This document shows, one piece after another, positions 1-64,000 of a stretch of 64,000 nucleotides of DNA. Made by a program: the position numbers and the translations under genes. Positions within the stretch are counted from its first letter, which is position 1. Each line of letters starts with the position of its first letter. Source of the DNA: Acidobacteriota bacterium (GTDB lineage Bacteria; Acidobacteriota; Holophagae; Holophagales; Holophagaceae); the NCBI GenBank assembly GCA_016213735.1, contig JACQZU010000022.1:185171-249170 (forward strand), read 5' to 3'. The notes beneath the pieces are model-generated. The model did not search any database. It was not told where the DNA came from and saw nothing but the letters and a program-made list of their open reading frames with translations.

Positions 1-2
1 GC

Positions 3-2090
3 ATGGCCCAGACCCCCCCGAAATACCCCCCCACCCGTCAGTCCGATGTGGGGGACGATTATTTCGGCACCCGGGTCCCGGACCCCTACCGGTGGCTGGA
101 GGACGACAACGCCCCGGAGACCGTGGCGTGGGTGGAGGCCCAGAACAAGGTGACCTTCGCCTTCCTGGAAACCATCCCGGAGCGGAAGGCCATCCGTGAT
201 CGGCTCACGAAGCTCTGGAACTACGAGAAGTTCAGCAACCCCTGGAGGCGGGGGAGGCGCTATTTCTACACCCACAACAGCGGCCTCCAGAACCAGGCCC
301 TCCTCTTCGTCACGGAGGATCTGAAGCGGCCGGGGCGTCTGCTCCTCGACCCCAACGCCCTCAGCAAGGACGGCACGGTGGCCCTGTCCGGCCTGGCGGT
401 CACCGAGGATGGGCGGCACCTTGCTTATTCTCTCTCCGAGGCCGGCAGCGACTGGCAGACCTGGAAGGTCCGGGACGTGGACACCGGGAAGGACCTCCCG
501 GACGAGATCCGCTGGTCCAAGTTCAGCGGGGCTTCCTGGCTGAAGGACGGCAGCGGGTTCTTCTACAGCCGCTACGACGCTCCCGCCGCCAAGGACGCCC
601 TCACGGCGGTGAACCGGTTCCAGAAGCTCTATTTCCACAAGCTTGGAACCTCCCAGGCCCAGGACACCCTCATCTACGAACGGAAGGACCAGCCGGACTG
701 GGGCTTTTCAGGGGAGGTGAGCGAAGACGGGCGCTGGCTCGTCATCACCCAATGGGAGGGCACGGAGCCGAAAAACCGGATCTTCCTCAAAGACCTCTCC
801 CGGCCGGGAACGGCCGTGGAGCCCTTCCTGGAGGCCTTCGACGCGGCCTACGGGATCGTGGACAACGAGGGGGAGACCTTTTTCGTCCGGACAGACCACG
901 AGGCCCCCCGCTACCGCCTCGTGGCGGTCCAGCGGAACCGTCCCAAGCCCCGCGAATGGAAGGTCCTCATCCCCCAGGACCCCGGAGGGGATGTCCTCGA
1001 AGGGGTCAGCCTGGTGGGCGGGCGCTTCGTGGCCCAATGGATGAAGGACGCCCGGAGCGTGGTGACCTTCCATCGCCTGGACGGGCAGAAAAGCGGAGAC
1101 CTCGCGCTTCCGGGGATCGGCAGTGCCACGGGCTTTGGCGGCCGGCGGGAGGATTCGGAGACGTTCTACACCTTCCAGTCCTTCGTCCACCCTCCCACGG
1201 TCTTCCGCTACGACTTCAAGGGGGGGCGGAGCGAAGTCCTCCGGGCCCCGAAGGTGGATTCCGATCCGGCGGCCTACGACTCCCGACAGGTCTTCTACAC
1301 CAGCAAGGACGGCACCCGGATCCCCATGTTCATCGTGCACCGCAAGGGCATCGTCCTGGACGGGAGCCACCCCACGCTGCTCTATGGCTATGGGGGCTTC
1401 AACATCTCCGAGACCCCGGCCTTCTCGCCGCGGATCCTGGCCTGGCTGGAGATGGGGGGCGTCTTCGCGTTGCCCAACCTCCGGGGGGGCGGGGAGTACG
1501 GGAAGTCCTGGCATGACGCGGGGCGCCTCGACAAGAAGCAGAATGTCTTCGACGACTTCATCGCCGCCGCCCAGTGGCTGATCGAGAACAAGGTCACCTG
1601 TCCATCCAAACTCGCCATCAACGGCGGCAGCAACGGGGGCCTGCTCGTGGGCGCCTGCATGACCCAGCGCCCGGACCTCTTCGGCGCGGCCGTTCCCGAA
1701 GTGGGCGTGATGGACATGTTGAGGTACCACCGCTTCACCATCGGCTGGGCCTGGAAGAGCGACTACCTGGTCTCGGACACCCGGGAGGGATTCCTGGGCT
1801 TGATGAAGTACAGCCCCCTCCACAATCTGAGGGCCGGGGTGGCCTACCCCGCCACCCTGGTCACCACGGGGGATCATGACGATCGGGTGGTGCCCGCCCA
1901 CAGCCACAAATTCATCGCCACCCTCCAGGCCCTCCAGGCGGGCCCGGCGCCGGTGCTCACCCGCATCGAGACCAAGGCCGGTCACGGGGCGGGAAAGCCC
2001 ACCGACAAGCAGATCGCCGAACGCGCGGATGTCCTGGCTTTCCTCGTGAAGGTCCTGGGCGTGAAGCTTCCACCCTCCTTCCATTCCTGA
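3..2090 (+). CDS. Prolyl oligopeptidase family protein (S9A), copy 1; 5' end probably cut by the window edge
   Basis: Serine peptidase that cleaves short peptides after proline. The N-terminal half is the seven-bladed propeller (starts at the DYFGTRVPDPYRWLEDD motif, residues 20-36), and the alpha/beta-hydrolase domain occupies about residues 430-695. The catalytic triad is visible: Ser543 in GGSNGG, Asp627 in DDRVVP and His661 in GHGAG. The first ATG is at base 3, but the N-terminal residues MAQTPPKYP look like the tail of a signal peptide (AxA-type cleavage before Gln). The tandem copy just downstream has a full signal peptide at the same place, so the true start probably lies left of the window. 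It is separated from copy 2 by 11 bases and is clearly its paralogue along the full length. S9A family assignment is secure; substrate is not known. Confidence 0.93.
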   Translation: MAQTPPKYPPTRQSDVGDDYFGTRVPDPYRWLEDDNAPETVAWVEAQNKVTFAFLETIPERKAIRDRLTKLWNYEKFSNPWRRGRRYFYTHNSGLQNQALLFVTEDLKRPGRLLLDPNALSKDGTVALSGLAVTEDGRHLAYSLSEAGSDWQTWKVRDVDTGKDLPDEIRWSKFSGASWLKDGSGFFYSRYDAPAAKDALTAVNRFQKLYFHKLGTSQAQDTLIYERKDQPDWGFSGEVSEDGRWLVITQWEGTEPKNRIFLKDLSRPGTAVEPFLEAFDAAYGIVDNEGETFFVRTDHEAPRYRLVAVQRNRPKPREWKVLIPQDPGGDVLEGVSLVGGRFVAQWMKDARSVVTFHRLDGQKSGDLALPGIGSATGFGGRREDSETFYTFQSFVHPPTVFRYDFKGGRSEVLRAPKVDSDPAAYDSRQVFYTSKDGTRIPMFIVHRKGIVLDGSHPTLLYGYGGFNISETPAFSPRILAWLEMGGVFALPNLRGGGEYGKSWHDAGRLDKKQNVFDDFIAAAQWLIENKVTCPSKLAINGGSNGGLLVGACMTQRPDLFGAAVPEVGVMDMLRYHRFTIGWAWKSDYLVSDTREGFLGLMKYSPLHNLRAGVAYPATLVTTGDHDDRVVPAHSHKFIATLQALQAGPAPVLTRIETKAGHGAGKPTDKQIAERADVLAFLVKVLGVKLPPSFHS

Positions 2091-2101
2091 AAGGGAACCC
2101 C

Positions 2102-4231
2102 ATGCGCCCCATCGCCCCTCTGCTCGTCCTTGCCATCGCCGCAGGCTCGGCAGCCCAGGCCCAGGTCAAGGTCCCCGTCACCCGCAAGCTGGACGTGGTG
2201 GACCACTATTTCGGCACCAACGTGCCGGATCCCTACCGGTGGCTGGAGGACGACCACAGCCTGGACACCAAGGCATGGGTGAAGGCCCAGAACGAGGTGA
2301 CCGACGCCTACCTCTCAGCCATCCCGGAGCGGGAGCGCATCCGGACCCGCATGACGAAGCTCTGGGACTACGAGAAATACAGCGCGCCCAGCAAACGCGG
2401 GAAGTACTACTTCTACAGCTACAACACCGGCCTGCAGAACCAGAGCGTGGTGTTCGTGACCGAGAAACTGGAGGAGAAGGGAAGGGCGCTTCTCGATCCC
2501 AATTCCCTGAACGCCAAGGGGACGACCGCCGTCAACGGAATATCCTTCAGCGACGACGGCGCCTACATGGCCTACGGCCTGAGCGAGGCGGGCAGCGACT
2601 GGGTGGTGTGGAGGGTCCGTGAAGTCGCCACCGGCAAGGACCTGCCGGACCTCCTCAAATGGGTCAAATTCAGCGGCGCCTCCTGGATGAAGGACGGAAG
2701 CGGATTCTTCTATTGCCGTTACGACGCCCCCAAGGAAGGCGAGGCCATGAGGGGGGTGAACAAGTTCCAGAAGCTGTTCTTCCACCGGATCGGGGATCCC
2801 CAGGATCGGGACACCCTCGTCTACGAACGGAAGGACCAGCCCGACTGGGGGTTCGGCGCCGGGGTCACGGACGACGGGAAGTGGCTGGTGATCTCCCAGA
2901 GCCAGGGAACGGAGCGGAAGAACCGGGTCTTCCTGAAGGACCTCGGCCAGCCCGGTTCCCCGGTGACGCCCTTCTTCGACAAGTTCGACGCCTCCTACGG
3001 CGTGCTTGGAAACGACGGGGACCTTTTCTACGTGATCACGGACTTCGGGGCCCCCCGGAACCGGATCGTGGCAGTGGACCGCCGGGACCCTCGACCCGAG
3101 GCCTGGAAGGAGATCATTCCCCAGGGACCCGGGCGGGATGTGCTCGCGGGCGCCAACCTTTTCGGAGGCACCGTTGCGGCCACGTGGAAGGTGGATGCCC
3201 TCAACACCCTCCGAATCTACGACCTGAAAGGGAAATTCCTGAAAGAGATCAAGGGGGACGGGGTGGGAAGCCTCTCGGGCCTGGGCGGACGGCGCGGAGA
3301 CACCGAGGCCTTCTACAGCTTCACCTCCTACAACCAGCCTCCCACCCTCTACCGCTATGACCTGAAGAAGGGCAAGAGCAGCGTCTTCCGGCAGCCCAAG
3401 GTGGACATCAAGCCGGCGGATTTCGAGGTGAAGGAAGTCTTCTATCCCAGCAAGGACGGCACCATGGTGCCGATGTTCCTGGCCTACCGGAAGGGCCTCC
3501 GGCTGGACGGCACCCATCCCACCCTTCTCTATGGCTACGGAGGATTCAACAGCCCCCTCTCCCCCGGCTACAGTCCGGTGAACCAGGTGTGGATGGAGAT
3601 GGGCGGAGTCTACGCCGCCGCCTGCCTGCGCGGGGGCAGCGAATACGGAAAAGAATGGTGGGAGGCGGGCAAGCGGGAGAAGAAGCAGAACGTCTTCGAC
3701 GATTTCATCGCCGCCGCCGAGTGGCTCATCGCCAACAAGTACACCTCGACCCCCAAGCTGGCGATTCAGGGCGGGAGCAACGGGGGCCTGCTGGTGGGTG
3801 CCTGCATGACCCAGCGGCCGGAGCTCTTCGGGGCCTGCCTCCCCGCGGTGGGGGTCATGGACATGCTCCGGTACCACAAATTCACCATCGGCTGGGCCTG
3901 GAAGAGCGACTACATGAGCAGCGAGACCAAGGAGGGTTTCGAAAACCTCATCAAGTACTCTCCCTTGCACACCATCAAGCCGGGCGTGAAGTACCCGCCG
4001 ACCCTGGTGACCACGGGGGACCACGACGACCGGGTGGTGCCCGCGCACAGCCACAAGTTCACGGCCACGCTCCAGGCCGCCCAGGCGGGTCCGGCCCCCA
4101 TCCTCACCCGCATCGAGACCGACGCGGGACACGGCGCGGGCAAGCCCACCGCGAAGACCATCGCGGAACGGGTCGACCTCTGGGCCTTCCTGGTGAAGAA
4201 CCTCGGCATGAAGCTCCCCGAGGGCTTCTGA
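2102..4231 (+). CDS. Prolyl oligopeptidase (S9A), copy 2, secreted
   Basis: Proline-specific serine oligopeptidase of 709 residues. An N-terminal signal peptide (residues 1 to about 21, ending AAQAQ) predicts export to the periplasm. The propeller covers about residues 30-440 and the hydrolase domain follows. The triad is Ser559 (GGSNGG), Asp643 (DDRVVP) and His677 (GHGAG). It has the same architecture and many identical blocks as the gene 11 bases upstream, so the pair is a tandem duplication transcribed together. Start ATG is preceded by AAAGGGAA. Presumably used to process scavenged peptides; the split of roles between the copies is unknown. Confidence 0.95.
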   Translation: MRPIAPLLVLAIAAGSAAQAQVKVPVTRKLDVVDHYFGTNVPDPYRWLEDDHSLDTKAWVKAQNEVTDAYLSAIPERERIRTRMTKLWDYEKYSAPSKRGKYYFYSYNTGLQNQSVVFVTEKLEEKGRALLDPNSLNAKGTTAVNGISFSDDGAYMAYGLSEAGSDWVVWRVREVATGKDLPDLLKWVKFSGASWMKDGSGFFYCRYDAPKEGEAMRGVNKFQKLFFHRIGDPQDRDTLVYERKDQPDWGFGAGVTDDGKWLVISQSQGTERKNRVFLKDLGQPGSPVTPFFDKFDASYGVLGNDGDLFYVITDFGAPRNRIVAVDRRDPRPEAWKEIIPQGPGRDVLAGANLFGGTVAATWKVDALNTLRIYDLKGKFLKEIKGDGVGSLSGLGGRRGDTEAFYSFTSYNQPPTLYRYDLKKGKSSVFRQPKVDIKPADFEVKEVFYPSKDGTMVPMFLAYRKGLRLDGTHPTLLYGYGGFNSPLSPGYSPVNQVWMEMGGVYAAACLRGGSEYGKEWWEAGKREKKQNVFDDFIAAAEWLIANKYTSTPKLAIQGGSNGGLLVGACMTQRPELFGACLPAVGVMDMLRYHKFTIGWAWKSDYMSSETKEGFENLIKYSPLHTIKPGVKYPPTLVTTGDHDDRVVPAHSHKFTATLQAAQAGPAPILTRIETDAGHGAGKPTAKTIAERVDLWAFLVKNLGMKLPEGF

Positions 4232-4284
4232 TCCAGGCCCTGCATTGATCGGAGCCACTGTTCCAGGCACAATCAGGGCTTCGC

Positions 4285-4360
4285 GCCACCATAGCTCAGC
4301 CGGTAGAGCATCGCATTCGTAACGCGAGGGTCGGGGGTTCAAGTCCCTCTGGTGGCTCCA
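4285..4360 (+). tRNA. tRNA-Thr (anticodon CGT)
   Basis: A complete cloverleaf can be drawn: acceptor arm GCCACCA pairs with TGGTGGC, the D arm is GCTCAGCCGGTAGAGC, the anticodon loop is TTCGTAA with CGT at 4318-4320, and the T arm contains GGTTCAAGTCC. The CCA tail is encoded. The anticodon stem has one A-C mismatch next to the loop. The sequence closely resembles bacterial tRNA-Thr(CGT), which reads ACG codons. Confidence 0.96.
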
Positions 4361-4542
4361 AACATTTTCCGTGGCGGGAGGGTGCTGAAACCCCCAGTCC
4401 AGGCACAGATGGCCCGGGCGGTGGCGGGCCGTCCCCGGCCGGGGAGGTCCTGGGGGTCCAGCCCTGGCCCCGCCTGCACCCAATTAAAGACCCCGGCCCC
4501 CCCGTACCGATAGGAGAGTTTGGAATCTTCTTTTGAGCGGCC

Positions 4543-6117
4543 ATGGCCGAAGCTCCCACCGAGAACGCAAAGCGCCCCGCCGTCTCCCGGCCAGCCTGGT
4601 GGTCCTCCCCGGGCTTCGTGGCCTGGGCGCTCTGGGGCAGCATCGGGGCCGTGGTCATGGGACTCGCGGCCTATTCCGGGGCCAAGGCGTTCGTGGCCCG
4701 ACGGGCTGACGACAACATCCGCCACGTTCTGCTCACCCACCGGGGGCTGCACCACTACATTCAGCGGGTCATGCACCCGGCTTACTTCGCCGCCCGGGAG
4801 AAGGGAATGGTCTCCCCCGACTGGTACTCCCCCATGGTGCTGTCCTCCTCCTACATCGTCCGGAACATGCACGGCTTCTACAACCAGGAGCGGGTTAAGG
4901 ACGGCCATGTCGAGATTTATTACAAAATGGCCACGGACAATCCCAGGAACCCGGTCAACAAGGCGACCCCCCTGGAAAGCGGCCTCCTCCGGAAGTTCAA
5001 CGAGCAGCGGGGGCTCCGGGAGTACCGGGAGACCGTGGAGATCGAGGGGAAGCCCTTCCTGCTCCACGCCATGCCCTTCCTGGAGACGAACGGGGCCTGC
5101 CTGCGCTGCCACGGGCGGCGCGAGGACGCACCGCCGGGGCTTCAGGCCCTCTACCCCGGGGAGGGTGGGTTCAACGAACGGGCCGGGGTGATCCGGGCCG
5201 TGGAGATCATCCGGGCGCCCCTTTCCCCCGAACGCTTCACCGTGGCCATTCTCACCGCCAGCGCCATGGGGGGACTCCTGGGCCTGGCCGGCCTCCTGGC
5301 CTTCAATGTCCGCCTCCGCCGGTTGGTGGAAGCCCGGACCTCCTCCCTTCGGGAAGAAGTGCTCCACCGGGCCCAGGTCGAGCGGGAAGTCCTCCAGCTC
5401 AACGCGACCCTGGAAGGCAGGGTCAGGGAACGCACCGCCCAGCTGCAGGCCGCCATCCAGGAACTGGACGCCTTCGCCTATTCGGTCTCCCACGATCTCA
5501 GGGCCCCCTTGCGGGCCATGGACGGGTTCAGCAGTGCCCTGGAAGAGGATTGGGCCCCAGCCCTTGGAGAGGAGGGGAAGGAATTCCTCAGACGCATCCG
5601 CAAGAGCTGCAGCCGGATGGGGGATCTCATCGAGGACCTGCTCCGCCTTTCCCGCTTCACCCGGCAGGAGATGGACCCGAAGGACCTGGACCTCAGCGCG
5701 CTTGCCCGCGAGGTGGCCGAGGAATTGAGATCCGGCTCGCCGGAACGGCGAGTGGTTTTCGAGATCGAGGAAGGGCTCGCCGCCCGTGGAGATGAATCCC
5801 TGGTGAGGGCCCTGCTGGGCAACCTCCTCGGCAACGCCTTCAAGTTCACCGCCAAAGTCCCGGAGGCTCGCATCGAGGTGGGGAAGACCTCCTGGCAGGG
5901 AAGGGCGACCTTCTTCGTGAGGGACAACGGGGTGGGTTTCGACATGGCCTACAAGGACAAACTGTTCGGGGCCTTCCAGAGGCTGCACAGCGCCGAGGAC
6001 TTCCCCGGCACGGGGATCGGCCTTGCCACCGTGCTCCGGATCGTCCAGCGCCACGGAGGGACCGTGGACGCGGCGTCGGTCCCGGGGCGGGGCGCCACTT
6101 TCTATTTCACCCTTTGA
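4543..6117 (+). CDS. Membrane sensor histidine kinase with CxxCH (heme c type) Tll0287-like domain
   Basis: Sensor kinase of 524 residues. Membrane segments lie at about 24-46 and 230-256 and enclose an extracytoplasmic DUF3365/Tll0287-like domain (about 55-225). That domain carries C186-L-R-C-H190, a covalent heme c motif. A coiled coil (about 260-305) leads to a phosphoacceptor region with the SVSHDLRAPLRAM motif (His about 316) and an HATPase domain (NAFKFT about 428; DNGVGF; GTGIGLATV). The kinase core is of the type that often pairs with Rcp1-like regulators, and exactly such a regulator starts 10 bases downstream. Redox or gas sensing via the heme is inference. The start ATG follows a weak GAGCGGCC context; the AGGAG further upstream (4512) is too far away to serve it. 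Confidence 0.9.
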   Translation: MAEAPTENAKRPAVSRPAWWSSPGFVAWALWGSIGAVVMGLAAYSGAKAFVARRADDNIRHVLLTHRGLHHYIQRVMHPAYFAAREKGMVSPDWYSPMVLSSSYIVRNMHGFYNQERVKDGHVEIYYKMATDNPRNPVNKATPLESGLLRKFNEQRGLREYRETVEIEGKPFLLHAMPFLETNGACLRCHGRREDAPPGLQALYPGEGGFNERAGVIRAVEIIRAPLSPERFTVAILTASAMGGLLGLAGLLAFNVRLRRLVEARTSSLREEVLHRAQVEREVLQLNATLEGRVRERTAQLQAAIQELDAFAYSVSHDLRAPLRAMDGFSSALEEDWAPALGEEGKEFLRRIRKSCSRMGDLIEDLLRLSRFTRQEMDPKDLDLSALAREVAEELRSGSPERRVVFEIEEGLAARGDESLVRALLGNLLGNAFKFTAKVPEARIEVGKTSWQGRATFFVRDNGVGFDMAYKDKLFGAFQRLHSAEDFPGTGIGLATVLRIVQRHGGTVDAASVPGRGATFYFTL

Positions 6118-6127
6118 GGAGGGGCGC

Positions 6128-6574
6128 ATGGAGAAGTACATCCTGTTGGTGGAGGACAATCCGGACGACGAGATCTTGGCGATACGCGCCCTCCGGAAGA
6201 ACCACATCGTCAACCGGGTGGAGGTGGCCAGGGACGGGGCCGAGGCCCTGGATTTCCTCTTCCGCAGGGGAACCCATGCGGGCCGCCCGGGGAACCTTCC
6301 CGAGGTCGTTCTCCTGGACCTGAAACTGCCCAAGCTCCACGGCCTGGAGGTCCTCCAGCGGATCCGCGCCGAGGAGGCCACCCGCCTCCTGCCTGTCGTG
6401 GTCCTCACCACGTCCAGCGAAGACCGGGACCTGGTGGAGAGCTACCGCCTGGGGGCCAACAGCTACATCCGGAAACCCGTGGATTTCGATCAGTTCATGG
6501 AGGCGGTCCGGCAACTCGGGATGTACTGGCTCATTCTCAATCACTCCGCCAACGGCGTGGGAGCGCATGCATGA
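6128..6574 (+). CDS. Rcp1-like single-domain response regulator
   Basis: Stand-alone receiver of 148 residues. The acidic pocket is seen in LLVEDNPDDE, the phosphoacceptor Asp in VVLLDLKLP, the conserved Thr/Ser in VVLTTS, and the Lys in YIRKPVDF. The extended loop before the phospho-Asp and the VEDNPDD start are typical of the Rcp1 group, which receives phosphate from phytochrome-like kinases. The start at 6128 has GAGGAGGGG right upstream; that Shine-Dalgarno overlaps the stop codon of the kinase gene, and the 3' end overlaps the next gene by ATGA. It is almost certainly co-transcribed with, and phosphorylated by, one or both neighbouring kinases. Confidence 0.92.
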   Translation: MEKYILLVEDNPDDEILAIRALRKNHIVNRVEVARDGAEALDFLFRRGTHAGRPGNLPEVVLLDLKLPKLHGLEVLQRIRAEEATRLLPVVVLTTSSEDRDLVESYRLGANSYIRKPVDFDQFMEAVRQLGMYWLILNHSANGVGAHA

Positions 6575-8484
6575 ACGCTCCCCTCAAGATCCTCCTGGTG
6601 GAGGATTCCGAGGATGACGCGGCCCTTGCGGGCCGGGAGTTCCGGAAGCTTGATCCCCGGGTGGCGATCCGGAGGGTCCAGAGCCGGGAGCCCTTCGGGG
6701 CCGCCCTGGAGGAGGGGGGATGGGACCTGGTGGTCTCCGACTACGCCATGCCGGGCTTCAGCGGAGGCGAAGCCCTGAGGATGCTCCGTGCCAGGGATTC
6801 ACAGACCCCTTTCATCCTGCTCTCCGGGGAGATCGGGGAAGAACGGGCCGCCGAGTTGATGCGCCAGGGAGCCAACGACTTCATCCGCAAGGACCGCCGG
6901 GACCGCCTGGGGCCCGCCATGGAGCGGGAACTCCGGGACGCGGAGCTGCGCCGGGCCCACCAGCAGACCCTGGAGCACCTCCAGCACCTCGGGCAGGCCA
7001 TCGAGCAGTCGGGCGACGCCATCGTCATGACGGATGAGCAGGGAAGGATCACCTACGCCAACGACGCCTTCTTCCAGGCCACGGGCTTCGGCGCGAGGGA
7101 GACCCTAGGCTCCCATCCCATCGACATCCTGGGGGACCCCCTGGACGTGGACGTCCATGACGCCCTTCGGGAGGCCATCGAGGCGACGGGGGGCTGGCAG
7201 GGGCGTTTCCGTGCGCGCCGCAAGGACGGGGAGGTCACCCTGCTGGAGAGCAGGATTTCCGCCATCCGGGGCGAGCAGGGGCAGGTGGTCGGCTACGTGG
7301 GCACCCACCGCGACGTGACCCGCCAGGTGGAACTGGAAACCCACCTGGAGCAGGCCCAGCGCCTGGAAGCCATCGGCACCCTGGCCGGGGGGATCGCCCA
7401 CGACTTCAACAACATCCTGGCCGCCATCCGGGGCTTCACCGAGGTGGCTCTGCCCAGGGCCCAGGACGATCCCAAGCTCACCGCCTCCCTGAACGGCATC
7501 CTGGGGGCCACGGACCGGGCCAGGGACCTGGTCCAGCAGATCCTCGCCTTCAGCCGCTCCAAACCGCAAGAGCGGCGTCCGGTGCAGGTGGACCAGGTGC
7601 TGGAGGAGGCCATCCGGTTCATTCGGGCCACGGTGCCCTCCTCCATTTCCATCAAGAAGAACATCGGGAGCCGAGCCTTCGTCCTGGCGGACCCCACCGA
7701 ACTGCACAGGATCGTGGTGAACCTCTGCACCAACGGGGTTCTGGCGATGCGGGGCGGCATCGGAACCCTGACCCTCGAATTGTCCGAGCGCATCGTGGCG
7801 GAGGCCGAGGCCCTCCGGCATCCGGGAATGGTCCCTGGACCCTTCGTTCGCCTGCGGGTGAAGGACGACGGGTGCGGCATGCCCCCTGAGGTGGTTGCCC
7901 GCATCTTCGAGCCCTTTTTCACCACCCGCCCCGAGGCGGGGGGGACGGGCATGGGGCTCGCGGTGGTTCACGGTCTGCTCCTCTCCATGCATGGCGGCAT
8001 CGAGGTGACCTCCCAGGTGGGGCTGGGCTCCACCTTCGACGTCCTCTTGCCGGTCCATGGGCAGCCAGGGGCCGGGCCGACCCCCGCCCTGGGGGACCTC
8101 CAGAGGGGCAGCGGGAGGATTCTCTTCGTGGATGACGAGCCCATCCTCTGCTCCCTCGCCGAGCAGATGCTCGGCGGACTGGGCTACACCGTGTGCGCTT
8201 TCACGGATCCCCTTCGGGCCCTGGAGCGTTTCCGAAACCGCCCCGATGCCTTCGACCTGGTGGTCACCGACATGACCATGCCGGGGATGTCCGGGGACGC
8301 CCTCACCACCGAGCTGCTGCGCCTGCGGCCGGAACTCCCCGTCCTGATCTGCTCGGGCTACAGCGACCACCTGGACGAAGAACGGGCCAAGGCCCTCGGC
8401 GTGGCCCGCTTCCTCGCGAAGCCCTTCCAGTGGGTCGACATGTCCACGGCCTTGCGGGATCTCCTTCATTCCCAAGGAGCGTGA
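6571..8484 (+). CDS. Hybrid kinase REC-PAS-HisKA-HATPase-REC
   Basis: Cytoplasmic hybrid sensor of 637 residues with no membrane segment. Order: receiver (residues 1-120; LLVEDSEDD, VVSDYAMPG, phospho-Asp about 54), coiled linker, PAS domain (about 135-250; GDAIVMTDEQGRITYAN), HisKA of the GGIAHDFNN type (His277), HATPase (about 370-495; NGVLAMRGG, DDGCGMP, GTGMGLAVVHG), and a C-terminal receiver (about 515-637; LFVDDEP, TDMTMPGMSG, AKPF). It overlaps the response regulator gene by four bases (ATGA), so it is the third member of this sensory operon. Having a receiver at both ends suggests a relay between an upstream kinase (possibly the heme kinase) and another output protein. Confidence 0.92.
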   Translation: MNAPLKILLVEDSEDDAALAGREFRKLDPRVAIRRVQSREPFGAALEEGGWDLVVSDYAMPGFSGGEALRMLRARDSQTPFILLSGEIGEERAAELMRQGANDFIRKDRRDRLGPAMERELRDAELRRAHQQTLEHLQHLGQAIEQSGDAIVMTDEQGRITYANDAFFQATGFGARETLGSHPIDILGDPLDVDVHDALREAIEATGGWQGRFRARRKDGEVTLLESRISAIRGEQGQVVGYVGTHRDVTRQVELETHLEQAQRLEAIGTLAGGIAHDFNNILAAIRGFTEVALPRAQDDPKLTASLNGILGATDRARDLVQQILAFSRSKPQERRPVQVDQVLEEAIRFIRATVPSSISIKKNIGSRAFVLADPTELHRIVVNLCTNGVLAMRGGIGTLTLELSERIVAEAEALRHPGMVPGPFVRLRVKDDGCGMPPEVVARIFEPFFTTRPEAGGTGMGLAVVHGLLLSMHGGIEVTSQVGLGSTFDVLLPVHGQPGAGPTPALGDLQRGSGRILFVDDEPILCSLAEQMLGGLGYTVCAFTDPLRALERFRNRPDAFDLVVTDMTMPGMSGDALTTELLRLRPELPVLICSGYSDHLDEERAKALGVARFLAKPFQWVDMSTALRDLLHSQGA

Positions 8485-8523
8485 CCTGGGCCACAAGAGG
8501 CGGTGAAACCCGGGCGGCCCTGG

Positions 8524-8529
8524 GATAAT
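8524..8529 (+). promoter_or_regulatory. Possible -10 element (GATAAT) of the PLP-enzyme gene
   Basis: GATAAT lies 19 bases upstream of the start codon at 8549 in an otherwise G/C-rich gap after the hybrid-kinase gene. No convincing -35 hexamer is visible at 17 bases, so this is a weak call. Confidence 0.3.
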
Positions 8530-8548
8530 CCGCTTTTCGGGAGCCCCG

Positions 8549-9790
8549 ATGTCCCGCCACAAGGTCCAGCCCCAGACCAGCATCTTCTCCAAAGGCTACG
8601 ATCCGCAGCGCTCCGAGGGGGCGGCCTGCGTGCCGGTGTTCCGCACCTCCACCTTCATTTTCCCGAACGCGGCGGCGGGCAAGCGGGCCTTCGAGATCGC
8701 CTACGGCCTCGACGCCATGAAACCCGGCGAGAGCCCCGCGCTGATCTACACCCGGGTGAACAACCCCAACAGCGAGATCGTGGAGGACCGGGTGACCTGC
8801 TGGGACGGCGCGGAGGCCGCCGCCCTCTTTTCCTCGGGGATGGGGGCCATCTCCAGCGCCTGCCTGAGCTTCCTGCGCCCCGGGGACACGCTCGTCTTCT
8901 CGGATCCCGTGTACGGCGGCACGGAGTACTTCTTCCGCCACATGCTCCCCGGCTTCGGCATCCGCACCAAATCCTTCCCGGCGGGCTCCAGCAAGGCCGA
9001 GATGGAAGCCATGGTGGCGGGAGATCCCACCGTCAAGGTCCTCTACATCGAGACCCCCGCCAACCCCACCCTCATGCAGACCGACCTGAGGGCGGCGAGG
9101 GAGGTGGCCGATGCCCACGCCGCCCCGGACTCCCGCATCCTGGTGATGGTGGACAACACCATGCTGGGGCCCATCTACTGCCGCCCCCTCCAGCACGGGG
9201 CCGATCTCGTGCTGTATTCGGCCACCAAATTCTTCGGGGGGCACTCGGACCTCGTCGCGGGCCTGGCCCTGGGCTCCAGGGAGCTCATCTCCCGGGTGAA
9301 GGTGACCCGGACCATCCTGGGATCCAATTCGGATCCCGACACCGCCTGGCTCATCCTCCGCTCCCTGGGGACCCTCGAGATCCGGATGGAGAAGCAGCAG
9401 GAGAATGCCATCCGGGTTGTGGATTTCCTCCTCAGGCACCCCAAGGTGAAGGAGGTGGCCTATCCCGGCCTGGATTCCATGGGTCCGGGTCAGGCGGACC
9501 TCCACCGACGCCAGTGCTCAGGCTCAGGGAGCCTGCTCTCCTTCCGGGTGGGAGGGGGTGAGGCGGAGGCCTTCAAGGTCCTGGACGCGGTCAGGGAGAT
9601 GAAGCTCGCGGTCTCCCTGGGGGGCATCGAGACCCTCATCGAACATCCCTCCACCATGACCCATTCGGACATGACCGCCGCGGAGAAGGCCCGGGCCGGG
9701 ATCGGCGAGGACCTCATCCGGGTTTCGGTGGGCCTGGAGGACTCGGAGGACCTGGTCGCTGACCTCACCCAGGCCCTGGACGCCCTCTGA
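8549..9790 (+). CDS. Cystathionine gamma-synthase / methionine gamma-lyase family PLP enzyme
   Basis: Cys/Met-metabolism PLP enzyme of 413 residues, full length for the family. The PLP lysine is Lys227 in YSATKFFGGHSD. The phosphate-binding GMGAISS loop and the YTRVNNP motif of the neighbouring subunit are present, as is the C-terminal SLGG(I)ETL-HPSTMTH block. It could catalyse gamma-replacement (cystathionine synthesis) or gamma-elimination (methanethiol release). The position that is Cys in true methionine gamma-lyases is not Cys here (VYGGTEY), which argues against a classical lyase. It stands alone, with 64 bases to the upstream gene. Confidence 0.85.
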   Translation: MSRHKVQPQTSIFSKGYDPQRSEGAACVPVFRTSTFIFPNAAAGKRAFEIAYGLDAMKPGESPALIYTRVNNPNSEIVEDRVTCWDGAEAAALFSSGMGAISSACLSFLRPGDTLVFSDPVYGGTEYFFRHMLPGFGIRTKSFPAGSSKAEMEAMVAGDPTVKVLYIETPANPTLMQTDLRAAREVADAHAAPDSRILVMVDNTMLGPIYCRPLQHGADLVLYSATKFFGGHSDLVAGLALGSRELISRVKVTRTILGSNSDPDTAWLILRSLGTLEIRMEKQQENAIRVVDFLLRHPKVKEVAYPGLDSMGPGQADLHRRQCSGSGSLLSFRVGGGEAEAFKVLDAVREMKLAVSLGGIETLIEHPSTMTHSDMTAAEKARAGIGEDLIRVSVGLEDSEDLVADLTQALDAL

Positions 9791-9886
9791 GCGCTTTTGG
9801 CCCGGAGTTCTGGCCGGGGCAGGGTTCGAGATCAGGGATTCAGGGAAATTTATGCCCTTTCCCGTTCACCCCTGCCCCGCCCGCCT

Positions 9887-9900
9887 TGGAAGGCCTTCCA
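9887..9900. promoter_or_regulatory. 14-bp perfect palindrome upstream of flagellin sigma-54 promoter
   Basis: TGGAAGGCCTTCCA is a perfect palindrome lying about 85-100 bases upstream of the -24 element of the flagellin promoter. This is the usual distance for an enhancer-binding-protein site in sigma-54 promoters. Function is inferred from position only. Confidence 0.4.
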
Positions 9901-9939
9901 CCCTGAAATCGAGGCCCCGGCTCGCTTTCTCCCCTGGGG

Positions 9940-9957
9940 AACCCTGAGACCAGGGTT
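9940..9957. promoter_or_regulatory. Inverted repeat AACCCTG-N4-CAGGGTT upstream of flagellin
   Basis: Two perfect 7-base arms separated by AGAC, ending 26 bases before the -24 element at 9983. It could be a second activator site, or a hairpin ending transcription from the PLP-enzyme gene; a T run is only partly present (GGGTTTTC). Confidence 0.35.
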
Positions 9958-9982
9958 TTCAGGGGCGAGCCCCTGGGCGGCA

Positions 9983-9998
9983 TGGCACGCGGGTTGCG
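9983..9998 (+). promoter_or_regulatory. Sigma-54 (RpoN) promoter of flagellin gene
   Basis: TGGCACG-CGGG-TTGCG matches the -24/-12 consensus TGGCACG-N4-TTGCA in all invariant positions. The GG (9984-9985) and GC (9996-9997) are separated by exactly ten bases. The expected start of transcription is near 10008-10010, giving a leader of about 30 bases with AGGAGGAAA before the flagellin ATG at 10039. Confidence 0.88.
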
Positions 9999-10038
9999 GT
10001 CAGGCCCAGGTCGCGATGGAGCGCGAGGAGGAAACCCC

Positions 10039-10860
10039 ATGAGTTCGGTCCTGAACAACGTCGCGGCCCTGGGCGCGAGCCGTCAGCTCGGCATCACATC
10101 CCAGGGGCTCGAGAAGACCATCGAGCGCCTCACCACCGGCAAGCGGATCAACAAGGCCTCCGACGACGCAGCGGGCCTCGCCATCAGCAACCGGCTGGGG
10201 GCGGACATCCGGGTGGCCGGACAGGCCCGGAGGAATGCCGGGGACGGCGTCTCCTACCTGCAGGTGGCGGACGGCATCCTCGAGGAGGTCACCAACCTGC
10301 TCACCCGGGCCGCCGAATTGGCCGAGCAGGCCGCCACGGGAACGGTGAGCACCCAGAACCGGAGCGACATCGACCTGGAATTCCAGAACATCATCCGGGG
10401 CATCGCCGACATCGGCCTGAACACGAAATTCAATGGCCAGACGATCTTCGACACTGGGACCACCCTGACCGTGGCGGTGGCGAGCTTCTCGCCCATCACG
10501 GTGACGGTCTCTTCCATTGCGACGTCGGCGACGGCCGCCCTGGGAATGACGGCCGGCACCACGGCCCTGACCACCGTGGCCTCCGCACAGGCCGCCATGC
10601 CCCTGATCACCGCCGCCATCGACCAGGTGAGCACCCTTCGGGCCACCATCGGGGCCACCCAGCAGCAGCTCAATTCCATTGCCAACTCCCTGGGCATCCA
10701 GGTGGAAAACTTCACCGCCGCCTATTCACAGATCCGCGACGCCAACATCGCCGACGAGGTGGTGGCCCTGTCGAAGTTCCAGATCCTGAACCAGTCCGGC
10801 ACCTCCGCCCTGGGCCAGGCCAATCAGGCCCAGCAGCAGGTGCTTCGCCTGCTCCAGTGA
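10039..10860 (+). CDS. fliC: Flagellin, short form
   Basis: Flagellar filament subunit of 273 residues. The N-terminal D0/D1 signature is present (LTTGKRINKASDDAAGLAIS, then RNAGDGVSYLQVADG) and so is the C-terminal one (STLRATIGATQQQL, IRDANIADEV, ending QQQVLRLLQ). The central variable region is reduced to roughly residues 140-190 and is rich in Thr, Ala, Val and Ser with no Cys. The start at 10039 is chosen because AGGAGG lies 9 bases upstream and the protein then begins MSSVLNN, as flagellins do; the longer in-frame reading from 9982 would run through the sigma-54 promoter. Exported by the flagellar type III system. No other flagellar gene is in the window. Confidence 0.95.
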   Translation: MSSVLNNVAALGASRQLGITSQGLEKTIERLTTGKRINKASDDAAGLAISNRLGADIRVAGQARRNAGDGVSYLQVADGILEEVTNLLTRAAELAEQAATGTVSTQNRSDIDLEFQNIIRGIADIGLNTKFNGQTIFDTGTTLTVAVASFSPITVTVSSIATSATAALGMTAGTTALTTVASAQAAMPLITAAIDQVSTLRATIGATQQQLNSIANSLGIQVENFTAAYSQIRDANIADEVVALSKFQILNQSGTSALGQANQAQQQVLRLLQ

Positions 10861-10877
10861 GGACTCCTCCCCCCCGG

Positions 10878-10903
10878 AAAGCCCGGCGCAGGCCGGGCTT
10901 TTT
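10878..10903 (+). terminator. Intrinsic terminator after flagellin
   Basis: AAAGCCCGGC-GCAG-GCCGGGCTTT is a perfect 10-base stem followed by further T residues, 17 bases after the flagellin stop codon. Confidence 0.9.
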
Positions 10904-10951
10904 CGTGCCCGAGGCATTCCCGGGGCCCCCTCCTTGGGCGATGATGGGGCC

Positions 10952-11593
10952 ATGCCCCCGCGCCCTCGCCGGCGAATCAGCCCCTGGGTCACGCGCCCCC
11001 TCGCGGTGGTGGCCCTGGCCCTGGTCTGGAAGGCTGTCTGGCGCTTCGGCCCCCGGGTCCTCGGCCAGGCCGGCGTCGTCTTTCCGGTCCACGCTCGGCT
11101 GCTCGTCCAGCTCGGGGTTCCCTACCCCCGTTCGGTTCGCGCCATTCTTCCCGCCCCGGCGCCGGGCAGCAGCGCCGAGGCCCAGCTCCGCCTCATGGAC
11201 TTCTGGGACGGAAAGACCTGGACCTCCAAGGCCCTCGCCGAAGGCCGGCGGGCGGGGAAGGACCTCGGCGTTGCCTGCGGGCGGCTGGTCCTCAAGGGCG
11301 GCGTCTCCGCCTCACCGCCCCGGGAAGAAAATGGAGTCCAGCGCGCCACCTTGACCTACCGGGTCCGCTGGGTTCCTCCCCCCGAATCGGACGACCTCTG
11401 GCGGGCCCGACAGATCGTGGGACTCAGGCTCCCAAGGGTGCCGGGGATCCCCTCCCCGGGGCAGGAATCCACCCGCCAGGCCGACATTACCCCTTCCCCC
11501 GTAGGGTGGAGGCTGCTCGAAGGGGACCGGTCGCGCCTCCAGGAGGCAGGCCTGGGGGAGCCCCGGTGGGCCTGGGTCCTCCACTTGTTCTAG
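10952..11593 (+). CDS. Unknown protein with N-terminal membrane anchor
   Basis: I do not recognise this 213-residue protein. It begins with a basic stretch (MPPRPRRR) and one hydrophobic segment (about residues 12-28), so it is probably an anchored or exported protein with the bulk in the periplasm. The rest is soluble, with no Cys pair or catalytic motif that I can name. The ATG at 10952 is chosen; a TTG at 10934 in the same frame is possible but would put six residues before the basic stretch. It follows the flagellin terminator and precedes an unknown gene and purN on the same strand with 10 bases between, so it heads a small operon. Confidence 0.6.
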   Translation: MPPRPRRRISPWVTRPLAVVALALVWKAVWRFGPRVLGQAGVVFPVHARLLVQLGVPYPRSVRAILPAPAPGSSAEAQLRLMDFWDGKTWTSKALAEGRRAGKDLGVACGRLVLKGGVSASPPREENGVQRATLTYRVRWVPPPESDDLWRARQIVGLRLPRVPGIPSPGQESTRQADITPSPVGWRLLEGDRSRLQEAGLGEPRWAWVLHLF

Positions 11594-11603
11594 CGAGCCT
11601 CCG

Positions 11604-11933
11604 ATGACCTTGACCCTTCCCTTCGCGCGGGGCCAGCTGGTGGTGGTGGTCCTCCACTCTCCCCGGGAACGCCTCTGGGGCCGTCTTCTCGGACTGGAGG
11701 CGCCGGGCCTGGCCCTCCGCGGCCTCGACGTGGCCGCCTGGGAGGAAGTGCTCTCCCTCGTGCGGAAGGGTCTGGGGGATCAGGTCTCGCTGTCCACCCG
11801 CTTCCTCCCCATGCACCGGATCGAGTCGCTCTACCTGGATGAACGCAGCTCCGGCGTTCCGAGCCTGTCGGAGGTCTTCCTGGAGCGGACCGGCATGGAC
11901 CCGGGCGCCTTCCTGGAAGGGGGCACCCCATGA
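11604..11933 (+). CDS. Unknown 109-residue protein upstream of purN
   Basis: Small soluble protein without signal peptide or membrane segment. The first part (about 8-45) looks like a small beta-barrel fold (QLVVVVLHSPRERLWGRLLGLE), and a conserved-looking MHRIESLYLDE stretch follows at about 72-82. Its stop overlaps the purN start (ATGA at 11930-11933), so it is translationally coupled to purN. Tight coupling in a G/C-rich genome with good codon structure supports a real gene. No function can be assigned. Confidence 0.65.
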   Translation: MTLTLPFARGQLVVVVLHSPRERLWGRLLGLEAPGLALRGLDVAAWEEVLSLVRKGLGDQVSLSTRFLPMHRIESLYLDERSSGVPSLSEVFLERTGMDPGAFLEGGTP

Positions 11934-12532
11934 CACCCATCGGACTCTTCCTCTCGGGCGGCGGCGGCAATGCCCTCAACCTCCTGCGGGCCTGCCGCGA
12001 GGGCCGGGTCGATGCGGTACCGGTGATCGGGATCTCCAGTTCCTCCCGGGCCCCGGGGGTGGAGCGCCTGGAAGCAGAAGGCCTTCGGACCCTGGTATTC
12101 CTCCGGAGCCGGTTCGAGTCGGACCAGGCCTACTCGGAGGCCTGCCTGGGGGAGGCGGAGGCGGCCGGGGCGCAAATCGTCTGCCTGTGCGGGTGGCTCA
12201 AGAAGCTGGTTCTTCCTCCCGTCTGGGCCGGCCGCATCCTCAACATCCACCCCGCCCTCCTGCCCAGGTTCGGGGGGCCGGGAATGTACGGAATGAACGT
12301 CCACAGGGCGGTGCTGGACGCGGGAGAGGCCGAGAGTGGCGCCACCGTCCACCTGGTGGACGACGAGTACGACCACGGGGCGATCCTCGCCCAGCTCAAG
12401 GTGCCGGTGCTCCAGGGCGACACCCCAGAAGAACTCCAGAAACGGGTCTACTCGGCCGAAATGGAACTTTACCCGCGGGCCCTGGACGCCTTCATCCGGC
12501 GACGGGTCCTGCCCGGGCCCCGAAGAGACTGA
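11930..12532 (+). CDS. purN: Phosphoribosylglycinamide formyltransferase PurN
   Basis: Transfers the formyl group of 10-formyl-tetrahydrofolate to GAR in purine synthesis. The 200-residue length is normal. Diagnostic pieces are [12 protein letters not shown] at the N terminus (phosphate loop), the catalytic pair Asn105 and His107 in NIHPALLP, the GGPGMYG loop, and the [15 protein letters not shown] block with the catalytic Asp. Other pur genes are not adjacent. It is coupled by four bases to the unknown gene upstream. Confidence 0.95.
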
Positions 12533-12554
12533 AACCCGAACGGGGACTCCCCCT

Positions 12555-15500
12555 ATGGCAAGGACGGCTTGGTCGGTCAAGGCAGGGACGCTCCTCCTGG
12601 CGCCGCTGATCTTGTTCGGGGTGGAGGCGCCCAGGGATCTCCCTTCCCCGGCCGCGGCCGTCGCCGCCACGGGCTTGCCTGCCTTCAAGGTGTTCACCGA
12701 CCTGGACGGTCTCCCCCAGAATTCGATCGAGGCCCTGGTGCAGGACGCCAGGGGCTACGTATGGGTGGGGACTCAGGAGGGGGCGGCCTACACCAACGGT
12801 CGCAGGTGGGTCCAGGTCCGGCTTCCGGACCTGAACCGCTCCCAATGGATCCGGTGCATGGTGCTGGGGCGCGACGGGAGCCTCTGGTTCGGCCGGGACC
12901 AGGGGGGTGCCTGCCGGCTTCGGGAAGGGCAGTGGACCTCCTGGGGCCCCGAGCAGGGGCTCACCGGCAACGTCCTCGCCTTTTCGGAGGGCTCCGGGGA
13001 TGCCTTCCTGGCGGGGACCTCGACCGGCCTCTTCCAGCTCCAGGGAAACCGCTGGGTGCCGCTCGAGCTTTCCCACCCCGCGGGACAGGCCCCGGTGCTT
13101 TCGCTCCTGGAATGGGACGGTAGCCTCTGGGTGGGCACGGAAAAGGGACTGGGACGGCGGACCCGGGGAGCCTGGTCCTGGTTCGGGACCGAAGATGGCC
13201 TGCCCTCTCCGGTGGTGTTCTCCCTGGGGGTCCGGCGCCAGGAGGGCAAGGAACAGCTCTGGGCCGGCACGGGACGGGGGGTGGCCCGTTTCGGGGCGGC
13301 CGGGTGGACCCCCCTGGGCCCGAAACAGGGGCTCCCCGCCAATATCGTGAACCGGATCCTCCAATCCCCCGGCCCGGATGGAACCCTGTGGGTCGCCACG
13401 GAAGAAGGGATCGCCTGGGAAGAGGGCGGCCGCTGGAGGCGCCTGGACAACACCACAGGGCTGCCGAACCAGGTCATCCGGAGTCTGCTGATCACGCGGC
13501 CCGCGGGGGGACCCCCCACGGTCTGGGCCGGTTCCTTCGGGGGGCTCGTCCGGATCCAGCGCGGAGCCTGGTCGGCGCTGAAGGAACGTACCGGGCTCCC
13601 GGGCAGCGTCGTTTTCGCGATCCAGGAAACGAAGGAACCCTCGGCCTTCTGGATGGGCTCCCTGGGCGGGGGTCTCTCCAGGTTCATGGAGGGTCGCTGG
13701 CATCATTTCGGCCCCGATTCAGAAGTGCCGGACCGTCACATCCTCTGCATCCGGGAAAGTGCCCACGGTCCGGGGGGCGGACCGGCGGTGTGGGTCGGCA
13801 CCCGCGGGGGCGGCCTGCTCCGGTTCATGGGGGGGCGATGGACCCGCTTTACCGAGCGGGACGGTCTTCCCGACAACTGGATCTATTCGCTCTTCGAAGC
13901 CCGGGACCAGGATGGATCCCGCCACCTCTGGGCGGGAACGCGAAAGGGGCCTGTCCAGTGGAATGGCCGAGGATGGGTCAAACCCGAGGAGGTACCCCAG
14001 GTCCCGGCCCTCGCCTTCCTCCAGACCCGGGGGAAGGACGGAAAGGAATCTCTCTGGATCGCCACGCGGGGGGAGGGCGTGATGGTGAGGGAAGGCGGGA
14101 ACTGGAAGACCTTCCGGAAGGATTCCGGGCTCTGCGACGACAGGGCGGTCTGCCTGCTGGAGGTTCCGGATTCGGGGTCCTCCTGGCTCTGGGTGGGAAC
14201 CATGCACGGCCTTTGTCGCCTGCGCCTGGACAAGCCCGGGTCTCCCTGGGAAACCCTGTCCGGCGAGCGCCTTCCGGGTCTGCCCAGCCAGGTGGTCTAC
14301 CAATTGGCCAGGGATGGCCGGAACCGGGTCCTGGCCTTCACCCACCGGGGGGTGGCACGGCTCACCCCGCGCCTGGCCTCCCCGGAGGATCCGGCCACCC
14401 ACACGGTCTACACCTTCACCACGGAAGACGGACTCCCCTCCAACGGGTGCACCCAGGGATCCTGTTTCGTGGACCGCGCCGGGGGCATCTGGACGGGCAC
14501 CGTGGCCGGCGCGGCGGTGCTGGATTCGAATTGGGCACCCTCGGAAGTGGGGGAGAATCCCCTCCTCCTTGAAAGCATTTCCGTCCAGGGCCGGCCCCGA
14601 TCGATGGAGGCGGGCCAGGAGATCGGGTGGAAGGAGGGTGGACTGGCGTTCGAGTACGCCTCCCTGAGCTATTGGAGGGAACGGGAAGTCCGCTACCGGA
14701 CCCAGCTCGAGGGGCTGGAGCGCGTGCCCACGGACTGGGTGGCGGATGCGAAGCGGGAATTCGCGAGCCTCCCTGGAGGTTCCTATGTGTTCCGGGTGTG
14801 GGCCCGGGATCATTCGGGGCGGGTCTCGGGCCCCGTCTCCTTCCCCTTCACGGTCGCCACTCCGCCCTGGCGGACCTGGTGGGCAAGGGCGGCCTTCGGA
14901 GGTCTGCTCGCGCTGGGGGTGTTCCTCCTCGTCTGGGCTTGGACGCGAATTCTGCGAACAAGAAACCTTGAACTGGAGGCCCGGGTCCGGGAGCGCACCG
15001 AAGCCCTGAGGGCCGCCATGGCGGACCTGGAACAGGCCCGGGACGAGGCCATGCGGGCCACCAGGGCCAAATCCGAATTCCTGGCAACCATGAGTCACGA
15101 GATCCGGACGCCCCTCAACGCCGTGATAGGAATGGCCGGACTCCTGGCCGACACCGCCCTCTCCCGCGAGCAGCGGGACTACAACGAGACCCTCAGGAAT
15201 TCCGCGGAGAACCTGCTCACGATCCTCGACGACGTTCTGGACTACTCCAAAATCGAGGCCAGCCGGATGACCGTCGAGCAGGTCCCCTTCAACCTCCTTC
15301 ATGAAGCCGAAGAATGCCTGGGCCTGATGGCGGAGCCCGCGCAGCGGAAGGGTCTGGAACTCGCCGGGCTCTTCCATCCCGATGTGCCGGTCAAGGTGAT
15401 CGGGGACCCGACCCGACTCCGGCAGATCCTGATCAACCTTCTCGGAAATGCCATCAAATTCACCCCGGCCGGGGAGGTCACCCTCCGGATCACCGAGATC

Positions 15501-16955
15501 GGCCCCAGCGGGGCGGGCAGCCGCGTGCGCTTCGAGGTCGCAGACACGGGCATCGGCATCAGCCCTGAAGCCCTCCCAGGGCTCTTCCAGGCCTTCACCC
15601 AGGAGAGTCCTGCCACCCATCGGACCTACGGCGGTTCGGGCCTTGGACTGTCCATCTGCAAGCGCCTGGTGGACCTGATGGGGGGCCGCATCGGGGCGGA
15701 GAGCCAGCCCGGACAGGGCAGCCGCTTCTGGTTCGAATTGTCCTTCCCCCTTCAGCCCGAGCCCTGGACCCCCTTCGAGTCCCTGGGTCCCGACTGCGAG
15801 CTCGGGCTCGCCGAGCCCCACGCCTGCGTCCGGGAGTCCCTGCGCCTGTCCACCGAGCCCTGGGGGGCGAGTCTCGCCTTGGCCTCCAGCCTGGAGGAAC
15901 TCCTCCGGATGGGCCAGGGGTCGCTGCCCCCGAGGGCGCTGCTCCTGGATGCAGGTCTCCTCGGGGAGGATCCTCTGGCGGAACTCACCATGCTCCGCGC
16001 CCCGGGGCTTCCCCCCCTCATTCTCCTGGCCACCATCCGCCAGCTGCGGATCTGTGAAAAGGTGCGAAGCGCCGGGCTTGCCACCTATCTCACCAAACCC
16101 CTTCGCCGGGGAAGGCTCCACCGGGCCCTGCGGCAGGCCCTGGGCCTCGAGCCCGTCGAGGGAACCGGTCCCGGGGCCGATGGGCTGGGCCGTGCGCCCC
16201 GGGGGCGCGTGCTGGTGGTGGACGACAACGAGACCAACCGCAAGGTCACCCTCCTCCAGCTCCAGGGGCTGGGCTTTTCCGGCCGGGGCGCGGAGAGCGC
16301 GGCGGCGGCCTTCCAGGCGATGGATGAGGAACGATTCGATGTGGTCCTGATGGACTGCGAGATGGCTGTCATGGACGGGTTCGAGGCCACGCGGGAACTC
16401 CGGAGGAGGGAGGGGGCCGGTCCCCGGCAGGTGGTCCTGGCCCTCACCGCCCATGCCATGGATGGCGTCAGGGAACGCTGCCTCGAGGCAGGAATGGATG
16501 GTTTCCTGTCCAAACCCGTCCGCCAAGAGCCCCTTCAAGAGGCTCTCCTCAAGTGGATCCAGGCCCCGAGCAGCCCTGGACCCATGGAGGAAGGGGCTCT
16601 GTCGGAGCCAGGGGTGCTGGATGCGAAAACCTGGGCGGGTCTCCGCCACCTGGAGGCGATCACAGGAGAGGGGGCCATCGCGGAACTCGTGGAGGGCTTC
16701 ACCGCCGACGCTCCGGAGCGGATGGCCCGCATGCGGCAGGCTCTGGCTGCGGGGGACATGGATTCTCTCTCCCGGGATGCCCACGATCTCAAGTCCAACG
16801 CCGCCTCCCTCGGGGCCCTGCGTCTCGCCCGGAGGATGGAAGCCGTGGAACTGGCCGCCCGGGGGGAAGCGGAGGCGGACTGGCCCCTGCTCATGGAGGC
16901 GTCCTCGGCGGCCCTGGAGGAAGTGTTGGGGGCCCTTCGCGGCGGATTGACCTGA
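12555..16955 (+). CDS. Giant hybrid two-component protein: propeller sensor, Y_Y_Y, kinase, two receivers, HPt
   Basis: A one-protein phosphorelay of 1466 residues. A signal peptide (1 to about 25) is followed by two-component-regulator propeller repeats (about 40-670; recurring W(V/A)GT and EDGLP-type motifs) that make one or two periplasmic beta-propellers, and then a Y_Y_Y domain (about 690-765). One membrane segment (about 775-800) and a coiled coil follow. The kinase has His848 in [14 protein letters not shown], and HATPase motifs NAIKFT and [13 protein letters not shown] degenerate receiver lies at about 1075-1198, a canonical receiver at 1215-1335 ([10 protein letters not shown]; phospho-Asp about 1265 in LMDCEM; SKPV) and an HPt domain at about 1375-1455 (His1410 in [12 protein letters not shown]). 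It resembles the hybrid sensors known for glycans in Bacteroidetes, but has no fused AraC output. The ATG at 12555 is chosen because it yields the signal peptide; the reading frame is open upstream but overlaps purN. Confidence 0.92.
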
Positions 16956-16971
16956 CGGTCCCTGAGGGCAG

Positions 16972-16993
16972 CGGGCCGCCATCCGGCGGCCCG
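16972..16993. terminator. GC-rich hairpin after the giant kinase gene
   Basis: CGGGCCGCC-ATCC-GGCGGCCCG forms a 9-base perfect stem 16 bases after the stop codon. There is no T run, so it may be a weak or Rho-assisted terminator. Confidence 0.4.
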
Positions 16994-17056
16994 GCCCTGC
17001 GGGTGGGGAGGGCAAGGGAGCGTGCCGGGGGGCCTGGGTGGGGAAGGGAAGGGGGC

Positions 17057-17064
17057 CTACACTG
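17057..17064 (+). promoter_or_regulatory. CTACACTG box, possible -10 element of nnr gene
   Basis: TACACT (17058-17063) ends only six bases before the ATG at 17070. If it is a -10 element, transcription would start at or next to the start codon. The same 8-mer occurs near the starts of the metG and glutaryl-CoA-dehydrogenase-type genes in this window. Confidence 0.35.
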
Positions 17065-17069
17065 GGGCC

Positions 17070-18542
17070 ATGATCCCCCTGCTCTCCGCCGACGAGATGC
17101 GAGCCCTGGAGGAAAGGGCGATCCGGGACTGGGGCATCCCCTCCCTGGTCCTTCAGGAACATGCGGCCGCGGGCGCCCTGGAACTCCTCCCCCGGGGTCA
17201 GAGGATCCAGGTGCTCGCCGGGCCGGGGACCAACGGGGGGGATGCCCTGGCCCTGGCCAGGCTGGCCCGCCTGCGGGGGGAGTGGGTGGAGGTCTGGACC
17301 CTGGTGCCCGAGCCTCGCTGGAAGGGGGACGCGGCGCTCCAGGCAAGCCTGTGGGAGGGCCTGGGAGGCGGCTACCGGCACGTCGAGCATCCGGCCGAGG
17401 CGCTCCGGGGATTCCGGGGCTGGGTGGTGGACGGAATTCTCGGGCTGGGATCGCGCCTCCCCCTGTCCGGGGCGGCCGAGGCCTGGGTCAGGGCCCTCCA
17501 GGATGCCCAGTCCCTGGGGGACCCGGGGTTCCGGGTGCTCTCCCTCGACCTCCCCACGGGATTGGATCCGAGTTCGGGAGACGGCCCCGGACCCGCGGTC
17601 CGGGCCGCGGTCACGGCCTGCTTCGGCCACCTCAAGCGGTGCCACGGACTGCGCCCCGCCAGGGACCTGTGCGGGGAGATTCACATCGTCCCCATTCCCC
17701 TGAACGAGGCCCCTGAGGCCCGGGTCTGGCGGATGGAGGCGCCCACGGTTGCCGATGCTCCCTGGGACGCCCACAAGCGCGAAAGGGGCCACGTGGGGAT
17801 CCGGGCGGGCACGCCCGGGATGAGCGGCGCGGCGGTGCTCGCGGCCCTGGGGGCCCTGCGCGCGGGGGCGGGCCTGGTCACGGTCCTTCCCGACCCCGCG
17901 GTGCGGGAGGAGGTGGCCTCCCAGGTCCCGGAGGCCATGGTCCGGCCCTGGGAGGGCCAGGTGCCCGAGGGAGTGGATGTACTCCTGGCGGGTCCCGGAG
18001 GGGTGACGGAACCCCCTGCGTGGAGAGGCCCCCTGGTCCTCGACGCCAGCGCCTTGCGCCCTGGGGAAGGTGCCCGCTGGCTGGCCCGGCCCGACACCGT
18101 GCTCACCCCCCACCCGGGGGAATTCGGGCGCCTCTTCGGCGAGGGAATCCTCTCCGGCCGGGGGACCGATGCGCGTCTCGCCGCCGTCGGGGCAGTGGCC
18201 TCGGGCCCGGGGGTGCTGGTCCTCAAGGGCGCCCAGAGCCTGGTGGCCGGGGGGGGGGACGAGGCCATCCTCGTGAACGGCACCGGCCACGGGGGCCTCG
18301 CCACCGGAGGCACGGGCGACTTTCTCGCAGGCATGGTGGCGGCGGCGGTGGGGCGTTGGGCCACGGCCCGGGGCCGGGGGGATGCCCGCCCAGGAAGCCT
18401 CAAGTCGGCGGTGGCGGAAGCGGTGTGGCTCCACGGCGCCGCCGCGGACCGCCTGGGCCCCGGCCCCCTCCTGGTCCGGGACCTGGGAGAGAGCCTGCAG
18501 GCCCTGCTACGGGATCCTGGCCGGAGGCCGGGCCGTGATTGA
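17070..18542 (+). CDS. nnr: Bifunctional NAD(P)H-hydrate repair enzyme (epimerase + dehydratase)
   Basis: Repairs damaged NAD(P)HX. The N-terminal YjeF epimerase domain (about residues 1-215) has AGPGTNGGDALALARLA and LDLPTGLDPSSG. The C-terminal ADP/ATP-dependent dehydratase domain (about 230-490) has HPGEFGRLFG and the GTGHGGLATGGTGDFLAG nucleotide/phosphate motif. Total length of 490 is typical of the fused form. The ATG at 17070 gives the usual start MIPLLSADEMRALE. The stop overlaps the tsaE start by eight bases, the same order (nnr then tsaE) as in many bacteria including E. coli. Confidence 0.95.
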   Translation: MIPLLSADEMRALEERAIRDWGIPSLVLQEHAAAGALELLPRGQRIQVLAGPGTNGGDALALARLARLRGEWVEVWTLVPEPRWKGDAALQASLWEGLGGGYRHVEHPAEALRGFRGWVVDGILGLGSRLPLSGAAEAWVRALQDAQSLGDPGFRVLSLDLPTGLDPSSGDGPGPAVRAAVTACFGHLKRCHGLRPARDLCGEIHIVPIPLNEAPEARVWRMEAPTVADAPWDAHKRERGHVGIRAGTPGMSGAAVLAALGALRAGAGLVTVLPDPAVREEVASQVPEAMVRPWEGQVPEGVDVLLAGPGGVTEPPAWRGPLVLDASALRPGEGARWLARPDTVLTPHPGEFGRLFGEGILSGRGTDARLAAVGAVASGPGVLVLKGAQSLVAGGGDEAILVNGTGHGGLATGGTGDFLAGMVAAAVGRWATARGRGDARPGSLKSAVAEAVWLHGAAADRLGPGPLLVRDLGESLQALLRDPGRRPGRD

Positions 18543-18969
18543 ACGGTTCCTGGGGGACGAGGAACTCACGGAAGCCCTCGGGGCGGAGCTGGCCGCCCGG
18601 ACCCCGCCCGGGGGGACCTGGCTGCTGGAGGGCCCCCTGGGGGCGGGCAAGACCTGCTGGACCCGAGGGTTCGTGGCGGGGCTGGGGGGCGATCCGGAGC
18701 AGGTGGCTTCTCCCACCTTCGCCGTCCTACACCGCTACAAGACTCCCGCCGGCCGGGTCTTCCACCTGGACCTCTACCGGCTGGGCCTCGGGGGGGCCTG
18801 GGGCCTGGGCCTGGAAGAACTCAAGGAAGCGGAGGACCGCATGGTGGTGGAGTGGGGGGCCGGGGAGGGTCCCTGGAACCCGGGCTGGGTGGCCACCCTG
18901 GAGCTCACGCCCCTGGGGGAAGGTCGGCTGGCCCGATGGACATTCCCTGACCAGGGGGACGCGCCATGA
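18535..18969 (+). CDS. tsaE: tRNA threonylcarbamoyladenosine biosynthesis ATPase TsaE
   Basis: Small P-loop ATPase needed with TsaB/TsaD for t6A37 in ANN-decoding tRNAs. The 144 residues carry Walker A EGPLGAGKTCWTRG (about residues 34-46), the SPTFAVLHRY block, FHLDLYRL and the VVEWGAG motif. A GTG start at 18535 is chosen because it overlaps the previous stop (GTGATTGA) and gives the standard length; the frame is open further upstream inside nnr. rmuC follows directly. Confidence 0.92.
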   Translation: MIERFLGDEELTEALGAELAARTPPGGTWLLEGPLGAGKTCWTRGFVAGLGGDPEQVASPTFAVLHRYKTPAGRVFHLDLYRLGLGGAWGLGLEELKEAEDRMVVEWGAGEGPWNPGWVATLELTPLGEGRLARWTFPDQGDAP

Positions 18970-18976
18970 TGGGACC

Positions 18977-20275
18977 ATGGCGCCGGAATTGATCCTTCCC
19001 CTCCTCGCCCTCCTGGCGGCCCTCGCCGCCGCCCTCGGCGCGTGGCTTCCCCGCCGGCGGACGGAAGAGGCCCTGAGAAGCGAGCTCGAGCGGCTCCGGC
19101 GCGACGTCCAGGCCGACGCCGCCGCCCAGATGGGGCCGCTGCAGCGGGGGCTCTCGGACCTTCGGGCCGAGCAGGCGGCCGGGCGGCAGGAACAGGTGCT
19201 GCGCCAATCGGAACAGCTGGACAAGGCCTTCGGGGAATTGCGGCTCTCCCTGGAACAGGCCGCCCTGGCGGCCCGCACGGAGCAGCGTGAACAGCTGCAG
19301 GGCGTCCAGCGCCTCGTGAACGACCGCCTGGACGCCATCCAGCGGGGCAACGAAGAAAAACTGGAAGCCATGCGCCGCACCGTGGACGAGAAGCTCCACG
19401 ACACCCTGGAGAAACGCCTGGGGGAGAGCTTCAAGCTCGTGTCCGAGCGGCTGGAGCAGGTGCAGCGCGGCCTGGGCGAGATGCAGAACCTGGCCCAGGA
19501 CGTGGGGGGTCTCAAACGGGCCCTCACCAACGTGAAGACCCGCGGCGTCCTGGGAGAAGCCCAGCTCGGATCCATCCTCGAGCAGTTCCTCGCCCCGGGT
19601 CAGTACGAGCGGAACGTGCGGATCCGACCCCGCAGCAACGAGATGGTGGAGTTCGCCGTGCGCTTCCCGGGGCCCGAGGAGGGAGCGCCCATGTGGCTGC
19701 CTGTGGACGCCAAATTCCCCACCGAGGACTACCAGAGGCTCATGGAGGGCTACGACGCGGCGGACGCCTCCGGGGTGGAGGCGGCGGGCAAGGCCCTGGA
19801 GGCCCGGATCCTCACCCAGGCTCGGGAGATCCGGGACAAGTACATCGCGCCGCCCTACAGCACTGACTTCGCGCTCCTCTTCCTCCCCTTCGAGGGGCTC
19901 TACGCCGAGGCCCTCCGGCGCCCCGGCCTTCTGGAAAAGGTGCAGCGGGAGTGCCGGGTGACCTTCGTGGGTCCCACCACCCTGATGGCTGTCCTCAACA
20001 GCCTCCAGGTGGGCTTCCGCACCCTGGCCATCTCCAGGCAGACCGCAGAGGTCTGGAAGCTCCTCAGCCAGGTGAAGACGGAGTTCGCCCGGTTCGGGGA
20101 TTCGCTCTCCGCGGCCCAGAAGAAGATCGAGGAGGCCGGCGGCAAGCTGGGGGATGTGGCCCGGCGCAAGGAACTCATGGAACGCCGCCTCTCCAGTGTG
20201 GAGACCCTGCCCGAGGCGGCGCCGATCCCCGAATTGGCCGGCGGCCTCCCGGGTCCCGGTTCGGAATTTTCCTGA
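18977..20275 (+). CDS. rmuC: DNA recombination protein RmuC
   Basis: RmuC limits DNA inversions/rearrangements and is related to PD-(D/E)XK nucleases. The 432-residue protein has an N-terminal membrane anchor (about 4-24), a long charged coiled coil (about 30-170; many Glu, Arg and Gln heptads), then the conserved nuclease-like domain with NVKTRGVLGEAQLGSILEQ, PVDAKFPTEDYQRL, and FLPFEGLYAEALR. The ATG at 18977 follows the tsaE stop by seven bases, so it is part of the nnr-tsaE-rmuC operon. Confidence 0.93.
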   Translation: MAPELILPLLALLAALAAALGAWLPRRRTEEALRSELERLRRDVQADAAAQMGPLQRGLSDLRAEQAAGRQEQVLRQSEQLDKAFGELRLSLEQAALAARTEQREQLQGVQRLVNDRLDAIQRGNEEKLEAMRRTVDEKLHDTLEKRLGESFKLVSERLEQVQRGLGEMQNLAQDVGGLKRALTNVKTRGVLGEAQLGSILEQFLAPGQYERNVRIRPRSNEMVEFAVRFPGPEEGAPMWLPVDAKFPTEDYQRLMEGYDAADASGVEAAGKALEARILTQAREIRDKYIAPPYSTDFALLFLPFEGLYAEALRRPGLLEKVQRECRVTFVGPTTLMAVLNSLQVGFRTLAISRQTAEVWKLLSQVKTEFARFGDSLSAAQKKIEEAGGKLGDVARRKELMERRLSSVETLPEAAPIPELAGGLPGPGSEFS

Positions 20276-20313
20276 AAATCGCTTAGGATCAGGGGCAGGA
20301 AGCGGGACCATCC

Positions 20314-20820
20314 ATGCCTCATGGTCGGCACGTCCACGGGCCCGGCGAAGTGATCGCCGTGGACCGGAACTACGTCCCCATGCAGGAGATCAGCCGCCGG
20401 AAGGCCATCTGCAGCGTGGTGGCGGGCCGGGCCTGGATCCTGGACGCGGCCACCTTCGACCGGCATGCGGACCTCGCCACCGCCTTCCGCCTCATCGTCT
20501 TCCCCCACGCCCAGGCCTGCGCGGAGAGCAAGCTGCTCACGGGCCGCCTGGAGCGTCGGGTCCTCAAGCGGGACCACTTCCTCTGCATGTACGAGGGCTG
20601 CGGCAGCCGGGCCACCACGGTGGACCACGTGGTGCCGCTCTGCCAGGGGGGCCAGACGAGCTGGCAGAACCTGGTGGCCTGCTGCCTTCCCTGCAACCAG
20701 CGGAAGGGGGGGCGCACCCCCGACGAGGCGGGCATGAAGCTCAAGCGCGTCCCCAAGGGGCCCCGGGCGCACCTGTTCGAGCGCTTCGAACAGATCATCC
20801 GCGACGCCACGGCCGCCTGA
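20314..20820 (+). CDS. HNH endonuclease domain protein
   Basis: A 168-residue protein with a C-terminal HNH/zinc fold: a CxxxxC pair (CMYEGC), DHVVPLCQGG, then an N-x-x-x-x-C-x-x-C-N-x-x-K pattern (NLVACCLPCNQRKGG). The N-terminal 70 residues (DRNYVPMQEISRRKAICSVVAGRAWILD) are like those of many chromosomally encoded HNH proteins of unknown role. No methylase or specificity subunit is nearby, so a restriction role has no support. A -10-like TAGGAT sits upstream at 20284-20289. Confidence 0.82.
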   Translation: MPHGRHVHGPGEVIAVDRNYVPMQEISRRKAICSVVAGRAWILDAATFDRHADLATAFRLIVFPHAQACAESKLLTGRLERRVLKRDHFLCMYEGCGSRATTVDHVVPLCQGGQTSWQNLVACCLPCNQRKGGRTPDEAGMKLKRVPKGPRAHLFERFEQIIRDATAA

Positions 20821-21032
20821 CATCCTCGTCCGGCCCGAGACGGCGGCCCCGACCCGGCCTGCCGCTCCAGGGGCCCGGGGTTCGACGCGGCTGAATCCCA
20901 TTGGGTGGATTGGTGACGGCAACGTGCGAAAAAAAGGATCTATTGAATCCGATTCGAAACAGCGATTATTGCAAAAAAACCTTTCCTCTTTCAGGAGTGG
21001 TGCCTTAAATTGGAGGGCCCGAGGGAGGAAAC

Positions 21033-22505
21033 ATGGCGGAAATTGAAATCAACAGTCAGAACGGCAAGGATTTTTCAGGTGATGTGCTTGTCGTTCCCGT
21101 GTTCTCCGGACGGGAACGCCATCGCCTTCCCCTGGCCATCTCCAAGGTCGCGCGCCAGGTGATGGACGAGGGGGACTTCAAGGCCGAACTCAATGAAATG
21201 GTGCCGCTCCACCACCCCAACGGCGTGAAAGACAGCCGGTGGATGTTGCTGGTGGGCCTCGGCGAAGAGGAACAGGTTTCCCTCAACAAGATCCGCAAGG
21301 CCGTGGGAACCGCGGCCCGCTTCTGTCTGAAGAAGAAATGGCTGGAGGCGGGGGTGGTGGCCCCTTCGACGTCCGTCCTGAACCACGACCTGGTCCAGGA
21401 GTCCGTGCTGGAAGGCATGCTCCTGGCCGACTACGATTTCTCGGCCTACAAGGGAGAGAAGAAGGATCCCCGGCACTTCAAGCGCCTGGAGATCTTCACC
21501 AACGGGGAGGACACCCGGAAGGCCCGCCGGCGCCAGCCCATGGTCGAGGCGGCGGTGAAGGCCTGCCACCGGGTCAGGGACATGGCCAACACCCCTCCTG
21601 GCGACCTCTACCCGGAATCCTTCGTCGAGGCGGCCCAGAAGCTCGCCAAGCAGCACAAGCTGGGCCTCGAGGTCCTGGACGTCCCGGCCCTTGAGAAGGG
21701 TGGCTTCCGGTGCGTCCTGGGCGTGGGGCAGGGCAGCGCGCGGCCGCCGCGGGTGGTGAAGCTGGAGTACAAACCGAAGGAGAAGCCCAGGAAGCACGTG
21801 GTCCTGGTGGGGAAGGGCGTCTGCTTCGACAGCGGCGGCCTCTCCCTGAAGGATGCCTCGGGCATGGAGAACATGAAGGACGACATGACCGGGGCCGCCA
21901 TCGTCCTCGCAACGCTGGCCGCCTGTGCGGAAACGGAATGCCCGGTGCAGGTGACGGGACTGCTCGGCCTGGTTGAGAACATGCCCTCCGGATCCAGTTA
22001 CAAGCCCGGGGACGTGCTCCGAAGCCGGGGCGGCAAGACCATCGAAGTGCTCAACACCGACGCCGAGGGCCGACTGGTACTGGCGGACCTTCTCCACTGG
22101 GCCGGGGAGATCAATCCGGACCACATCGTGGACCTGGCCACCCTGACCGGGGCTGCCCTGATCGCGCTGGGGGACTCCGTCAACGCCGTCATGGGCACGG
22201 ACGATAAGCTGGTGGCGCGCCTTCTGGACGCCGGGAACGCCACCGGGGAGCACCTGTGGCAGCTGCCCTTGGTGGAGGAGTACCGGGAGGCCCTCAAGAG
22301 CCCGGTGGCTGACGTCAAGAACATCTCGGGGACCCGCTGGGGGGGGAGCATTTCCGCTGGCCTCTTCCTCAGCGAGTTCGTCCAGCACCCTTCCTGGGCC
22401 CACGTGGACCTTTCGGGTTGCTTCAGCACCAAGGAGCGGGACTACCGGCCCCAGGGGGCCACGGGGGAGGGTCCCCGGTTCCTCCTCGAGTGGCTCCACG
22501 GCTGA
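21033..22505 (+). CDS. pepA: Leucyl aminopeptidase PepA (M17)
   Basis: Cytoplasmic, two-metal aminopeptidase of 490 residues. The N-terminal macro-like domain occupies about 1-165. The catalytic domain carries VGKGVCFDSGGLSLK (metal/catalytic Lys about 261, Asp), the downstream DDMTGAA block and the family signature NTDAEGRL (about residue 341). The start ATG has GAGGGAGGAAAC upstream. The 212-base gap upstream is unusually A/T-rich (20930-21010) and probably holds the promoter; TTGAAT-N16-ATTATT at 20943-20970 is a weak candidate. It ends in a strong terminator. Confidence 0.95.
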   Translation: MAEIEINSQNGKDFSGDVLVVPVFSGRERHRLPLAISKVARQVMDEGDFKAELNEMVPLHHPNGVKDSRWMLLVGLGEEEQVSLNKIRKAVGTAARFCLKKKWLEAGVVAPSTSVLNHDLVQESVLEGMLLADYDFSAYKGEKKDPRHFKRLEIFTNGEDTRKARRRQPMVEAAVKACHRVRDMANTPPGDLYPESFVEAAQKLAKQHKLGLEVLDVPALEKGGFRCVLGVGQGSARPPRVVKLEYKPKEKPRKHVVLVGKGVCFDSGGLSLKDASGMENMKDDMTGAAIVLATLAACAETECPVQVTGLLGLVENMPSGSSYKPGDVLRSRGGKTIEVLNTDAEGRLVLADLLHWAGEINPDHIVDLATLTGAALIALGDSVNAVMGTDDKLVARLLDAGNATGEHLWQLPLVEEYREALKSPVADVKNISGTRWGGSISAGLFLSEFVQHPSWAHVDLSGCFSTKERDYRPQGATGEGPRFLLEWLHG

Positions 22506-22525
22506 GTTGGCAGCCTCGCGTCAGG

Positions 22526-22551
22526 AAAGAGGGCTCCGGCCCTCTTTTTTT
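22526..22551 (+). terminator. Intrinsic terminator after pepA
   Basis: AAAGAGGGC-TCCG-GCCCTCTTT is a 9-base perfect stem with a run of T residues, 21 bases after the pepA stop. Confidence 0.92.
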
Positions 22552-22571
22552 GCAGTCACAGCGCTTGCCTC

Positions 22572-22601
22572 TTGACCAGGGATCCCGATCGAGGATGCTA
22601 T
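22572..22601 (+). promoter_or_regulatory. Candidate sigma-70 promoter of HU/IHF-like gene
   Basis: TTGACC (22572-22577), an 18-base spacer and TGCTAT (22596-22601) lie 26 bases upstream of the start codon, just after the pepA terminator. The -35 is good and the -10 is moderate. Confidence 0.4.
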
Positions 22602-22626
22602 TGGATACGCCACATCCGGAGCCGCC

Positions 22627-22926
22627 ATGGAAGCCATGGAAACCCTCACCAAGGCCGACCTGTCCAAGCACTTGCAGGACCGCCTGGAGGTCGGGAAGAA
22701 GGAAGCCGATCTGTTGGTGAACGTCTTCCTCGACAGCATCATCCACGCCCTCCGGAAGGGCGACGGGGTGGAGCTTCGCGGGTTCGGCAGTTTCCGGCTG
22801 CGGGACAGGAAGTCCCGCCTCGGCCGCAATCCCCGCAGCGGCGAGAACATCGCCGTTCCCGCCAAGCGGGTGGTCTACTTCAAGCTCGGAAAGGAACTCC
22901 GGAGCAAGCTCATCGACGAGAAGTGA
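22627..22926 (+). CDS. HU/IHF family nucleoid DNA-binding protein
   Basis: DNA-bending protein of 99 residues. It shows the family pattern: TLTKADLSKHL at the N terminus, the RGFGSFRLRDRKSRLGRNP beta-arm region, and an IAVPAKRVVYFKLGKELR C terminus. The GENIAVPAKRVVYFKLGK end is nearer IHF-beta/HimD-like proteins than classical HU. A second ATG (22636) is possible. It has its own promoter-like sequence and is followed by the CsgG-like gene. Confidence 0.93.
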   Translation: MEAMETLTKADLSKHLQDRLEVGKKEADLLVNVFLDSIIHALRKGDGVELRGFGSFRLRDRKSRLGRNPRSGENIAVPAKRVVYFKLGKELRSKLIDEK

Positions 22927-22964
22927 GCCCGCCCCGGGACCCAACCTCTGAAAAGGAGCGCCCC

Positions 22965-23678
22965 ATGAAGATGAAGCACGTCCTCCTCGCCCTGGCCGTC
23001 CTCGCCGGCCTGGCGACCCCCGCCAGCGCCCAGACCGAGAAGAGCAAGCGGCCCCGGGTCGCCGTGCTCGAGTTCAAGGCCCCCAAGGAAGCCTGGAGCG
23101 GGTGGGGCTGGTACTGGAACCACGACAGCCAGGCCCGCATGTCCAGCGTCCTGCAGGACCTCTTCGTCACCGAATTGAGCGAGGCTGGCTCGGGCAAGAT
23201 CCGGCTCATCGAGCGGGAGCGGCTCCAGGAGATCCGCCAGGAGCAGGCCTTCGGGCAGAGCGGCGAGGTGGACACCGCCTCCGCCGTCAAGCTCGGGAAG
23301 CTGCTCGGCGTGAAGTACATGATCACCGGCAAGATCACCCGCTTCGCCTACGACAAGAAGGGCTTCAGCACCGGCTGGGGCGCGGGGGTGCTGGTGGGCA
23401 AGCTGACCAAGGATCCCCTGGCCGGGGCGGTGGCGGGCAGCGTGGACATCAAGAAGGCCAACTTCGACGGCAGGCTCGACGCCCGCGTCATTGACGTCGA
23501 GACCGGGGAGATCGTGGGCACCGCCTGGGCCGAGCACAAGGAAGGCAACGTGGGCGTGAAGGTCGCGGGGACCGGCAACGAGTTCCAGTACGACCAGTCG
23601 CTCGTGAACAAGGTCTTCGAACCCTGCGTGAAGGAGATGACGCCCAAGCTCGTGCAGAAGATCATGCAGGACCAGTAG
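22965..23678 (+). CDS. CsgG-family protein without lipobox
   Basis: Secreted protein of 237 residues. A signal peptide (1 to about 23, ending ASAQ) is followed by the CsgG-type fold: RVAVLEFKAP, DLFVTELSEA, a KIRLIERERLQEI block, LGKLLGVKYMITGKITRF and a final DGRLDARVIDVETGEIVGTAWAE region. CsgG of curli is a lipoprotein pore, but this signal peptide has no cleavage-site Cys and no csgA/B/E/F gene is near, so it is probably one of the many CsgG-like periplasmic/outer-membrane proteins of unknown role. The Shine-Dalgarno AAAAGGAG is seven bases before the ATG, which fixes the start. Confidence 0.83.
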   Translation: MKMKHVLLALAVLAGLATPASAQTEKSKRPRVAVLEFKAPKEAWSGWGWYWNHDSQARMSSVLQDLFVTELSEAGSGKIRLIERERLQEIRQEQAFGQSGEVDTASAVKLGKLLGVKYMITGKITRFAYDKKGFSTGWGAGVLVGKLTKDPLAGAVAGSVDIKKANFDGRLDARVIDVETGEIVGTAWAEHKEGNVGVKVAGTGNEFQYDQSLVNKVFEPCVKEMTPKLVQKIMQDQ

Positions 23679-23703
23679 GCCTGAACCGGAATCCCGGAAA
23701 CCT

Positions 23704-23727
23704 CGCGGCGGGCCTGGGCCCGCCGCG
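23704..23727. terminator. Hairpin between convergent genes
   Basis: CGCGGCGGGC-CTGG-GCCCGCCGCG is a 10-base perfect stem in the 51-base gap between the CsgG-like gene and the oppositely oriented hydrolase gene. There is no T run in either direction. Confidence 0.45.
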
Positions 23728-23729
23728 AT

Positions 23730-24692
23730 TCATGTCCCGGGGCCGGCCCAGGCGGCGGCGGCCTCCCGGATCGCGGCGGCGTAGCCCTCTCCCAGGACCG
23801 GGGCGCAGTTGAGGTGCCAGGTGGGCACCTCCACCGGGCGGATCCGGCGGAAACGGGAGGCGAGGATCCGCTGCCCGGCCGCCGGGGCCAGCCGGTCCTC
23901 GGTGGCGATGAAACAGAGGGCAGGGGTGGCGAGGGGCCCTTCCACCCTGCGGATCAGATCGGTCTCCGCGGGATCGTAGGCCCCCATCCGGCCAGCCCAT
24001 TCCGCGGCCCAGGATCCGATGAAGGGGGCGGCCAGGTGCCAGGCCCGGTCCCGGGGCCCCCGCACCAGGCGCTCGGCGAAGTCCCGGCTCGAGAGGGGCG
24101 CTCCCTCCCAGATGAAACCTCCCAGGGGACCCCCGCCTTCGGCCTCCAGGGATTGGAGGGCCAGGAGGCCCACGGAGGCGCCCAGGCTTCGCCCCATTAG
24201 GAGGATCCTGCGCCGGGGCAGACCCCTGGACTCCAGGTGGTGGACCACCCGCACCACCTCCTCGCATTCCCGGGCCCCGAAAGTCACCGGGGGGGCGGGG
24301 GCGCCGGTCCGGAGGGCATCGTCCCGCCGGCGGTAGGTGAAGATGGCCGCATCCCATTCCGGGAACCAGCGGAGCGCAGGGCTGGTTCCCCATCGGTCGT
24401 CCCCGAATCCGTGCAGCAGGAGCACCAGACCCCGGGCCGGGGAACTCCGGCGGAGGGTCCAGAGCTGGAGCCCCCCGGCCTCCTCGGCTTCCCATCGGCC
24501 TCCGGGGTCTCCCTCCCCGCCCCGGGCGAGGTCCGCGTAGGTACCTTCCACGCGGGCCAGGGGCTGGGGGCGGTAGAAAGGGGGGTCCACCAGCTCCCGG
24601 GCCACCGCCCGGGCCTTCCAGGTCAGAAAGCCCCCCGTCCCCAGAACCCCAAGGGTCCCCAGGGCCAGGAGGCTTCGGCCCAGGGGCCTCAC
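23730..24692 (-). CDS. Alpha/beta-hydrolase with N-terminal membrane anchor
   Basis: A 320-residue serine hydrolase of unknown substrate. One hydrophobic segment (about 7-27) anchors it. The oxyanion-hole HGFGDDRWG motif and the nucleophile elbow GRSLGAS are clear; the acid is likely in ATEDRLAP and the base His near the C terminus in TWHLNC. The fold resembles YqiA/FrsA-type and 'bem46-like' hydrolases. The GTG start overlaps the ferredoxin stop (GTGA) and gives the anchor directly at the N terminus; a longer in-frame reading would run back through the ferredoxin gene. Last gene of the lipoprotein-ferredoxin-hydrolase operon. Confidence 0.82.
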   Translation of the reverse strand: MRPLGRSLLALGTLGVLGTGGFLTWKARAVARELVDPPFYRPQPLARVEGTYADLARGGEGDPGGRWEAEEAGGLQLWTLRRSSPARGLVLLLHGFGDDRWGTSPALRWFPEWDAAIFTYRRRDDALRTGAPAPPVTFGARECEEVVRVVHHLESRGLPRRRILLMGRSLGASVGLLALQSLEAEGGGPLGGFIWEGAPLSSRDFAERLVRGPRDRAWHLAAPFIGSWAAEWAGRMGAYDPAETDLIRRVEGPLATPALCFIATEDRLAPAAGQRILASRFRRIRPVEVPTWHLNCAPVLGEGYAAAIREAAAAWAGPGT

Positions 24693-24982
24693 CAGTACCC
24701 CGCGCGCACCAGGATTCGAGCGTCCTCGTCGCGGATCCGGACCCTGCAGGCGAGCCGCCAGCCCTCCGGATGTCCGTTCCGGCTGAGCACCTCCCACTCC
24801 CTCCGGGACCTGCGGGAGAGGGCCTCCGCCCCCTCAAGGATTTCCAGGGCGCATCGTCCGCAGGCTCCCCGGCCCGCACAACTCGAGGCCACGGGCAATC
24901 CCGCCTGCAGGCACCGGGCCATCAAGGTTCCCCGGTCGACCAGGGGCAGCTCACCCCTCCGGGTCCGAGCGGCCGGAGCCAC
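24689..24982 (-). CDS. Plant-type 2Fe-2S ferredoxin domain protein
   Basis: Electron carrier of 97 residues. The cluster ligands are seen as Cys-x5-Cys-x2-Cys (CAGRGACGRC) with the fourth Cys in RLACRV. The rest fits the beta-grasp fold of adrenodoxin/plant-type ferredoxins (LEILEGAEALS). A GTG start three bases after the lipoprotein stop, and a four-base overlap with the hydrolase downstream, show tight coupling. Its redox partner is not in the neighbourhood. Confidence 0.85.
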   Translation of the reverse strand: MAPAARTRRGELPLVDRGTLMARCLQAGLPVASSCAGRGACGRCALEILEGAEALSRRSRREWEVLSRNGHPEGWRLACRVRIRDEDARILVRAGYW

Positions 24983-24985
24983 GTC

Positions 24986-25408
24986 CTAGGGCTCCAGCAC
25001 GGCGGTGACCCCGGGAATCCCCTCGGCGGGAGGCAAGGGCTCGGCCGTTCCGTAGAGCACCGCCTTGAAGGTCTGACTGAAGCTCACCAGGAAGGTTCCT
25101 TGTTCCGGGGTGACGAAGAACTCTCCCTGATCCGGCCCGAAGGCCAGGGTGAAACTGGAAAGGAAGTAGCGATGTTTCCCGGGGGCCAGGCCCCTGATCC
25201 AGAGGTTCTTCCCGCCCTTCCGGGAGATCTGGACGGGAACGCGGACGCCGTCCAGGGTGAGGTCGATGGGGTCCTTGACCACCTTGGTGAACTGGAGGAG
25301 GACGGTGCCGGGAGGAACGGGCTTGGGAGGCCTGAGGACGGCGGGCCTCCGGCAGGCGAGGCCCGAAGCCGCCAGGAGTCCGATTGCCAGGATGGCGGCC
25401 TTTCCCAT
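24986..25408 (-). CDS. Unknown lipoprotein
   Basis: A 140-residue exported protein. The signal peptide ends in a lipobox (ASGLAC, Cys about 19), followed by a proline-rich linker (RRPAVLRPPKPVPPGT). The mature part is a beta-rich domain with LTLDGVRVPV and GLAPGKHRYFL, reminiscent of PEGA-type surface domains, but I would not assign it. First gene of a three-gene operon with a ferredoxin and an anchored hydrolase. Confidence 0.75.
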   Translation of the reverse strand: MGKAAILAIGLLAASGLACRRPAVLRPPKPVPPGTVLLQFTKVVKDPIDLTLDGVRVPVQISRKGGKNLWIRGLAPGKHRYFLSSFTLAFGPDQGEFFVTPEQGTFLVSFSQTFKAVLYGTAEPLPPAEGIPGVTAVLEP

Positions 25409-25527
25409 GAATCCTCCCCCATCTTCGAGCCTATCGGTTTTCCGCTGCCGGGACCACCCGACAGGAATGGCCCGGAGGGGCGCCGGGTTCCGCGTCCAGG
25501 GTATGCTGGTGCCTTTCCGGAGATCCC

Positions 25528-25995
25528 ATGACGCGCGTCCGCTTCACCACCGACCGGGGGGACATCAACCTCGAACTGTTCCCCCAGGAAGCCCCGGCCA
25601 CCGTGGCGAACTTCGTGAAGCTCATCCAGGCGGGGTTCTACGACGGCCTGGCCTTCCACCGGGTGATCCCCCATTTCGTCATCCAGGGGGGCTGCCCCAA
25701 CACCCGGGAGGGCGCCGCGGGGGCCCCCGGCACCGGCGGCCCGGGCTGGAAGATCAAGTGCGAGACCTCCGGGAACCCCCACCAGCACAAGCTGGGGGCC
25801 CTCTCCATGGCCCACGCGGGCAAGGACACCGGGGGCAGCCAGTTCTTCGTGGTGAACGGCGACCGGCGGAACGTCCAGCATCTGGACGGTGTCCACACCG
25901 TCTTCGGCCAGTGCGTCGCCGACACCGACATCCAGGTGGTGCAGGCCATCCGGGCCAACGACCGCATCGTGAAGGCGGAGATCCTGGAAGCCTGA
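25528..25995 (+). CDS. Cyclophilin-type peptidyl-prolyl cis-trans isomerase
   Basis: Cytoplasmic cyclophilin of 155 residues without signal peptide. It has the signature [13 protein letters not shown], the active-site GGSQFF motif ([10 protein letters not shown]) and [11 protein letters not shown]. It catalyses prolyl isomerisation in folding proteins. A TATGCT -10-like element is at 25502-25507. It is convergent with the WYL regulator gene. Confidence 0.95.
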
Positions 25996-26032
25996 CCGGT
26001 GCGGGGCTGCCCCTTTCCTTCCTTCCGGGGGG

Positions 26033-26755
26033 TCAGGGGCGCTCCAGGCCGTAGCGGGCGATTTCTTCGAAGAGCTGCCGGGGGTCCTGGGGCAGGAAAC
26101 CACGGCTCCTCCGCACCCGGGCGCCGAGGATACGGTCCAGCCTGAACATTCGCCCGTCCCGCTTGGCCGTGTCCCAGGCCAGCAGGTACCACAAGGGCGC
26201 CTGCACCAGAAGGCCGTGGGGCTGGACGCAGCGGCGGCTGGGGCGTCCGCCCTGATCCACATAGTCCAATTCCAGCTCCCAGGAGTGGGTGAAGGCCTCC
26301 TCGCAGGCGGCGTACACCGAGGGGACCACACACCCGGAATCCGAGAGGACCCTGGGCGAGGGGGGATGGCCCAGGACCACCCGGCGAAGGAGGGCCTCCA
26401 GGCGCGCCCCGGCCTCCTTGGGCAGGCCCACCACCAGCCTGGGGAGGACCAGGTCCAGGGTCCCTCCCGAGGGAAGGGCCCCCAGGGCCTCGCTGAGACG
26501 GTGCGCCAGGGCCAGGCGGAAGGCCTCTCCCAGGCTGAGCCCCAGGGGGGGAGGAAGGGCGGATCCGCGCAATCGCAACCCGCCCCCGCGGCCGGGCTCG
26601 CCCTCCACCGGCAGGCCCTGCTCCCGAAGGCGGGCCAGGTCCCGCTGGACGGTCCGTTCCGTCACCCCGAATTCCCCCGCCAGGGCGGCGATGGTGCTCC
26701 CTCCCGGGCGGCGCAGGCGCTCGGCGAGGGCGTACAGTCGGTCCAGACGGCTCAT
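26033..26755 (-). CDS. WYL-domain transcriptional regulator
   Basis: Regulator of 240 residues. The N-terminal helix-turn-helix (about 1-60; SRLDRLYALAERLRR, AALAGEFGVTERTVQRDLARL) is of the HTH_11/DeoR-like type. The C-terminal WYL domain starts at about 135, with the LVQAPLWYLLAWD ligand-pocket motif and the final RLDRILGARV block. The start at 26755 is taken because it begins at the usual MSRLDRL; the frame is open upstream but would cross into the divergent gene. It is divergent, with 71 bases between, from an operon with an alkylation-repair glycosylase, and probably controls it. Confidence 0.9.
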   Translation of the reverse strand: MSRLDRLYALAERLRRPGGSTIAALAGEFGVTERTVQRDLARLREQGLPVEGEPGRGGGLRLRGSALPPPLGLSLGEAFRLALAHRLSEALGALPSGGTLDLVLPRLVVGLPKEAGARLEALLRRVVLGHPPSPRVLSDSGCVVPSVYAACEEAFTHSWELELDYVDQGGRPSRRCVQPHGLLVQAPLWYLLAWDTAKRDGRMFRLDRILGARVRRSRGFLPQDPRQLFEEIARYGLERP

Positions 26756-26769
26756 GAATGGCGACAGGA

Positions 26770-26814
26770 ATGGTCGGGGTTCAGAACCATCCTCTCCCAT
26801 GCGGAAGGTTCCGC
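26770..26814. promoter_or_regulatory. Two palindromes in divergent WYL-regulator/ABM-operon promoter region
   Basis: GGTTC-A-GAACC (26778-26788), itself inside ATGGT...ACCAT (26770-26790), and GCGGAA-GG-TTCCGC (26801-26814) are both perfect inverted repeats. They share the GGTTC/GAA-type half-sequence and fill most of the 71-base gap. They are good candidates for WYL-regulator operators. Confidence 0.5.
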
Positions 26815-26826
26815 GAAGGAGAAGGA

Positions 26827-27135
26827 ATGAATGGGGTCCATGAGATCGCCCAGTACCGCGTTCGCCCCGGGACCGACCCGGTGCGCCTGCAGGCAATCCT
26901 GAAGTCCCTCCACGCCTGGCTGACGGCCCAGCCCGGTTGCCTCGAGATCCGCAGCTTTCTCGCCGAGGACGGGATCGGAGTGACCGACCTCATCGCCTGG
27001 CGAAGCAAGGGCGAGGCCCAGAAAGCCATGGCCGCCAGCGAGCACCAGGAGTGCCTCCAGGCCCTCCTGCCCCTCGTCGAACCGGACAGCTTCGGGGTTA
27101 ACTACGGGAGACAGTTGCTCGAGACGCGTCCCTGA
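26827..27135 (+). CDS. Antibiotic biosynthesis monooxygenase (ABM) fold protein
   Basis: Small dimeric alpha+beta-barrel protein of 102 residues. It shows the ABM pattern: VHEIAQYRVRPGT, then a LKSLHAWLTAQPGCLEIRSFLAED strand-helix block and DLIAWRSKGEAQKAM. Such proteins range from monooxygenases to heme-degrading and stress proteins; no catalytic residue identifies the activity here. The ATG at 26827 is chosen over 26758 because of AAGGAGAAGGA just upstream. It is the first gene of the operon facing the WYL regulator, and its stop overlaps or abuts the next gene. Confidence 0.75.
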   Translation: MNGVHEIAQYRVRPGTDPVRLQAILKSLHAWLTAQPGCLEIRSFLAEDGIGVTDLIAWRSKGEAQKAMAASEHQECLQALLPLVEPDSFGVNYGRQLLETRP

Positions 27136-27185
27136 TGCCTGGGGCGCCTGTTCGTCGGAGGGTCACCCCTCCTCCGGGGGAGCCT

Positions 27186-27794
27186 GTGACCAAGGTGGAC
27201 TTGAAACGGGAATGGAATCACCTCTACGGGACGCGGGGCCTCGACCCAGTCCGGGTCGAGGTCCCGGCCTTCACCTACCTGATGGTGGACGGGGCGGGGG
27301 ACCCCAACCGGGTCCCCGAGTATGCGGAGGCCGTGGAGGCCCTTTTCTCCCTGTCCTATGCCGTGAAGTTCTCCCTCAAGAAGGGCCCCCGGGCCCTCGA
27401 CTACGCCGTCATGCCCTTGGAAGGCCTGTGGTGGTCCGAGGATGCCGAGGCCTTCATCCTGGGCCGCAGGGACGACTGGCGGTGGACCGCGATGGTGCTG
27501 CAGCCACCCTTTGTTGCCCGCGAGACCCTGGAGACCGTGCGGGTGGAGGTCGCCCAGAAGAAGCTCCTTCCCGGCCTGGCCCGGCTCAGGATCGAAACCT
27601 TCGAGGAGGGACCCTGCGCCCAGGTTCTCCATGTGGGGCCCTTCTCCGAGGAGGGACCTGCCATCGCCCGGCTCCACCGGTTCATCGAAGGCATCGGCAG
27701 CCTGCGCGGGAAGCACCATGAAATCTACCTCAGCGACATCCGCCGCGGCGATCCCTCACAATGGCGGACCATCCTTCGCCAGCCCTTCACCTGA
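27186..27794 (+). CDS. GyrI-like small-molecule-binding domain protein
   Basis: A protein of about 202 residues built from the GyrI/SoxS-C-like fold: TKVDLKREWNHLYG at the N terminus, VPAFTYLMVDGAGDPN, the ALFSLSYAVKFSLKK block and LHVGPFSEEGPAI near the C terminus. Relatives bind hydrophobic cations or hydrolyse cyclopropanes; the residues do not settle which. I take the GTG at 27186 because relatives begin with (M)TKVDLK and GGGGGAG precedes it. An ATG at 27135, overlapping the previous stop (TGATG), would add 17 poorly conserved residues and is the alternative. Confidence 0.8.
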   Translation: MTKVDLKREWNHLYGTRGLDPVRVEVPAFTYLMVDGAGDPNRVPEYAEAVEALFSLSYAVKFSLKKGPRALDYAVMPLEGLWWSEDAEAFILGRRDDWRWTAMVLQPPFVARETLETVRVEVAQKKLLPGLARLRIETFEEGPCAQVLHVGPFSEEGPAIARLHRFIEGIGSLRGKHHEIYLSDIRRGDPSQWRTILRQPFT

Positions 27795-27801
27795 GGCCCC
27801 C

Positions 27802-28386
27802 GTGATCAAGCTCCGACCCGTCCAAGACCTGCCGCGCTGCTCCTGGTGCGGGACAGACCCGGTTCTGGCCGCCTACCACGACGAGGAATGGGGCGTGCCC
27901 GTGCACGAAGACCGCCGGCATTTCGAAATGCTGATCCTCGAAGGAGCCCAGGCCGGGCTCAGCTGGTCCATCATCCTGCGAAAGCGGGAAGGCTACCGCC
28001 GGGCCTTCGAGGGTTTCGATCCCGCCCGGGTGGCACGCTTCACCGACGCCCGTCTCGAGAAGCTGGCGGGCGACCCGGAAATCGTGCGGAATCGCCTGAA
28101 GATCCGGGCGGCCCGGGACAATGCGCGGGCTTTCCTGGAGGTGCAAAAAGAGTACGGAACCTTCGACGCCTTTCTCTGGCCTTTCGTGGGGGGGGCGCCG
28201 AAGGTGAATTCATGGCAAAGCCTGTCCGAGGTCCCGGCGGTCACCCCGGAGGCCGAGGCCCTCAGCAGGGAGCTCAAGCTCCGAGGCTTCCGCTTCGTGG
28301 GGCCGACGATCATGTATGCCACCATGCAGGCGGTGGGCCTGGTGGATGACCACCTCGACGGCTGCTGGAGGCGGATGGACCGATGA
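27802..28386 (+). CDS. tag: DNA-3-methyladenine glycosylase I
   Basis: Removes 3-methyladenine from alkylated DNA. The 194-residue protein has the Tag signature: RCSWCGTDPVLAAYHDEEWGVP at the N terminus with the zinc Cys, LEGAQAGLSWSIIL, RFVGPTIMYATMQAVG and the C-terminal DDHLDGCW zinc His/Cys. The GTG start lies seven bases after the GyrI-like gene; the stop overlaps the next start by ATGA. Co-transcription with a GyrI-like protein and a TfoX-C protein under a WYL regulator suggests a DNA-damage-linked operon (inference). Confidence 0.94.
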   Translation: MIKLRPVQDLPRCSWCGTDPVLAAYHDEEWGVPVHEDRRHFEMLILEGAQAGLSWSIILRKREGYRRAFEGFDPARVARFTDARLEKLAGDPEIVRNRLKIRAARDNARAFLEVQKEYGTFDAFLWPFVGGAPKVNSWQSLSEVPAVTPEAEALSRELKLRGFRFVGPTIMYATMQAVGLVDDHLDGCWRRMDR

Positions 28387-28628
28387 GCGGAACTCCCCTC
28401 CGGATCGGACCAAAATCGACCGCCTGGATGCGGGCGGCTGGGGTGCGCAGCCTGGAGGATCTCGAGCGCCTGGGCGCGGTGGAGGCTTGGCGCAGGGCCA
28501 AGACTGTCCATCCCCGTGAGGTGAGCCTGAACCTGCTCTGGGCCCTGCAGGGCCTTCTCATGGGCTGCGCGTGGAATGAGATCCCCCCGGGAGTCAAGGA
28601 GGCCCTGCGCCGCGAGGCCGGGCTCTGA
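28383..28628 (+). CDS. TfoX C-terminal domain protein
   Basis: An 81-residue protein with only the C-terminal helix-hairpin-helix-like half of TfoX/Sxy: LRIGPKSTAWMRAAGVRSLEDLERLG, then NLLWALQGLLMGCAWNEIP. TfoX/Sxy proteins are linked to competence regulation, but stand-alone C-terminal domains have no proven role. Translationally coupled (ATGA) to tag. Confidence 0.85.
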   Translation: MSGTPLRIGPKSTAWMRAAGVRSLEDLERLGAVEAWRRAKTVHPREVSLNLLWALQGLLMGCAWNEIPPGVKEALRREAGL

Positions 28629-28645
28629 ACCCTGCGCCCGAGCCG

Positions 28646-28653
28646 CTACACTG
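28646..28653 (+). promoter_or_regulatory. CTACACTG box, possible -10 element of metG
   Basis: TACACT (28647-28652) ends 19 bases before the metG GTG. Identical 8-mers sit ahead of the nnr and glutaryl-CoA-dehydrogenase-type genes. Confidence 0.35.
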
Positions 28654-28671
28654 AAGGGTCCGGAGCGACCC

Positions 28672-30684
28672 GTGCCCCAGCGCTTCTACGTCACCACCCC
28701 GATCTACTACGTCAACGACAAGCCGCACATCGGCCACACCTACACCACGGTGCTGGCGGATGTGCTGGCGCGCTTCCACCGGATGCTGGGGGAGGAGGTC
28801 TACTTCCTCACGGGGACCGACGAGCACGGTCAGAAGATCGAGAAGACCGCCGCCGCCCGGGGCATCACCCCCCAGCAACTGGCGGACGAAGTGGTGCCCA
28901 ACTTCGAGGCGCTCTGGAAGCGCATGGGCCTCACCCACGACGATTTCATCCGCACCACCCAGGAGCGCCACAAGACGGTGATCCGAGAGCGCTTCCAGCA
29001 GCTCCTGGGGACCGGCGACATTTTCAAGGCCACGTACAAGGGCCTGTACTCGGTGAGCGACGAAGCCTATGTCACCGAGACTCAGGCGAAGGAGCTTCAG
29101 GCCCAGGGGCTGGGGCACCAGCTGGTGGAGCTGGAGGAGGAGAGCTACTTCTTCCGGCTCTCGGCCTATGAGAACTGGCTCATCCAGCTCTACGACAGGC
29201 ACCCCGAGTTCGTGCGGCCCGAGTTCCGGCTCAACGAGGTGAGGCAGTTCGTGGCCCCGGAGGGGCAGCGCGGCAACCTCCAGGACCTCAGCATCAGCCG
29301 GACAAGCATCACCTGGGGCATTCCCGTGCCCGGGGACCCCAAGCACGTGGTCTACGTCTGGTTCGACGCCCTCCTCAACTACCTCAGCGCCCTGGGGGAG
29401 GAGCACAAGGAATTCTGGCCCCCCACGGTCCAGATCGTCGGCAAGGACATCCTGCGCTTCCACGCGGTGTACTGGCCGGCCTTCCTCATGGCGATGTTCC
29501 GCCGGGAGGACGAGCCCCTCGACGGCCCCTTCCCCGAGCGCCTGCGGCCCCTGCTGCCGGGAACCATCCTGGCCCACGGCTGGTGGCTCATGGGCGAGAG
29601 CAAGATGAGCAAGTCTCTGGGGAACATCGTGCGGCCGGAGCAGCTCCTCCGTTTCGGCAACGACGCCGCCCGCTTCTTCCTGCTGCGAGACATGCAGATC
29701 GGCCACGACCGGTCCTTCAGCTTCGAGGGATTCATGGAACGCCTCAACGCGGACCTCGCCAACGGCCTGGGCAACCTCGCCGCGCGAAGCATCTCGATGA
29801 TCAAGAAGTACCGGGGGGGAAACGTCCCCACCCCCCCCGTGCCCATGGACCGACCTTCCATCGGCATCAACCCCGTTGCCGGGCACCCCTCCAGGGCCCG
29901 AGGCTCCGCCCTGGTGGCGATTCTTCAGGACTTCCGGGCCAACCAGTTCGACGGAGGGCTGGACCTCCTGTGGGAAATCCTGAGAGACATGGATCGCCAG
30001 ATCGTGAAAACCCAGCCCTGGAAGCTGGCCAAGGAGGAAGCCCAGAATCCCGAGGCGGCGGCGGAGCTCGACCGCCTGCTGGAACAGCTCTGGCAGACCC
30101 TGCGAGTGGCGGCCGCCCTGTTGGCGCCCATCATGCCGGAACTCAGCCAACAACTCTGGTCGGGCCTTGGCCTCCCGGGCCAGGCCTCGGACCAGCGCCT
30201 GGATGAACTGGACTGGGACTTCCCACCTCCGGGCCCCGTGGGCGACCCTGGACCCCTCTTCGCCCGCATCGACAAGGAGGCCGAGATGGCCGAAATGGAA
30301 GCCGACGCCGCCCCCGGGGCGCCCGCCCCGCCGGACCTGGATGTGCCCCCCTTGCGGGAGCCCGTGGACTACGACACTTTCGCCCGCACCGATTTGAGGG
30401 TGGGGAAGGTGCTGGAAGCGGAGCGGGTGCCCAAGAGCGACAAGCTCATCAAGATGAAGGTGGACCTGGGCTTCGAACTCCGGACCGTCGTGGGCGGCAT
30501 CGGCAAGGCCTATGCGCCCGAGGACCTCTTGGGCCGCCTGGTGGTGGTGGTGGCCAACCTCGCCCCCCGCAAGCTGATGGGCATCGAAAGCCACGGCATG
30601 CTGCTGGCCGCCAGCGACAACGCGGGCCTGCCCTACCTGGTGGCCCCGCCGGCCGACGCCAGGCCCGGTTTCATCGTCAAGTAG
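28672..30684 (+). CDS. metG: Methionyl-tRNA synthetase
   Basis: Charges tRNA-Met. The 670-residue enzyme has the class I motifs HIGH (residues 19-22, PHIGHTY) and KMSKS (311-315), an anticodon-binding helical domain (about 355-540), a linker rich in Pro and Ala, and a C-terminal EMAP-II-like tRNA-binding domain (about 565-670; YDTFARTDLRVGKV, GIESHGMLLAA). The connective peptide has no zinc Cys pairs (SVSDEAYVTETQAKELQ), as in the zinc-free bacterial subgroup. The GTG start is chosen because homologues begin just before RFYVTTPIYYVN. Confidence 0.95.
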   Translation: MPQRFYVTTPIYYVNDKPHIGHTYTTVLADVLARFHRMLGEEVYFLTGTDEHGQKIEKTAAARGITPQQLADEVVPNFEALWKRMGLTHDDFIRTTQERHKTVIRERFQQLLGTGDIFKATYKGLYSVSDEAYVTETQAKELQAQGLGHQLVELEEESYFFRLSAYENWLIQLYDRHPEFVRPEFRLNEVRQFVAPEGQRGNLQDLSISRTSITWGIPVPGDPKHVVYVWFDALLNYLSALGEEHKEFWPPTVQIVGKDILRFHAVYWPAFLMAMFRREDEPLDGPFPERLRPLLPGTILAHGWWLMGESKMSKSLGNIVRPEQLLRFGNDAARFFLLRDMQIGHDRSFSFEGFMERLNADLANGLGNLAARSISMIKKYRGGNVPTPPVPMDRPSIGINPVAGHPSRARGSALVAILQDFRANQFDGGLDLLWEILRDMDRQIVKTQPWKLAKEEAQNPEAAAELDRLLEQLWQTLRVAAALLAPIMPELSQQLWSGLGLPGQASDQRLDELDWDFPPPGPVGDPGPLFARIDKEAEMAEMEADAAPGAPAPPDLDVPPLREPVDYDTFARTDLRVGKVLEAERVPKSDKLIKMKVDLGFELRTVVGGIGKAYAPEDLLGRLVVVVANLAPRKLMGIESHGMLLAASDNAGLPYLVAPPADARPGFIVK

Positions 30685-30709
30685 GAACCGTTCCATCCTC
30701 GGAGCCTCC

Positions 30710-30925
30710 ATGCGCCTGAAACCCCTGGCCGGACTCCTTCTCATCGGTCTCGGGGCCGCCTCCCTGGCCTGGCCGGACATCCCGTACACCAAGAGCACCC
30801 ACAATGCCAAGCTGGGTCCCCTGGAGTTCACCATGAAGGAAAAGGACGCTCTGCGGATCCCCCCGTGGGTGGGCCTGGGGGCGGTGGCGATAGGCACCCT
30901 GCTGGTCTGGAGACGGAAGGGCTGA
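30710..30925 (+). CDS. Small two-helix membrane protein, unknown
   Basis: A 71-residue protein with a hydrophobic helix at each end (about 5-21 and 51-65). The intervening loop carries YTKSTHNAKLGPLEFTMKEKD. The N-out or N-in orientation and the function are unknown; the layout resembles small DUF3185-like envelope proteins. It is 25 bases after metG and 40 bases before xth, on the same strand. Confidence 0.7.
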   Translation: MRLKPLAGLLLIGLGAASLAWPDIPYTKSTHNAKLGPLEFTMKEKDALRIPPWVGLGAVAIGTLLVWRRKG

Positions 30926-30965
30926 ACCCTTCTGGTAGGATCCATCCCTTTCGAAAGGCATGCCC

Positions 30966-31745
30966 ATGCGCTTCTACAGCTGGAACGTGAACGGCTTCCG
31001 GGCGGTGCTCAAGAAGGGCTTCATGGAATGGCTGGAGGCCACCGATCCGGACGTGCTGAACCTCCAGGAGGTGCGCTGCGAGTGGGAGGAGGTGGACCTG
31101 GCCGTGCGCCGGGAGCTCGAGAGCGCCTATGAGGTCTGCTGGTTCCCGAGCACGGTGAAGAAGGGCTACGCGGGTTCCGCGACGCTCTCCAGGAAGGAAC
31201 TTGGGTTCAAGCACACCAAGGGTCTGGGATTCCCGGACTACGACGGGGAAGGGCGGCTCATCGTGAGCACCCGGGGCAAGCTCGCCTTCATCGCCGGGTA
31301 CTTCCCCAACGCCAGCCAGGGTCTGGTCCGGCTCCCCTTCAAGCGCCAGTTCGCCCGGGACCTGGCGGGGATCCTCAAGGCGCGCCACAGGAAGAAGGAG
31401 CAGATCGTCCTGGCCGGGGACATGAACGTCGCCCCGGAGGAGATCGACCTCGCCCGCCCCAAGGACAACGTCCAGAGCCCAGGCTTCACCCCGGAGGAGC
31501 GGGAGGACTTCAAGCTCTACCTGGGGGCCGGAATGGTGGACATCCTGCGTGAGCGGAACCCCGGCGTGCCGGGCCTCTACACCTGGTGGAGCCAGCGCGG
31601 GGGGGCCAGGGCCAAGAACGTGGGGTGGAGGATCGACCTCTTCCTGGTGAGCGCGACCCTTCGGGAGCAGGTCCGCGGTGCGGCCATCCACCCCGAGGTG
31701 ATGGCCTCGGACCATTGCCCCATCAGCCTGGACCTGGCGGACTGA
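30966..31745 (+). CDS. xth: Exodeoxyribonuclease III
   Basis: AP endonuclease / 3'-5' exonuclease of base-excision repair, 259 residues. The motifs are FYSWNVNGFRAV, LNLQEVRCEWEEVD, the GYAGSATLSRK loop, GDMNVAPEEIDLARP, and the C-terminal WRIDLFLVS with SDHCPISLDL (catalytic Asp-His). The ATG at 30966 is preferred over 30960 because AAAGG is then seven bases upstream. With tag about 2.5 kb away it adds to the repair functions of this stretch. Confidence 0.95.
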   Translation: MRFYSWNVNGFRAVLKKGFMEWLEATDPDVLNLQEVRCEWEEVDLAVRRELESAYEVCWFPSTVKKGYAGSATLSRKELGFKHTKGLGFPDYDGEGRLIVSTRGKLAFIAGYFPNASQGLVRLPFKRQFARDLAGILKARHRKKEQIVLAGDMNVAPEEIDLARPKDNVQSPGFTPEEREDFKLYLGAGMVDILRERNPGVPGLYTWWSQRGGARAKNVGWRIDLFLVSATLREQVRGAAIHPEVMASDHCPISLDLAD

Positions 31746-31832
31746 GAATGGCCGGCTGTTGAGGGGTGAGGGAGGCCTGCGAGGAGCCACCAGGCGAGGT
31801 TGGCCGCGGGCCGGGAACGAAAGGGAAAGCGA

Positions 31833-31852
31833 AGGGCCCCTTCCGGGGCCCT
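31833..31852 (-). terminator. Hairpin downstream of the minus-strand TPR gene
   Basis: AGGGCCCC-TTCC-GGGGCCCT is an 8-base perfect stem in the gap between xth and the convergent TPR gene. Read on the minus strand it is followed by a T/C-rich stretch, so it more likely serves the TPR gene. Confidence 0.5.
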
Positions 31853-31871
31853 CCTCACAAACATCCAACCC

Positions 31872-32912
31872 CTATTTGATCTTCTTCAGGCTGGGGTCGT
31901 TGAGCATCTCCTTGACCTCGGCCGCCTTCTTGCCGGTCGGAGCCAGCTCCAGGTACTTCTGGAAGGCATCCTTGGTGGCCTTGAGGTTCATGTTCGTGTA
32001 CTCGATCATGCCGAGGAGGTAGTAGCTGTCCGCGAACTTCGGATCGGCGGCCATGGCCTTCTTCAAGGAGCCCTGGGCTTCGGCCAGCCGGCCGCCGTTG
32101 AAGTGGTTCACGGCCTCGTTGTAGGCCAGGTCAGGCCGCGGCCCCACGAGTTTGTCCAGGGCCGGCTGGTACTTCTTGAGCATGTCCTCGTCCTTCTGGA
32201 TCCGGGCGATGTTCACCAGGATCTGGAGCACGGGGCCGTCGTCGGCCTTGGCGGCCAGGGCCTTCTCCAGGAGCAGCCGCGCCTTCCCTGCGAGCTCCGT
32301 CTTGGCGGGGTCCGCGGCGAACACCTCTCCAGCGGCGATGCCCAGCACCCGTTCACCCCGGGTGATGGCGGTCTGCAGCTTGGCCTTGGCTTCCGCCTCC
32401 TTCGTGAGGTCGAGGGATTCCCTGAATTTCTTCACGGAATCATCCAGCAGGGGCAGGGCCTCGGCATATTTCCGCTCGTTGAAGAGGCCCACCGCGTCGT
32501 TGAAGGAGGCGGTCCCCTCCTCTTCCGCCTTGGCCCCGGGGTCCAGGGCCGGGGCCTTGCCCGAGGCCTTGGCCTCGGCCTTGGCTTCCTCCGCGGTCAG
32601 CAGGACGACGTTGGCCTGGAAGGAATCCCCCAGGGGGATCTTCACCGTGGCGTCCACGTGGTCCGCGTACCCGGGGCAGGTGACCTTGAGTTCGAAATTC
32701 TTCGGCTCGAGGCCCACCTGGATGAAGGTCCCGTTGGCCGAGACGGGCACGGTCTTGGTCCAGTTGATGTCCAGGCGCCGGAGGGTGACCACGGCGGCGG
32801 GAAGCGGCTGACCCTTCTTGTTCGTGATCCGCCCGTTGATCCGGCCGGTTGTGTCCGCCTGGAGGGTGATGCAGGCGGCCAGCGCAAGAAGGGTGGGGGT
32901 GAGAGGTCGCAT
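31872..32912 (-). CDS. Secreted TPR protein with carboxypeptidase-regulatory-like domain
   Basis: An exported protein of 346 residues. After a signal peptide (about 1-20, LALAACITLQAD) comes a beta-sandwich carboxypeptidase-regulatory-like domain (about 22-105; GRINGRITNKKGQPLPAAVVTL). A Lys/Ala/Glu-rich helical linker and TPR-type helix pairs follow (about 130-345; FNDAVGLFNERKYAEALP, YNEAVNHFNGGRLAEAQ, YLLGMIEYTNMNLKATKDAFQKYLE). This is a scaffold/periplasmic protein with no catalytic site. AGGAG precedes the ATG at 32912. It is divergent from the DUF1844 gene across 142 bases. Confidence 0.85.
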   Translation of the reverse strand: MRPLTPTLLALAACITLQADTTGRINGRITNKKGQPLPAAVVTLRRLDINWTKTVPVSANGTFIQVGLEPKNFELKVTCPGYADHVDATVKIPLGDSFQANVVLLTAEEAKAEAKASGKAPALDPGAKAEEEGTASFNDAVGLFNERKYAEALPLLDDSVKKFRESLDLTKEAEAKAKLQTAITRGERVLGIAAGEVFAADPAKTELAGKARLLLEKALAAKADDGPVLQILVNIARIQKDEDMLKKYQPALDKLVGPRPDLAYNEAVNHFNGGRLAEAQGSLKKAMAADPKFADSYYLLGMIEYTNMNLKATKDAFQKYLELAPTGKKAAEVKEMLNDPSLKKIK

Positions 32913-33022
32913 GGGGGCTCCTGCCATTCCTTGGTGCCTGCATTTTCCATCCGGTTCCGCTCCCCCACAATGACCCAATTCACAAGATAAACCTTGAGAA
33001 ACGTGCAGCTTCGACGGTGATG

Positions 33023-33042
33023 TGGTAGGCTTCCGCCTACCA
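33023..33042 (+). promoter_or_regulatory. Perfect hairpin in leader of DUF1844 gene
   Basis: TGGTAGGC-TTCC-GCCTACCA has perfect 8-base arms, 12 bases before the start codon at 33055. It may form in the mRNA leader or serve as a DNA operator in the divergent promoter region. Confidence 0.45.
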
Positions 33043-33054
33043 TCCGGGGTGCCA

Positions 33055-33333
33055 ATGAGCGACGCCGTTCCAGAGCCGTCCCTTTCCGCACTCGTCCACC
33101 TTCTGGCCGAACAGGCCCTCCTGGCCCTGGGGGTGCCCCATCCCCAGCTGCCCCAGCAACCCCCGGCGGATCCCCGGGTGGCGCGCTTCTACATCGACTT
33201 GCTGGATGTGCTCCGGGAGAAGACCGAAGGCAATCGGAGCGCCGAAGAAAGCCGGGAGCTGGAGGAGATCCTCCACGGTCTGAGGCTGCGCGCCCTCAAC
33301 CTCGTGCCTGCCGCTCCATCGGCGAAGACCTAG
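33055..33333 (+). CDS. DUF1844 domain protein
   Basis: Small protein of 92 residues with the DUF1844 pattern: SLSALVHLLAEQALLALGV with a PHPQLPQQPPADPRVARFYIDLLDVL core and a Glu-rich helix (TEGNRSAEESRELEEILHGLR). The domain is common in Acidobacteriota and Deltaproteobacteria-like genomes; its function is unknown. The first of three genes on this strand, with 10 bases to the next, so it is probably co-transcribed with the TPR/zinc-ribbon and DUF4388 genes. An in-frame GTG upstream (33022) lies within the hairpin and is less likely. Confidence 0.85.
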   Translation: MSDAVPEPSLSALVHLLAEQALLALGVPHPQLPQQPPADPRVARFYIDLLDVLREKTEGNRSAEESRELEEILHGLRLRALNLVPAAPSAKT

Positions 33334-33343
33334 GGAGCCGCCG

Positions 33344-35212
33344 ATGCGAATCCCCGGCCTGCTCCTGACCTTCGCGCTCAGCGCCCTCCTGGGAGGGGCT
33401 CCCCCCCCCGAGGCGCCCCCGCCTGCGATCCCGGCCGCGGGGCCCGCTGCGGTCCCCGAATCCAAGCCGGGTATCGCCCTGGCCCACCGCGCCGAGACCC
33501 TGAAACGGGCCCTCCTGACCCGGGAAGACATCCTGATCGACAAGGCCGCCTCCGAGGTGGACCTCCTCCGGCGGGAATATGGCTCCGCAGACCTCCTCCC
33601 CCTGGTCGAGGCCATGGCCCTGTGGGCCCTGGACCAGGGCCGGCAGGGCCAGGCCCTGGTGGGTCTCCGGGCGGTGGCGGAGGCGGAGCGGTGGGCCCCG
33701 GAAAACCCCACGCTCACCGGGGCCCGCATCGCCCTCATGAGGCGGGCCGGCCCCAAAGGATGGGTCCTGAGCCTGCCGGACGTCCTCAAGTTGAATCGGA
33801 TGCGGTTGCGGAGCGAATCCCACAAATGGCTTTGGATGGTCCACCACGCGGCCTGGATCCGGCTCACCGCAACGGTCCTGCTCTGGGGATGGGCCCTCGC
33901 CATGACCCTCCGGTACCGCCAGGTCTTCCGCCACCTGCTGGAAGAACCCCTCGCCCGGCGGGGACTCACCCCCGCCATTTCCGCCCTCCTGGCGGCCCTT
34001 CTCCTGTCCCTGCCCGTCCTGGCGGGCCTGGATCTCGGAATCGCGGCCCTCCTGTGGTTATGGCTGCTGGTCCCTTTCCTCAGCCGGTTGGAGGTTCGCT
34101 TCTCCCTGGTGGTCGTTCTCCTCCAGCTCCTTCACCCCGTGCTGGCCGGTTTCGAGCCCTGGGCCGCCCGTCAGCCACGGCCAAGCCTGGTGGCCCTCCA
34201 GACCCAGCCCCAGCCCCGGACCCAGGAAATGGCCAGGGTCGCGGCCCGCTTGCCCCGAGAGGACCAGGAATTCCTGAAAGGTTGGGGCTTGCTCCAGAAC
34301 CAGGACTGGGCCGCGGCCGACAGCCTGTTCTCCGGGCTCAAGGCCCGTCACCCGAACCGGGCCGAAGTGCTGAACAACCTCGGCGTGGCCAACTACCAGC
34401 TGGGGCGCAAGGAGGAGGCCTCCAAACTGTTCGACGCGGCCTTCGCGCTGAACCCCTCCTCCGTCGAGATCCTTGTCAACCAGTCCATCCTGGCCTTCGA
34501 GCGATTGGACACCGTGACCGGAACGGGCAAGCACGAGGAGGGCCGGCGGGTGAATCCGGTCCACTACGGCCAGCTCATGTCCATCAGCCGAACGCGGCGG
34601 GAACAGCGGACCTTCGCCCTCCCCCTTCCCGACGACCCGGCCCGGTCCGCCGTCCTGGACACTGTGTTCGAGGCCCCTCCGCCTCCCTCGGATTTTGCCT
34701 GGCTCACCCTGGCGAACCTCCTGGGGTTCCTGCTGCCCCTGGCCGCGTTCGGCGGCATCCTCCACCGCCTCAAACAGAGCGTCAACCTCGCCCACCCCAC
34801 CCAATGCCTCCGCTGCGGGGAGCCCTTCCACACCACCGACAGTCCGGACCCCAGCGTCTGCCCCAAGTGCCACCACCTCTTCGTGCTCAAGGATGGCCTC
34901 CATCAGGAATCGAGGAGGAAGAAGCTCGCGGAGGTCGCGGACTACCAGGGACAGCAGCGCTGGATCCACAAGACGCTGCTCCTGCTCGTCCCCGGCCTGG
35001 ACAACGCCTTCCTCGGGCAGACCTGGGAGGGGCTCCTGGAGTTCACGTTCTACGCGTTTTCCGTGGGCCTGGTGTTCGCCATGGGGCGTACCGTCCGTTA
35101 CCCCGGCGAGATCCTGCCCGACCCGCTGAGCACCTGGTTCCCCATCGGGATCTTCCTCATGGCCATCCTCCTGCTCCGCTCCTGGATCAAGCTGCTTCCG
35201 AGGAGGACCTAG
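33344..35212 (+). CDS. Polytopic membrane protein with TPR and zinc ribbon, unknown
   Basis: A 622-residue protein with an unusual layout. A signal-like segment (1-20) and a Pro/Ala-rich stretch are followed by membrane segments at about 170-190, 212-245 and 253-270. A TPR-like region (about 310-395; LNNLGVANYQLGRKEEASKLFDAAF) comes next, then a membrane segment (about 450-472). A zinc ribbon with two CxxC pairs (about 488-513; CLRCGEPF, CPKCHH) and three further C-terminal hydrophobic segments complete it. I recognise no catalytic residues. It is sandwiched between DUF1844 and DUF4388 genes with 10 and 1 bases of spacing, so the three products probably work together at the cell envelope. Confidence 0.8.
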   Translation: MRIPGLLLTFALSALLGGAPPPEAPPPAIPAAGPAAVPESKPGIALAHRAETLKRALLTREDILIDKAASEVDLLRREYGSADLLPLVEAMALWALDQGRQGQALVGLRAVAEAERWAPENPTLTGARIALMRRAGPKGWVLSLPDVLKLNRMRLRSESHKWLWMVHHAAWIRLTATVLLWGWALAMTLRYRQVFRHLLEEPLARRGLTPAISALLAALLLSLPVLAGLDLGIAALLWLWLLVPFLSRLEVRFSLVVVLLQLLHPVLAGFEPWAARQPRPSLVALQTQPQPRTQEMARVAARLPREDQEFLKGWGLLQNQDWAAADSLFSGLKARHPNRAEVLNNLGVANYQLGRKEEASKLFDAAFALNPSSVEILVNQSILAFERLDTVTGTGKHEEGRRVNPVHYGQLMSISRTRREQRTFALPLPDDPARSAVLDTVFEAPPPPSDFAWLTLANLLGFLLPLAAFGGILHRLKQSVNLAHPTQCLRCGEPFHTTDSPDPSVCPKCHHLFVLKDGLHQESRRKKLAEVADYQGQQRWIHKTLLLLVPGLDNAFLGQTWEGLLEFTFYAFSVGLVFAMGRTVRYPGEILPDPLSTWFPIGIFLMAILLLRSWIKLLPRRT

Positions 35213-35213
35213 C

Positions 35214-36416
35214 ATGGCGCTGGAAGGCTCCCTCCGGGATTTCGACCTCTTCTCCCTGTTCAACATGATCAAGATCCAGGGGAAGAGCGGCACGCTCGTG
35301 CTCTCCCGCGGGCAGGAATTCGTGAAGGTCTTCTTCGACCAGGGAGAGATCGTCGGCTGCGATTCCAACCAGGTCCGGATGGAGGACAGGGTCGGCGCCA
35401 TGCTCGTCCGCCTGGGCCGTCTCACTGGGGACGAACTCCTCACCGTCGTGAAGGTTCAGCGCCAGACCCTGAAACGAATGGGGACCCTCCTGCTGGAGAG
35501 TGGCAAGGTGGCCCCCCAGGACCTGCAGGATGCACTCTTCAATCAGGCCATGGCCATCATCTACCGGACCTTCCGGTGGATGGAGGGCGACTACCGCTTC
35601 GAGGCCATGCTCCCCATGGACCTGGACCGGGAACACTTTCCGCCCATCCCGGTGGATACGGTCCTCATGGAGGCGGCCCGGATCCAGGACGAGTGGCCCG
35701 AAGTCCAGAAGCGCCTCCCCGCCATGGAGGTTCCCCTGGCCCAGACCGAGCAGGCCCGGGCCATGCACCTGGACATCCATCAGGATCTCTCGGGAATCCT
35801 GGAGGGTCAGAACGCCAGCATGACCGGCTCCTCGGGGCTCACCCACGAGCAGGAGACGGTGCTGACCTATTTCGCCGAGACCCAATCCATCCAGGATGCC
35901 CTGCAGATCAGCCGCTATGAGGAGCTGGACACCTGCAAGACGATCGCGGACCTGCTGGAGATGGGGCTCCTCGCGGTGGCCCGCGGGGAGGTGTCCCGGG
36001 CTCAGCGGCCCTGGATCTCGGCCATACCCCAGATCCACGAGATGGAGGAGGAACAGGCCCCCAGCCCCCTCCTCTGGCCCCTCCTGGCGGCCCTCATCCT
36101 CCTCCCCCTGCTGCTCTACGTCCCCCACGCCAGGGGGTCCCTGAACATGAACCTGGCCAGCCTCCAGCCCGTGGACGTCCGCGCCGTTCCCGACCTCTCC
36201 ACCCGACTGCGGCAGGCCTGGGCCCTGCGTCTCGCCCAGCCCAGGGACGGCGGGCTCGGCCTCTCCGAAGCCCTGGGCATTCCCCTGGGACTGGACAGGA
36301 ATCCCGTCGGAGACCTGCTGCGCCTTCCGGATCCCATGCTTCACCCGCCGCCCCCGGTGGCGCCGCCCCCTGCCACGGCCCAGCCGGCCCCCGCACCCGC
36401 GGTCCCTGCGTCCTGA
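35214..36416 (+). CDS. DUF4388 (PATAN-like) protein with membrane anchor
   Basis: A 400-residue protein. The DUF4388 domain is at the N terminus ([28 protein letters not shown], then [14 protein letters not shown]), followed by a second helical region with [19 protein letters not shown] and a winged-helix-like stretch (about 205-260; [26 protein letters not shown]). One membrane helix lies at about 283-302. The C terminus is Pro/Ala-rich ([15 protein letters not shown]) and presumably reaches the periplasm. DUF4388 proteins are found with chemosensory, gliding and c-di-GMP functions. It starts one base after the previous stop. Confidence 0.85.
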
Positions 36417-36423
36417 GGCCCCC

Positions 36424-37020
36424 ATGTTCGCCAAGCAGCGGCCGGGGAGCCTGGAGGTCATCTGCGGTCCCATGTTCAGCGGCAAGAGCGAAGAGCTCAT
36501 CCGCCGGGTAAAGCGCGCCCTCATTGCCCGGCAGAAGGTCCAGGTCTTCAAGCCCGCCATCGACGACCGCTACCACGCCACGGCGGTGGCCAGCCACAGC
36601 CAGCAGAAGCTTGACGCGGTGCCGGTCCGGGACAGCTCTGACATCCGCGCCCACCTCGCCCCCGACACCGAGGTGGTGGCCTTCGACGAGGCCCAGTTCA
36701 TGGACGAGGGAACGGTGGCCCTGTGCGACGAGCTTGCGGACCGCGGCGTCCGGGTGATCGTGGCCGGCCTCGACCAGGACTACACCAGTGCCCCCTTCGG
36801 AATCATGCCCGTGCTCCTGGCGAAAGCCGAGTTCGTCTCCAAGCTCCAGGCGATCTGTGTGGTCTGCGGCGCCCTGGCGAGCCGCACCAACCGGCTCGTG
36901 CACAAGGGCGGCCAGGTGCTCGTGGGCGCGGCGGAGGCCTACGACGCCCGCTGCCGGCACTGCCACGAGAAGCCGGGGGCGGGAGAGGCGGGGCTGTTCG
37001 GAGACGCCCAGGAGGGATAG
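36424..37020 (+). CDS. tdk: Thymidine kinase
   Basis: Salvages thymidine to dTMP. The 198-residue type II kinase has the P-loop [20 protein letters not shown] with the catalytic Glu, the lasso region and a structural zinc site (CVVCG and CRHC). It starts seven bases after the DUF4388 gene; this may be read-through rather than a functional link. Confidence 0.95.
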
Positions 37021-37318
37021 GAGGTTAGCCCGCGTGTGGCTGCGGGCGGCGCCGCGAGTGGGCCAGGACAGGAATCGCACACGGTGCCCCCGCCGGGCTG
37101 TGGGCGAGGCTTCCGAACATCTCCTGGACCCGACCGAGCAGGGGGCCCACGACCTCCCCTCCACGCCCATCCCTGCATGGCCTTGCCTTCGCCAGCCGCG
37201 CAAGGGACATTTTCCCGCTTCCACAGGTGCGGCGAACCATGCTCCTCCCGCAGCCTCCCGGGTGTGGCGGCGAGTGCGGAGGATTGCCAGCCTCCCACAG
37301 GAGGAATTCGGCGGGCGC
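37021..37318. other. Gene-free gap after tdk
   Basis: The 298 bases hold no convincing gene. A short GCCCGC...GCGGGC inverted repeat at 37028-37047 follows the tdk stop, without a T run. The rest shows no codon structure. It marks the left edge of a stretch whose base use differs from the surroundings. Confidence 0.5.
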
Positions 37319-37951
37319 TTAGGAGAGGTCCGAAATCTGAATGGGCGCGGGGCCTCTTCGCGACAGGAACCAGGAAGCTACACCGATGGGCCCGACGGTG
37401 GCGACGCCCAGAAGGCGCTGGAACAGCCCTGCGAGGGCCAAGGCATCCCCGCTGGCGATCCGCCACCCGATCAGGCCGCAGATGAAAGCGATGTTGACCA
37501 TCACATAGGCCTTGAACCCCCCAGCACCAGGCTGGTGCCAAGTCGCGGCGAGGATCGCCGGCGGCCAAAGGAGGTAGCCCGCGGCGAACACACTTTCATG
37601 GCGCCTGTCGGGGAGAGGGAAGATGCCGGCGCCGAAGTCGTTGACCGCAATGGCAAGCATGGTAAGGCCAACCCAAACCGCGATGCCGCGGGAGACCGAG
37701 CGCCGGCGCAGCTCGAAGAAGAAACCCACGGCGGCGACCCCCATCACCACGGCCCTGAGCATGGTGCCCAGGTTGAACAGGGCCGGAGCGCAGGACACGG
37801 CGGACATCCCCAGTTCGCTGGCAACCTGTTTGAGCAGATTGTAGGTAGGCGCGAAGGGAAGGGCCGCCAGCTGTACACCAAAATACAACACTGGCACGAG
37901 CATGCCGGCGCGCACCGCCCACCCAGGTGCCCTGGAAATCAAGGGGTTCAC
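37319..37951 (-). CDS. DUF998-family membrane protein
   Basis: A 210-residue integral membrane protein with about six hydrophobic segments (first at about 13-32; later AVVMGVAAVGFFFEL, VWVGLTMLAIAVNDF, YLLWPPAILAA, VMVNIAFICGLIGW, LLGVATVGPIGVASWFL). The SELG(M) and DFGAGIFP motifs fit DUF998. Function unknown. A GTG start is used. Codons here use more A/T at third positions than neighbouring genes, and the gene sits between two loose gaps, so recent acquisition is possible. Confidence 0.75.
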   Translation of the reverse strand: MNPLISRAPGWAVRAGMLVPVLYFGVQLAALPFAPTYNLLKQVASELGMSAVSCAPALFNLGTMLRAVVMGVAAVGFFFELRRRSVSRGIAVWVGLTMLAIAVNDFGAGIFPLPDRRHESVFAAGYLLWPPAILAATWHQPGAGGFKAYVMVNIAFICGLIGWRIASGDALALAGLFQRLLGVATVGPIGVASWFLSRRGPAPIQISDLS

Positions 37952-38071
37952 GGCGACGGGACCGTCGGGCCCGGAGGGCAGCAGGTAGGCATCAGCGGCA
38001 CCGGGCCCTCCGCGCCCACCTCGGCGCGTCGCGCCTCTGCGCAGGCCTGGGCGTCGTCCGCTCCGGAGGGA

Positions 38072-39244
38072 TCATGGCCGCGCCCAGAACGCGGCCGGAT
38101 CCTTCACGACCGGCCCCCCGCCCTGCTCTCGGGTGGGCCGGTCCAGCGCCAGTGCATCCAGGGTCACGTAGGGCCGCTGGTCGGATCGACGCGATTCATG
38201 GCCGAAGGCGCTGGCCAGCGGGCAGGAGATCCGCACCAGGTTCTTGGCCATGTAGTCCAGGTACTGGGACGGCACCAGGGGCTTGCCGTTCCAGTTCGCA
38301 CCGTCGGAGATTTGAACCGGTCGGCCGGTGATCAGGCGTTCTCGGAGTTCCTGAGGGGACAGGGGAATCCCCTTTTCGTCTCCAACCCAGGCGTCGTTGG
38401 TGGGATCGAGGTACAGCCACTTGCCGTGGTCCCCGGACCAGATGGCATTGACCACGTGGCAGTCGGGGTCCTGTTCGTTCAGCGGCGAGCAGCGCACCAT
38501 CCGCGATTTGATGCCCAGGGAAAGGCAGGCCTCGTTGAGGATGACGGCCATCATGTAACAGTTGAGCCCCCGGGCCTCCTTCCGGCAGGCTTCGAGGAGG
38601 CTGGGGCCGTTCACGGGCTCGGGATTCTTCGAAGTGCCATCGTGTCGGACCTGCCGGTGGACCCAATGCATCAGGCGCACGGCCCGGGTGAATTCGGACC
38701 CGCCGCCGGCGAGCTCCTGCAGCTTGTAGTTCTGTCTGAACTGCACCAGCTCCGGAGCCTCGGCGGGCTGGTAGGTGAAGGCCGGCTGAGCCTGTGGCTC
38801 GAGGGAGTAGGCCGCGAATCGCCGCAGGATGGCCAGGTGGTCACCGCGCCGGCGAACGGTGTCTGCCAGCCAGCGGAAGCCCGGTTCTTTGCGGAGGGAG
38901 TCCAGGTCCGGGTCGGTGGACAGGTTGGCCCAATTCCCGAACCCGGAGCCGACAGCCTCCCCCAGGCAGGCCAAGGCCTCTCCGGTTCGGCCGAGCAGGG
39001 CCGCGGCGCAGGCCATGTTGTAGTGGACTCCGGCGCGCACATCCGGGGACAGCTTCGCGAAGCTGTCCGAGGTTGCCCGGGCCGCCAGGATCCGGAACCC
39101 CTCCTCGAAATTTTTCTGCCTCCAGAGATTCTGGATCCTGCCGTGTTCCGCCTGCAGCTCTTCCCTCAGCGGGTCCACCTGCGCCTTCAGGAATCCTTCC
39201 GGGGCGACGGCAAGCAGAACCGACAGCAGGACAGCACGGCGCAC
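38072..39244 (-). CDS. Secreted transglutaminase-like protein
   Basis: A 390-residue exported protein with a signal peptide (about 1-21, ending LKAQ), an N-terminal helical part with one TPR-like repeat (YNMACAAALLGRTGEALACL), and a transglutaminase/protease core. The catalytic triad is visible as Cys229 (RGLNCYMM), His263 (CHVVNAIW) and Asp280 (YLDPTND). It could cross-link, deamidate or cleave peptides in the periplasm; the family does not fix which. The GTG start has GGAGG four bases upstream. It stands alone on its strand. Confidence 0.85.
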   Translation of the reverse strand: MRRAVLLSVLLAVAPEGFLKAQVDPLREELQAEHGRIQNLWRQKNFEEGFRILAARATSDSFAKLSPDVRAGVHYNMACAAALLGRTGEALACLGEAVGSGFGNWANLSTDPDLDSLRKEPGFRWLADTVRRRGDHLAILRRFAAYSLEPQAQPAFTYQPAEAPELVQFRQNYKLQELAGGGSEFTRAVRLMHWVHRQVRHDGTSKNPEPVNGPSLLEACRKEARGLNCYMMAVILNEACLSLGIKSRMVRCSPLNEQDPDCHVVNAIWSGDHGKWLYLDPTNDAWVGDEKGIPLSPQELRERLITGRPVQISDGANWNGKPLVPSQYLDYMAKNLVRISCPLASAFGHESRRSDQRPYVTLDALALDRPTREQGGGPVVKDPAAFWARP

Positions 39245-39451
39245 AGATCCTCCGGAGAACGCAACCCCGGGGATACGGAGCGCTCCCGGACTGGTTTACG
39301 AAGTCCTTCGGAGACCTCCTGCCGCTGCCGGAACCCGTGAATCCGCACCGGCTTGGGGGAGCCCGGGACGCCCCGCAACTCCTTCCCCCTTTGCAGAATG
39401 CAGGGCCACGGGCAGGCTGAAGGCCGGGTCTTTCTCCTCCGCTCCCTGCCG

Positions 39452-39459
39452 CTACACTG
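39452..39459 (+). promoter_or_regulatory. CTACACTG box, possible -10 element
   Basis: TACACT (39453-39458) lies 23 bases before the ATG at 39482 of the acyl-CoA dehydrogenase gene. It is the third copy of the same 8-mer near a start codon in this window. Confidence 0.4.
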
Positions 39460-39481
39460 GCGGATTGCGGCAGGAGCTTTC

Positions 39482-40669
39482 ATGGCCGGCGCCTATTCCA
39501 CCCTCACCGACCTGACGGACTACATGGATTTCCAGTCCCTCCTCCGGGCGGAGGAAGGGATGGTCCGGCAGGCGGCCCGCGAATTCGTCAACGCCGAGGT
39601 GCTGCCGATCATCGAAGGCCACGCCCAGGCCATGACCTTTCCCCGGGAGCTCATCGCCAAGATGGGAGGCCTGGGCTTCTACGGCCCCACCCTGCCCGAG
39701 ACCTACGGCTGCGCCGGACTCTCATCGGTGGCCTACGGCCTGCTCATGTACGAACTGGAGCGGGGGGATTCGGGCCTGCGCTCCTTCGCTTCCGTGCAGG
39801 GCAGCCTCGTCATGTGGCCCATCTTCGCCTACGGCAGCGAGGCCCAGAAGCAGCGCTGGCTGCCCGCCATGGCCCGGGGGGAGAAGATCGGCTGCTTCGG
39901 GCTCACCGAACCCGACTTCGGCTCCAATCCCGCGGGCATGCTCACACGCGCCGTGAAGGAAGGGGGGAAGTGGAGGATCAACGGGACCAAGATGTGGATC
40001 ACCAACGGCAGCGTCGCCGACGTGGCCCTGGTGTGGGCGAAGACCGAGGAGGGCATCCGGGGCTTCCTGGTGGAGAGAGGTACCCCGGGCTTCAGCGCCC
40101 CCGAGATGAAGGGGAAGTGGAGCCTCCGCGCCTCGGTCACGAGCGAACTGGTCCTGGAGGATGTCCTCGTGGACGAGGAGGCCAGCCTCCTTCCGGGGGT
40201 GAAAGGCCTGAAGGGCCCCCTGAGCTGCCTCACCCAGGCCCGCTTCGGGATCGCCTGGGGGGTTCTGGGGGCTGCGGACGCCTGCTACCAGTGCGCCCTG
40301 GACTACGCCCTCCACAGGGTCCAGTTCGACAAACCCATCGCCGGCACTCAGCTTCAGCAGCAGAAGCTCGCCTGGATGGTCACCGAGCTCACCAAGGGCC
40401 AGCTCCTGGCCCTCCAGCTGGGCCGCCTCAAGGACCAGGGCCGGGCCACCCCGGCCCAGGTGTCCATGGCCAAGATGAACAACGTCCACTCGGCCCTCGA
40501 GATCTGCCGGAAGGCCCGGACCATCCTGGGTGCCAACGGCATCCTGGACGAATACCCGGTGATGCGGCACATGGCGAACTTGGAAAGCGTCTACACCTAT
40601 GAAGGCACCCACGACATGCACACCCTCATCGTCGGGGAGGAAGTCACGGGGCTGTCCGCCTACCGTTGA
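39482..40669 (+). CDS. Glutaryl-CoA dehydrogenase-type acyl-CoA dehydrogenase
   Basis: FAD enzyme of 395 residues. Motifs of the glutaryl-CoA branch are GYELERGDSG-like (YELERGDSGLRSFASVQGSL), CFGLTEPDFGSNP, KMWITNGSVADVALVWAK, and the C-terminal YEGTHDMHTLIVG with catalytic Glu374. It would oxidise and decarboxylate glutaryl-CoA to crotonyl-CoA in Lys/Trp breakdown. The ATG is chosen because AGGAGC lies upstream. A cognate ETF gene is not nearby. Confidence 0.9.
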   Translation: MAGAYSTLTDLTDYMDFQSLLRAEEGMVRQAAREFVNAEVLPIIEGHAQAMTFPRELIAKMGGLGFYGPTLPETYGCAGLSSVAYGLLMYELERGDSGLRSFASVQGSLVMWPIFAYGSEAQKQRWLPAMARGEKIGCFGLTEPDFGSNPAGMLTRAVKEGGKWRINGTKMWITNGSVADVALVWAKTEEGIRGFLVERGTPGFSAPEMKGKWSLRASVTSELVLEDVLVDEEASLLPGVKGLKGPLSCLTQARFGIAWGVLGAADACYQCALDYALHRVQFDKPIAGTQLQQQKLAWMVTELTKGQLLALQLGRLKDQGRATPAQVSMAKMNNVHSALEICRKARTILGANGILDEYPVMRHMANLESVYTYEGTHDMHTLIVGEEVTGLSAYR

Positions 40670-40751
40670 AATCCGGAGAGCCCGGACCTCAGGCGGCCTC
40701 CCGATTCCAGGGCCTCCCATGGCAAACTAGCCTCACATTGCGAGGTTAGCC

Positions 40752-42977
40752 ATGCTTCTCACCCTCCGCCGCCTTCTCATGGCCGCCCTGGCCGGCCTCC
40801 TCCCCCTGCAGGCCCAGGCTCCCGCCCGGCGGCCCATGACCTTCATGGACGTCATGGACATGCGCAGCGTGGGCTCGGGCAGCCTTTCCCCCGACGGATC
40901 GCGGGTCCTGTACACGATCACCATCCCCAACTGGAAAGCCGGGAAGAACTTCACGGACATCTTCGTGGCGGACACGGAAGGGAAGGTCCCTCCGCGGCAG
41001 ATGACCTTCACCAAGGACAAGAACGAATCCTCCCCCCAGTGGGCCCGGGACGGGCGGCGGTTCGCGTTCCTCAGCGACCGGGAAGGGACCCAGCAGCTCT
41101 ACCTCATGGCGGTGGACGGCGGGGAGGCCCAGCGCGTCACCGACGCCAAGGACGGGGTGCACGCCTTCGCCTTCAGCCGCGACGGCCGCTGGGTTGCCTT
41201 CCTGGCGGGCAAGGCGGAGGAGCGCCAGGCCTGGCTGCTGGACCTCTCCTCCAAGGACCCGGCGCCGACCGTCCTGACCAGGCACGGCACTCCCCTCGCG
41301 AGCCTCCACTGGTCTCCCGACAGCCAGCGGATTTTCTTCCTGAGCCCCGATGCCCAGGACAAGGACGACCTGAAGCGAAAGGAGAAGAAGTTCGACGTGC
41401 GCCTCGTGGATCAGCCCCGGCCCCCCAGCCACCTGTGGTCCATCGATCTCAAGGACAAGGCGGAGAAGCGGTGGAGCGAGGGAACGGAGTTCAGCGTCCG
41501 CAGCTTCAGTCTTTCGATGGATGGACGCTGGGCCGCGCTTCGGGCGGCCCCCGCCGACCGCCACGCCACCGACGCGAGCGAGGAGGGAGCCACCCTGCGG
41601 TTGCTGGACCTCCAGAGCGGCAAGGTGGAAGTGGTCGTCCCGAAGATGGCCGGCTTCAGCGCCTTCTCCCCCGACGGGAAGTGGCTGGCCTACACCCACC
41701 CCGATCCGATGGAGCGACTGCGGAACAGCAGGATCCACCTGCTCCCCCTGGCCGGCGGGCCGTCCGTGAAGCTGATGCCCGACTGGGACGCCAGTCTCGG
41801 GAGTTTCTCCTGGACCGAGGATTCCGGGGCAATCCGTTTCGTCAAGGGTGTGGGGCTGGACCAGCACCTGTTCGAGGTCTCGGTTCCTGCGGGCCAGCGT
41901 CGCCAGCTGACCCGGGAGCGGGGAGTCCTGTCGGGGAGCTATGACTGGGAGTCGAAGCGATTCCTCTTCACCTTCAGCGATCCGGAACACCCCGCGGACT
42001 ACTTCGTGGCCGGGGCGGCCAGCATCGGAGACCGCTCGCGGTGGGTCCGGGTCTCCGACGGGAATCCCCAGGTGGCCGGGCTCGCCCTTGGCACCACGGA
42101 GGCCATCCACTGGAAGGCCCCCGACGGGAAGATGGTGGAGGGCACCCTGGTCAAACCCCTGGCCTATGAGCCGGGGAAGCGCTATCCGCTGGTGGTGCAA
42201 GTCCACGGAGGACCAGCCGCGGCCGACATGAACAACTTCAGCGCCCGCTACGTGAACTACCCCCACGTCTATGCCGCGGCGGGCTACCTCACCCTGCAGC
42301 CCAACTACCGGGGATCCTCCAACTACGGAGAGGCCTTCACCCGCCAGATCGGGGGCAACTTCCTGCGGCTCTCCCACGCCGACATCATGGCGGGGGTGGA
42401 TCATCTGATCCGGGAGGGAATGGCGGACCCCGAACGGCTGGGCATGATGGGCTGGAGCGCCGGAGGCCACCTCAGCAGCTGGGCCCTCACCCAGACGCAG
42501 CGCTTCAAGGCCATCAGCACCGGGGCCGGGGCGGTGAACTGGATCAGCATGTACGCCCAGAGCGACACCCAGGGGGTCCGGGAGTTCTACCTGAAGGGTC
42601 GCCCCTACGAGGCCTGGGACAACTTCGTCAACGAGAGCGCCCTCCGGTTCATCAAGAACGCCAAGACCCCCACGCTCATCCACGTGGGCGAGCTGGACCA
42701 GCGGGTGCCCAAGCCCCAGAGCGACGAGTTGCACATGGCGCTCAAGAAGCTGGGAGTGCCCGTGGAGTACATCGTCTACCCCGGCATGCCCCACGGGCTC
42801 ACCGAGCCCCGCTACCAGCTGGTGAAGATGGTCGCGGAGTTCAACTGGTTCGAGAAATGGATCAAGGGCCGGAAAGAGTGGTTCGACTGGAAGGCACTGC
42901 TGGACACCCTGCCCGAGGACGCCCCGGCCCGGGGAGGCGAGGGCTCCCAGCCTGCGTCGACGGGGCGCCGCCGCTGA
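40752..42977 (+). CDS. Secreted S9 family peptidase (DPP-IV / acylaminoacyl peptidase type)
   Basis: A 741-residue serine peptidase. A signal peptide (about 1-22, ending PLQAQ) is followed by TolB/WD-like propeller repeats (about 45-440; LSPDGSRVLY, WARDGRRFAFLSDR, FSRDGRWVAFLAG) and a C-terminal hydrolase domain with Ser569 (GWSAGGH), Asp649 (LDQRVP) and His681 (MPHG). It differs from the prolyl oligopeptidases at the left end of the window and belongs to subfamily S9B/C. It likely releases dipeptides or acyl-amino acids in the periplasm. Confidence 0.93.
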   Translation: MLLTLRRLLMAALAGLLPLQAQAPARRPMTFMDVMDMRSVGSGSLSPDGSRVLYTITIPNWKAGKNFTDIFVADTEGKVPPRQMTFTKDKNESSPQWARDGRRFAFLSDREGTQQLYLMAVDGGEAQRVTDAKDGVHAFAFSRDGRWVAFLAGKAEERQAWLLDLSSKDPAPTVLTRHGTPLASLHWSPDSQRIFFLSPDAQDKDDLKRKEKKFDVRLVDQPRPPSHLWSIDLKDKAEKRWSEGTEFSVRSFSLSMDGRWAALRAAPADRHATDASEEGATLRLLDLQSGKVEVVVPKMAGFSAFSPDGKWLAYTHPDPMERLRNSRIHLLPLAGGPSVKLMPDWDASLGSFSWTEDSGAIRFVKGVGLDQHLFEVSVPAGQRRQLTRERGVLSGSYDWESKRFLFTFSDPEHPADYFVAGAASIGDRSRWVRVSDGNPQVAGLALGTTEAIHWKAPDGKMVEGTLVKPLAYEPGKRYPLVVQVHGGPAAADMNNFSARYVNYPHVYAAAGYLTLQPNYRGSSNYGEAFTRQIGGNFLRLSHADIMAGVDHLIREGMADPERLGMMGWSAGGHLSSWALTQTQRFKAISTGAGAVNWISMYAQSDTQGVREFYLKGRPYEAWDNFVNESALRFIKNAKTPTLIHVGELDQRVPKPQSDELHMALKKLGVPVEYIVYPGMPHGLTEPRYQLVKMVAEFNWFEKWIKGRKEWFDWKALLDTLPEDAPARGGEGSQPASTGRRR

Positions 42978-43029
42978 GCCCGGGACTCCCGGCTTTCGTT
43001 CGGGATCGCGTTTCGAAACAGGAGATCCA

Positions 43030-43107
43030 ACCGCCAGGACGCCAAGGCACCAAGAAAAGAAAATTCAATACCCATGCAGTTCTTGGTGTGCCTGGCGTCT
43101 TGGCGGT
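43030..43107. repeat. Imperfect palindromic repeat between convergent genes (REP/MITE-like)
   Basis: The left arm (43030-43055: key parts ACCGCCAGGACGCC and AAGGCACCAAGA) is the inverse of the right arm (43081-43107: TCTTGGTGTGCC and TGGCGTCTTGGCGGT), with one mismatch and two small indels over 26 bases. The A-rich loop is 25 bases. The left flank has another inverted repeat (GGATC...TTTCGAAA...GATCC, 43003-43028). It sits between the convergent peptidase and TolC genes and could act as a two-way terminator or be a small mobile palindrome. Confidence 0.7.
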
Positions 43108-43145
43108 GCGTGCGGCCTTGTGGCAGGACGGGACGCCCCTTGGAT

Positions 43146-44681
43146 TCAGTCCAGCTTCAGGTTCCGGGCGTCCAGGAGGTTCCCCACTGCCTTTTCCATG
43201 GACGTGAGGCTCTTGGCGTAGGTGATCTGGGCCTGAACCTCCGCGGACTTGGCGGTGTCGAGGTCGTTCTGCTTGGAGAGAACCAGGAAGTTGGTGCTCA
43301 TTCCGTTCTCGAATTTCTTCTGTTCCGCTTCCAGGTCCTTCTCTCGGAAGATCCGGGTCTTCTCGGCCGCCTTCACGCCCTTCTCGGCAGCCTCGACATT
43401 CCGGATCGCCGTGCGGACCTCCAGGGTGATGCCCAGTTCCAGGTCCCGCTTGGACAATTCGGAGGAACGCCGGCTGGCCCGGGCGGAGGCCAGGCTCCCC
43501 TCGGCGGCCTTGTTCATGAGCGGCAGGGAGAAATTCAGCCCAAGGGTGTACCCCGGGTTCCGGGAGTTGAAGAGATCCCCGTTCACGGGGCCGACGGCCC
43601 GGTAGTTGTCGGAGCTTCCGCTGTAGGTGGCAAAGGCGTCCAGCTGCGGCTTCAGGCGGTTGGAGGCGGCGAATTCCAGGACATTCTTAGATTCGAGGTC
43701 CAGCTTCGCGCTCTTGAGCTCCACCCGGCGCTCCAGGGCCATCTTCGTGGCGCCGCTCTCGTCCAGGTTGATGGGCGTGATCTTGGGAGCGTCGGTAAGT
43801 TCCAGGCCCGCGGGCCGTTCGGCGTTGGGGAAGAGGGCCCGGATCAGGGCGTCCTTGGCATTGAGGAACTGGGCCTCGGCGGAGATGATGTCCTGCTCCC
43901 GCTGGGCCACGGAGGCCTCGGCGCTGGTGACCTCGATGGGAGCCAGGGTTCCCACCTCCACCCGGATCTGGTTCTCCCGGAGCTGCTTCCTGGCCAGGGC
44001 CAGGGCCTGCTTCTTGTTCTCGAGGTTGCGCTGGGCGAAGACCACGTCCCAGTAAGAGGACTCGGTGCTGGCCACCAGATCAATGATGGCTTTCTGAAAG
44101 GTGAAGTCCGCGGACTTGGCACTGAGGCGGGCCACGATGGCCCCGCTCTCGGCCACCTGGCGGCCGAAATTCTTCAGGAGGCTCTGGGTGTAGGTGGCGC
44201 TCATGGTCCCGGTGTAAGGCGCGGCCGTGGCCGTGAGGCGGTCGCCGAGGACGTTGCCGCCCGAATCCGTCAGACCGTTCACGATCCTGCCGCTGGAAAA
44301 GCTGTAGGAGGGGTTGTAGTTGATGGAGAGGTTGCCTCCCCACTCGAAGGGCTTGGCCAGCCCGGCGGAGAAGGTTCGGCTCCAGGTGGTGGATTCGTTC
44401 TTTGTCGGGGCGGCGCCTGTGAAGGCGGGGCGGAACGTGGTGGATTCGGCGCGGGACCAGTTGAGGCTGCTGCTGAGGGTCCAGTCGAAGGCCCCTTCAG
44501 CGGAGAGCACCCCTGACTGGGTGGCACTTCGGGTCTCTCGGGAGATCTGCACCTGGAGATTGTTCTGCAGGGCGGTGACGATGGCGTCCTGGAGAGACAA
44601 GCGCTTGGACTCGGGGGCCGGGGCCTGGGCGACCAGGGCCAGGGAGACCCCCAGGATCGGAAACACGCGCTGACAAAGCAT
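43146..44681 (-). CDS. TolC-family outer-membrane efflux protein
   Basis: An outer-membrane channel of 511 residues with a signal peptide (about 1-18, VSLALVAQA). It has the paired coiled-coil and strand halves of the TolC family (LSLQDAIVTALQNNLQVQISR near the N terminus; LKLDLESKNVLEFAA; a second half from about 345 with SLPLMNKAAEGSLASARA). The final GNLLDARNLKLD fits. AAAGGAG is five bases before the ATG at 44681. It is the last gene after the HlyD-like, ATPase and permease genes, separated by 140 bases, and is presumably the exit duct of that exporter. Confidence 0.92.
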   Translation of the reverse strand: MLCQRVFPILGVSLALVAQAPAPESKRLSLQDAIVTALQNNLQVQISRETRSATQSGVLSAEGAFDWTLSSSLNWSRAESTTFRPAFTGAAPTKNESTTWSRTFSAGLAKPFEWGGNLSINYNPSYSFSSGRIVNGLTDSGGNVLGDRLTATAAPYTGTMSATYTQSLLKNFGRQVAESGAIVARLSAKSADFTFQKAIIDLVASTESSYWDVVFAQRNLENKKQALALARKQLRENQIRVEVGTLAPIEVTSAEASVAQREQDIISAEAQFLNAKDALIRALFPNAERPAGLELTDAPKITPINLDESGATKMALERRVELKSAKLDLESKNVLEFAASNRLKPQLDAFATYSGSSDNYRAVGPVNGDLFNSRNPGYTLGLNFSLPLMNKAAEGSLASARASRRSSELSKRDLELGITLEVRTAIRNVEAAEKGVKAAEKTRIFREKDLEAEQKKFENGMSTNFLVLSKQNDLDTAKSAEVQAQITYAKSLTSMEKAVGNLLDARNLKLD

Positions 44682-44744
44682 CGCCACTCCTTTGAAGATC
44701 GAAAGAACCGCTGGACGACTCCGGGCCTACGCCCCTGGGGGGCA

Positions 44745-44762
44745 TGGGTTTAGCCTAACCCA
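44745..44762. promoter_or_regulatory. Inverted repeat upstream of TolC gene
   Basis: TGGGTT-N6-AACCCA, with two perfect six-base arms, lies in the 140-base gap between the HlyD-like gene and the TolC gene. It could be a regulator site or a weak hairpin. Confidence 0.25.
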
Positions 44763-44821
44763 CTTGGACCCGGAAAATACCTCGTGAGTTGAGGTTGAAG
44801 GGAAGGGGTTCGCGCCATGGC

Positions 44822-45679
44822 TCATTGGGGGAATTCCAATTCCACCCTCTGGCCCAGCTTGAGGGGGTTGGCTCCTTCCAGGGCCACCTTCACGAGCAGC
44901 ACTCGGGTGTCCGAGGGTCGAGCCGGGTCCTGGGGCTTGAGCCGCCGCCCCACCACGTGCCGGGGGACCTCCTCGATTCGCCCCGGCCAGCTTCCTTCCA
45001 GGCCTTCCGCGTGGACCTGGGCGGGGGCCCCGAGGCGGACCCGTGACAGGTCGAACTCGTCCACCTCGGCCTCCACCCTCGTCCGGTCGAGGCGTGCCAC
45101 CCGCAGCACCTGGGCCCCCGGGGGCACCGTCTCGCCGGGCTGGGCCAGGCGCGAGAGAACCACTCCATCAAAGGGGGCTGCCAGGGCCAACCTGGACAGG
45201 GTCACCTCCAGGCGGTCCCGGGTGGCCTCGGCGGCGCCCCGGCGGGCGAGGGCAAGGTCCAGCTGGGTCTGGGTCTGCTCCAGGGCCTGGCGGCTGGCGA
45301 CACCCTCCCGGTGGAGGGAGGCCTGGCGGGCGGCCTCCTTCCTCAGGAAAGCGATGTCGGCTTCCGCCTCCCGCAGACGGGCCTCTGCCTCCCTGCGTGC
45401 GGCCTCGTCCCGGCGGGCGTCGATCCTCGCCAGAACCTGTCCCCGCCGGATGGCGGCCCCTTCCTCAGCCAGGCCCGGAAGCAGGGTCCCGCCGAGGTCG
45501 GTCCCCAGGGTGACGTCCTCTCCGGGGTAGGCCGTCACACGGCCCTCGGCGCGGAGCGGAGGAGTCGACGGCGGCCCCGCCGGGGAAGAGGGTGGAATCC
45601 CCCGCCCCCGCAGGGCGTAGACCGCGCCGAGGCTGGCCAGGGCGAGGAGGAGGAGGGTGGCGGAGGCACGGGCTTTCAT
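44822..45679 (-). CDS. Periplasmic adaptor (HlyD/DevB-like) of ABC exporter
   Basis: Membrane-fusion protein of 285 residues. It has an N-terminal anchor (about 5-23), a lipoyl/barrel-sandwich half (EGRVTAYPGEDVTLGTDLGG), a long coiled-coil hairpin (about 85-170; ARREAEARLREAEADIAFLRKEA) and the closing half APFDGVVLSRLAQPGETV. It joins the inner-membrane ABC exporter to TolC. It ends 140 bases before the TolC gene and starts 11 bases after the ATPase gene. Confidence 0.9.
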   Translation of the reverse strand: MKARASATLLLLALASLGAVYALRGRGIPPSSPAGPPSTPPLRAEGRVTAYPGEDVTLGTDLGGTLLPGLAEEGAAIRRGQVLARIDARRDEAARREAEARLREAEADIAFLRKEAARQASLHREGVASRQALEQTQTQLDLALARRGAAEATRDRLEVTLSRLALAAPFDGVVLSRLAQPGETVPPGAQVLRVARLDRTRVEAEVDEFDLSRVRLGAPAQVHAEGLEGSWPGRIEEVPRHVVGRRLKPQDPARPSDTRVLLVKVALEGANPLKLGQRVELEFPQ

Positions 45680-45690
45680 GGAGGTCTCCT

Positions 45691-46365
45691 TCAGGCGTCG
45701 GGGATGCGGCCGTCCCGGATCTGGAGCACCCGGTCCGCCACGCTCCGCACGTTGGGGTCGTGGGTGACGATGAGCAGGGCGCGCTGCTCCCGCTTCGCGA
45801 GATCGCGGAACAGCTGGAGGACCTGGGTGCCCACGCGGCTGTCGAGGTTGGCGGTGGGCTCGTCGGCCAGGAGGATCGCGGGCTTTCCGGCCAGGGAGCG
45901 GGCGATGGCGACCCTCTGCTTCTGGCCCCCGGACAGGTCCCGGGGAAGGTAGTCCCTGCGGTCCCCCAGGCCCACCTCCTCCAGGAGCGCCCGAGCCTGT
46001 TCGCGGGCTCCCGGGTCCCGAACGCCCTTGAGGTTCAGGGCGTACTCGACGTTCTGCTGGGCGGTGAGCGAGGGAAAGAGGTTGAACTGCTGAAACACGA
46101 AGCCGAGGCTGGCGCGACGCACGGCGGCCAGCTCCCGTGGGCCGGCGCCGTGGAGCGGCCGCCCTTCCACCTCCACCCGGCCCGAACTGGGGGTCAGGAT
46201 GCAGCCCAGGATCTGCAGGAGGGTGGTCTTTCCTGAGCCAGAGGGCCCTTCGAGGGCGACGATCTCTCCCCGCCTCAGTTCGAGGGAGACGCCTTGGAGC
46301 ACCGGGGTCTCCACCCGGCCTTCCCGGTAGGTCTTGGCGAGGTCCTCGCCCTTCAGCACGACCAT
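45691..46365 (-). CDS. ABC exporter ATP-binding protein (DevA/LolD/MacB type)
   Basis: ATPase of 224 residues. Walker A is GPSGSGKTTLL, the signature is LSGGQKQRVAIARSL, Walker B is AILLADEPTANLD and the switch His is in VTHDPN. The small stand-alone format and FQQFNLFPSLTAQQNVEY loop fit the LolD/MacB/DevA class that works with FtsX-like permeases. One base separates it from the permease gene. Confidence 0.94.
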   Translation of the reverse strand: MVVLKGEDLAKTYREGRVETPVLQGVSLELRRGEIVALEGPSGSGKTTLLQILGCILTPSSGRVEVEGRPLHGAGPRELAAVRRASLGFVFQQFNLFPSLTAQQNVEYALNLKGVRDPGAREQARALLEEVGLGDRRDYLPRDLSGGQKQRVAIARSLAGKPAILLADEPTANLDSRVGTQVLQLFRDLAKREQRALLIVTHDPNVRSVADRVLQIRDGRIPDA

Positions 46366-46366
46366 G

Positions 46367-47494
46367 TCAACTCCTGAAGACCAGGCCCGGGTCGATGCCG
46401 GCGACCTTGCGGAAGCTCAGCATGGCGGCCCCCAGGCAGAGGGCGAGGGTGCCCAGGGCCGTGACGGCGACGAAGGGCAGGGGCATGAGCAGCTTGAGGT
46501 CCGCCCGGGCGGCCAAGGGAACCAGGGCGTAGGCCATGCCCGCGCCCAGGACGAAGCCCACCGCCGCGGCCAGGCTGGCCTGGCGGGCGAGGATGGCGTA
46601 GATGTCCCAGTTTGAGCCGCCGATGGCTTTGACCGTCCCGAACTCCCGGAGGTGCTCCATGGTGGACGTGTAGAGGGTCTGGGCGACCACCACCAGGGCC
46701 ACCAGGCAGCCCAGGAACACGGTGAGGTAGGCGTTCATGCCGAGGCCGGTGTTCACGATCCAGTAGGATTCGGATTTGGCGGCCCAGGCGTCACGGGTGT
46801 GAACATCGTTGTAGGGAAGCCGACGCTGGATCTCGGCCTTCACGGCCTGGGGGTCGGCCCCCGGCGCAAGCTTGACGAGCGTGTAGGTGGTGCGCCCCCC
46901 CAGGAGGGTGGGCTGAAGGGACTGCGCGAGATCGTAGTCCAGGAAGGAGATGGGCGTGGTGGTGAAGCTCAGGGCCCCGGTGCTCTGGCCCACGATCTTC
47001 ATCCGGGTCTCCAGCACCTCCCGGTACTCACCGGTCCGGAAGGCCCCGAAGCGGCGCTGGGCCTTGTCGTCGATGATCAGGTTCCGGCCGCGGCGCAGGT
47101 CCTCCACCTGGCCCTCCTTCATCGCCCAGGGGAGGTTCCAGGCCTTGAAGTCCTTCAGGGCGTAGGCGATGGTGCTCTCCTGGGCGCCGCTGGGCAGGGC
47201 CAGGTTCAGGTAGGCCACGATGAGGTTGTCGGCCCGGGCCACCCCCGGGACGCTGCGCACCCGGTCCACCCGGTTCTCGGGGAAGGTCTGGGGGAAATCC
47301 ACGTTGGCCGTGTTCCGGGAGGTCACCCAGAGGTCCGCGCTGGATTTCCGGATGGTCAGGGCCGCGTTGTCCATGAGCCCGTTGAAGAGGCCCACCTGGG
47401 CGAGCACCAGGCAGACCGCGAAGGCCACGCCGGACACGGTGATCGTGAACCGTGTGCGGTCGTGGAGGAGCATCCTGAAACCGAGATCAACCAT
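46367..47494 (-). CDS. ABC exporter permease (DevC/FtsX-like)
   Basis: Permease of 375 residues with four predicted helices: one near the N terminus (about 16-36, FTITVSGVAFAVCLVLAQVGLF) and three in the last third (FLGCLVALVVVAQTLY; AAAVGFVLGAGMAYALVPL; ALGTLALCLGAAML). A large periplasmic domain lies between. The FGTVKAIGGSNWDIYA motif before helix 3 is typical of FtsX/MacB permeases, and the topology and partner set resemble cyanobacterial DevC. The ATG at 47494 is chosen because the longer frame lacks a Shine-Dalgarno and adds low-complexity residues. First gene of the exporter operon. Confidence 0.9.
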   Translation of the reverse strand: MVDLGFRMLLHDRTRFTITVSGVAFAVCLVLAQVGLFNGLMDNAALTIRKSSADLWVTSRNTANVDFPQTFPENRVDRVRSVPGVARADNLIVAYLNLALPSGAQESTIAYALKDFKAWNLPWAMKEGQVEDLRRGRNLIIDDKAQRRFGAFRTGEYREVLETRMKIVGQSTGALSFTTTPISFLDYDLAQSLQPTLLGGRTTYTLVKLAPGADPQAVKAEIQRRLPYNDVHTRDAWAAKSESYWIVNTGLGMNAYLTVFLGCLVALVVVAQTLYTSTMEHLREFGTVKAIGGSNWDIYAILARQASLAAAVGFVLGAGMAYALVPLAARADLKLLMPLPFVAVTALGTLALCLGAAMLSFRKVAGIDPGLVFRS

Positions 47495-47624
47495 GGAATC
47501 CTCGATGGGGTGGGGTGGGCTTGGCTGGAACCGGAGGCGAAGAACGGCGGAACAGGCTCGCGGCTTCGGGAACGAGGGCCTTGGAATGGGGTTGCGCCTC
47601 CCGATACCGGCAACCAGCCCGATT

Positions 47625-48671
47625 TCATGCCTCTTCCGGCACGAGAACGATCTTTCCAACCACACCTCCCCCGGAAAGGAAATCCTGCGCGGCCCGCGCC
47701 TGCCTCAAGGGAAACCGGCGGGCGATGATGGGACGAATCTCGTTCCGGTCCAGGAGGTCGAGGAGCGCGAGCAGGTCCTCCTTGAACCAACCAGGCTTGA
47801 GGCGCTTGAGGGTTTGGATGCTGTAGGGCACGATCCGCTTGTTGCCAGGAAGGACCCACCCCCTGGCGATGTTGAGTGCGAAGCCCACCATGCCGCGGTA
47901 GCGTTGGCGTCGGCCTGGCTTATGGGAATTCAGCCCGTCCACCCGCAAGGACGAAGCCAGACCGTAGCCCACCACCCGTCCGCCCGGTCGCAGGGCCCGA
48001 CGGGACTCCCAAAGGTGTGCCCCGCCGATGGGATCGAAAACGGCGTCCACGCCATCGGGGGTCAGGCGCAGGACCTCCTGCACGAAGTCCTGGTCCCGGT
48101 AGTCGATGGGTGTGGCCCCGAGGTTGCGGACCGCCTCGGCGTTTCCAGCCGAGCAGGTGCCGTACAGCTCCAAGCCCGCCCGCCGCCCGAGTTGCAGGAG
48201 CGCCGTGCCGACGCCACCCGCGGCCCCATGGACCAGGACCCGCTGCCCCCGGGCCAGCCGAACCGAGCGGTGCATCATCTGGAAAGCGGTGATGTAGTTG
48301 AGCACCAGGCTCACGGCTTCGGCCGGGTCCACGTCCTCGGGCACGGCCACCAGTTCCTCCTGGGGCAGGCAGACAAACTCCGCATAGGCGTCGTGGATGG
48401 GCATGCCCGTCACGCGCTGCCCCAGTCGCCAGCCCTCCACGCCGTCCCCGAGCCGATCCACCACGCCCACGAGATCCCAGCCAGGCGTGAACGGGGGAAT
48501 CGGCGTCTCCGGGTGCACCCCCTCGCGCGCCAGCACGTCCGGAAGGGATACTCCAGCCGCGAGAACCTTCACGCGCACCTCACCCGGCATGGGTTCGGGA
48601 ACCTCTTCCTCCACCGCCTGGAGGACATCGGGGCCGCCGTAGCGGGTCACGACGATTCTTGTGTGTCTCAT
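47625..48671 (-). CDS. Zinc-free medium-chain reductase (quinone oxidoreductase-like)
   Basis: NAD(P)H-dependent oxidoreductase of 348 residues. The groES-like N-terminal half (VLAAGVSLPDVLAREG, PFTPGWDLVGVVDRLG) is followed by a Rossmann domain with HGAAGGVGTALLQLG. There is no catalytic-zinc Cys, so it is a quinone-oxidoreductase/enoyl-reductase-type MDR. The ATG at 48671 gives the standard start MRHTRIVVTRYG. It lies 149 bases downstream of the TetR gene on the same strand and may be its target. Confidence 0.88.
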   Translation of the reverse strand: MRHTRIVVTRYGGPDVLQAVEEEVPEPMPGEVRVKVLAAGVSLPDVLAREGVHPETPIPPFTPGWDLVGVVDRLGDGVEGWRLGQRVTGMPIHDAYAEFVCLPQEELVAVPEDVDPAEAVSLVLNYITAFQMMHRSVRLARGQRVLVHGAAGGVGTALLQLGRRAGLELYGTCSAGNAEAVRNLGATPIDYRDQDFVQEVLRLTPDGVDAVFDPIGGAHLWESRRALRPGGRVVGYGLASSLRVDGLNSHKPGRRQRYRGMVGFALNIARGWVLPGNKRIVPYSIQTLKRLKPGWFKEDLLALLDLLDRNEIRPIIARRFPLRQARAAQDFLSGGGVVGKIVLVPEEA

Positions 48672-48820
48672 TGGCCTCTCCGTGGCGCCTGGATGGTGTC
48701 CAGGAAAGATGAGCACCCCAGCCTCGGGGCCCCATGGTTCAACTGCGATTTCAAGATTTCGAAGGATGGCCAGGGCTGCGCCGGGGCCCAGCCTGGACCG
48801 GAAGCTTGGAAGGGGATGAA

Positions 48821-49486
48821 TCAGGATTTTTTCGGAGCGACCGGCGGTGGTTCAGCGCGCAGGCCGGAGACGATCAGGCGGATCATTCCATCCACCCGGG
48901 CATCCAGGGCGGCCCAGGGAATGAAGGGATCCTCCCTGTGGGTGATGTGCAGGGCCAGCACTCCGTGCAGGGCGGCCCACACCACCTGGGCCGCGAGGTC
49001 AGGGTCCGACCAGCCGGTCCGCAGCATCCCCTTGTCATGGGCCTCGCTCAGGCAAGCCCGGACGAAGGCGTAGGCATCGGCCTCCGGATCGTCATGCCAC
49101 TCAAGGTCCTCGGGTCTGTCCACCACGGGTTTTCGAGTCATGAACATCAACTGGTAGTGGTTGGGAAATTGTTGGGCGAAGGCCGCGTAGCCCTTGCCCG
49201 CAGCTCGAAGCCGTTCGATCGGGTCGGCGATGCCGGCGAGCTTCGCCATTTCAGTTCCGAAGGCGTGGAAGTCCTGCCTGCAGAGTTCCCGGATCAGATC
49301 ATCCTTGTCCTTGAAGTGGAGGTAGATGGTCCGGGGGCTGTACTCGATCTCGTGGGCGATGGTCCGCATGGTGACCGCCTCGTAGCCCTGTTCCGCGAAG
49401 AGTCGGCGCCCGGCGTCGAGGATCTTCCGGCGCAGCGCCAGCCGATCCCGCTCCCGCCGTTCCATGGGTCCCATCGAGTCCTCCAT
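48821..49486 (-). CDS. TetR-family regulator
   Basis: A 221-residue regulator. The helix-turn-helix is at about 20-65 (ILDAGRRLFAEQGYEAVTMRTIAHEIEYSPRTIYLHFKDKDDLI). The ligand domain includes PNHYQLMFMTRKP and WSDPDLAAQVVWAALHGVLALHI, as in the WHG-domain group. A perfect palindrome just upstream is probably its own operator, so autoregulation is likely. Downstream is the quinone oxidoreductase-like gene. Confidence 0.92.
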   Translation of the reverse strand: MEDSMGPMERRERDRLALRRKILDAGRRLFAEQGYEAVTMRTIAHEIEYSPRTIYLHFKDKDDLIRELCRQDFHAFGTEMAKLAGIADPIERLRAAGKGYAAFAQQFPNHYQLMFMTRKPVVDRPEDLEWHDDPEADAYAFVRACLSEAHDKGMLRTGWSDPDLAAQVVWAALHGVLALHITHREDPFIPWAALDARVDGMIRLIVSGLRAEPPPVAPKKS

Positions 49487-49502
49487 TCAACAGGACCAAT
49501 TT

Positions 49503-49519
49503 AGTAAACCTTGTTTACT
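49503..49519. promoter_or_regulatory. TetR operator palindrome AGTAAAC-CTT-GTTTACT
   Basis: Perfect 7-base arms and a 3-base spacer, 16 bases upstream of the TetR start codon, in an A/T-rich patch (49495-49560) that is unusual for this genome. The size and placement fit a TetR operator overlapping the promoter of the regulator. Confidence 0.75.
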
Positions 49520-49574
49520 TACGCAACGAGAAATTTTTTCGAAATTTTGTTCCCCGCTCAATCAGGGGGGACCC

Positions 49575-50714
49575 CTACTTCATCAACTCCCGGGCGATGA
49601 CCATGCGCTGGATCTCGGAGGTGCCCTCGTAGATGGTCGTGACCCGGACGTCGCGATAGAGGCGTTCCACCACGTACTCACGGGAGTAGCCGTAGCCCCC
49701 GAAGACCTGCACGGCCCGGTCGCAGATCCAGGAGCCCATCTCCGTCGCGAAGAGTTTGGCGGTGGCCGCCTCGACGGTGCAGGTGCGCCCGGCGTCCTTC
49801 ATGGCCGCCGCCTTGAAGGTGAGCAGGCGGGCCGCCTGGACCCGGGCCTCCATCTCCGCCAGGTAGGTCTGGATGGCCTGGTGCTCGCCGATGATCCGGC
49901 CGAAGGTTTTTCGGGTTTTGGCGTACTTCACGGACTCGTCGAGGGCGCGCTGGCCGATGCCCAGGGCCTGGGCCGCGATCCCGATGCGCCCGCCGTCCAG
50001 GCCGCCGAAGGCCACCTTCAGGCCCTCCCCGGGCCGGCCCAGCAGGGCGTCCTGGGGAACGAAGGCGTCCTCCAGGCTGACCATGACGGTGTTGGAGGAG
50101 CGCAGGCCCATCTTGTCCTCGGGCTTCCCGGCCCGGAAGCCGGGCTGGGCCGCGTCCAGCACGAAGGAGCTGATGCCGCGCTTGCCCTGGGCCGGGTCCG
50201 TGACCGCCATGGTGACGAAGTACTTGCCGACGCCCCCGTTGGTGATCCAGGCCTTGGACCCGTTCAGGACCCAGCCGCCCTCCACGGGCGTGGCCCGGGT
50301 CTTGATGGCGGCGGCGTCGGACCCGGCGTCGGGCTCCGTGAGCATGAAGCCTCCGATCTCCTTCCCGCTGGCCAGGGGCACCAGGTATTTCTGCTTCTGG
50401 GCTTCGGTGCCAAAGGCCAGGATGGGCGCGCAGGCCACGGAGTTGTTCACGCTCATGCTCACCGCCACCGAGGCATCCGCGTAGGCGATCTGTTCCAGGG
50501 CCAGGGCGTAGGAGATGGTGTCCAGGCCCGCGCCTCCATAGGCCTCGGGCACCATCATCCCCATGAAGCCCATCTCCCCCAGCTGGCGGATGATCCCGCC
50601 GGGGAACTCGTGGGCCTGGTCCCGGGCCGTGGCACCGGGCTCGATCTCGGCCATGGCGAAGTCCCGGGCCGCCTGTTGGATGGCGAGCTGGTCGTCCGTG
50701 AGGATGGGGTACAT
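49575..50714 (-). CDS. Acyl-CoA dehydrogenase (short-chain type)
   Basis: FAD enzyme of 379 residues. Motifs are FMLTEPDAGSDAAAI, WVLNGSKAWITNGG, MGLRSSNTVMVSLEDAFVP, the QVFGGYGYSREYVVERLYRD block and catalytic Glu363 in YEGTSEIQRMVIAREL. This pattern is that of butyryl-/short-chain acyl-CoA dehydrogenases. The ATG at 50714 follows AAGGAG. It is on the same strand, 44 bases after the LipB-NUDIX gene. Confidence 0.93.
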   Translation of the reverse strand: MYPILTDDQLAIQQAARDFAMAEIEPGATARDQAHEFPGGIIRQLGEMGFMGMMVPEAYGGAGLDTISYALALEQIAYADASVAVSMSVNNSVACAPILAFGTEAQKQKYLVPLASGKEIGGFMLTEPDAGSDAAAIKTRATPVEGGWVLNGSKAWITNGGVGKYFVTMAVTDPAQGKRGISSFVLDAAQPGFRAGKPEDKMGLRSSNTVMVSLEDAFVPQDALLGRPGEGLKVAFGGLDGGRIGIAAQALGIGQRALDESVKYAKTRKTFGRIIGEHQAIQTYLAEMEARVQAARLLTFKAAAMKDAGRTCTVEAATAKLFATEMGSWICDRAVQVFGGYGYSREYVVERLYRDVRVTTIYEGTSEIQRMVIARELMK

Positions 50715-50758
50715 GGGCAGCTCCTTGGAGGTTCGATGTCCGGTTTCCGGGTGGGTTC

Positions 50759-51898
50759 TCAGGTCAGGGAGGGAAGGGAGCCGCCGAGCTCCCGTGCCAG
50801 AAGGCCCAGGGCCGCCCGGCTGCCTTCCCACCGCATCAGGGCCTTGGCCTCGGGGACGCTGCACCAGCGGTGTTCACTGTGCTCAGAAGGGTCCAGGCGC
50901 AGCTCCTGGTCCCCCTCCACCTCCATGTGAAAGCAGGTCTCCGTGTTGAAGCGGGGCTCGTCGTCGGGAAAGCGGATCAGGGCCGGGTCCACCCAGAAGC
51001 TGTGGACGAGGCCCAGGGGCCTGAGGGTCCCGCGGAGACCGGTTTCCTCCAGGACTTCCCGGTGGGCGGCGGCCTCGGGTTCCTCACCGTCCTCCAGCAT
51101 CCCGGTGACGCTGGACCACCAGAGGCCCTGGTCCGGCTGCCGAAGCATCATCAGAACTTCGGGTCCTCCGGGGCCGCGCCGCCAGGTGAGGGCGTTCACG
51201 CTGCGGCTGGGAGGGCGGCAGGGCAGGGGGTCCAGGTCCAGGACGTCCACGAGATGACCGGCGAGGGCCCGGGCCGCCTGGTCCGGGTCGGGGGCGGAAG
51301 GCCCCAGCAGGGAGTGCATGGAGCAGACCCCTTTGTCCGGGATCCCGCAGGGGGTGATCCAGCGGTACCGGGAGAGGTCGGGGTCCACGTTGAAGGCGAT
51401 GCCGTGGGTGGTGATCCACCGGCGCAGGTGGAGGCCCACCGCTCCCAGCTTTTCCGGCCCCCGGGCCGTATCCACCCAGATGCCGGGATGTTCGGGGATC
51501 CGGTAGGCGGCGATGCTCCAATCGGCGGCCGTCCGGATCATGGCCTCCTCCAGGCCCCGCACGAGCCTGCCCAGGTCGGCCCGGGAACCTTGGAGGTTGC
51601 AGATGGGGTAGACCACCACCTGGCCTGGGCCGTGGTACGTCACTTGGCCGCCGCGGTCCGTCTCATGCAGGCTCACCCCTGCCTCCGCCAGGAAGGCGTC
51701 CGTGACATGGATGTCGGCCCGGGTGGCATTGCGCCCAAGGGTGAACACCGGATCGTGTCCGAGAAGCAGGATCTGGTCCGGCCGCCCCTCCCGGGCCACG
51801 AAGTCGGCCAGGCCCTGCTGCATCCGGAGCCCCGCAGGGTAGAACACCTGCCCCAGATGACGGATCTGGGCAGGGCGGCGCGAACCGGCATCGGACAT
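50759..51898 (-). CDS. lipB: Octanoyltransferase LipB fused to a NUDIX hydrolase domain
   Basis: A two-domain protein of 379 residues. Residues 1 to about 232 are LipB, which moves octanoyl from acyl carrier protein to lipoyl domains: DRGGQVTYHGPGQ, KLGAVGLHLRRWITTHGIAFNV with the catalytic Lys, and TPCGIPDKGVCSM with the catalytic Cys. Residues about 236-379 are NUDIX, with a perfect GX5EX7REVLEETGL box (GMLEDGEEPEAAAHRE...). The joint (PSRSVNALTWRRG) has no stop or frameshift, and the reading continues straight across. Usual LipB is about 210-240 residues, so the C-terminal domain is a true addition. What the NUDIX part hydrolyses is unknown. It is divergent from the Ser/Thr kinase gene with a gap of only 42 bases. 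Confidence 0.93.
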   Translation of the reverse strand: MSDAGSRRPAQIRHLGQVFYPAGLRMQQGLADFVAREGRPDQILLLGHDPVFTLGRNATRADIHVTDAFLAEAGVSLHETDRGGQVTYHGPGQVVVYPICNLQGSRADLGRLVRGLEEAMIRTAADWSIAAYRIPEHPGIWVDTARGPEKLGAVGLHLRRWITTHGIAFNVDPDLSRYRWITPCGIPDKGVCSMHSLLGPSAPDPDQAARALAGHLVDVLDLDPLPCRPPSRSVNALTWRRGPGGPEVLMMLRQPDQGLWWSSVTGMLEDGEEPEAAAHREVLEETGLRGTLRPLGLVHSFWVDPALIRFPDDEPRFNTETCFHMEVEGDQELRLDPSEHSEHRWCSVPEAKALMRWEGSRAALGLLARELGGSLPSLT

Positions 51899-51940
51899 GC
51901 TTCGAGGCTAGCGCGCCCTCGGGCACAATCGCATCACATC

Positions 51941-53353
51941 ATGGGACTCGACCCCACCTCCATCGGCCGGTACGTGGTTCTGGGCCCCCTCGGCCAGGGA
52001 GCCATGGGGACCGTGTACCTTGCCGAGGATCCCGTCCTGAAGCGGGGCGTCGCCGTGAAGGTGGTCAACGCGGGGCAACTCGGCAAGGAGGAGGCCCTGA
52101 GGCGCTTCCGGCGGGAGGCGGAAATCAGCGCGCGGCTGAACCACCCCAACGTCATCACCATCTTCGACGTGGGAGACGAGCCCAAGCTCGGGCCCTTCAT
52201 GGCCATGGAATTCATCGAGGGCGAGACCCTCGAGGAACTTCTGGCCGCCGGTCCCCTGGATCCCTCCAAGGTCATGGAGGTGCTTGTGCAGGCCGGGGAG
52301 GCCCTGGACGCGGCCCATGCCCTGGGGATCGTGCACCGGGACGTGAAGCCCGCCAACCTCATGGTGGCCAAGGACGGTCGGGTCAAGCTGATGGACTTCG
52401 GCATCGCCCGGGAGGAGGAGAAGCCCCATACCACGGAGGCCCTGCTTTGCACCCCGGGCTTCGCGGCTCCGGAGTTGTTGGACGGCGCCCCCGCCTCCCC
52501 GGCCTCGGACCGCTGGGCCCTTGCCATCACGGCCTACCAGTGCCTCTTCAGGAGCAACCCCTTCGAGGGCGAGAACCTCAGCGTCGTCCTCTACAACGTC
52601 GCCCACCGGGCCCCCTCCTTCCAGCCCGACATGTCCCCGGTTCTCGAAGGCGTCTTCCGCAAGGCCCTCTCCCGGCTGCCGGCGGACCGCTTCCCGGACA
52701 TCCCCTCCTTCCTGGAGGCCCTGGCCGGCGCCCTCCCTCTGGAAGAGGCCGTTCGGCGGCGCCTCCAGGCCTACCTGGCGCGGGACCCCGTGGCGCCCCT
52801 CCCGTCCAAGGCCCCGACTCAGGCCCCCTTCCGGAATTCCCCGATCGGGCCCCGGGCCCTCTGGGCCGCTGGGCTGCTGGTGCTCGCCCTGCTCGCCTAC
52901 CTCGGCATGCGGGAGGGCCTGCTCTTCGGCCGGACGCTCCGCCTCGAGTCCGTGCCGGACGGTGGGGACGTCTTCGTGGACGGCAGGAGGATGGGCCGGA
53001 CCCCCCTCCTGGAACTCCGGGTGCCACCCTGGGCCGAACAGATCAGGGTCCAGAAGGCCAACCACCGCCCCTTCATCCACGATCTCAAGGACGGGGAATC
53101 GGGCCTCCGTTTCCACCTCGAGCCGGTGACCTTCTCGGTGGACGTGCGAAGCGATCCCGAGGGGGCCCGGGTGTACCTGGACGGAAAGGAGGTGGGGGAG
53201 ACCCCCCTTCTCGGCCTGCAGGTGCCCGAAGGGGGGGATCACCTCCTCATGTTGATGGCGGAGGGTCGGGAGTCCTGGGCGGCCCCCATCGGGCCTTCCA
53301 GGCGGCCCCCGGAAAGGATCCAGCTGCGCATATCCCCCCGAAAGGGGCCCTGA
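51941..53353 (+). CDS. Ser/Thr protein kinase with C-terminal PEGA domains
   Basis: Membrane-anchored Hanks-type kinase of 470 residues. The kinase domain (about 8-275) has GPLGQGAMGTVYLA, VAVKVV, HRDVKPANLM (catalytic Asp134) and DFGIAREE. The activation-loop/APE region is APELLDGAP. A membrane helix lies at about 307-324. Two PEGA-like repeats follow outside (SVPDGGDVFVDGRRMGRTPLLEL; DPEGARVYLDGKEVGETPLLGL), which probably bind cell-wall or surface ligands. The ATG at 51941 gives a protein that starts at the kinase fold; the open frame upstream is antisense to lipB. Confidence 0.92.
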   Translation: MGLDPTSIGRYVVLGPLGQGAMGTVYLAEDPVLKRGVAVKVVNAGQLGKEEALRRFRREAEISARLNHPNVITIFDVGDEPKLGPFMAMEFIEGETLEELLAAGPLDPSKVMEVLVQAGEALDAAHALGIVHRDVKPANLMVAKDGRVKLMDFGIAREEEKPHTTEALLCTPGFAAPELLDGAPASPASDRWALAITAYQCLFRSNPFEGENLSVVLYNVAHRAPSFQPDMSPVLEGVFRKALSRLPADRFPDIPSFLEALAGALPLEEAVRRRLQAYLARDPVAPLPSKAPTQAPFRNSPIGPRALWAAGLLVLALLAYLGMREGLLFGRTLRLESVPDGGDVFVDGRRMGRTPLLELRVPPWAEQIRVQKANHRPFIHDLKDGESGLRFHLEPVTFSVDVRSDPEGARVYLDGKEVGETPLLGLQVPEGGDHLLMLMAEGRESWAAPIGPSRRPPERIQLRISPRKGP

Positions 53354-53373
53354 CCTCTTTTTTGAGCCATTTT

Positions 53374-53396
53374 CCTGAGGGGTGCTTCCCCTCAGG
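53374..53396. terminator. Hairpin after the Ser/Thr kinase gene
   Basis: CCTGAGGGG-TGCTT-CCCCTCAGG is a 9-base perfect stem 20 bases after the stop codon. It is preceded by a T run (CTCTTTTTTG) but not followed by one, so its role as terminator is uncertain. Confidence 0.45.
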
Positions 53397-53514
53397 GGGC
53401 CCGAGACGGTTGCACGAGGGAGGCCCCTGCCCAATCCCCGGGATCCCTCCCCGGGCGCGGGGCCTTCCCAAGCCTTGCGGGCAAATCCCGCACCCCTCCC
53501 CGGCTGGCCCGGGG

Positions 53515-53534
53515 ACCCCCGCTGGGGGTATATT
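53515..53534 (+). promoter_or_regulatory. Porin promoter -10 (TATATT) overlapped by an inverted repeat
   Basis: TATATT at 53529-53534 is a good -10 hexamer 78 bases before the porin start. ACCCCC-GCT-GGGGGT (53515-53529) abuts it and could be an operator. No clear -35 is seen. Confidence 0.35.
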
Positions 53535-53612
53535 GGGCCCATTGCCAAACATTTTCGGATTCCCCAATCCCCTTCCCCAACCGGCGCCCGCGCCCACCAC
53601 TCGGAGGACTAC

Positions 53613-54890
53613 ATGCAGTTCCGATCCCTTCCTAGGCTCGCCGCCCTGCTGGCTGGTGCCGCTCTCCTGGCCCCGGCCCAGGATGTGAAGGCCAGCGTCA
53701 TCTTCGACCTCTGGTACACCCAGATGATGGACAGCAACCTGCGCCTGAACAGCACCGCGGGAGGCTACTACCCCCTGCGGGCCGATTTCCAGGAGAACGG
53801 GTTCAGCATCCGCCGTTCGGAGATCTACCTTTCCGGCAGCATCACCAAGGAACTGACCTTCCTCGTGATGTTCGACCCCAAGGACCGCACCGACAACCAG
53901 GCCCCCACCTGGGGCGCCACCCGCCTTCCCAACCTCCTCTACGACGCGATCATGACCTGGAAGTTCGCGCCGGGCTGGGAGGTCAAGATGGGCCGGACCA
54001 AGGCCCCCACGGGCTACGAGGCGAGCCTGCAGGGTTCGCATCAGCTCTACTTCTATGACCGGTCGATCCTGGGCCGGCAGTTCAACGACCGCCGCGACCA
54101 GGGCGCCTGGATCGCCTACAGCGGTGGCGATGCCAAGGGCTTCACCTACAAGCCCACGCTGATGCTCTCCAACGGGAGTTCCGACTACGACTTCGGCCGG
54201 GGCAACGACCTCAATGCCCAGAAGGACGTCACCTTCCGTCTGGAGATGGGCTACGGGGCCTCCCACAAGTTCGGCGCCTATTATCGGGACGGGGTCACCG
54301 ACCAGGCCGACAAGGGCGCCCTGCGAGGGGCCACCACCTGGGGCGGCATGACCACCCCGGTTCCCGCCGCGGCCGACGTCCTGTCCAACAAGGACAAGAC
54401 CAACACCATGGGGGCCTACTACTTCTTCGACAGCCCGAAGTGGCGGGTCGGCGGCGAGGTCACCACCGGAACCCTGGGCCGGCGCTACCCCTCCGTCCAG
54501 AACACCACCGCGGCTTTCGCGGCGAAGCGGGAGCACCTGGACCAGAAGTTCATGGGCTACTACTTCGACTTCGTCTACAAGATGGGGGCCCACCAGCTGC
54601 TGCTCCGCTACGACTTTGCCAACTACAACAGCGGGGACCAGTGGTACGGCCCCTACAATCCCTACAAGCAGAACGTGACGACCGGCGCCTCCACGGGCAA
54701 TGACTACAGCCCCAAGTTCACCGAGATCGTCCTGGGCTACAACTACCTGCTGAAGCCCAGCAACTTCACCCACCAGTCCATCAAGTTCAACTACATTCTC
54801 CGCAGCAAGAACTTCCTGCAGCCCCGCGCGGGCCAGACCGGGGAGCAGGGCGGCGACAGCCTCGTGGTCGCCTACCAGATCGGCTTCTGA
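53613..54890 (+). CDS. Phosphate-selective porin (OprO/OprP) family protein
   Basis: An outer-membrane beta-barrel of 425 residues. The signal peptide ends about residue 21 (LLAPAQ). The family pattern includes GFSIRRSEIYLSGSITKEL and a KFAPGWEVKMGRTKAP strand, alternating aromatic strands throughout, and a C-terminal YQIGF ending in Phe as outer-membrane proteins require. Substrate not evident. ATG preceded by CGGAGGA. The long 5' gap (53354-53612) holds a hairpin and a -10-like element. A strong terminator follows. Confidence 0.85.
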   Translation: MQFRSLPRLAALLAGAALLAPAQDVKASVIFDLWYTQMMDSNLRLNSTAGGYYPLRADFQENGFSIRRSEIYLSGSITKELTFLVMFDPKDRTDNQAPTWGATRLPNLLYDAIMTWKFAPGWEVKMGRTKAPTGYEASLQGSHQLYFYDRSILGRQFNDRRDQGAWIAYSGGDAKGFTYKPTLMLSNGSSDYDFGRGNDLNAQKDVTFRLEMGYGASHKFGAYYRDGVTDQADKGALRGATTWGGMTTPVPAAADVLSNKDKTNTMGAYYFFDSPKWRVGGEVTTGTLGRRYPSVQNTTAAFAAKREHLDQKFMGYYFDFVYKMGAHQLLLRYDFANYNSGDQWYGPYNPYKQNVTTGASTGNDYSPKFTEIVLGYNYLLKPSNFTHQSIKFNYILRSKNFLQPRAGQTGEQGGDSLVVAYQIGF

Positions 54891-54907
54891 TCCCACCCGA
54901 TCCTCTC

Positions 54908-54934
54908 GGAAGGCCCGGCGTCGCCGGGCCTTCC
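54908..54934 (+). terminator. Intrinsic terminator after porin gene
   Basis: GGAAGGCCCGGC-GTC-GCCGGGCCTTCC is a 12-base perfect stem followed by CTGTTCTTG, 17 bases after the stop codon. It lies between convergent genes. Confidence 0.8.
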
Positions 54935-54970
54935 CTGTTCTTGTCGGGCTTTCCGTGGAAACCCATGGAC

Positions 54971-56431
54971 TCAGGGCGGCCCGTCCAGTCGACTGAGGCG
55001 GAAGTAGCGCCCCTCCTTCAGGACGGTGAAGGAGGCCCCTCGAAGAAGCCCTCCGTCCCGAAGGGTGCCTCCCGGGTCCGGGGAAAGGCGGGCCGGTTCG
55101 GCCCCAAAGGCCCCAGACCCGGCCTCTTCCAGCAGGAGCAGACTGTCGTGGTCCCGGCGCGCGGCGAGGGCCCTTCCCGCGGAACAGTTGAAAGGAATCC
55201 CCAGGCTCCAGGACGCCCACCAACGAAGGCGCTGGTGGACCATCACCAGGTTCCTCCCTTGGGGAAGGAAACCCCTCAGGTCCTCCAGTTCAGCCAAGGC
55301 AGGTGCCTGCAGCCCGGTCAGGCGGAGGGTCTTCACGGCCAGCAACCCGTGCAGAAGCCCCAGGAGCGCCACGGGGGCCAGCAGGGCAGGGCCCAGGCGG
55401 TGCCGGGACGACAGGTACGCGGCTGGAACCAGGCCAGGGACGAAGGAAACCAGCGCCGTCCGCTCGAGGACATCCTCCCGAAGCAGGGGGAAGCAGAGGG
55501 CCAGGGTTGTCACGGTGGCGGCCGCAAGCAGGGGGCGTTCCCCCGGCCTCACCCTCCTGGGTCGAATCCCGAGCGCTACAAGTCCCAGCAGCCCCAACAG
55601 GGTCCCCGTCCACCAGGAGGGCATGGCGAGGGCGGCCGATGTCGGGAGGGCAAAGAGGGTCCCCGGGCGGAGGAGAGCCTCCAGGAAACGTGCCCCCCGC
55701 TCCGGGTCGAGGCGGAACAGAAGGAGGGCCATCAGACCTGAGGCGAGGAGTCCGCCCAGAAGGGGCCCGGAGGTCCCGCCGGGGGCCCGGAGCCGGGCCA
55801 GTCCCAGGGCCACCGTGAAGAGGAGGTTGAGGGCCAGGGCGCTGGCATGGGTGAAGGAGGAGGCCAGGAGGCAGAGCAGGGCCACCGCTCCGCCCCGGAC
55901 CCCGGGGTCCCTGAGGCTCCGGTCGAGGGCATAGGCATAGAGGAGGCTGAAGGGAAGGGCCGCCCCGTTCTTGATCATCCCCCCGGCCATGGTCAGGGGA
56001 GATCCCGAAGCCACCGCCAGGAGGCCGACGAGGAGGGCGGCGGGGGCCCTTCGGCCCGTCGGCTCCCCCCTGGAGAAGTCCCGGACCAAGAGGAAGGCCG
56101 GGAGCAGGATCAGGAGGGGGAGGAGGGTGTCGGTCCACCGGACCGCTTCCACGATGGCGCGGCGGACATCCATCCCCAGGGCGAGGATCTTCGCCAGGCC
56201 CGCCAGGCCCAGAAACAGGCCGGGAAAGTCGGGGAGGGGGAGGCTTCCTCCCTGCAGGAGGCCCCGTACCTGGACGAAGTAGTAGGCTCCGTCCCATCCA
56301 GGGAGGCAGGGGGTCCAGAGGTTCACCGCCGCCAGCAGGGCCAGGCCCGCGCAGAGGGGCAGAACCATGGCCAGGGCCAGGAGGCCGCCCCCGCGGTCGG
56401 CAGCTGGATTCGGAGCGGATTCCGGGACCAC
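54971..56431 (-). CDS. Polytopic membrane protein, glycosyltransferase-39-like, unknown
   Basis: A 486-residue integral membrane protein with about ten hydrophobic segments. The first two (about 16-38, GLLALAMVLPLCAGLALLAAV) enclose the PGWDGAYYFVQVRGLLQGG loop, which has the acidic W-D-G-x-Y/F pattern seen in dolichol/undecaprenyl-type glycosyltransferases (PMT/ArnT superfamily). A C-terminal soluble tail of about 90 residues (MVHQRLRWWASWSLGIPF) follows. Assignment to a family is tentative; no sugar gene is adjacent. A GTG start with GGGAG upstream is used; an in-frame ATG at residue 22 is the alternative. Confidence 0.7.
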   Translation of the reverse strand: MVPESAPNPAADRGGGLLALAMVLPLCAGLALLAAVNLWTPCLPGWDGAYYFVQVRGLLQGGSLPLPDFPGLFLGLAGLAKILALGMDVRRAIVEAVRWTDTLLPLLILLPAFLLVRDFSRGEPTGRRAPAALLVGLLAVASGSPLTMAGGMIKNGAALPFSLLYAYALDRSLRDPGVRGGAVALLCLLASSFTHASALALNLLFTVALGLARLRAPGGTSGPLLGGLLASGLMALLLFRLDPERGARFLEALLRPGTLFALPTSAALAMPSWWTGTLLGLLGLVALGIRPRRVRPGERPLLAAATVTTLALCFPLLREDVLERTALVSFVPGLVPAAYLSSRHRLGPALLAPVALLGLLHGLLAVKTLRLTGLQAPALAELEDLRGFLPQGRNLVMVHQRLRWWASWSLGIPFNCSAGRALAARRDHDSLLLLEEAGSGAFGAEPARLSPDPGGTLRDGGLLRGASFTVLKEGRYFRLSRLDGPP

Positions 56432-56463
56432 TCGCCACTCCCCGCCTGCCAGTGTGCATGGAA

Positions 56464-56485
56464 AAGCCCCGGGAGGCCGGGGCTT
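56464..56485 (-). terminator. Terminator after sdhB
   Basis: On the minus strand AAGCCCCGG-CCTC-CCGGGGCTT is a 9-base perfect stem followed by TTCC, 55 bases after the sdhB stop. Confidence 0.7.
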
Positions 56486-56539
56486 CTTGGAAGAAAGGTG
56501 GGGTGACCTCTGGCAGGGACGTGCCTCGGCCGGCGGGGC

Positions 56540-57325
56540 CTACCCGGCGCCGCCGGCGGCCACTTCCGGACGGTAGAGAAGGCTGGCCTTGATGAAATCC
56601 CGGTTCATCCGGGCGATGTTCTCCATGGTGATCCCCTTCGGGCAGACCGCCTCGCACTCACCGTGGTTGGTGCAGGAGCCGAATCCCTCGGCGTCCATCC
56701 GGGCCACCATGTCCCGCACTCGGGTGTAGCGCTCCGGCTGTCCCTGGGGCAGAAGCCCCAGCTGGCTCACCTTGGCGGAAACGAAGAGCATGGCGCTGGC
56801 GTTCGGGCAGGCGGCCACGCAGGCGCCGCAGCCGATGCAGGCGGCTGCATCCATCGCGAGGTCGGCATTCTGCTTGGGGACGGGGAGGGCGTTGGCGTCC
56901 TGGGGAGTCCCCGTGGGGGCGGTGATGAAGCCACCCGCGGCGATGATGCGGTCGAAGGCGCCCCGATCCACGATCAGGTCCTTGATCACGGGGAAGGCCT
57001 CGGCCCGCCAGGGCTCGATGGTGATGTGGTCCCCGTCCTCGAAGCTGCGCATGTGGAGCTGGCAGCTCGTGGTGCGTTCCTTGGGGCCATGGGGCCGGCC
57101 CTTGACGACGCAGCCGCAAGTCCCGCAGATGCCCTCGCGGCAGTCGTGGTCGAAGGCGATGGGGTCCTCGCCCTTTCGGATGAGTTCCTCGTTCACCACA
57201 TCGAGCATCTCCAGGAAGGACATCTCGGTGCTGATGTGCCTGGCAGGGTATTCGGCGAAGGCGCCCTCGGCCTGGGCATTCTTCTGCCGCCACACGTGGA
57301 GGGTCAGGTTCAGGTGCTTTTCCAT
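56540..57325 (-). CDS. sdhB: Succinate dehydrogenase/fumarate reductase iron-sulfur subunit
   Basis: Holds the three iron-sulfur clusters that carry electrons from SdhA to the membrane. The 261-residue protein has the 2Fe-2S ligands [11 protein letters not shown] with a fourth Cys in TSCQLHM, and two ferredoxin-type sets ([28 protein letters not shown]). Third in the order sdhC-A-B, 10 bases after sdhA. The length and motif spacing fit type B (Bacteroidetes/Wolinella-like) enzymes. Confidence 0.95.
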
Positions 57326-57335
57326 GGCTCCCTCC

Positions 57336-59255
<1,920 letters not shown>

Positions 59256-59263
59256 GGCGGCGC

Positions 59264-59959
59264 TCACTTGATGACGCCGGCGAGGACGGCGATGGGGAAG
59301 GAGATGTTGACGCCCACCACCAGGAGGGTGAGGGCGGAAGCGAGGCCGCGGCGGAGCTTGTTGTAGCGCGGATGAACCCAGCCCAGGGTCTGGGTCAGGC
59401 TCCAGACCCCGTGCCACATGTGCAGCCCCAGGCAGAGCTGGGCCACGATGTAGAAGGCCGAGGCCAGAGGCACCCGGAAGCCCTCGACGAAGTTGTGGTA
59501 GGCGTTCCCCTTGATGAAGGCGGGGTGGGCGCTGCCCACGGTCAGGTGCAGAAGGTGGTAGACGATGAAGGCCGCAAGCACCACCCCGCTCCAGCGCATG
59601 GTGCGGGAGGCCCAGGTGGCGCTCTTCATCTGCTGGGCCCGGTAGCCCACCGGCCGGGCCTTCCAGTTGTCCATGGAGAGGCTCAGGGCGGCCCAGCCGT
59701 GCAGGCCCGCCGCGGCAATCATGACCCCGCGGAAGACCCAGATCCCGGCCCCGTGCACCATGGTCTGGAGCAGTTCGGCGTAGTGGTTGAAGGGCTCCTT
59801 CCCGAGGTAGGCCTGGGTGTTGCCCAGCATGTGGACGGTCACGAACCCGAAGAGGATGATGCCCGTCACGGCCATCACCACCTTGCGTCCCACGGAGGAA
59901 GTCAGGAAGCCCGGGGCCTGGGCCTCCGGGGTCCCCAGGGTCTGGTCTGCGGCCTGCAT
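59264..59959 (-). CDS. sdhC: Succinate dehydrogenase cytochrome b subunit, type B
   Basis: Single membrane anchor of 231 residues with five helices, as expected for the type B di-heme form where sdhD is absent. Heme His candidates are in [22 protein letters not shown] and [11 protein letters not shown]. It passes electrons to menaquinone. First gene of sdhCAB, divergent from a TetR gene across 292 bases, so that regulator might control it. Confidence 0.92.
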
Positions 59960-60208
59960 GGATGCTCCTTCAGCAATCGGTGGAGGACGGAGGGAGGGTG
60001 TTCAGTTCCCGGCCGGCGAGGGCCCCCGGGAGGAAGGGCCGCACCGGGACGCAAAAGCCCTGGCAGGGCATTCCGGGGCGAATCGGGTCATGCGTTCCTC
60101 CATTCCAGAGGTGTCGCGGCACGAAGATGCCTCTACCTCTACCACGGGGCCCGGAATGCCCGCACCCTACGAAAACCTTGCAGAGAATGCCTGGTTTTGA
60201 TGACCACG

Positions 60209-60228
60209 GGTCGGTAAAATTCATGACC
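60209..60228. promoter_or_regulatory. Possible TetR operator upstream of second TetR gene
   Basis: GGTC-N12-GACC spans 20 bases, and a further GACC-ACG-GGTC overlaps on the left (60202-60212). Alternating half-sites lie 24 bases upstream of the TetR start in the sdhC-tetR gap. Weak, because the arms are only four bases. Confidence 0.3.
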
Positions 60229-60251
60229 AGGGTTTTTTCCGGAGGGCGACC

Positions 60252-60932
60252 ATGGGCCAGAAGCGGGCGCGGCAGATCCACGAGAAGGAATCCCGGAGAC
60301 AGGACATCCTCGGAGCTGCCCTCCGCGCCTGGGAGGCCTCTTCATTCGCGGCGGTCACCATGAACCAGGTGGCGGAAGAGGCCCACCTTGCCAAGGGAAC
60401 CCTCTACCTCTACTTCCCCACCAAGGAGTCGCTCTTCCTAGGGCTCGCGGAGGAAGAGTTGTTGGGCTTTTTCGAGGAACTGGACGAGGCCCTGGGGCGG
60501 GGCCGGAGCCCCCTCGGGCCGGGAGAGGGGGCCCGGCTGCTCTCGGAGTCCCTGACCCGACGGCCCCAGCTGCTGAGGCTGCTGGCCCTGCTCCACGCCA
60601 CCCTGGAGCCCAAGCTCGAGCCCCTGGCCGTGCTCCGATTCCGTCATTTCCTCGCAACCCGATACCAGCGTTCCGGGCGCCTCCTCGAACGGCGCATGAA
60701 TCCATTGCCGGAGGGGGAGGGGGCCCCGCTGCTCCTTCAGGCCCTCTCCCTCGCGGTAGCGCTCTGGCAATGGGCGGATCCCGCCCCCGGGGTCCGCCAA
60801 GTGCAGGGCTCCCCGGGCCTCGAAGTGTTCCGAGTGGCATTCCCGGAATCCCTTGACCGTTCCCTGGAGGCCCTGTTCCTGGGCGTCCTCCTTCAGGCCG
60901 CCCCGAATTCCGCAGGTCCCCCGGAGGCATGA
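60252..60932 (+). CDS. TetR-family regulator divergent from sdhCAB
   Basis: A 226-residue regulator with an N-terminal helix-turn-helix (about 17-62; QDILGAALRAWEASSFAAVTMNQVAEEAHLAKGTLYLYFPTKESL). The C-terminal ligand domain is Leu-rich (LLRLLALLHATLEPKLEPLAVL) and diverged. GGAGG lies eight bases before the ATG. It is transcribed away from sdhCAB. Its ligand is unknown. Confidence 0.9.
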   Translation: MGQKRARQIHEKESRRQDILGAALRAWEASSFAAVTMNQVAEEAHLAKGTLYLYFPTKESLFLGLAEEELLGFFEELDEALGRGRSPLGPGEGARLLSESLTRRPQLLRLLALLHATLEPKLEPLAVLRFRHFLATRYQRSGRLLERRMNPLPEGEGAPLLLQALSLAVALWQWADPAPGVRQVQGSPGLEVFRVAFPESLDRSLEALFLGVLLQAAPNSAGPPEA

Positions 60933-61229
60933 TTCCGTGATGGGTCCAGGGTCCTGCACCCTGGAATCCCGGATCTCGAAACCGACTCGGTTCCCTTTAT
61001 CCTTGGGGGCCCGGGCCAGATCCAGGATCCCCGCGCCAGGAAGTGGACAGGTTGCCCGGGCCCTCCGTGCCCGTGCCTTCGGCGCGGGGAAAACCAGGAA
61101 TTCCAGGCCTCCCGGGGCTGGGGATTGTGATCGAAGGCTGGGGCGGACCTATGGGACGCTTTAACTGTTGCATGCCCCTGCCCCGTTTCAGAAACTGGGC
61201 TTTCGACCGCGATTCGCCAGGAGATCCTC
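60933..61229. other. Gene-free gap before EF-G-like gene
   Basis: The 297 bases hold no convincing gene; short frames here lack good codon structure. The last part (61150-61229) has TTTAACTGTTGCATG and GGAG just ahead of the EF-G-like GTG, which may carry its promoter. Confidence 0.4.
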
Positions 61230-63269
61230 GTGACAGCCAAAGCCCCCTCCGCACCCCGCGTGGCGGCCCTCGTGGGCCCCTATCTGAGCGGCAAGACCTC
61301 CCTCCTCGAGGGGCTCCTGCACACCGCCGGCGCTCTCCCGCGGAAGGGGAGCGTCAAGGAGGGGAGCACGGTGGGGGATCCCAGCCCCGAGGCCAAGGCC
61401 CGCCAGATGAGCGTCGAGCTCGGTGTGGCCACCACCACCTATCTGGGGGATCCCTGGACCTTCATCGATACCCCTGGCTCCGTGGAGTTCACGCAGGAGA
61501 CCTTTCACGCCCTCATGGTCGCGGACGTCGCGGTGGTGGTCTGCGAGCCCGACCCCAACCGCGCGGTCACGGTGGGGCCCGTGCTGCGTTTCCTCGATGA
61601 CCACAAGATTCCCCACGTCCTGTTCATCAACAAGATGGATCTCCCCGGCGTGGGTGGCCGTCTGAAAGAGACCCTGACCGCGCTCCAGGGCGTCTCCGAC
61701 CGCCCTCTGGTGCTTCGCGAGATCCCCATCCGCGACGGCGACGTGGTCAGCGGCTACGTGGACCTGGTGAGCGAGCGGGCCTACCACTACAAGCCTGGGC
61801 AACCCTCCGACATCATCCAGATGCCCGAAAGCGTGCTCCCGGAGGAAAAGGAAGCCCGTCAGGCGATGCTGGAGCATCTGGCGGACACCGACGATCACCT
61901 GATGGAGGAGCTCCTGGAGGACGTGGTGCCTCCCAAGGAGGAGGTCTATCAGGCCATGACCAAGGACCTCCAGCAGGACCTCATCGTGGAAGTCTTCTTC
62001 GGCAGCGCGGAGAAGGACAGCGGGCTCCGCCGCCTTCTGAAGGCCTTGCGGCACGAGGCCCCCGAGGCCCAGACCACCGAACAGCGCCTGGGCATCGAAC
62101 CCAAGGGGGATGCCCTCGTCCAGATCTTCAAGACCCTTCACGCCCCCCACGTGGGCAAGCTGTCCATCGGCCGCGTCTGGCGGGGGGAGCTGACGGACGG
62201 GATGACCCTGGCCGGCCAACGCCTCAGCGGCGTGTACCATCTCTTCGGCGGCAAACAGGAAAAACTGACCAAGGCCATCGCCGGGGACATCGTGGCCCTG
62301 GGGCGGCTCGAGGAAACGAGGACCGGCCAAGCCCTGAGCCCAGGGGGGCCCGTGGACCTGCCCTGGGTGCCGCTCGTCCAGCCGGTCGTGGGCCTGGCCA
62401 TCCATGCCACCAAGAGCGGGGACGAAGTCAAGCTCAGCACAGCCCTCCAGAAGCTGATCGAGGAGGACGCCTCGTACGCCCTGGAGCAGAACGCCGACAC
62501 CAGCGAGCGGATCCTGTGGGGCCAGGGGGAGATCCACCTCAAGGTCGCCCTGGACCGGCTGAAGTCGAAGTTCAACGTGGAGGTGGCCGCGGACAAGCCC
62601 CAGGTCCCCTACAAGGAGACCATCAAGAAGGCCGCCAAGGAGATTCATGGCCGCCACAAACACCAGACGGGGGGCCACGGCCAGTTCGGCGACGTGTGGA
62701 TCCACATCAAGCCCCTGGCCCGGGGGGAGGGAATCAAGTTCGTGGACGAGATCGTGGGCGGTGTGGTGCCCCGCCAGTTCATCCCCGCCGTGGAGGCCGG
62801 CATGCGGGACTTCTGCAAGCAGGGTCCCCTGGGCTTCCCGGTGGTGGACCTCGAGGTGACCCTCTACTTCGGGAGCTACCACACCGTGGACAGCAATGAG
62901 ATGAGCTTCAAGGCCGCCGCGCGCATCGCCATGAACGAGGGCATGCCCAAGGCCAACCCCGTCCTCCTGGAACCCATCCTCAAAGTCCAGATCAGCGTGC
63001 CCAGCGAATACACCTCCAAGGCCCAGCGGCTCATCACCGGCCGCCGGGGCGGCCAGGTGCTGGGCTTCGACGCCAAACCGGGTTGGAACGGGTGGGACGT
63101 GGTCGAGGGGCTCATCCCCCAGAGCGAGGTTCACGACGTGATCATCGAGCTCCGGAGCCTGACCATGGGTGTGGGCACCTTCACCTGGGCCTTCGACCAC
63201 CTGCAGGAACTGGAGGGCCGTGACGCCGACAAGGTGGTCGCAGCGCGCAAGGAGGCCCTGGCGAACTGA
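61230..63269 (+). CDS. EF-G-like translational GTPase lacking the catalytic histidine
   Basis: EF-G paralogue of 679 residues. Domains I-V can be followed: G1 GPYLSGKTSL (Lys22), G3 DTPGS (80-84), G4 NKMD (134-137), domain II near 300-370, and the conserved GGHGQFGDVW, ITGRRGGQVLGFD and ALRSL-like C-terminal blocks. In true EF-G, G3 is DTPGH and G2 is RGITI; here Ser84 replaces the His that activates water, and the G2 Thr region reads MSVELGVATTTY. This matches the 'EF-G-like' family of unknown role rather than the housekeeping factor. A GTG start with AGGAG six bases upstream. Confidence 0.9.
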   Translation: MTAKAPSAPRVAALVGPYLSGKTSLLEGLLHTAGALPRKGSVKEGSTVGDPSPEAKARQMSVELGVATTTYLGDPWTFIDTPGSVEFTQETFHALMVADVAVVVCEPDPNRAVTVGPVLRFLDDHKIPHVLFINKMDLPGVGGRLKETLTALQGVSDRPLVLREIPIRDGDVVSGYVDLVSERAYHYKPGQPSDIIQMPESVLPEEKEARQAMLEHLADTDDHLMEELLEDVVPPKEEVYQAMTKDLQQDLIVEVFFGSAEKDSGLRRLLKALRHEAPEAQTTEQRLGIEPKGDALVQIFKTLHAPHVGKLSIGRVWRGELTDGMTLAGQRLSGVYHLFGGKQEKLTKAIAGDIVALGRLEETRTGQALSPGGPVDLPWVPLVQPVVGLAIHATKSGDEVKLSTALQKLIEEDASYALEQNADTSERILWGQGEIHLKVALDRLKSKFNVEVAADKPQVPYKETIKKAAKEIHGRHKHQTGGHGQFGDVWIHIKPLARGEGIKFVDEIVGGVVPRQFIPAVEAGMRDFCKQGPLGFPVVDLEVTLYFGSYHTVDSNEMSFKAAARIAMNEGMPKANPVLLEPILKVQISVPSEYTSKAQRLITGRRGGQVLGFDAKPGWNGWDVVEGLIPQSEVHDVIIELRSLTMGVGTFTWAFDHLQELEGRDADKVVAARKEALAN

Positions 63270-63272
63270 CCC

Positions 63273-63295
63273 GGGAGCTTCCCTTTCGGGCTCCC
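63273..63295. terminator. Hairpin between convergent EF-G-like and EAL genes
   Basis: GGGAGC-N11-GCTCCC has six-base arms with TTTC after the right arm, just downstream of the stop codon. It may end both convergent transcripts. Confidence 0.5.
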
Positions 63296-63297
63296 TT

Positions 63298-63996
63298 TCA
63301 GGGGATGGGGACCGGTTCCCCGTAGACGAAGCCCTGGGCCCAGGGCACGTCCGCGTCGTGCACCGCCTGGAGTTCTTCCCGGCTTTCGATGCCCTCGGCG
63401 ATGAACCCCACGCACATGCGCCGGGCAAAGTGGGCCAGGGCATTCAGGAGGGCCGCCTGGTAGGGCCGGCGGTGGGCCTGGCGGACAAGGCTCTGGTCAG
63501 CCTTGATGAAATCCGGCGTGAGGCGCGCCATGTGGGTCAGGCTGGCCACGCCGCTGCCCAGATCGTCCACGGCGATGCCGACCCCGAGCTCCCGCAACCG
63601 GCGGCTGGAGGCCTGGAGGTCCTCCAGGTCCAAGTCCGCACAACTCTCGGTGATCTCGAGGACCACCCGCATCGAGGTGGCCCCTGGCCCCCGGAGCCAA
63701 CCCTGGAGGCGCTCCCAGAAGGCTTCCTGGCCGAGGGTGGTGGGTTCGACGTTCAGGAAGGCCGCGTCCCAGGCTCCGGCGGAGCGGTCCAGAGCCTGGA
63801 AGGCCGCCTGGAGGCAGGAGAGGTCCAACTCCAGCCTGCTCTCAGACGTCAGGCAGGGGTCCCGGAGGAGCTCTCCCACGCTGCCGAGGTCCCCCCCGTC
63901 CTCATGGAAGCGCGTGAGGATCTCCACGGCCTCGACCCTGCCGGAGCGCAACCCATGGATCTCATGGGCGCAGGGGAGGAGCTGGCGAACGCCCAT
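63298..63996 (-). CDS. EAL-domain protein, probably continuing beyond the window
   Basis: C-di-GMP phosphodiesterase-type domain. The 232 residues seen carry RSGRVEAVEILTRF (EIL in place of EAL), FLNVEP, VLEITES, AVDDLGSG, DFIKADQSLV and FIAEGIE, which are the metal- and substrate-binding motifs of EAL proteins. The first ATG lies at 63996, four bases from the edge, and the frame is open upstream, so the real start and any N-terminal sensor domain may be outside. Whether it is active is not certain because the EAL signature itself is altered to EIL. Confidence 0.85.
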   Translation of the reverse strand: MGVRQLLPCAHEIHGLRSGRVEAVEILTRFHEDGGDLGSVGELLRDPCLTSESRLELDLSCLQAAFQALDRSAGAWDAAFLNVEPTTLGQEAFWERLQGWLRGPGATSMRVVLEITESCADLDLEDLQASSRRLRELGVGIAVDDLGSGVASLTHMARLTPDFIKADQSLVRQAHRRPYQAALLNALAHFARRMCVGFIAEGIESREELQAVHDADVPWAQGFVYGEPVPIP

Positions 63997-64000
63997 CTGG

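Follow-up and report, generated by a model that had tools for sequence, protein, structure and literature searches.

A conserved fusion of a LipB-type octanoyltransferase with a NudB-like NUDIX hydrolase in Holophagaceae and five further families of Acidobacteriota

In a genome of the family Holophagaceae (Acidobacteriota; contig JACQZU010000022.1, positions 185,171 to 249,170), the 64,000 bp stretch analysed here as the window contains one open reading frame that appeared to join a LipB octanoyltransferase to a NUDIX hydrolase. This raises the questions of whether the joined gene is genuine and what a NUDIX domain might do on a LipB protein. The features of the gene are as follows:

50759..51898, minus strand: lipB-nudix fusion gene, an ORF of 379 aa with orthologues
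51233..51877, minus strand: LipB octanoyltransferase half, residues 8-222, from Pfam and NCBIfam matches and the fold of PDB 2qhs
51449..51451, minus strand: LipB Lys150, probable catalytic lysine, invariant in 27 orthologues
51347..51349, minus strand: LipB Cys184, probable catalytic cysteine, invariant in 27 orthologues
50786..51208, minus strand: NUDIX hydrolase half, NudB-like, residues 231-371, from domain, profile and fold matches
51035..51103, minus strand: NUDIX box GX5EX7REVLEETG, residues 266-288, from sequence and alignment

The frame runs from an ATG start without a single internal stop, and Pfam placed LplA-B_cat at residues 24-214 (6.9e-35) and NUDIX at residues 234-358 (2.2e-18). 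The joint is short: in the AlphaFold model residues 222-225 form the final strand of LipB and residues 231-242 the first of NUDIX, and the protein is a single confident chain (pLDDT 94-98 over the joint, pTM 0.90). Purifying selection acts on both halves, the median dN/dS within one genus being about 0.11 for LipB and about 0.14 for NUDIX. The ORF, the Pfam matches and the invariant residues given below thus bear out the original prediction of a fusion with both domains and intact motifs.

Among 77 Holophagaceae genomes the fusion was matched in 73, including 48 of the 48 good ones, and 70 of the 77 carry both halves. Three matches were partial: that in G064 ends 1 base from the contig end, that in G075 begins at contig base 3, and in G017 two parts of the fusion lie on two contigs. 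A frameshift or misassembly, the artefact with which the original prediction had to reckon, is ruled out by the orthologues in these 73 genomes and in five more families. The latter (f25, f32, f40, f77 and f83) came from a 347-genome sample of the phylum and show this architecture with 37-45% identity, LipB-NUDIX being present in every listed member of each; most other families with a match in this sample have a stand-alone LipB. Within the fused families the two halves were never seen as separate genes. Neither of the two remaining families of the class gave a match to the full-length fusion query, and four of their genomes each contain a more distant LplA/LipB-type protein, found in a PF21948 search. 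In plasmid records no place covered 80% of the query and those listed were LipB halves only, viral contigs gave no match to the fusion, and a scan of genome contigs returned 12 loci, apparently all of the same family as the source. The architecture search proposed at the outset therefore places the fusion in six families of one phylum and shows that it is not an oddity of one genome. No description of a LipB-NUDIX architecture was found in the open-access literature searched. We conclude that lipB-nudix is a real, conserved two-domain protein, a new architecture made from known parts.

In a LipB tree the Holophagaceae fusions formed one strong clade. A single origin of all fusions was not rejected (AU p 0.27), nor was it shown by the LipB tree, and the NUDIX tree was weakly resolved, with 28/79 support for the fused group and long branches. 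Two genomes of 1.2 Mb, about one third of the usual size (G001 and G002; loci L074 and L075), have retained the fusion in full, with about 45% identity; FolB is present and HPPK absent in G001, and HPPK is present and FolB absent in G002.

The N-terminal half passed the LipB equivalog cut-offs of TIGR00214 (142.9 versus 83.55) and PRK14345 (158 versus 155). K150 and C184, which we take to have the catalytic roles of their counterparts in the LipB family, do not vary among 27 diverse orthologues, and neither do H89, G83-G84 and H165; the fold matches those of 2qhs (TMt 0.92) and 1w66 (TMt 0.87). All 28 fused genomes that were checked, the source genome among them, have the fusion as their sole LplA/LipB-family protein, and all 28 likewise encode GcvH. 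Every testable feature of LipB was found, and the N-terminal half is LipB, for which octanoyl transfer is the activity predicted from its sequence.

The C-terminal half has a full NUDIX box, and a comparison of 27 diverse orthologues showed E281, E284, E285 and E339 to be unchanged throughout. Among NCBIfam families NF006961 (NudB) had the most matches, hitting 24 of the 24 orthologues scanned, and the best PDB match of the NUDIX profile was E. coli NudB (2o1c, 1e-21), which scored 80.5 bits versus 56 bits for Ap4A hydrolases. A residue-by-residue comparison, which counted 13 fused rows, with invariance taken from the other alignments, aligned R253, W261, T265, E281 and E284 with NudB R29, W36, T40, E56 and E59, and E285, E320, E339 and H340 with NudB E60, E100, E117 and H118. 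W357 falls beside NudB W136 in an uncertain register; Q37 is mostly kept, Y91 is not kept and Lys7 is not aligned. In NudB, R29, T40 and E100 take part in substrate docking and E56, E60 and E117 are metal ligands (PMC5526541). The NudB equivalog cut-off of 103 bits was failed by the NUDIX domain alone (64.6) and by the whole protein (61.2), and no fused member passed it; for this reason the NUDIX half is not filed as NudB. The NUDIX domain was modelled with a pLDDT of 93.6 (AlphaFold), and Foldseek ranked NudB (5u7e, TMt 0.81) and Ap4A hydrolases (CT771, TMt 0.80) alike, so that fold comparison was dropped as a way to fix the substrate. The comparison with characterised NUDIX subfamilies that had been called for hence gave NudB as the closest. 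As judged from sequence, the assignment of the NUDIX half to a NudB-like subfamily is good, and this NUDIX hydrolase probably works like NudB.

A link of this subfamily to folate was provided by a second fusion, in which a NudB-like NUDIX domain lies N-terminal to the dihydropteroate synthase FolP in two f32 genomes:

L089:1384-2754, plus strand: NUDIX-FolP fusion (Pfam, NCBIfam)
L090:628-1971, minus strand: NUDIX-FolP fusion (Pfam)

Both genomes carry LipB-NUDIX too. The NUDIX-FolP fusions therefore tie the NUDIX subfamily to folate independently of the LipB fusion. Strong NudB-like matches in 55 genomes were LipB fusions, the stand-alone NudB of f12 and the NUDIX-FolP of f32, and other unfused relatives had weaker NUDIX matches only (best 6e-12). 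Stand-alone NudB over the cut-off was found in 3 of the 55 genomes, all of f12 (G101:C12, locus L152; G324:C40; G394:C52). In all three it lies about 9-12 kb from gcvH.

FolE was found in 55 of 55 genomes and FolK (HPPK) in 53 of 55, fused and unfused alike, and their presence was uninformative as a discriminating test. Most unfused relatives that have folE and folK are without a NudB-like protein, and thus the phylum does not generally need NudB. FolB acts after NudB in the classical folate pathway. It was found in only 5 of the 55 genomes, among them 1 of the 28 fused ones, and is absent from the source genome, a count that went against a simple folate model. PTPS proteins were found in all genomes searched, and ExxHGH was readable in those of the source genome (contig C14), G004, G140, G151, G154 and G181, as well as G119, G298, G331, G400 and several unfused genomes. 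This motif is the signature of PTPS-III, and the PTPS-III route makes the FolK substrate directly, bypassing NudB and FolB (PMC5041015). PTPS-III-like proteins are likely to substitute for FolB here, and NudB may not be needed where PTPS-III makes the FolK substrate. Two Holophagaceae loci (L191, on contig C14 of the source genome, and L209) encode a divergent PTPS-like protein with the motif QExRHGHNW (ExxHGH); this protein is distinct from a QueD-like copy, in which the motif reads CxxxHGH.

The fusion is flanked in the window by two genes:

49578..50714, minus strand: acyl-CoA dehydrogenase gene, directly downstream of the fusion on the same strand, with a gap of about 44 bp
51941-53353, plus strand: protein-kinase-like gene, divergent from the fusion

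The acyl-CoA dehydrogenase gene is likely co-transcribed with the fusion and is found downstream of it at L074 as well. The protein-kinase-like gene encodes PEGA-like repeats toward its C-terminal end, and a similar kinase gene adjoins the fusion at L032. At several non-Holophagaceae loci one conserved gene set lies directly upstream of the fusion; at L063 these genes encode E1, E1 and lipoyl-E2 of a 2-oxoacid dehydrogenase (Pfam), the identities at the other loci being those of BLAST similarity rather than of per-locus family searches. At L064 lipA (lipoyl synthase) is directly downstream. No folate gene was seen adjoining the fusion. Of five f25 genomes, four have folK about 15-23 kb away from it (G298:C61, G131:C45, G347:C10 and G119:C10), which may be only conserved gene order.

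We propose, with a probability of about 0.5, that the fusion is a bifunctional LipB/NudB-like enzyme. The LipB half would move octanoyl from acyl carrier protein, through a Lys/Cys acyl-enzyme, onto the lipoyl domains of GcvH and 2-oxoacid dehydrogenase E2, and LipA would then insert sulfur. The NUDIX half would be an active Mg-dependent pyrophosphohydrolase of the NudB subfamily, which most likely cuts dihydroneopterin triphosphate (DHNTP), the FolE product, to the monophosphate and pyrophosphate, or else a closely related triphosphate. On the single chain the active sites of LipB and NUDIX are probably independent, and the halves are perhaps kept joined because both cofactors, lipoyl-GcvH and tetrahydrofolate, serve the glycine cleavage system. 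We regard as improbable a stronger form of this proposal, in which the fusion would serve expressly to couple lipoate attachment with pterin and folate synthesis, matching the supply of the two glycine cleavage cofactors, furnishing these bacteria with their missing DHNTP diphosphatase and feeding a monophosphate-using PTPS-type enzyme and not FolB.

The NUDIX half might instead be a hydrolase of Ap4A type or of damaged nucleotides, a housecleaning domain on LipB that is unrelated to folate. By fold, CT771 and other Ap4A hydrolases match the domain just as well as NudB does, E. coli NudB itself is noted to fall in a cluster with ApnA hydrolases and ApnA was not assayed as a substrate for it (PMC5389931), and PTPS-III-like proteins could make NudB dispensable; however, the profile puts NudB over the Ap4A hydrolases, the residues of R29, T40 and E100 type are kept in the fusion but differ in human Ap4A hydrolase, and the NUDIX-FolP fusions point toward folate. 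We hold this to be possible but rather unlikely. The original prediction had suggested that the NUDIX domain may act near lipoylation, clearing for example an acyl-adenylate or CoA-type compound; another such role would be to sense a nucleotide and so regulate LipB. The domain is joined to LipB in all fused families, lies near the E1-E1-E2 genes in some, and is placed relative to LipB with high predicted confidence in the model cited above. Yet the NCBIfam and PDB lists contain no CoA-hydrolase NUDIX family, which leaves a CoA-hydrolase or acyl-adenylate role without family support while all 24 orthologues match NudB; an LplA, the enzyme expected to produce lipoyl-AMP, is not seen in the source genome, and the kept catalytic residues argue for an enzyme over a sensor. 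A part for the NUDIX half in lipoylation thus seems a poor prospect.

A plain fusion of neighbouring genes, also entertained in the original prediction, would leave both halves active and functionally uncoupled. Such a fusion may describe how the protein arose. In favour of uncoupled halves, unfused relatives do well with LipB on its own and in most cases without any NudB-like protein, and no sign of coupling was obtained. As an account of what has been kept it is very unlikely, with both halves under purifying selection, the architecture maintained over six families at 37-45% identity with no split version there, and a single origin not rejected. The bifunctional LipB/NudB-like enzyme is the reading that we prefer. 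If the substrate differs from DHNTP, the fusion is still a stable architecture in six families of one phylum, which plain-LipB annotation would hide. A 2007 comparative study counted the DHNTP diphosphatase gene among those not yet found in the majority of bacterial genomes (PMC1971073); the NudB-like domain on the sole LipB of several families, together with its NUDIX-FolP relative, is an easily assayed candidate for this enzyme and for an unexpected link between two cofactor pathways.

Compared with known systems, the fusion resembles LipB octanoyltransferases (2qhs, 1w66) over the whole domain, in the catalytic Lys and Cys, the equivalog scores and the fold, but ordinary LipB is a single-domain protein and the fusion adds a C-terminal NUDIX domain. 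With NudB/FolQ of E. coli (2o1c, 5u7e) it shares the NUDIX box, the metal ligands E56/E60/E117 and the substrate contacts R29, T40 and E100, and NudB is its best family and PDB match by sequence; it differs in its identity of about 30%, in falling under the equivalog cut-off, in not keeping Tyr91, in being joined to LipB, and in that most host genomes are without FolB. Ap4A hydrolases (human NUDT2, CT771) match it in fold about as well as NudB does and share the NUDIX box and the E-H motif at E117/H118, whereas the human enzyme is without equivalents of R29, T40 and E100 and the profile score is lower. NUDIX-FolP of f32 belongs to the same NUDIX subfamily, with 31-39% identity in the rows compared and the same conserved residues, but its NUDIX domain is N-terminal and its partner is dihydropteroate synthase.
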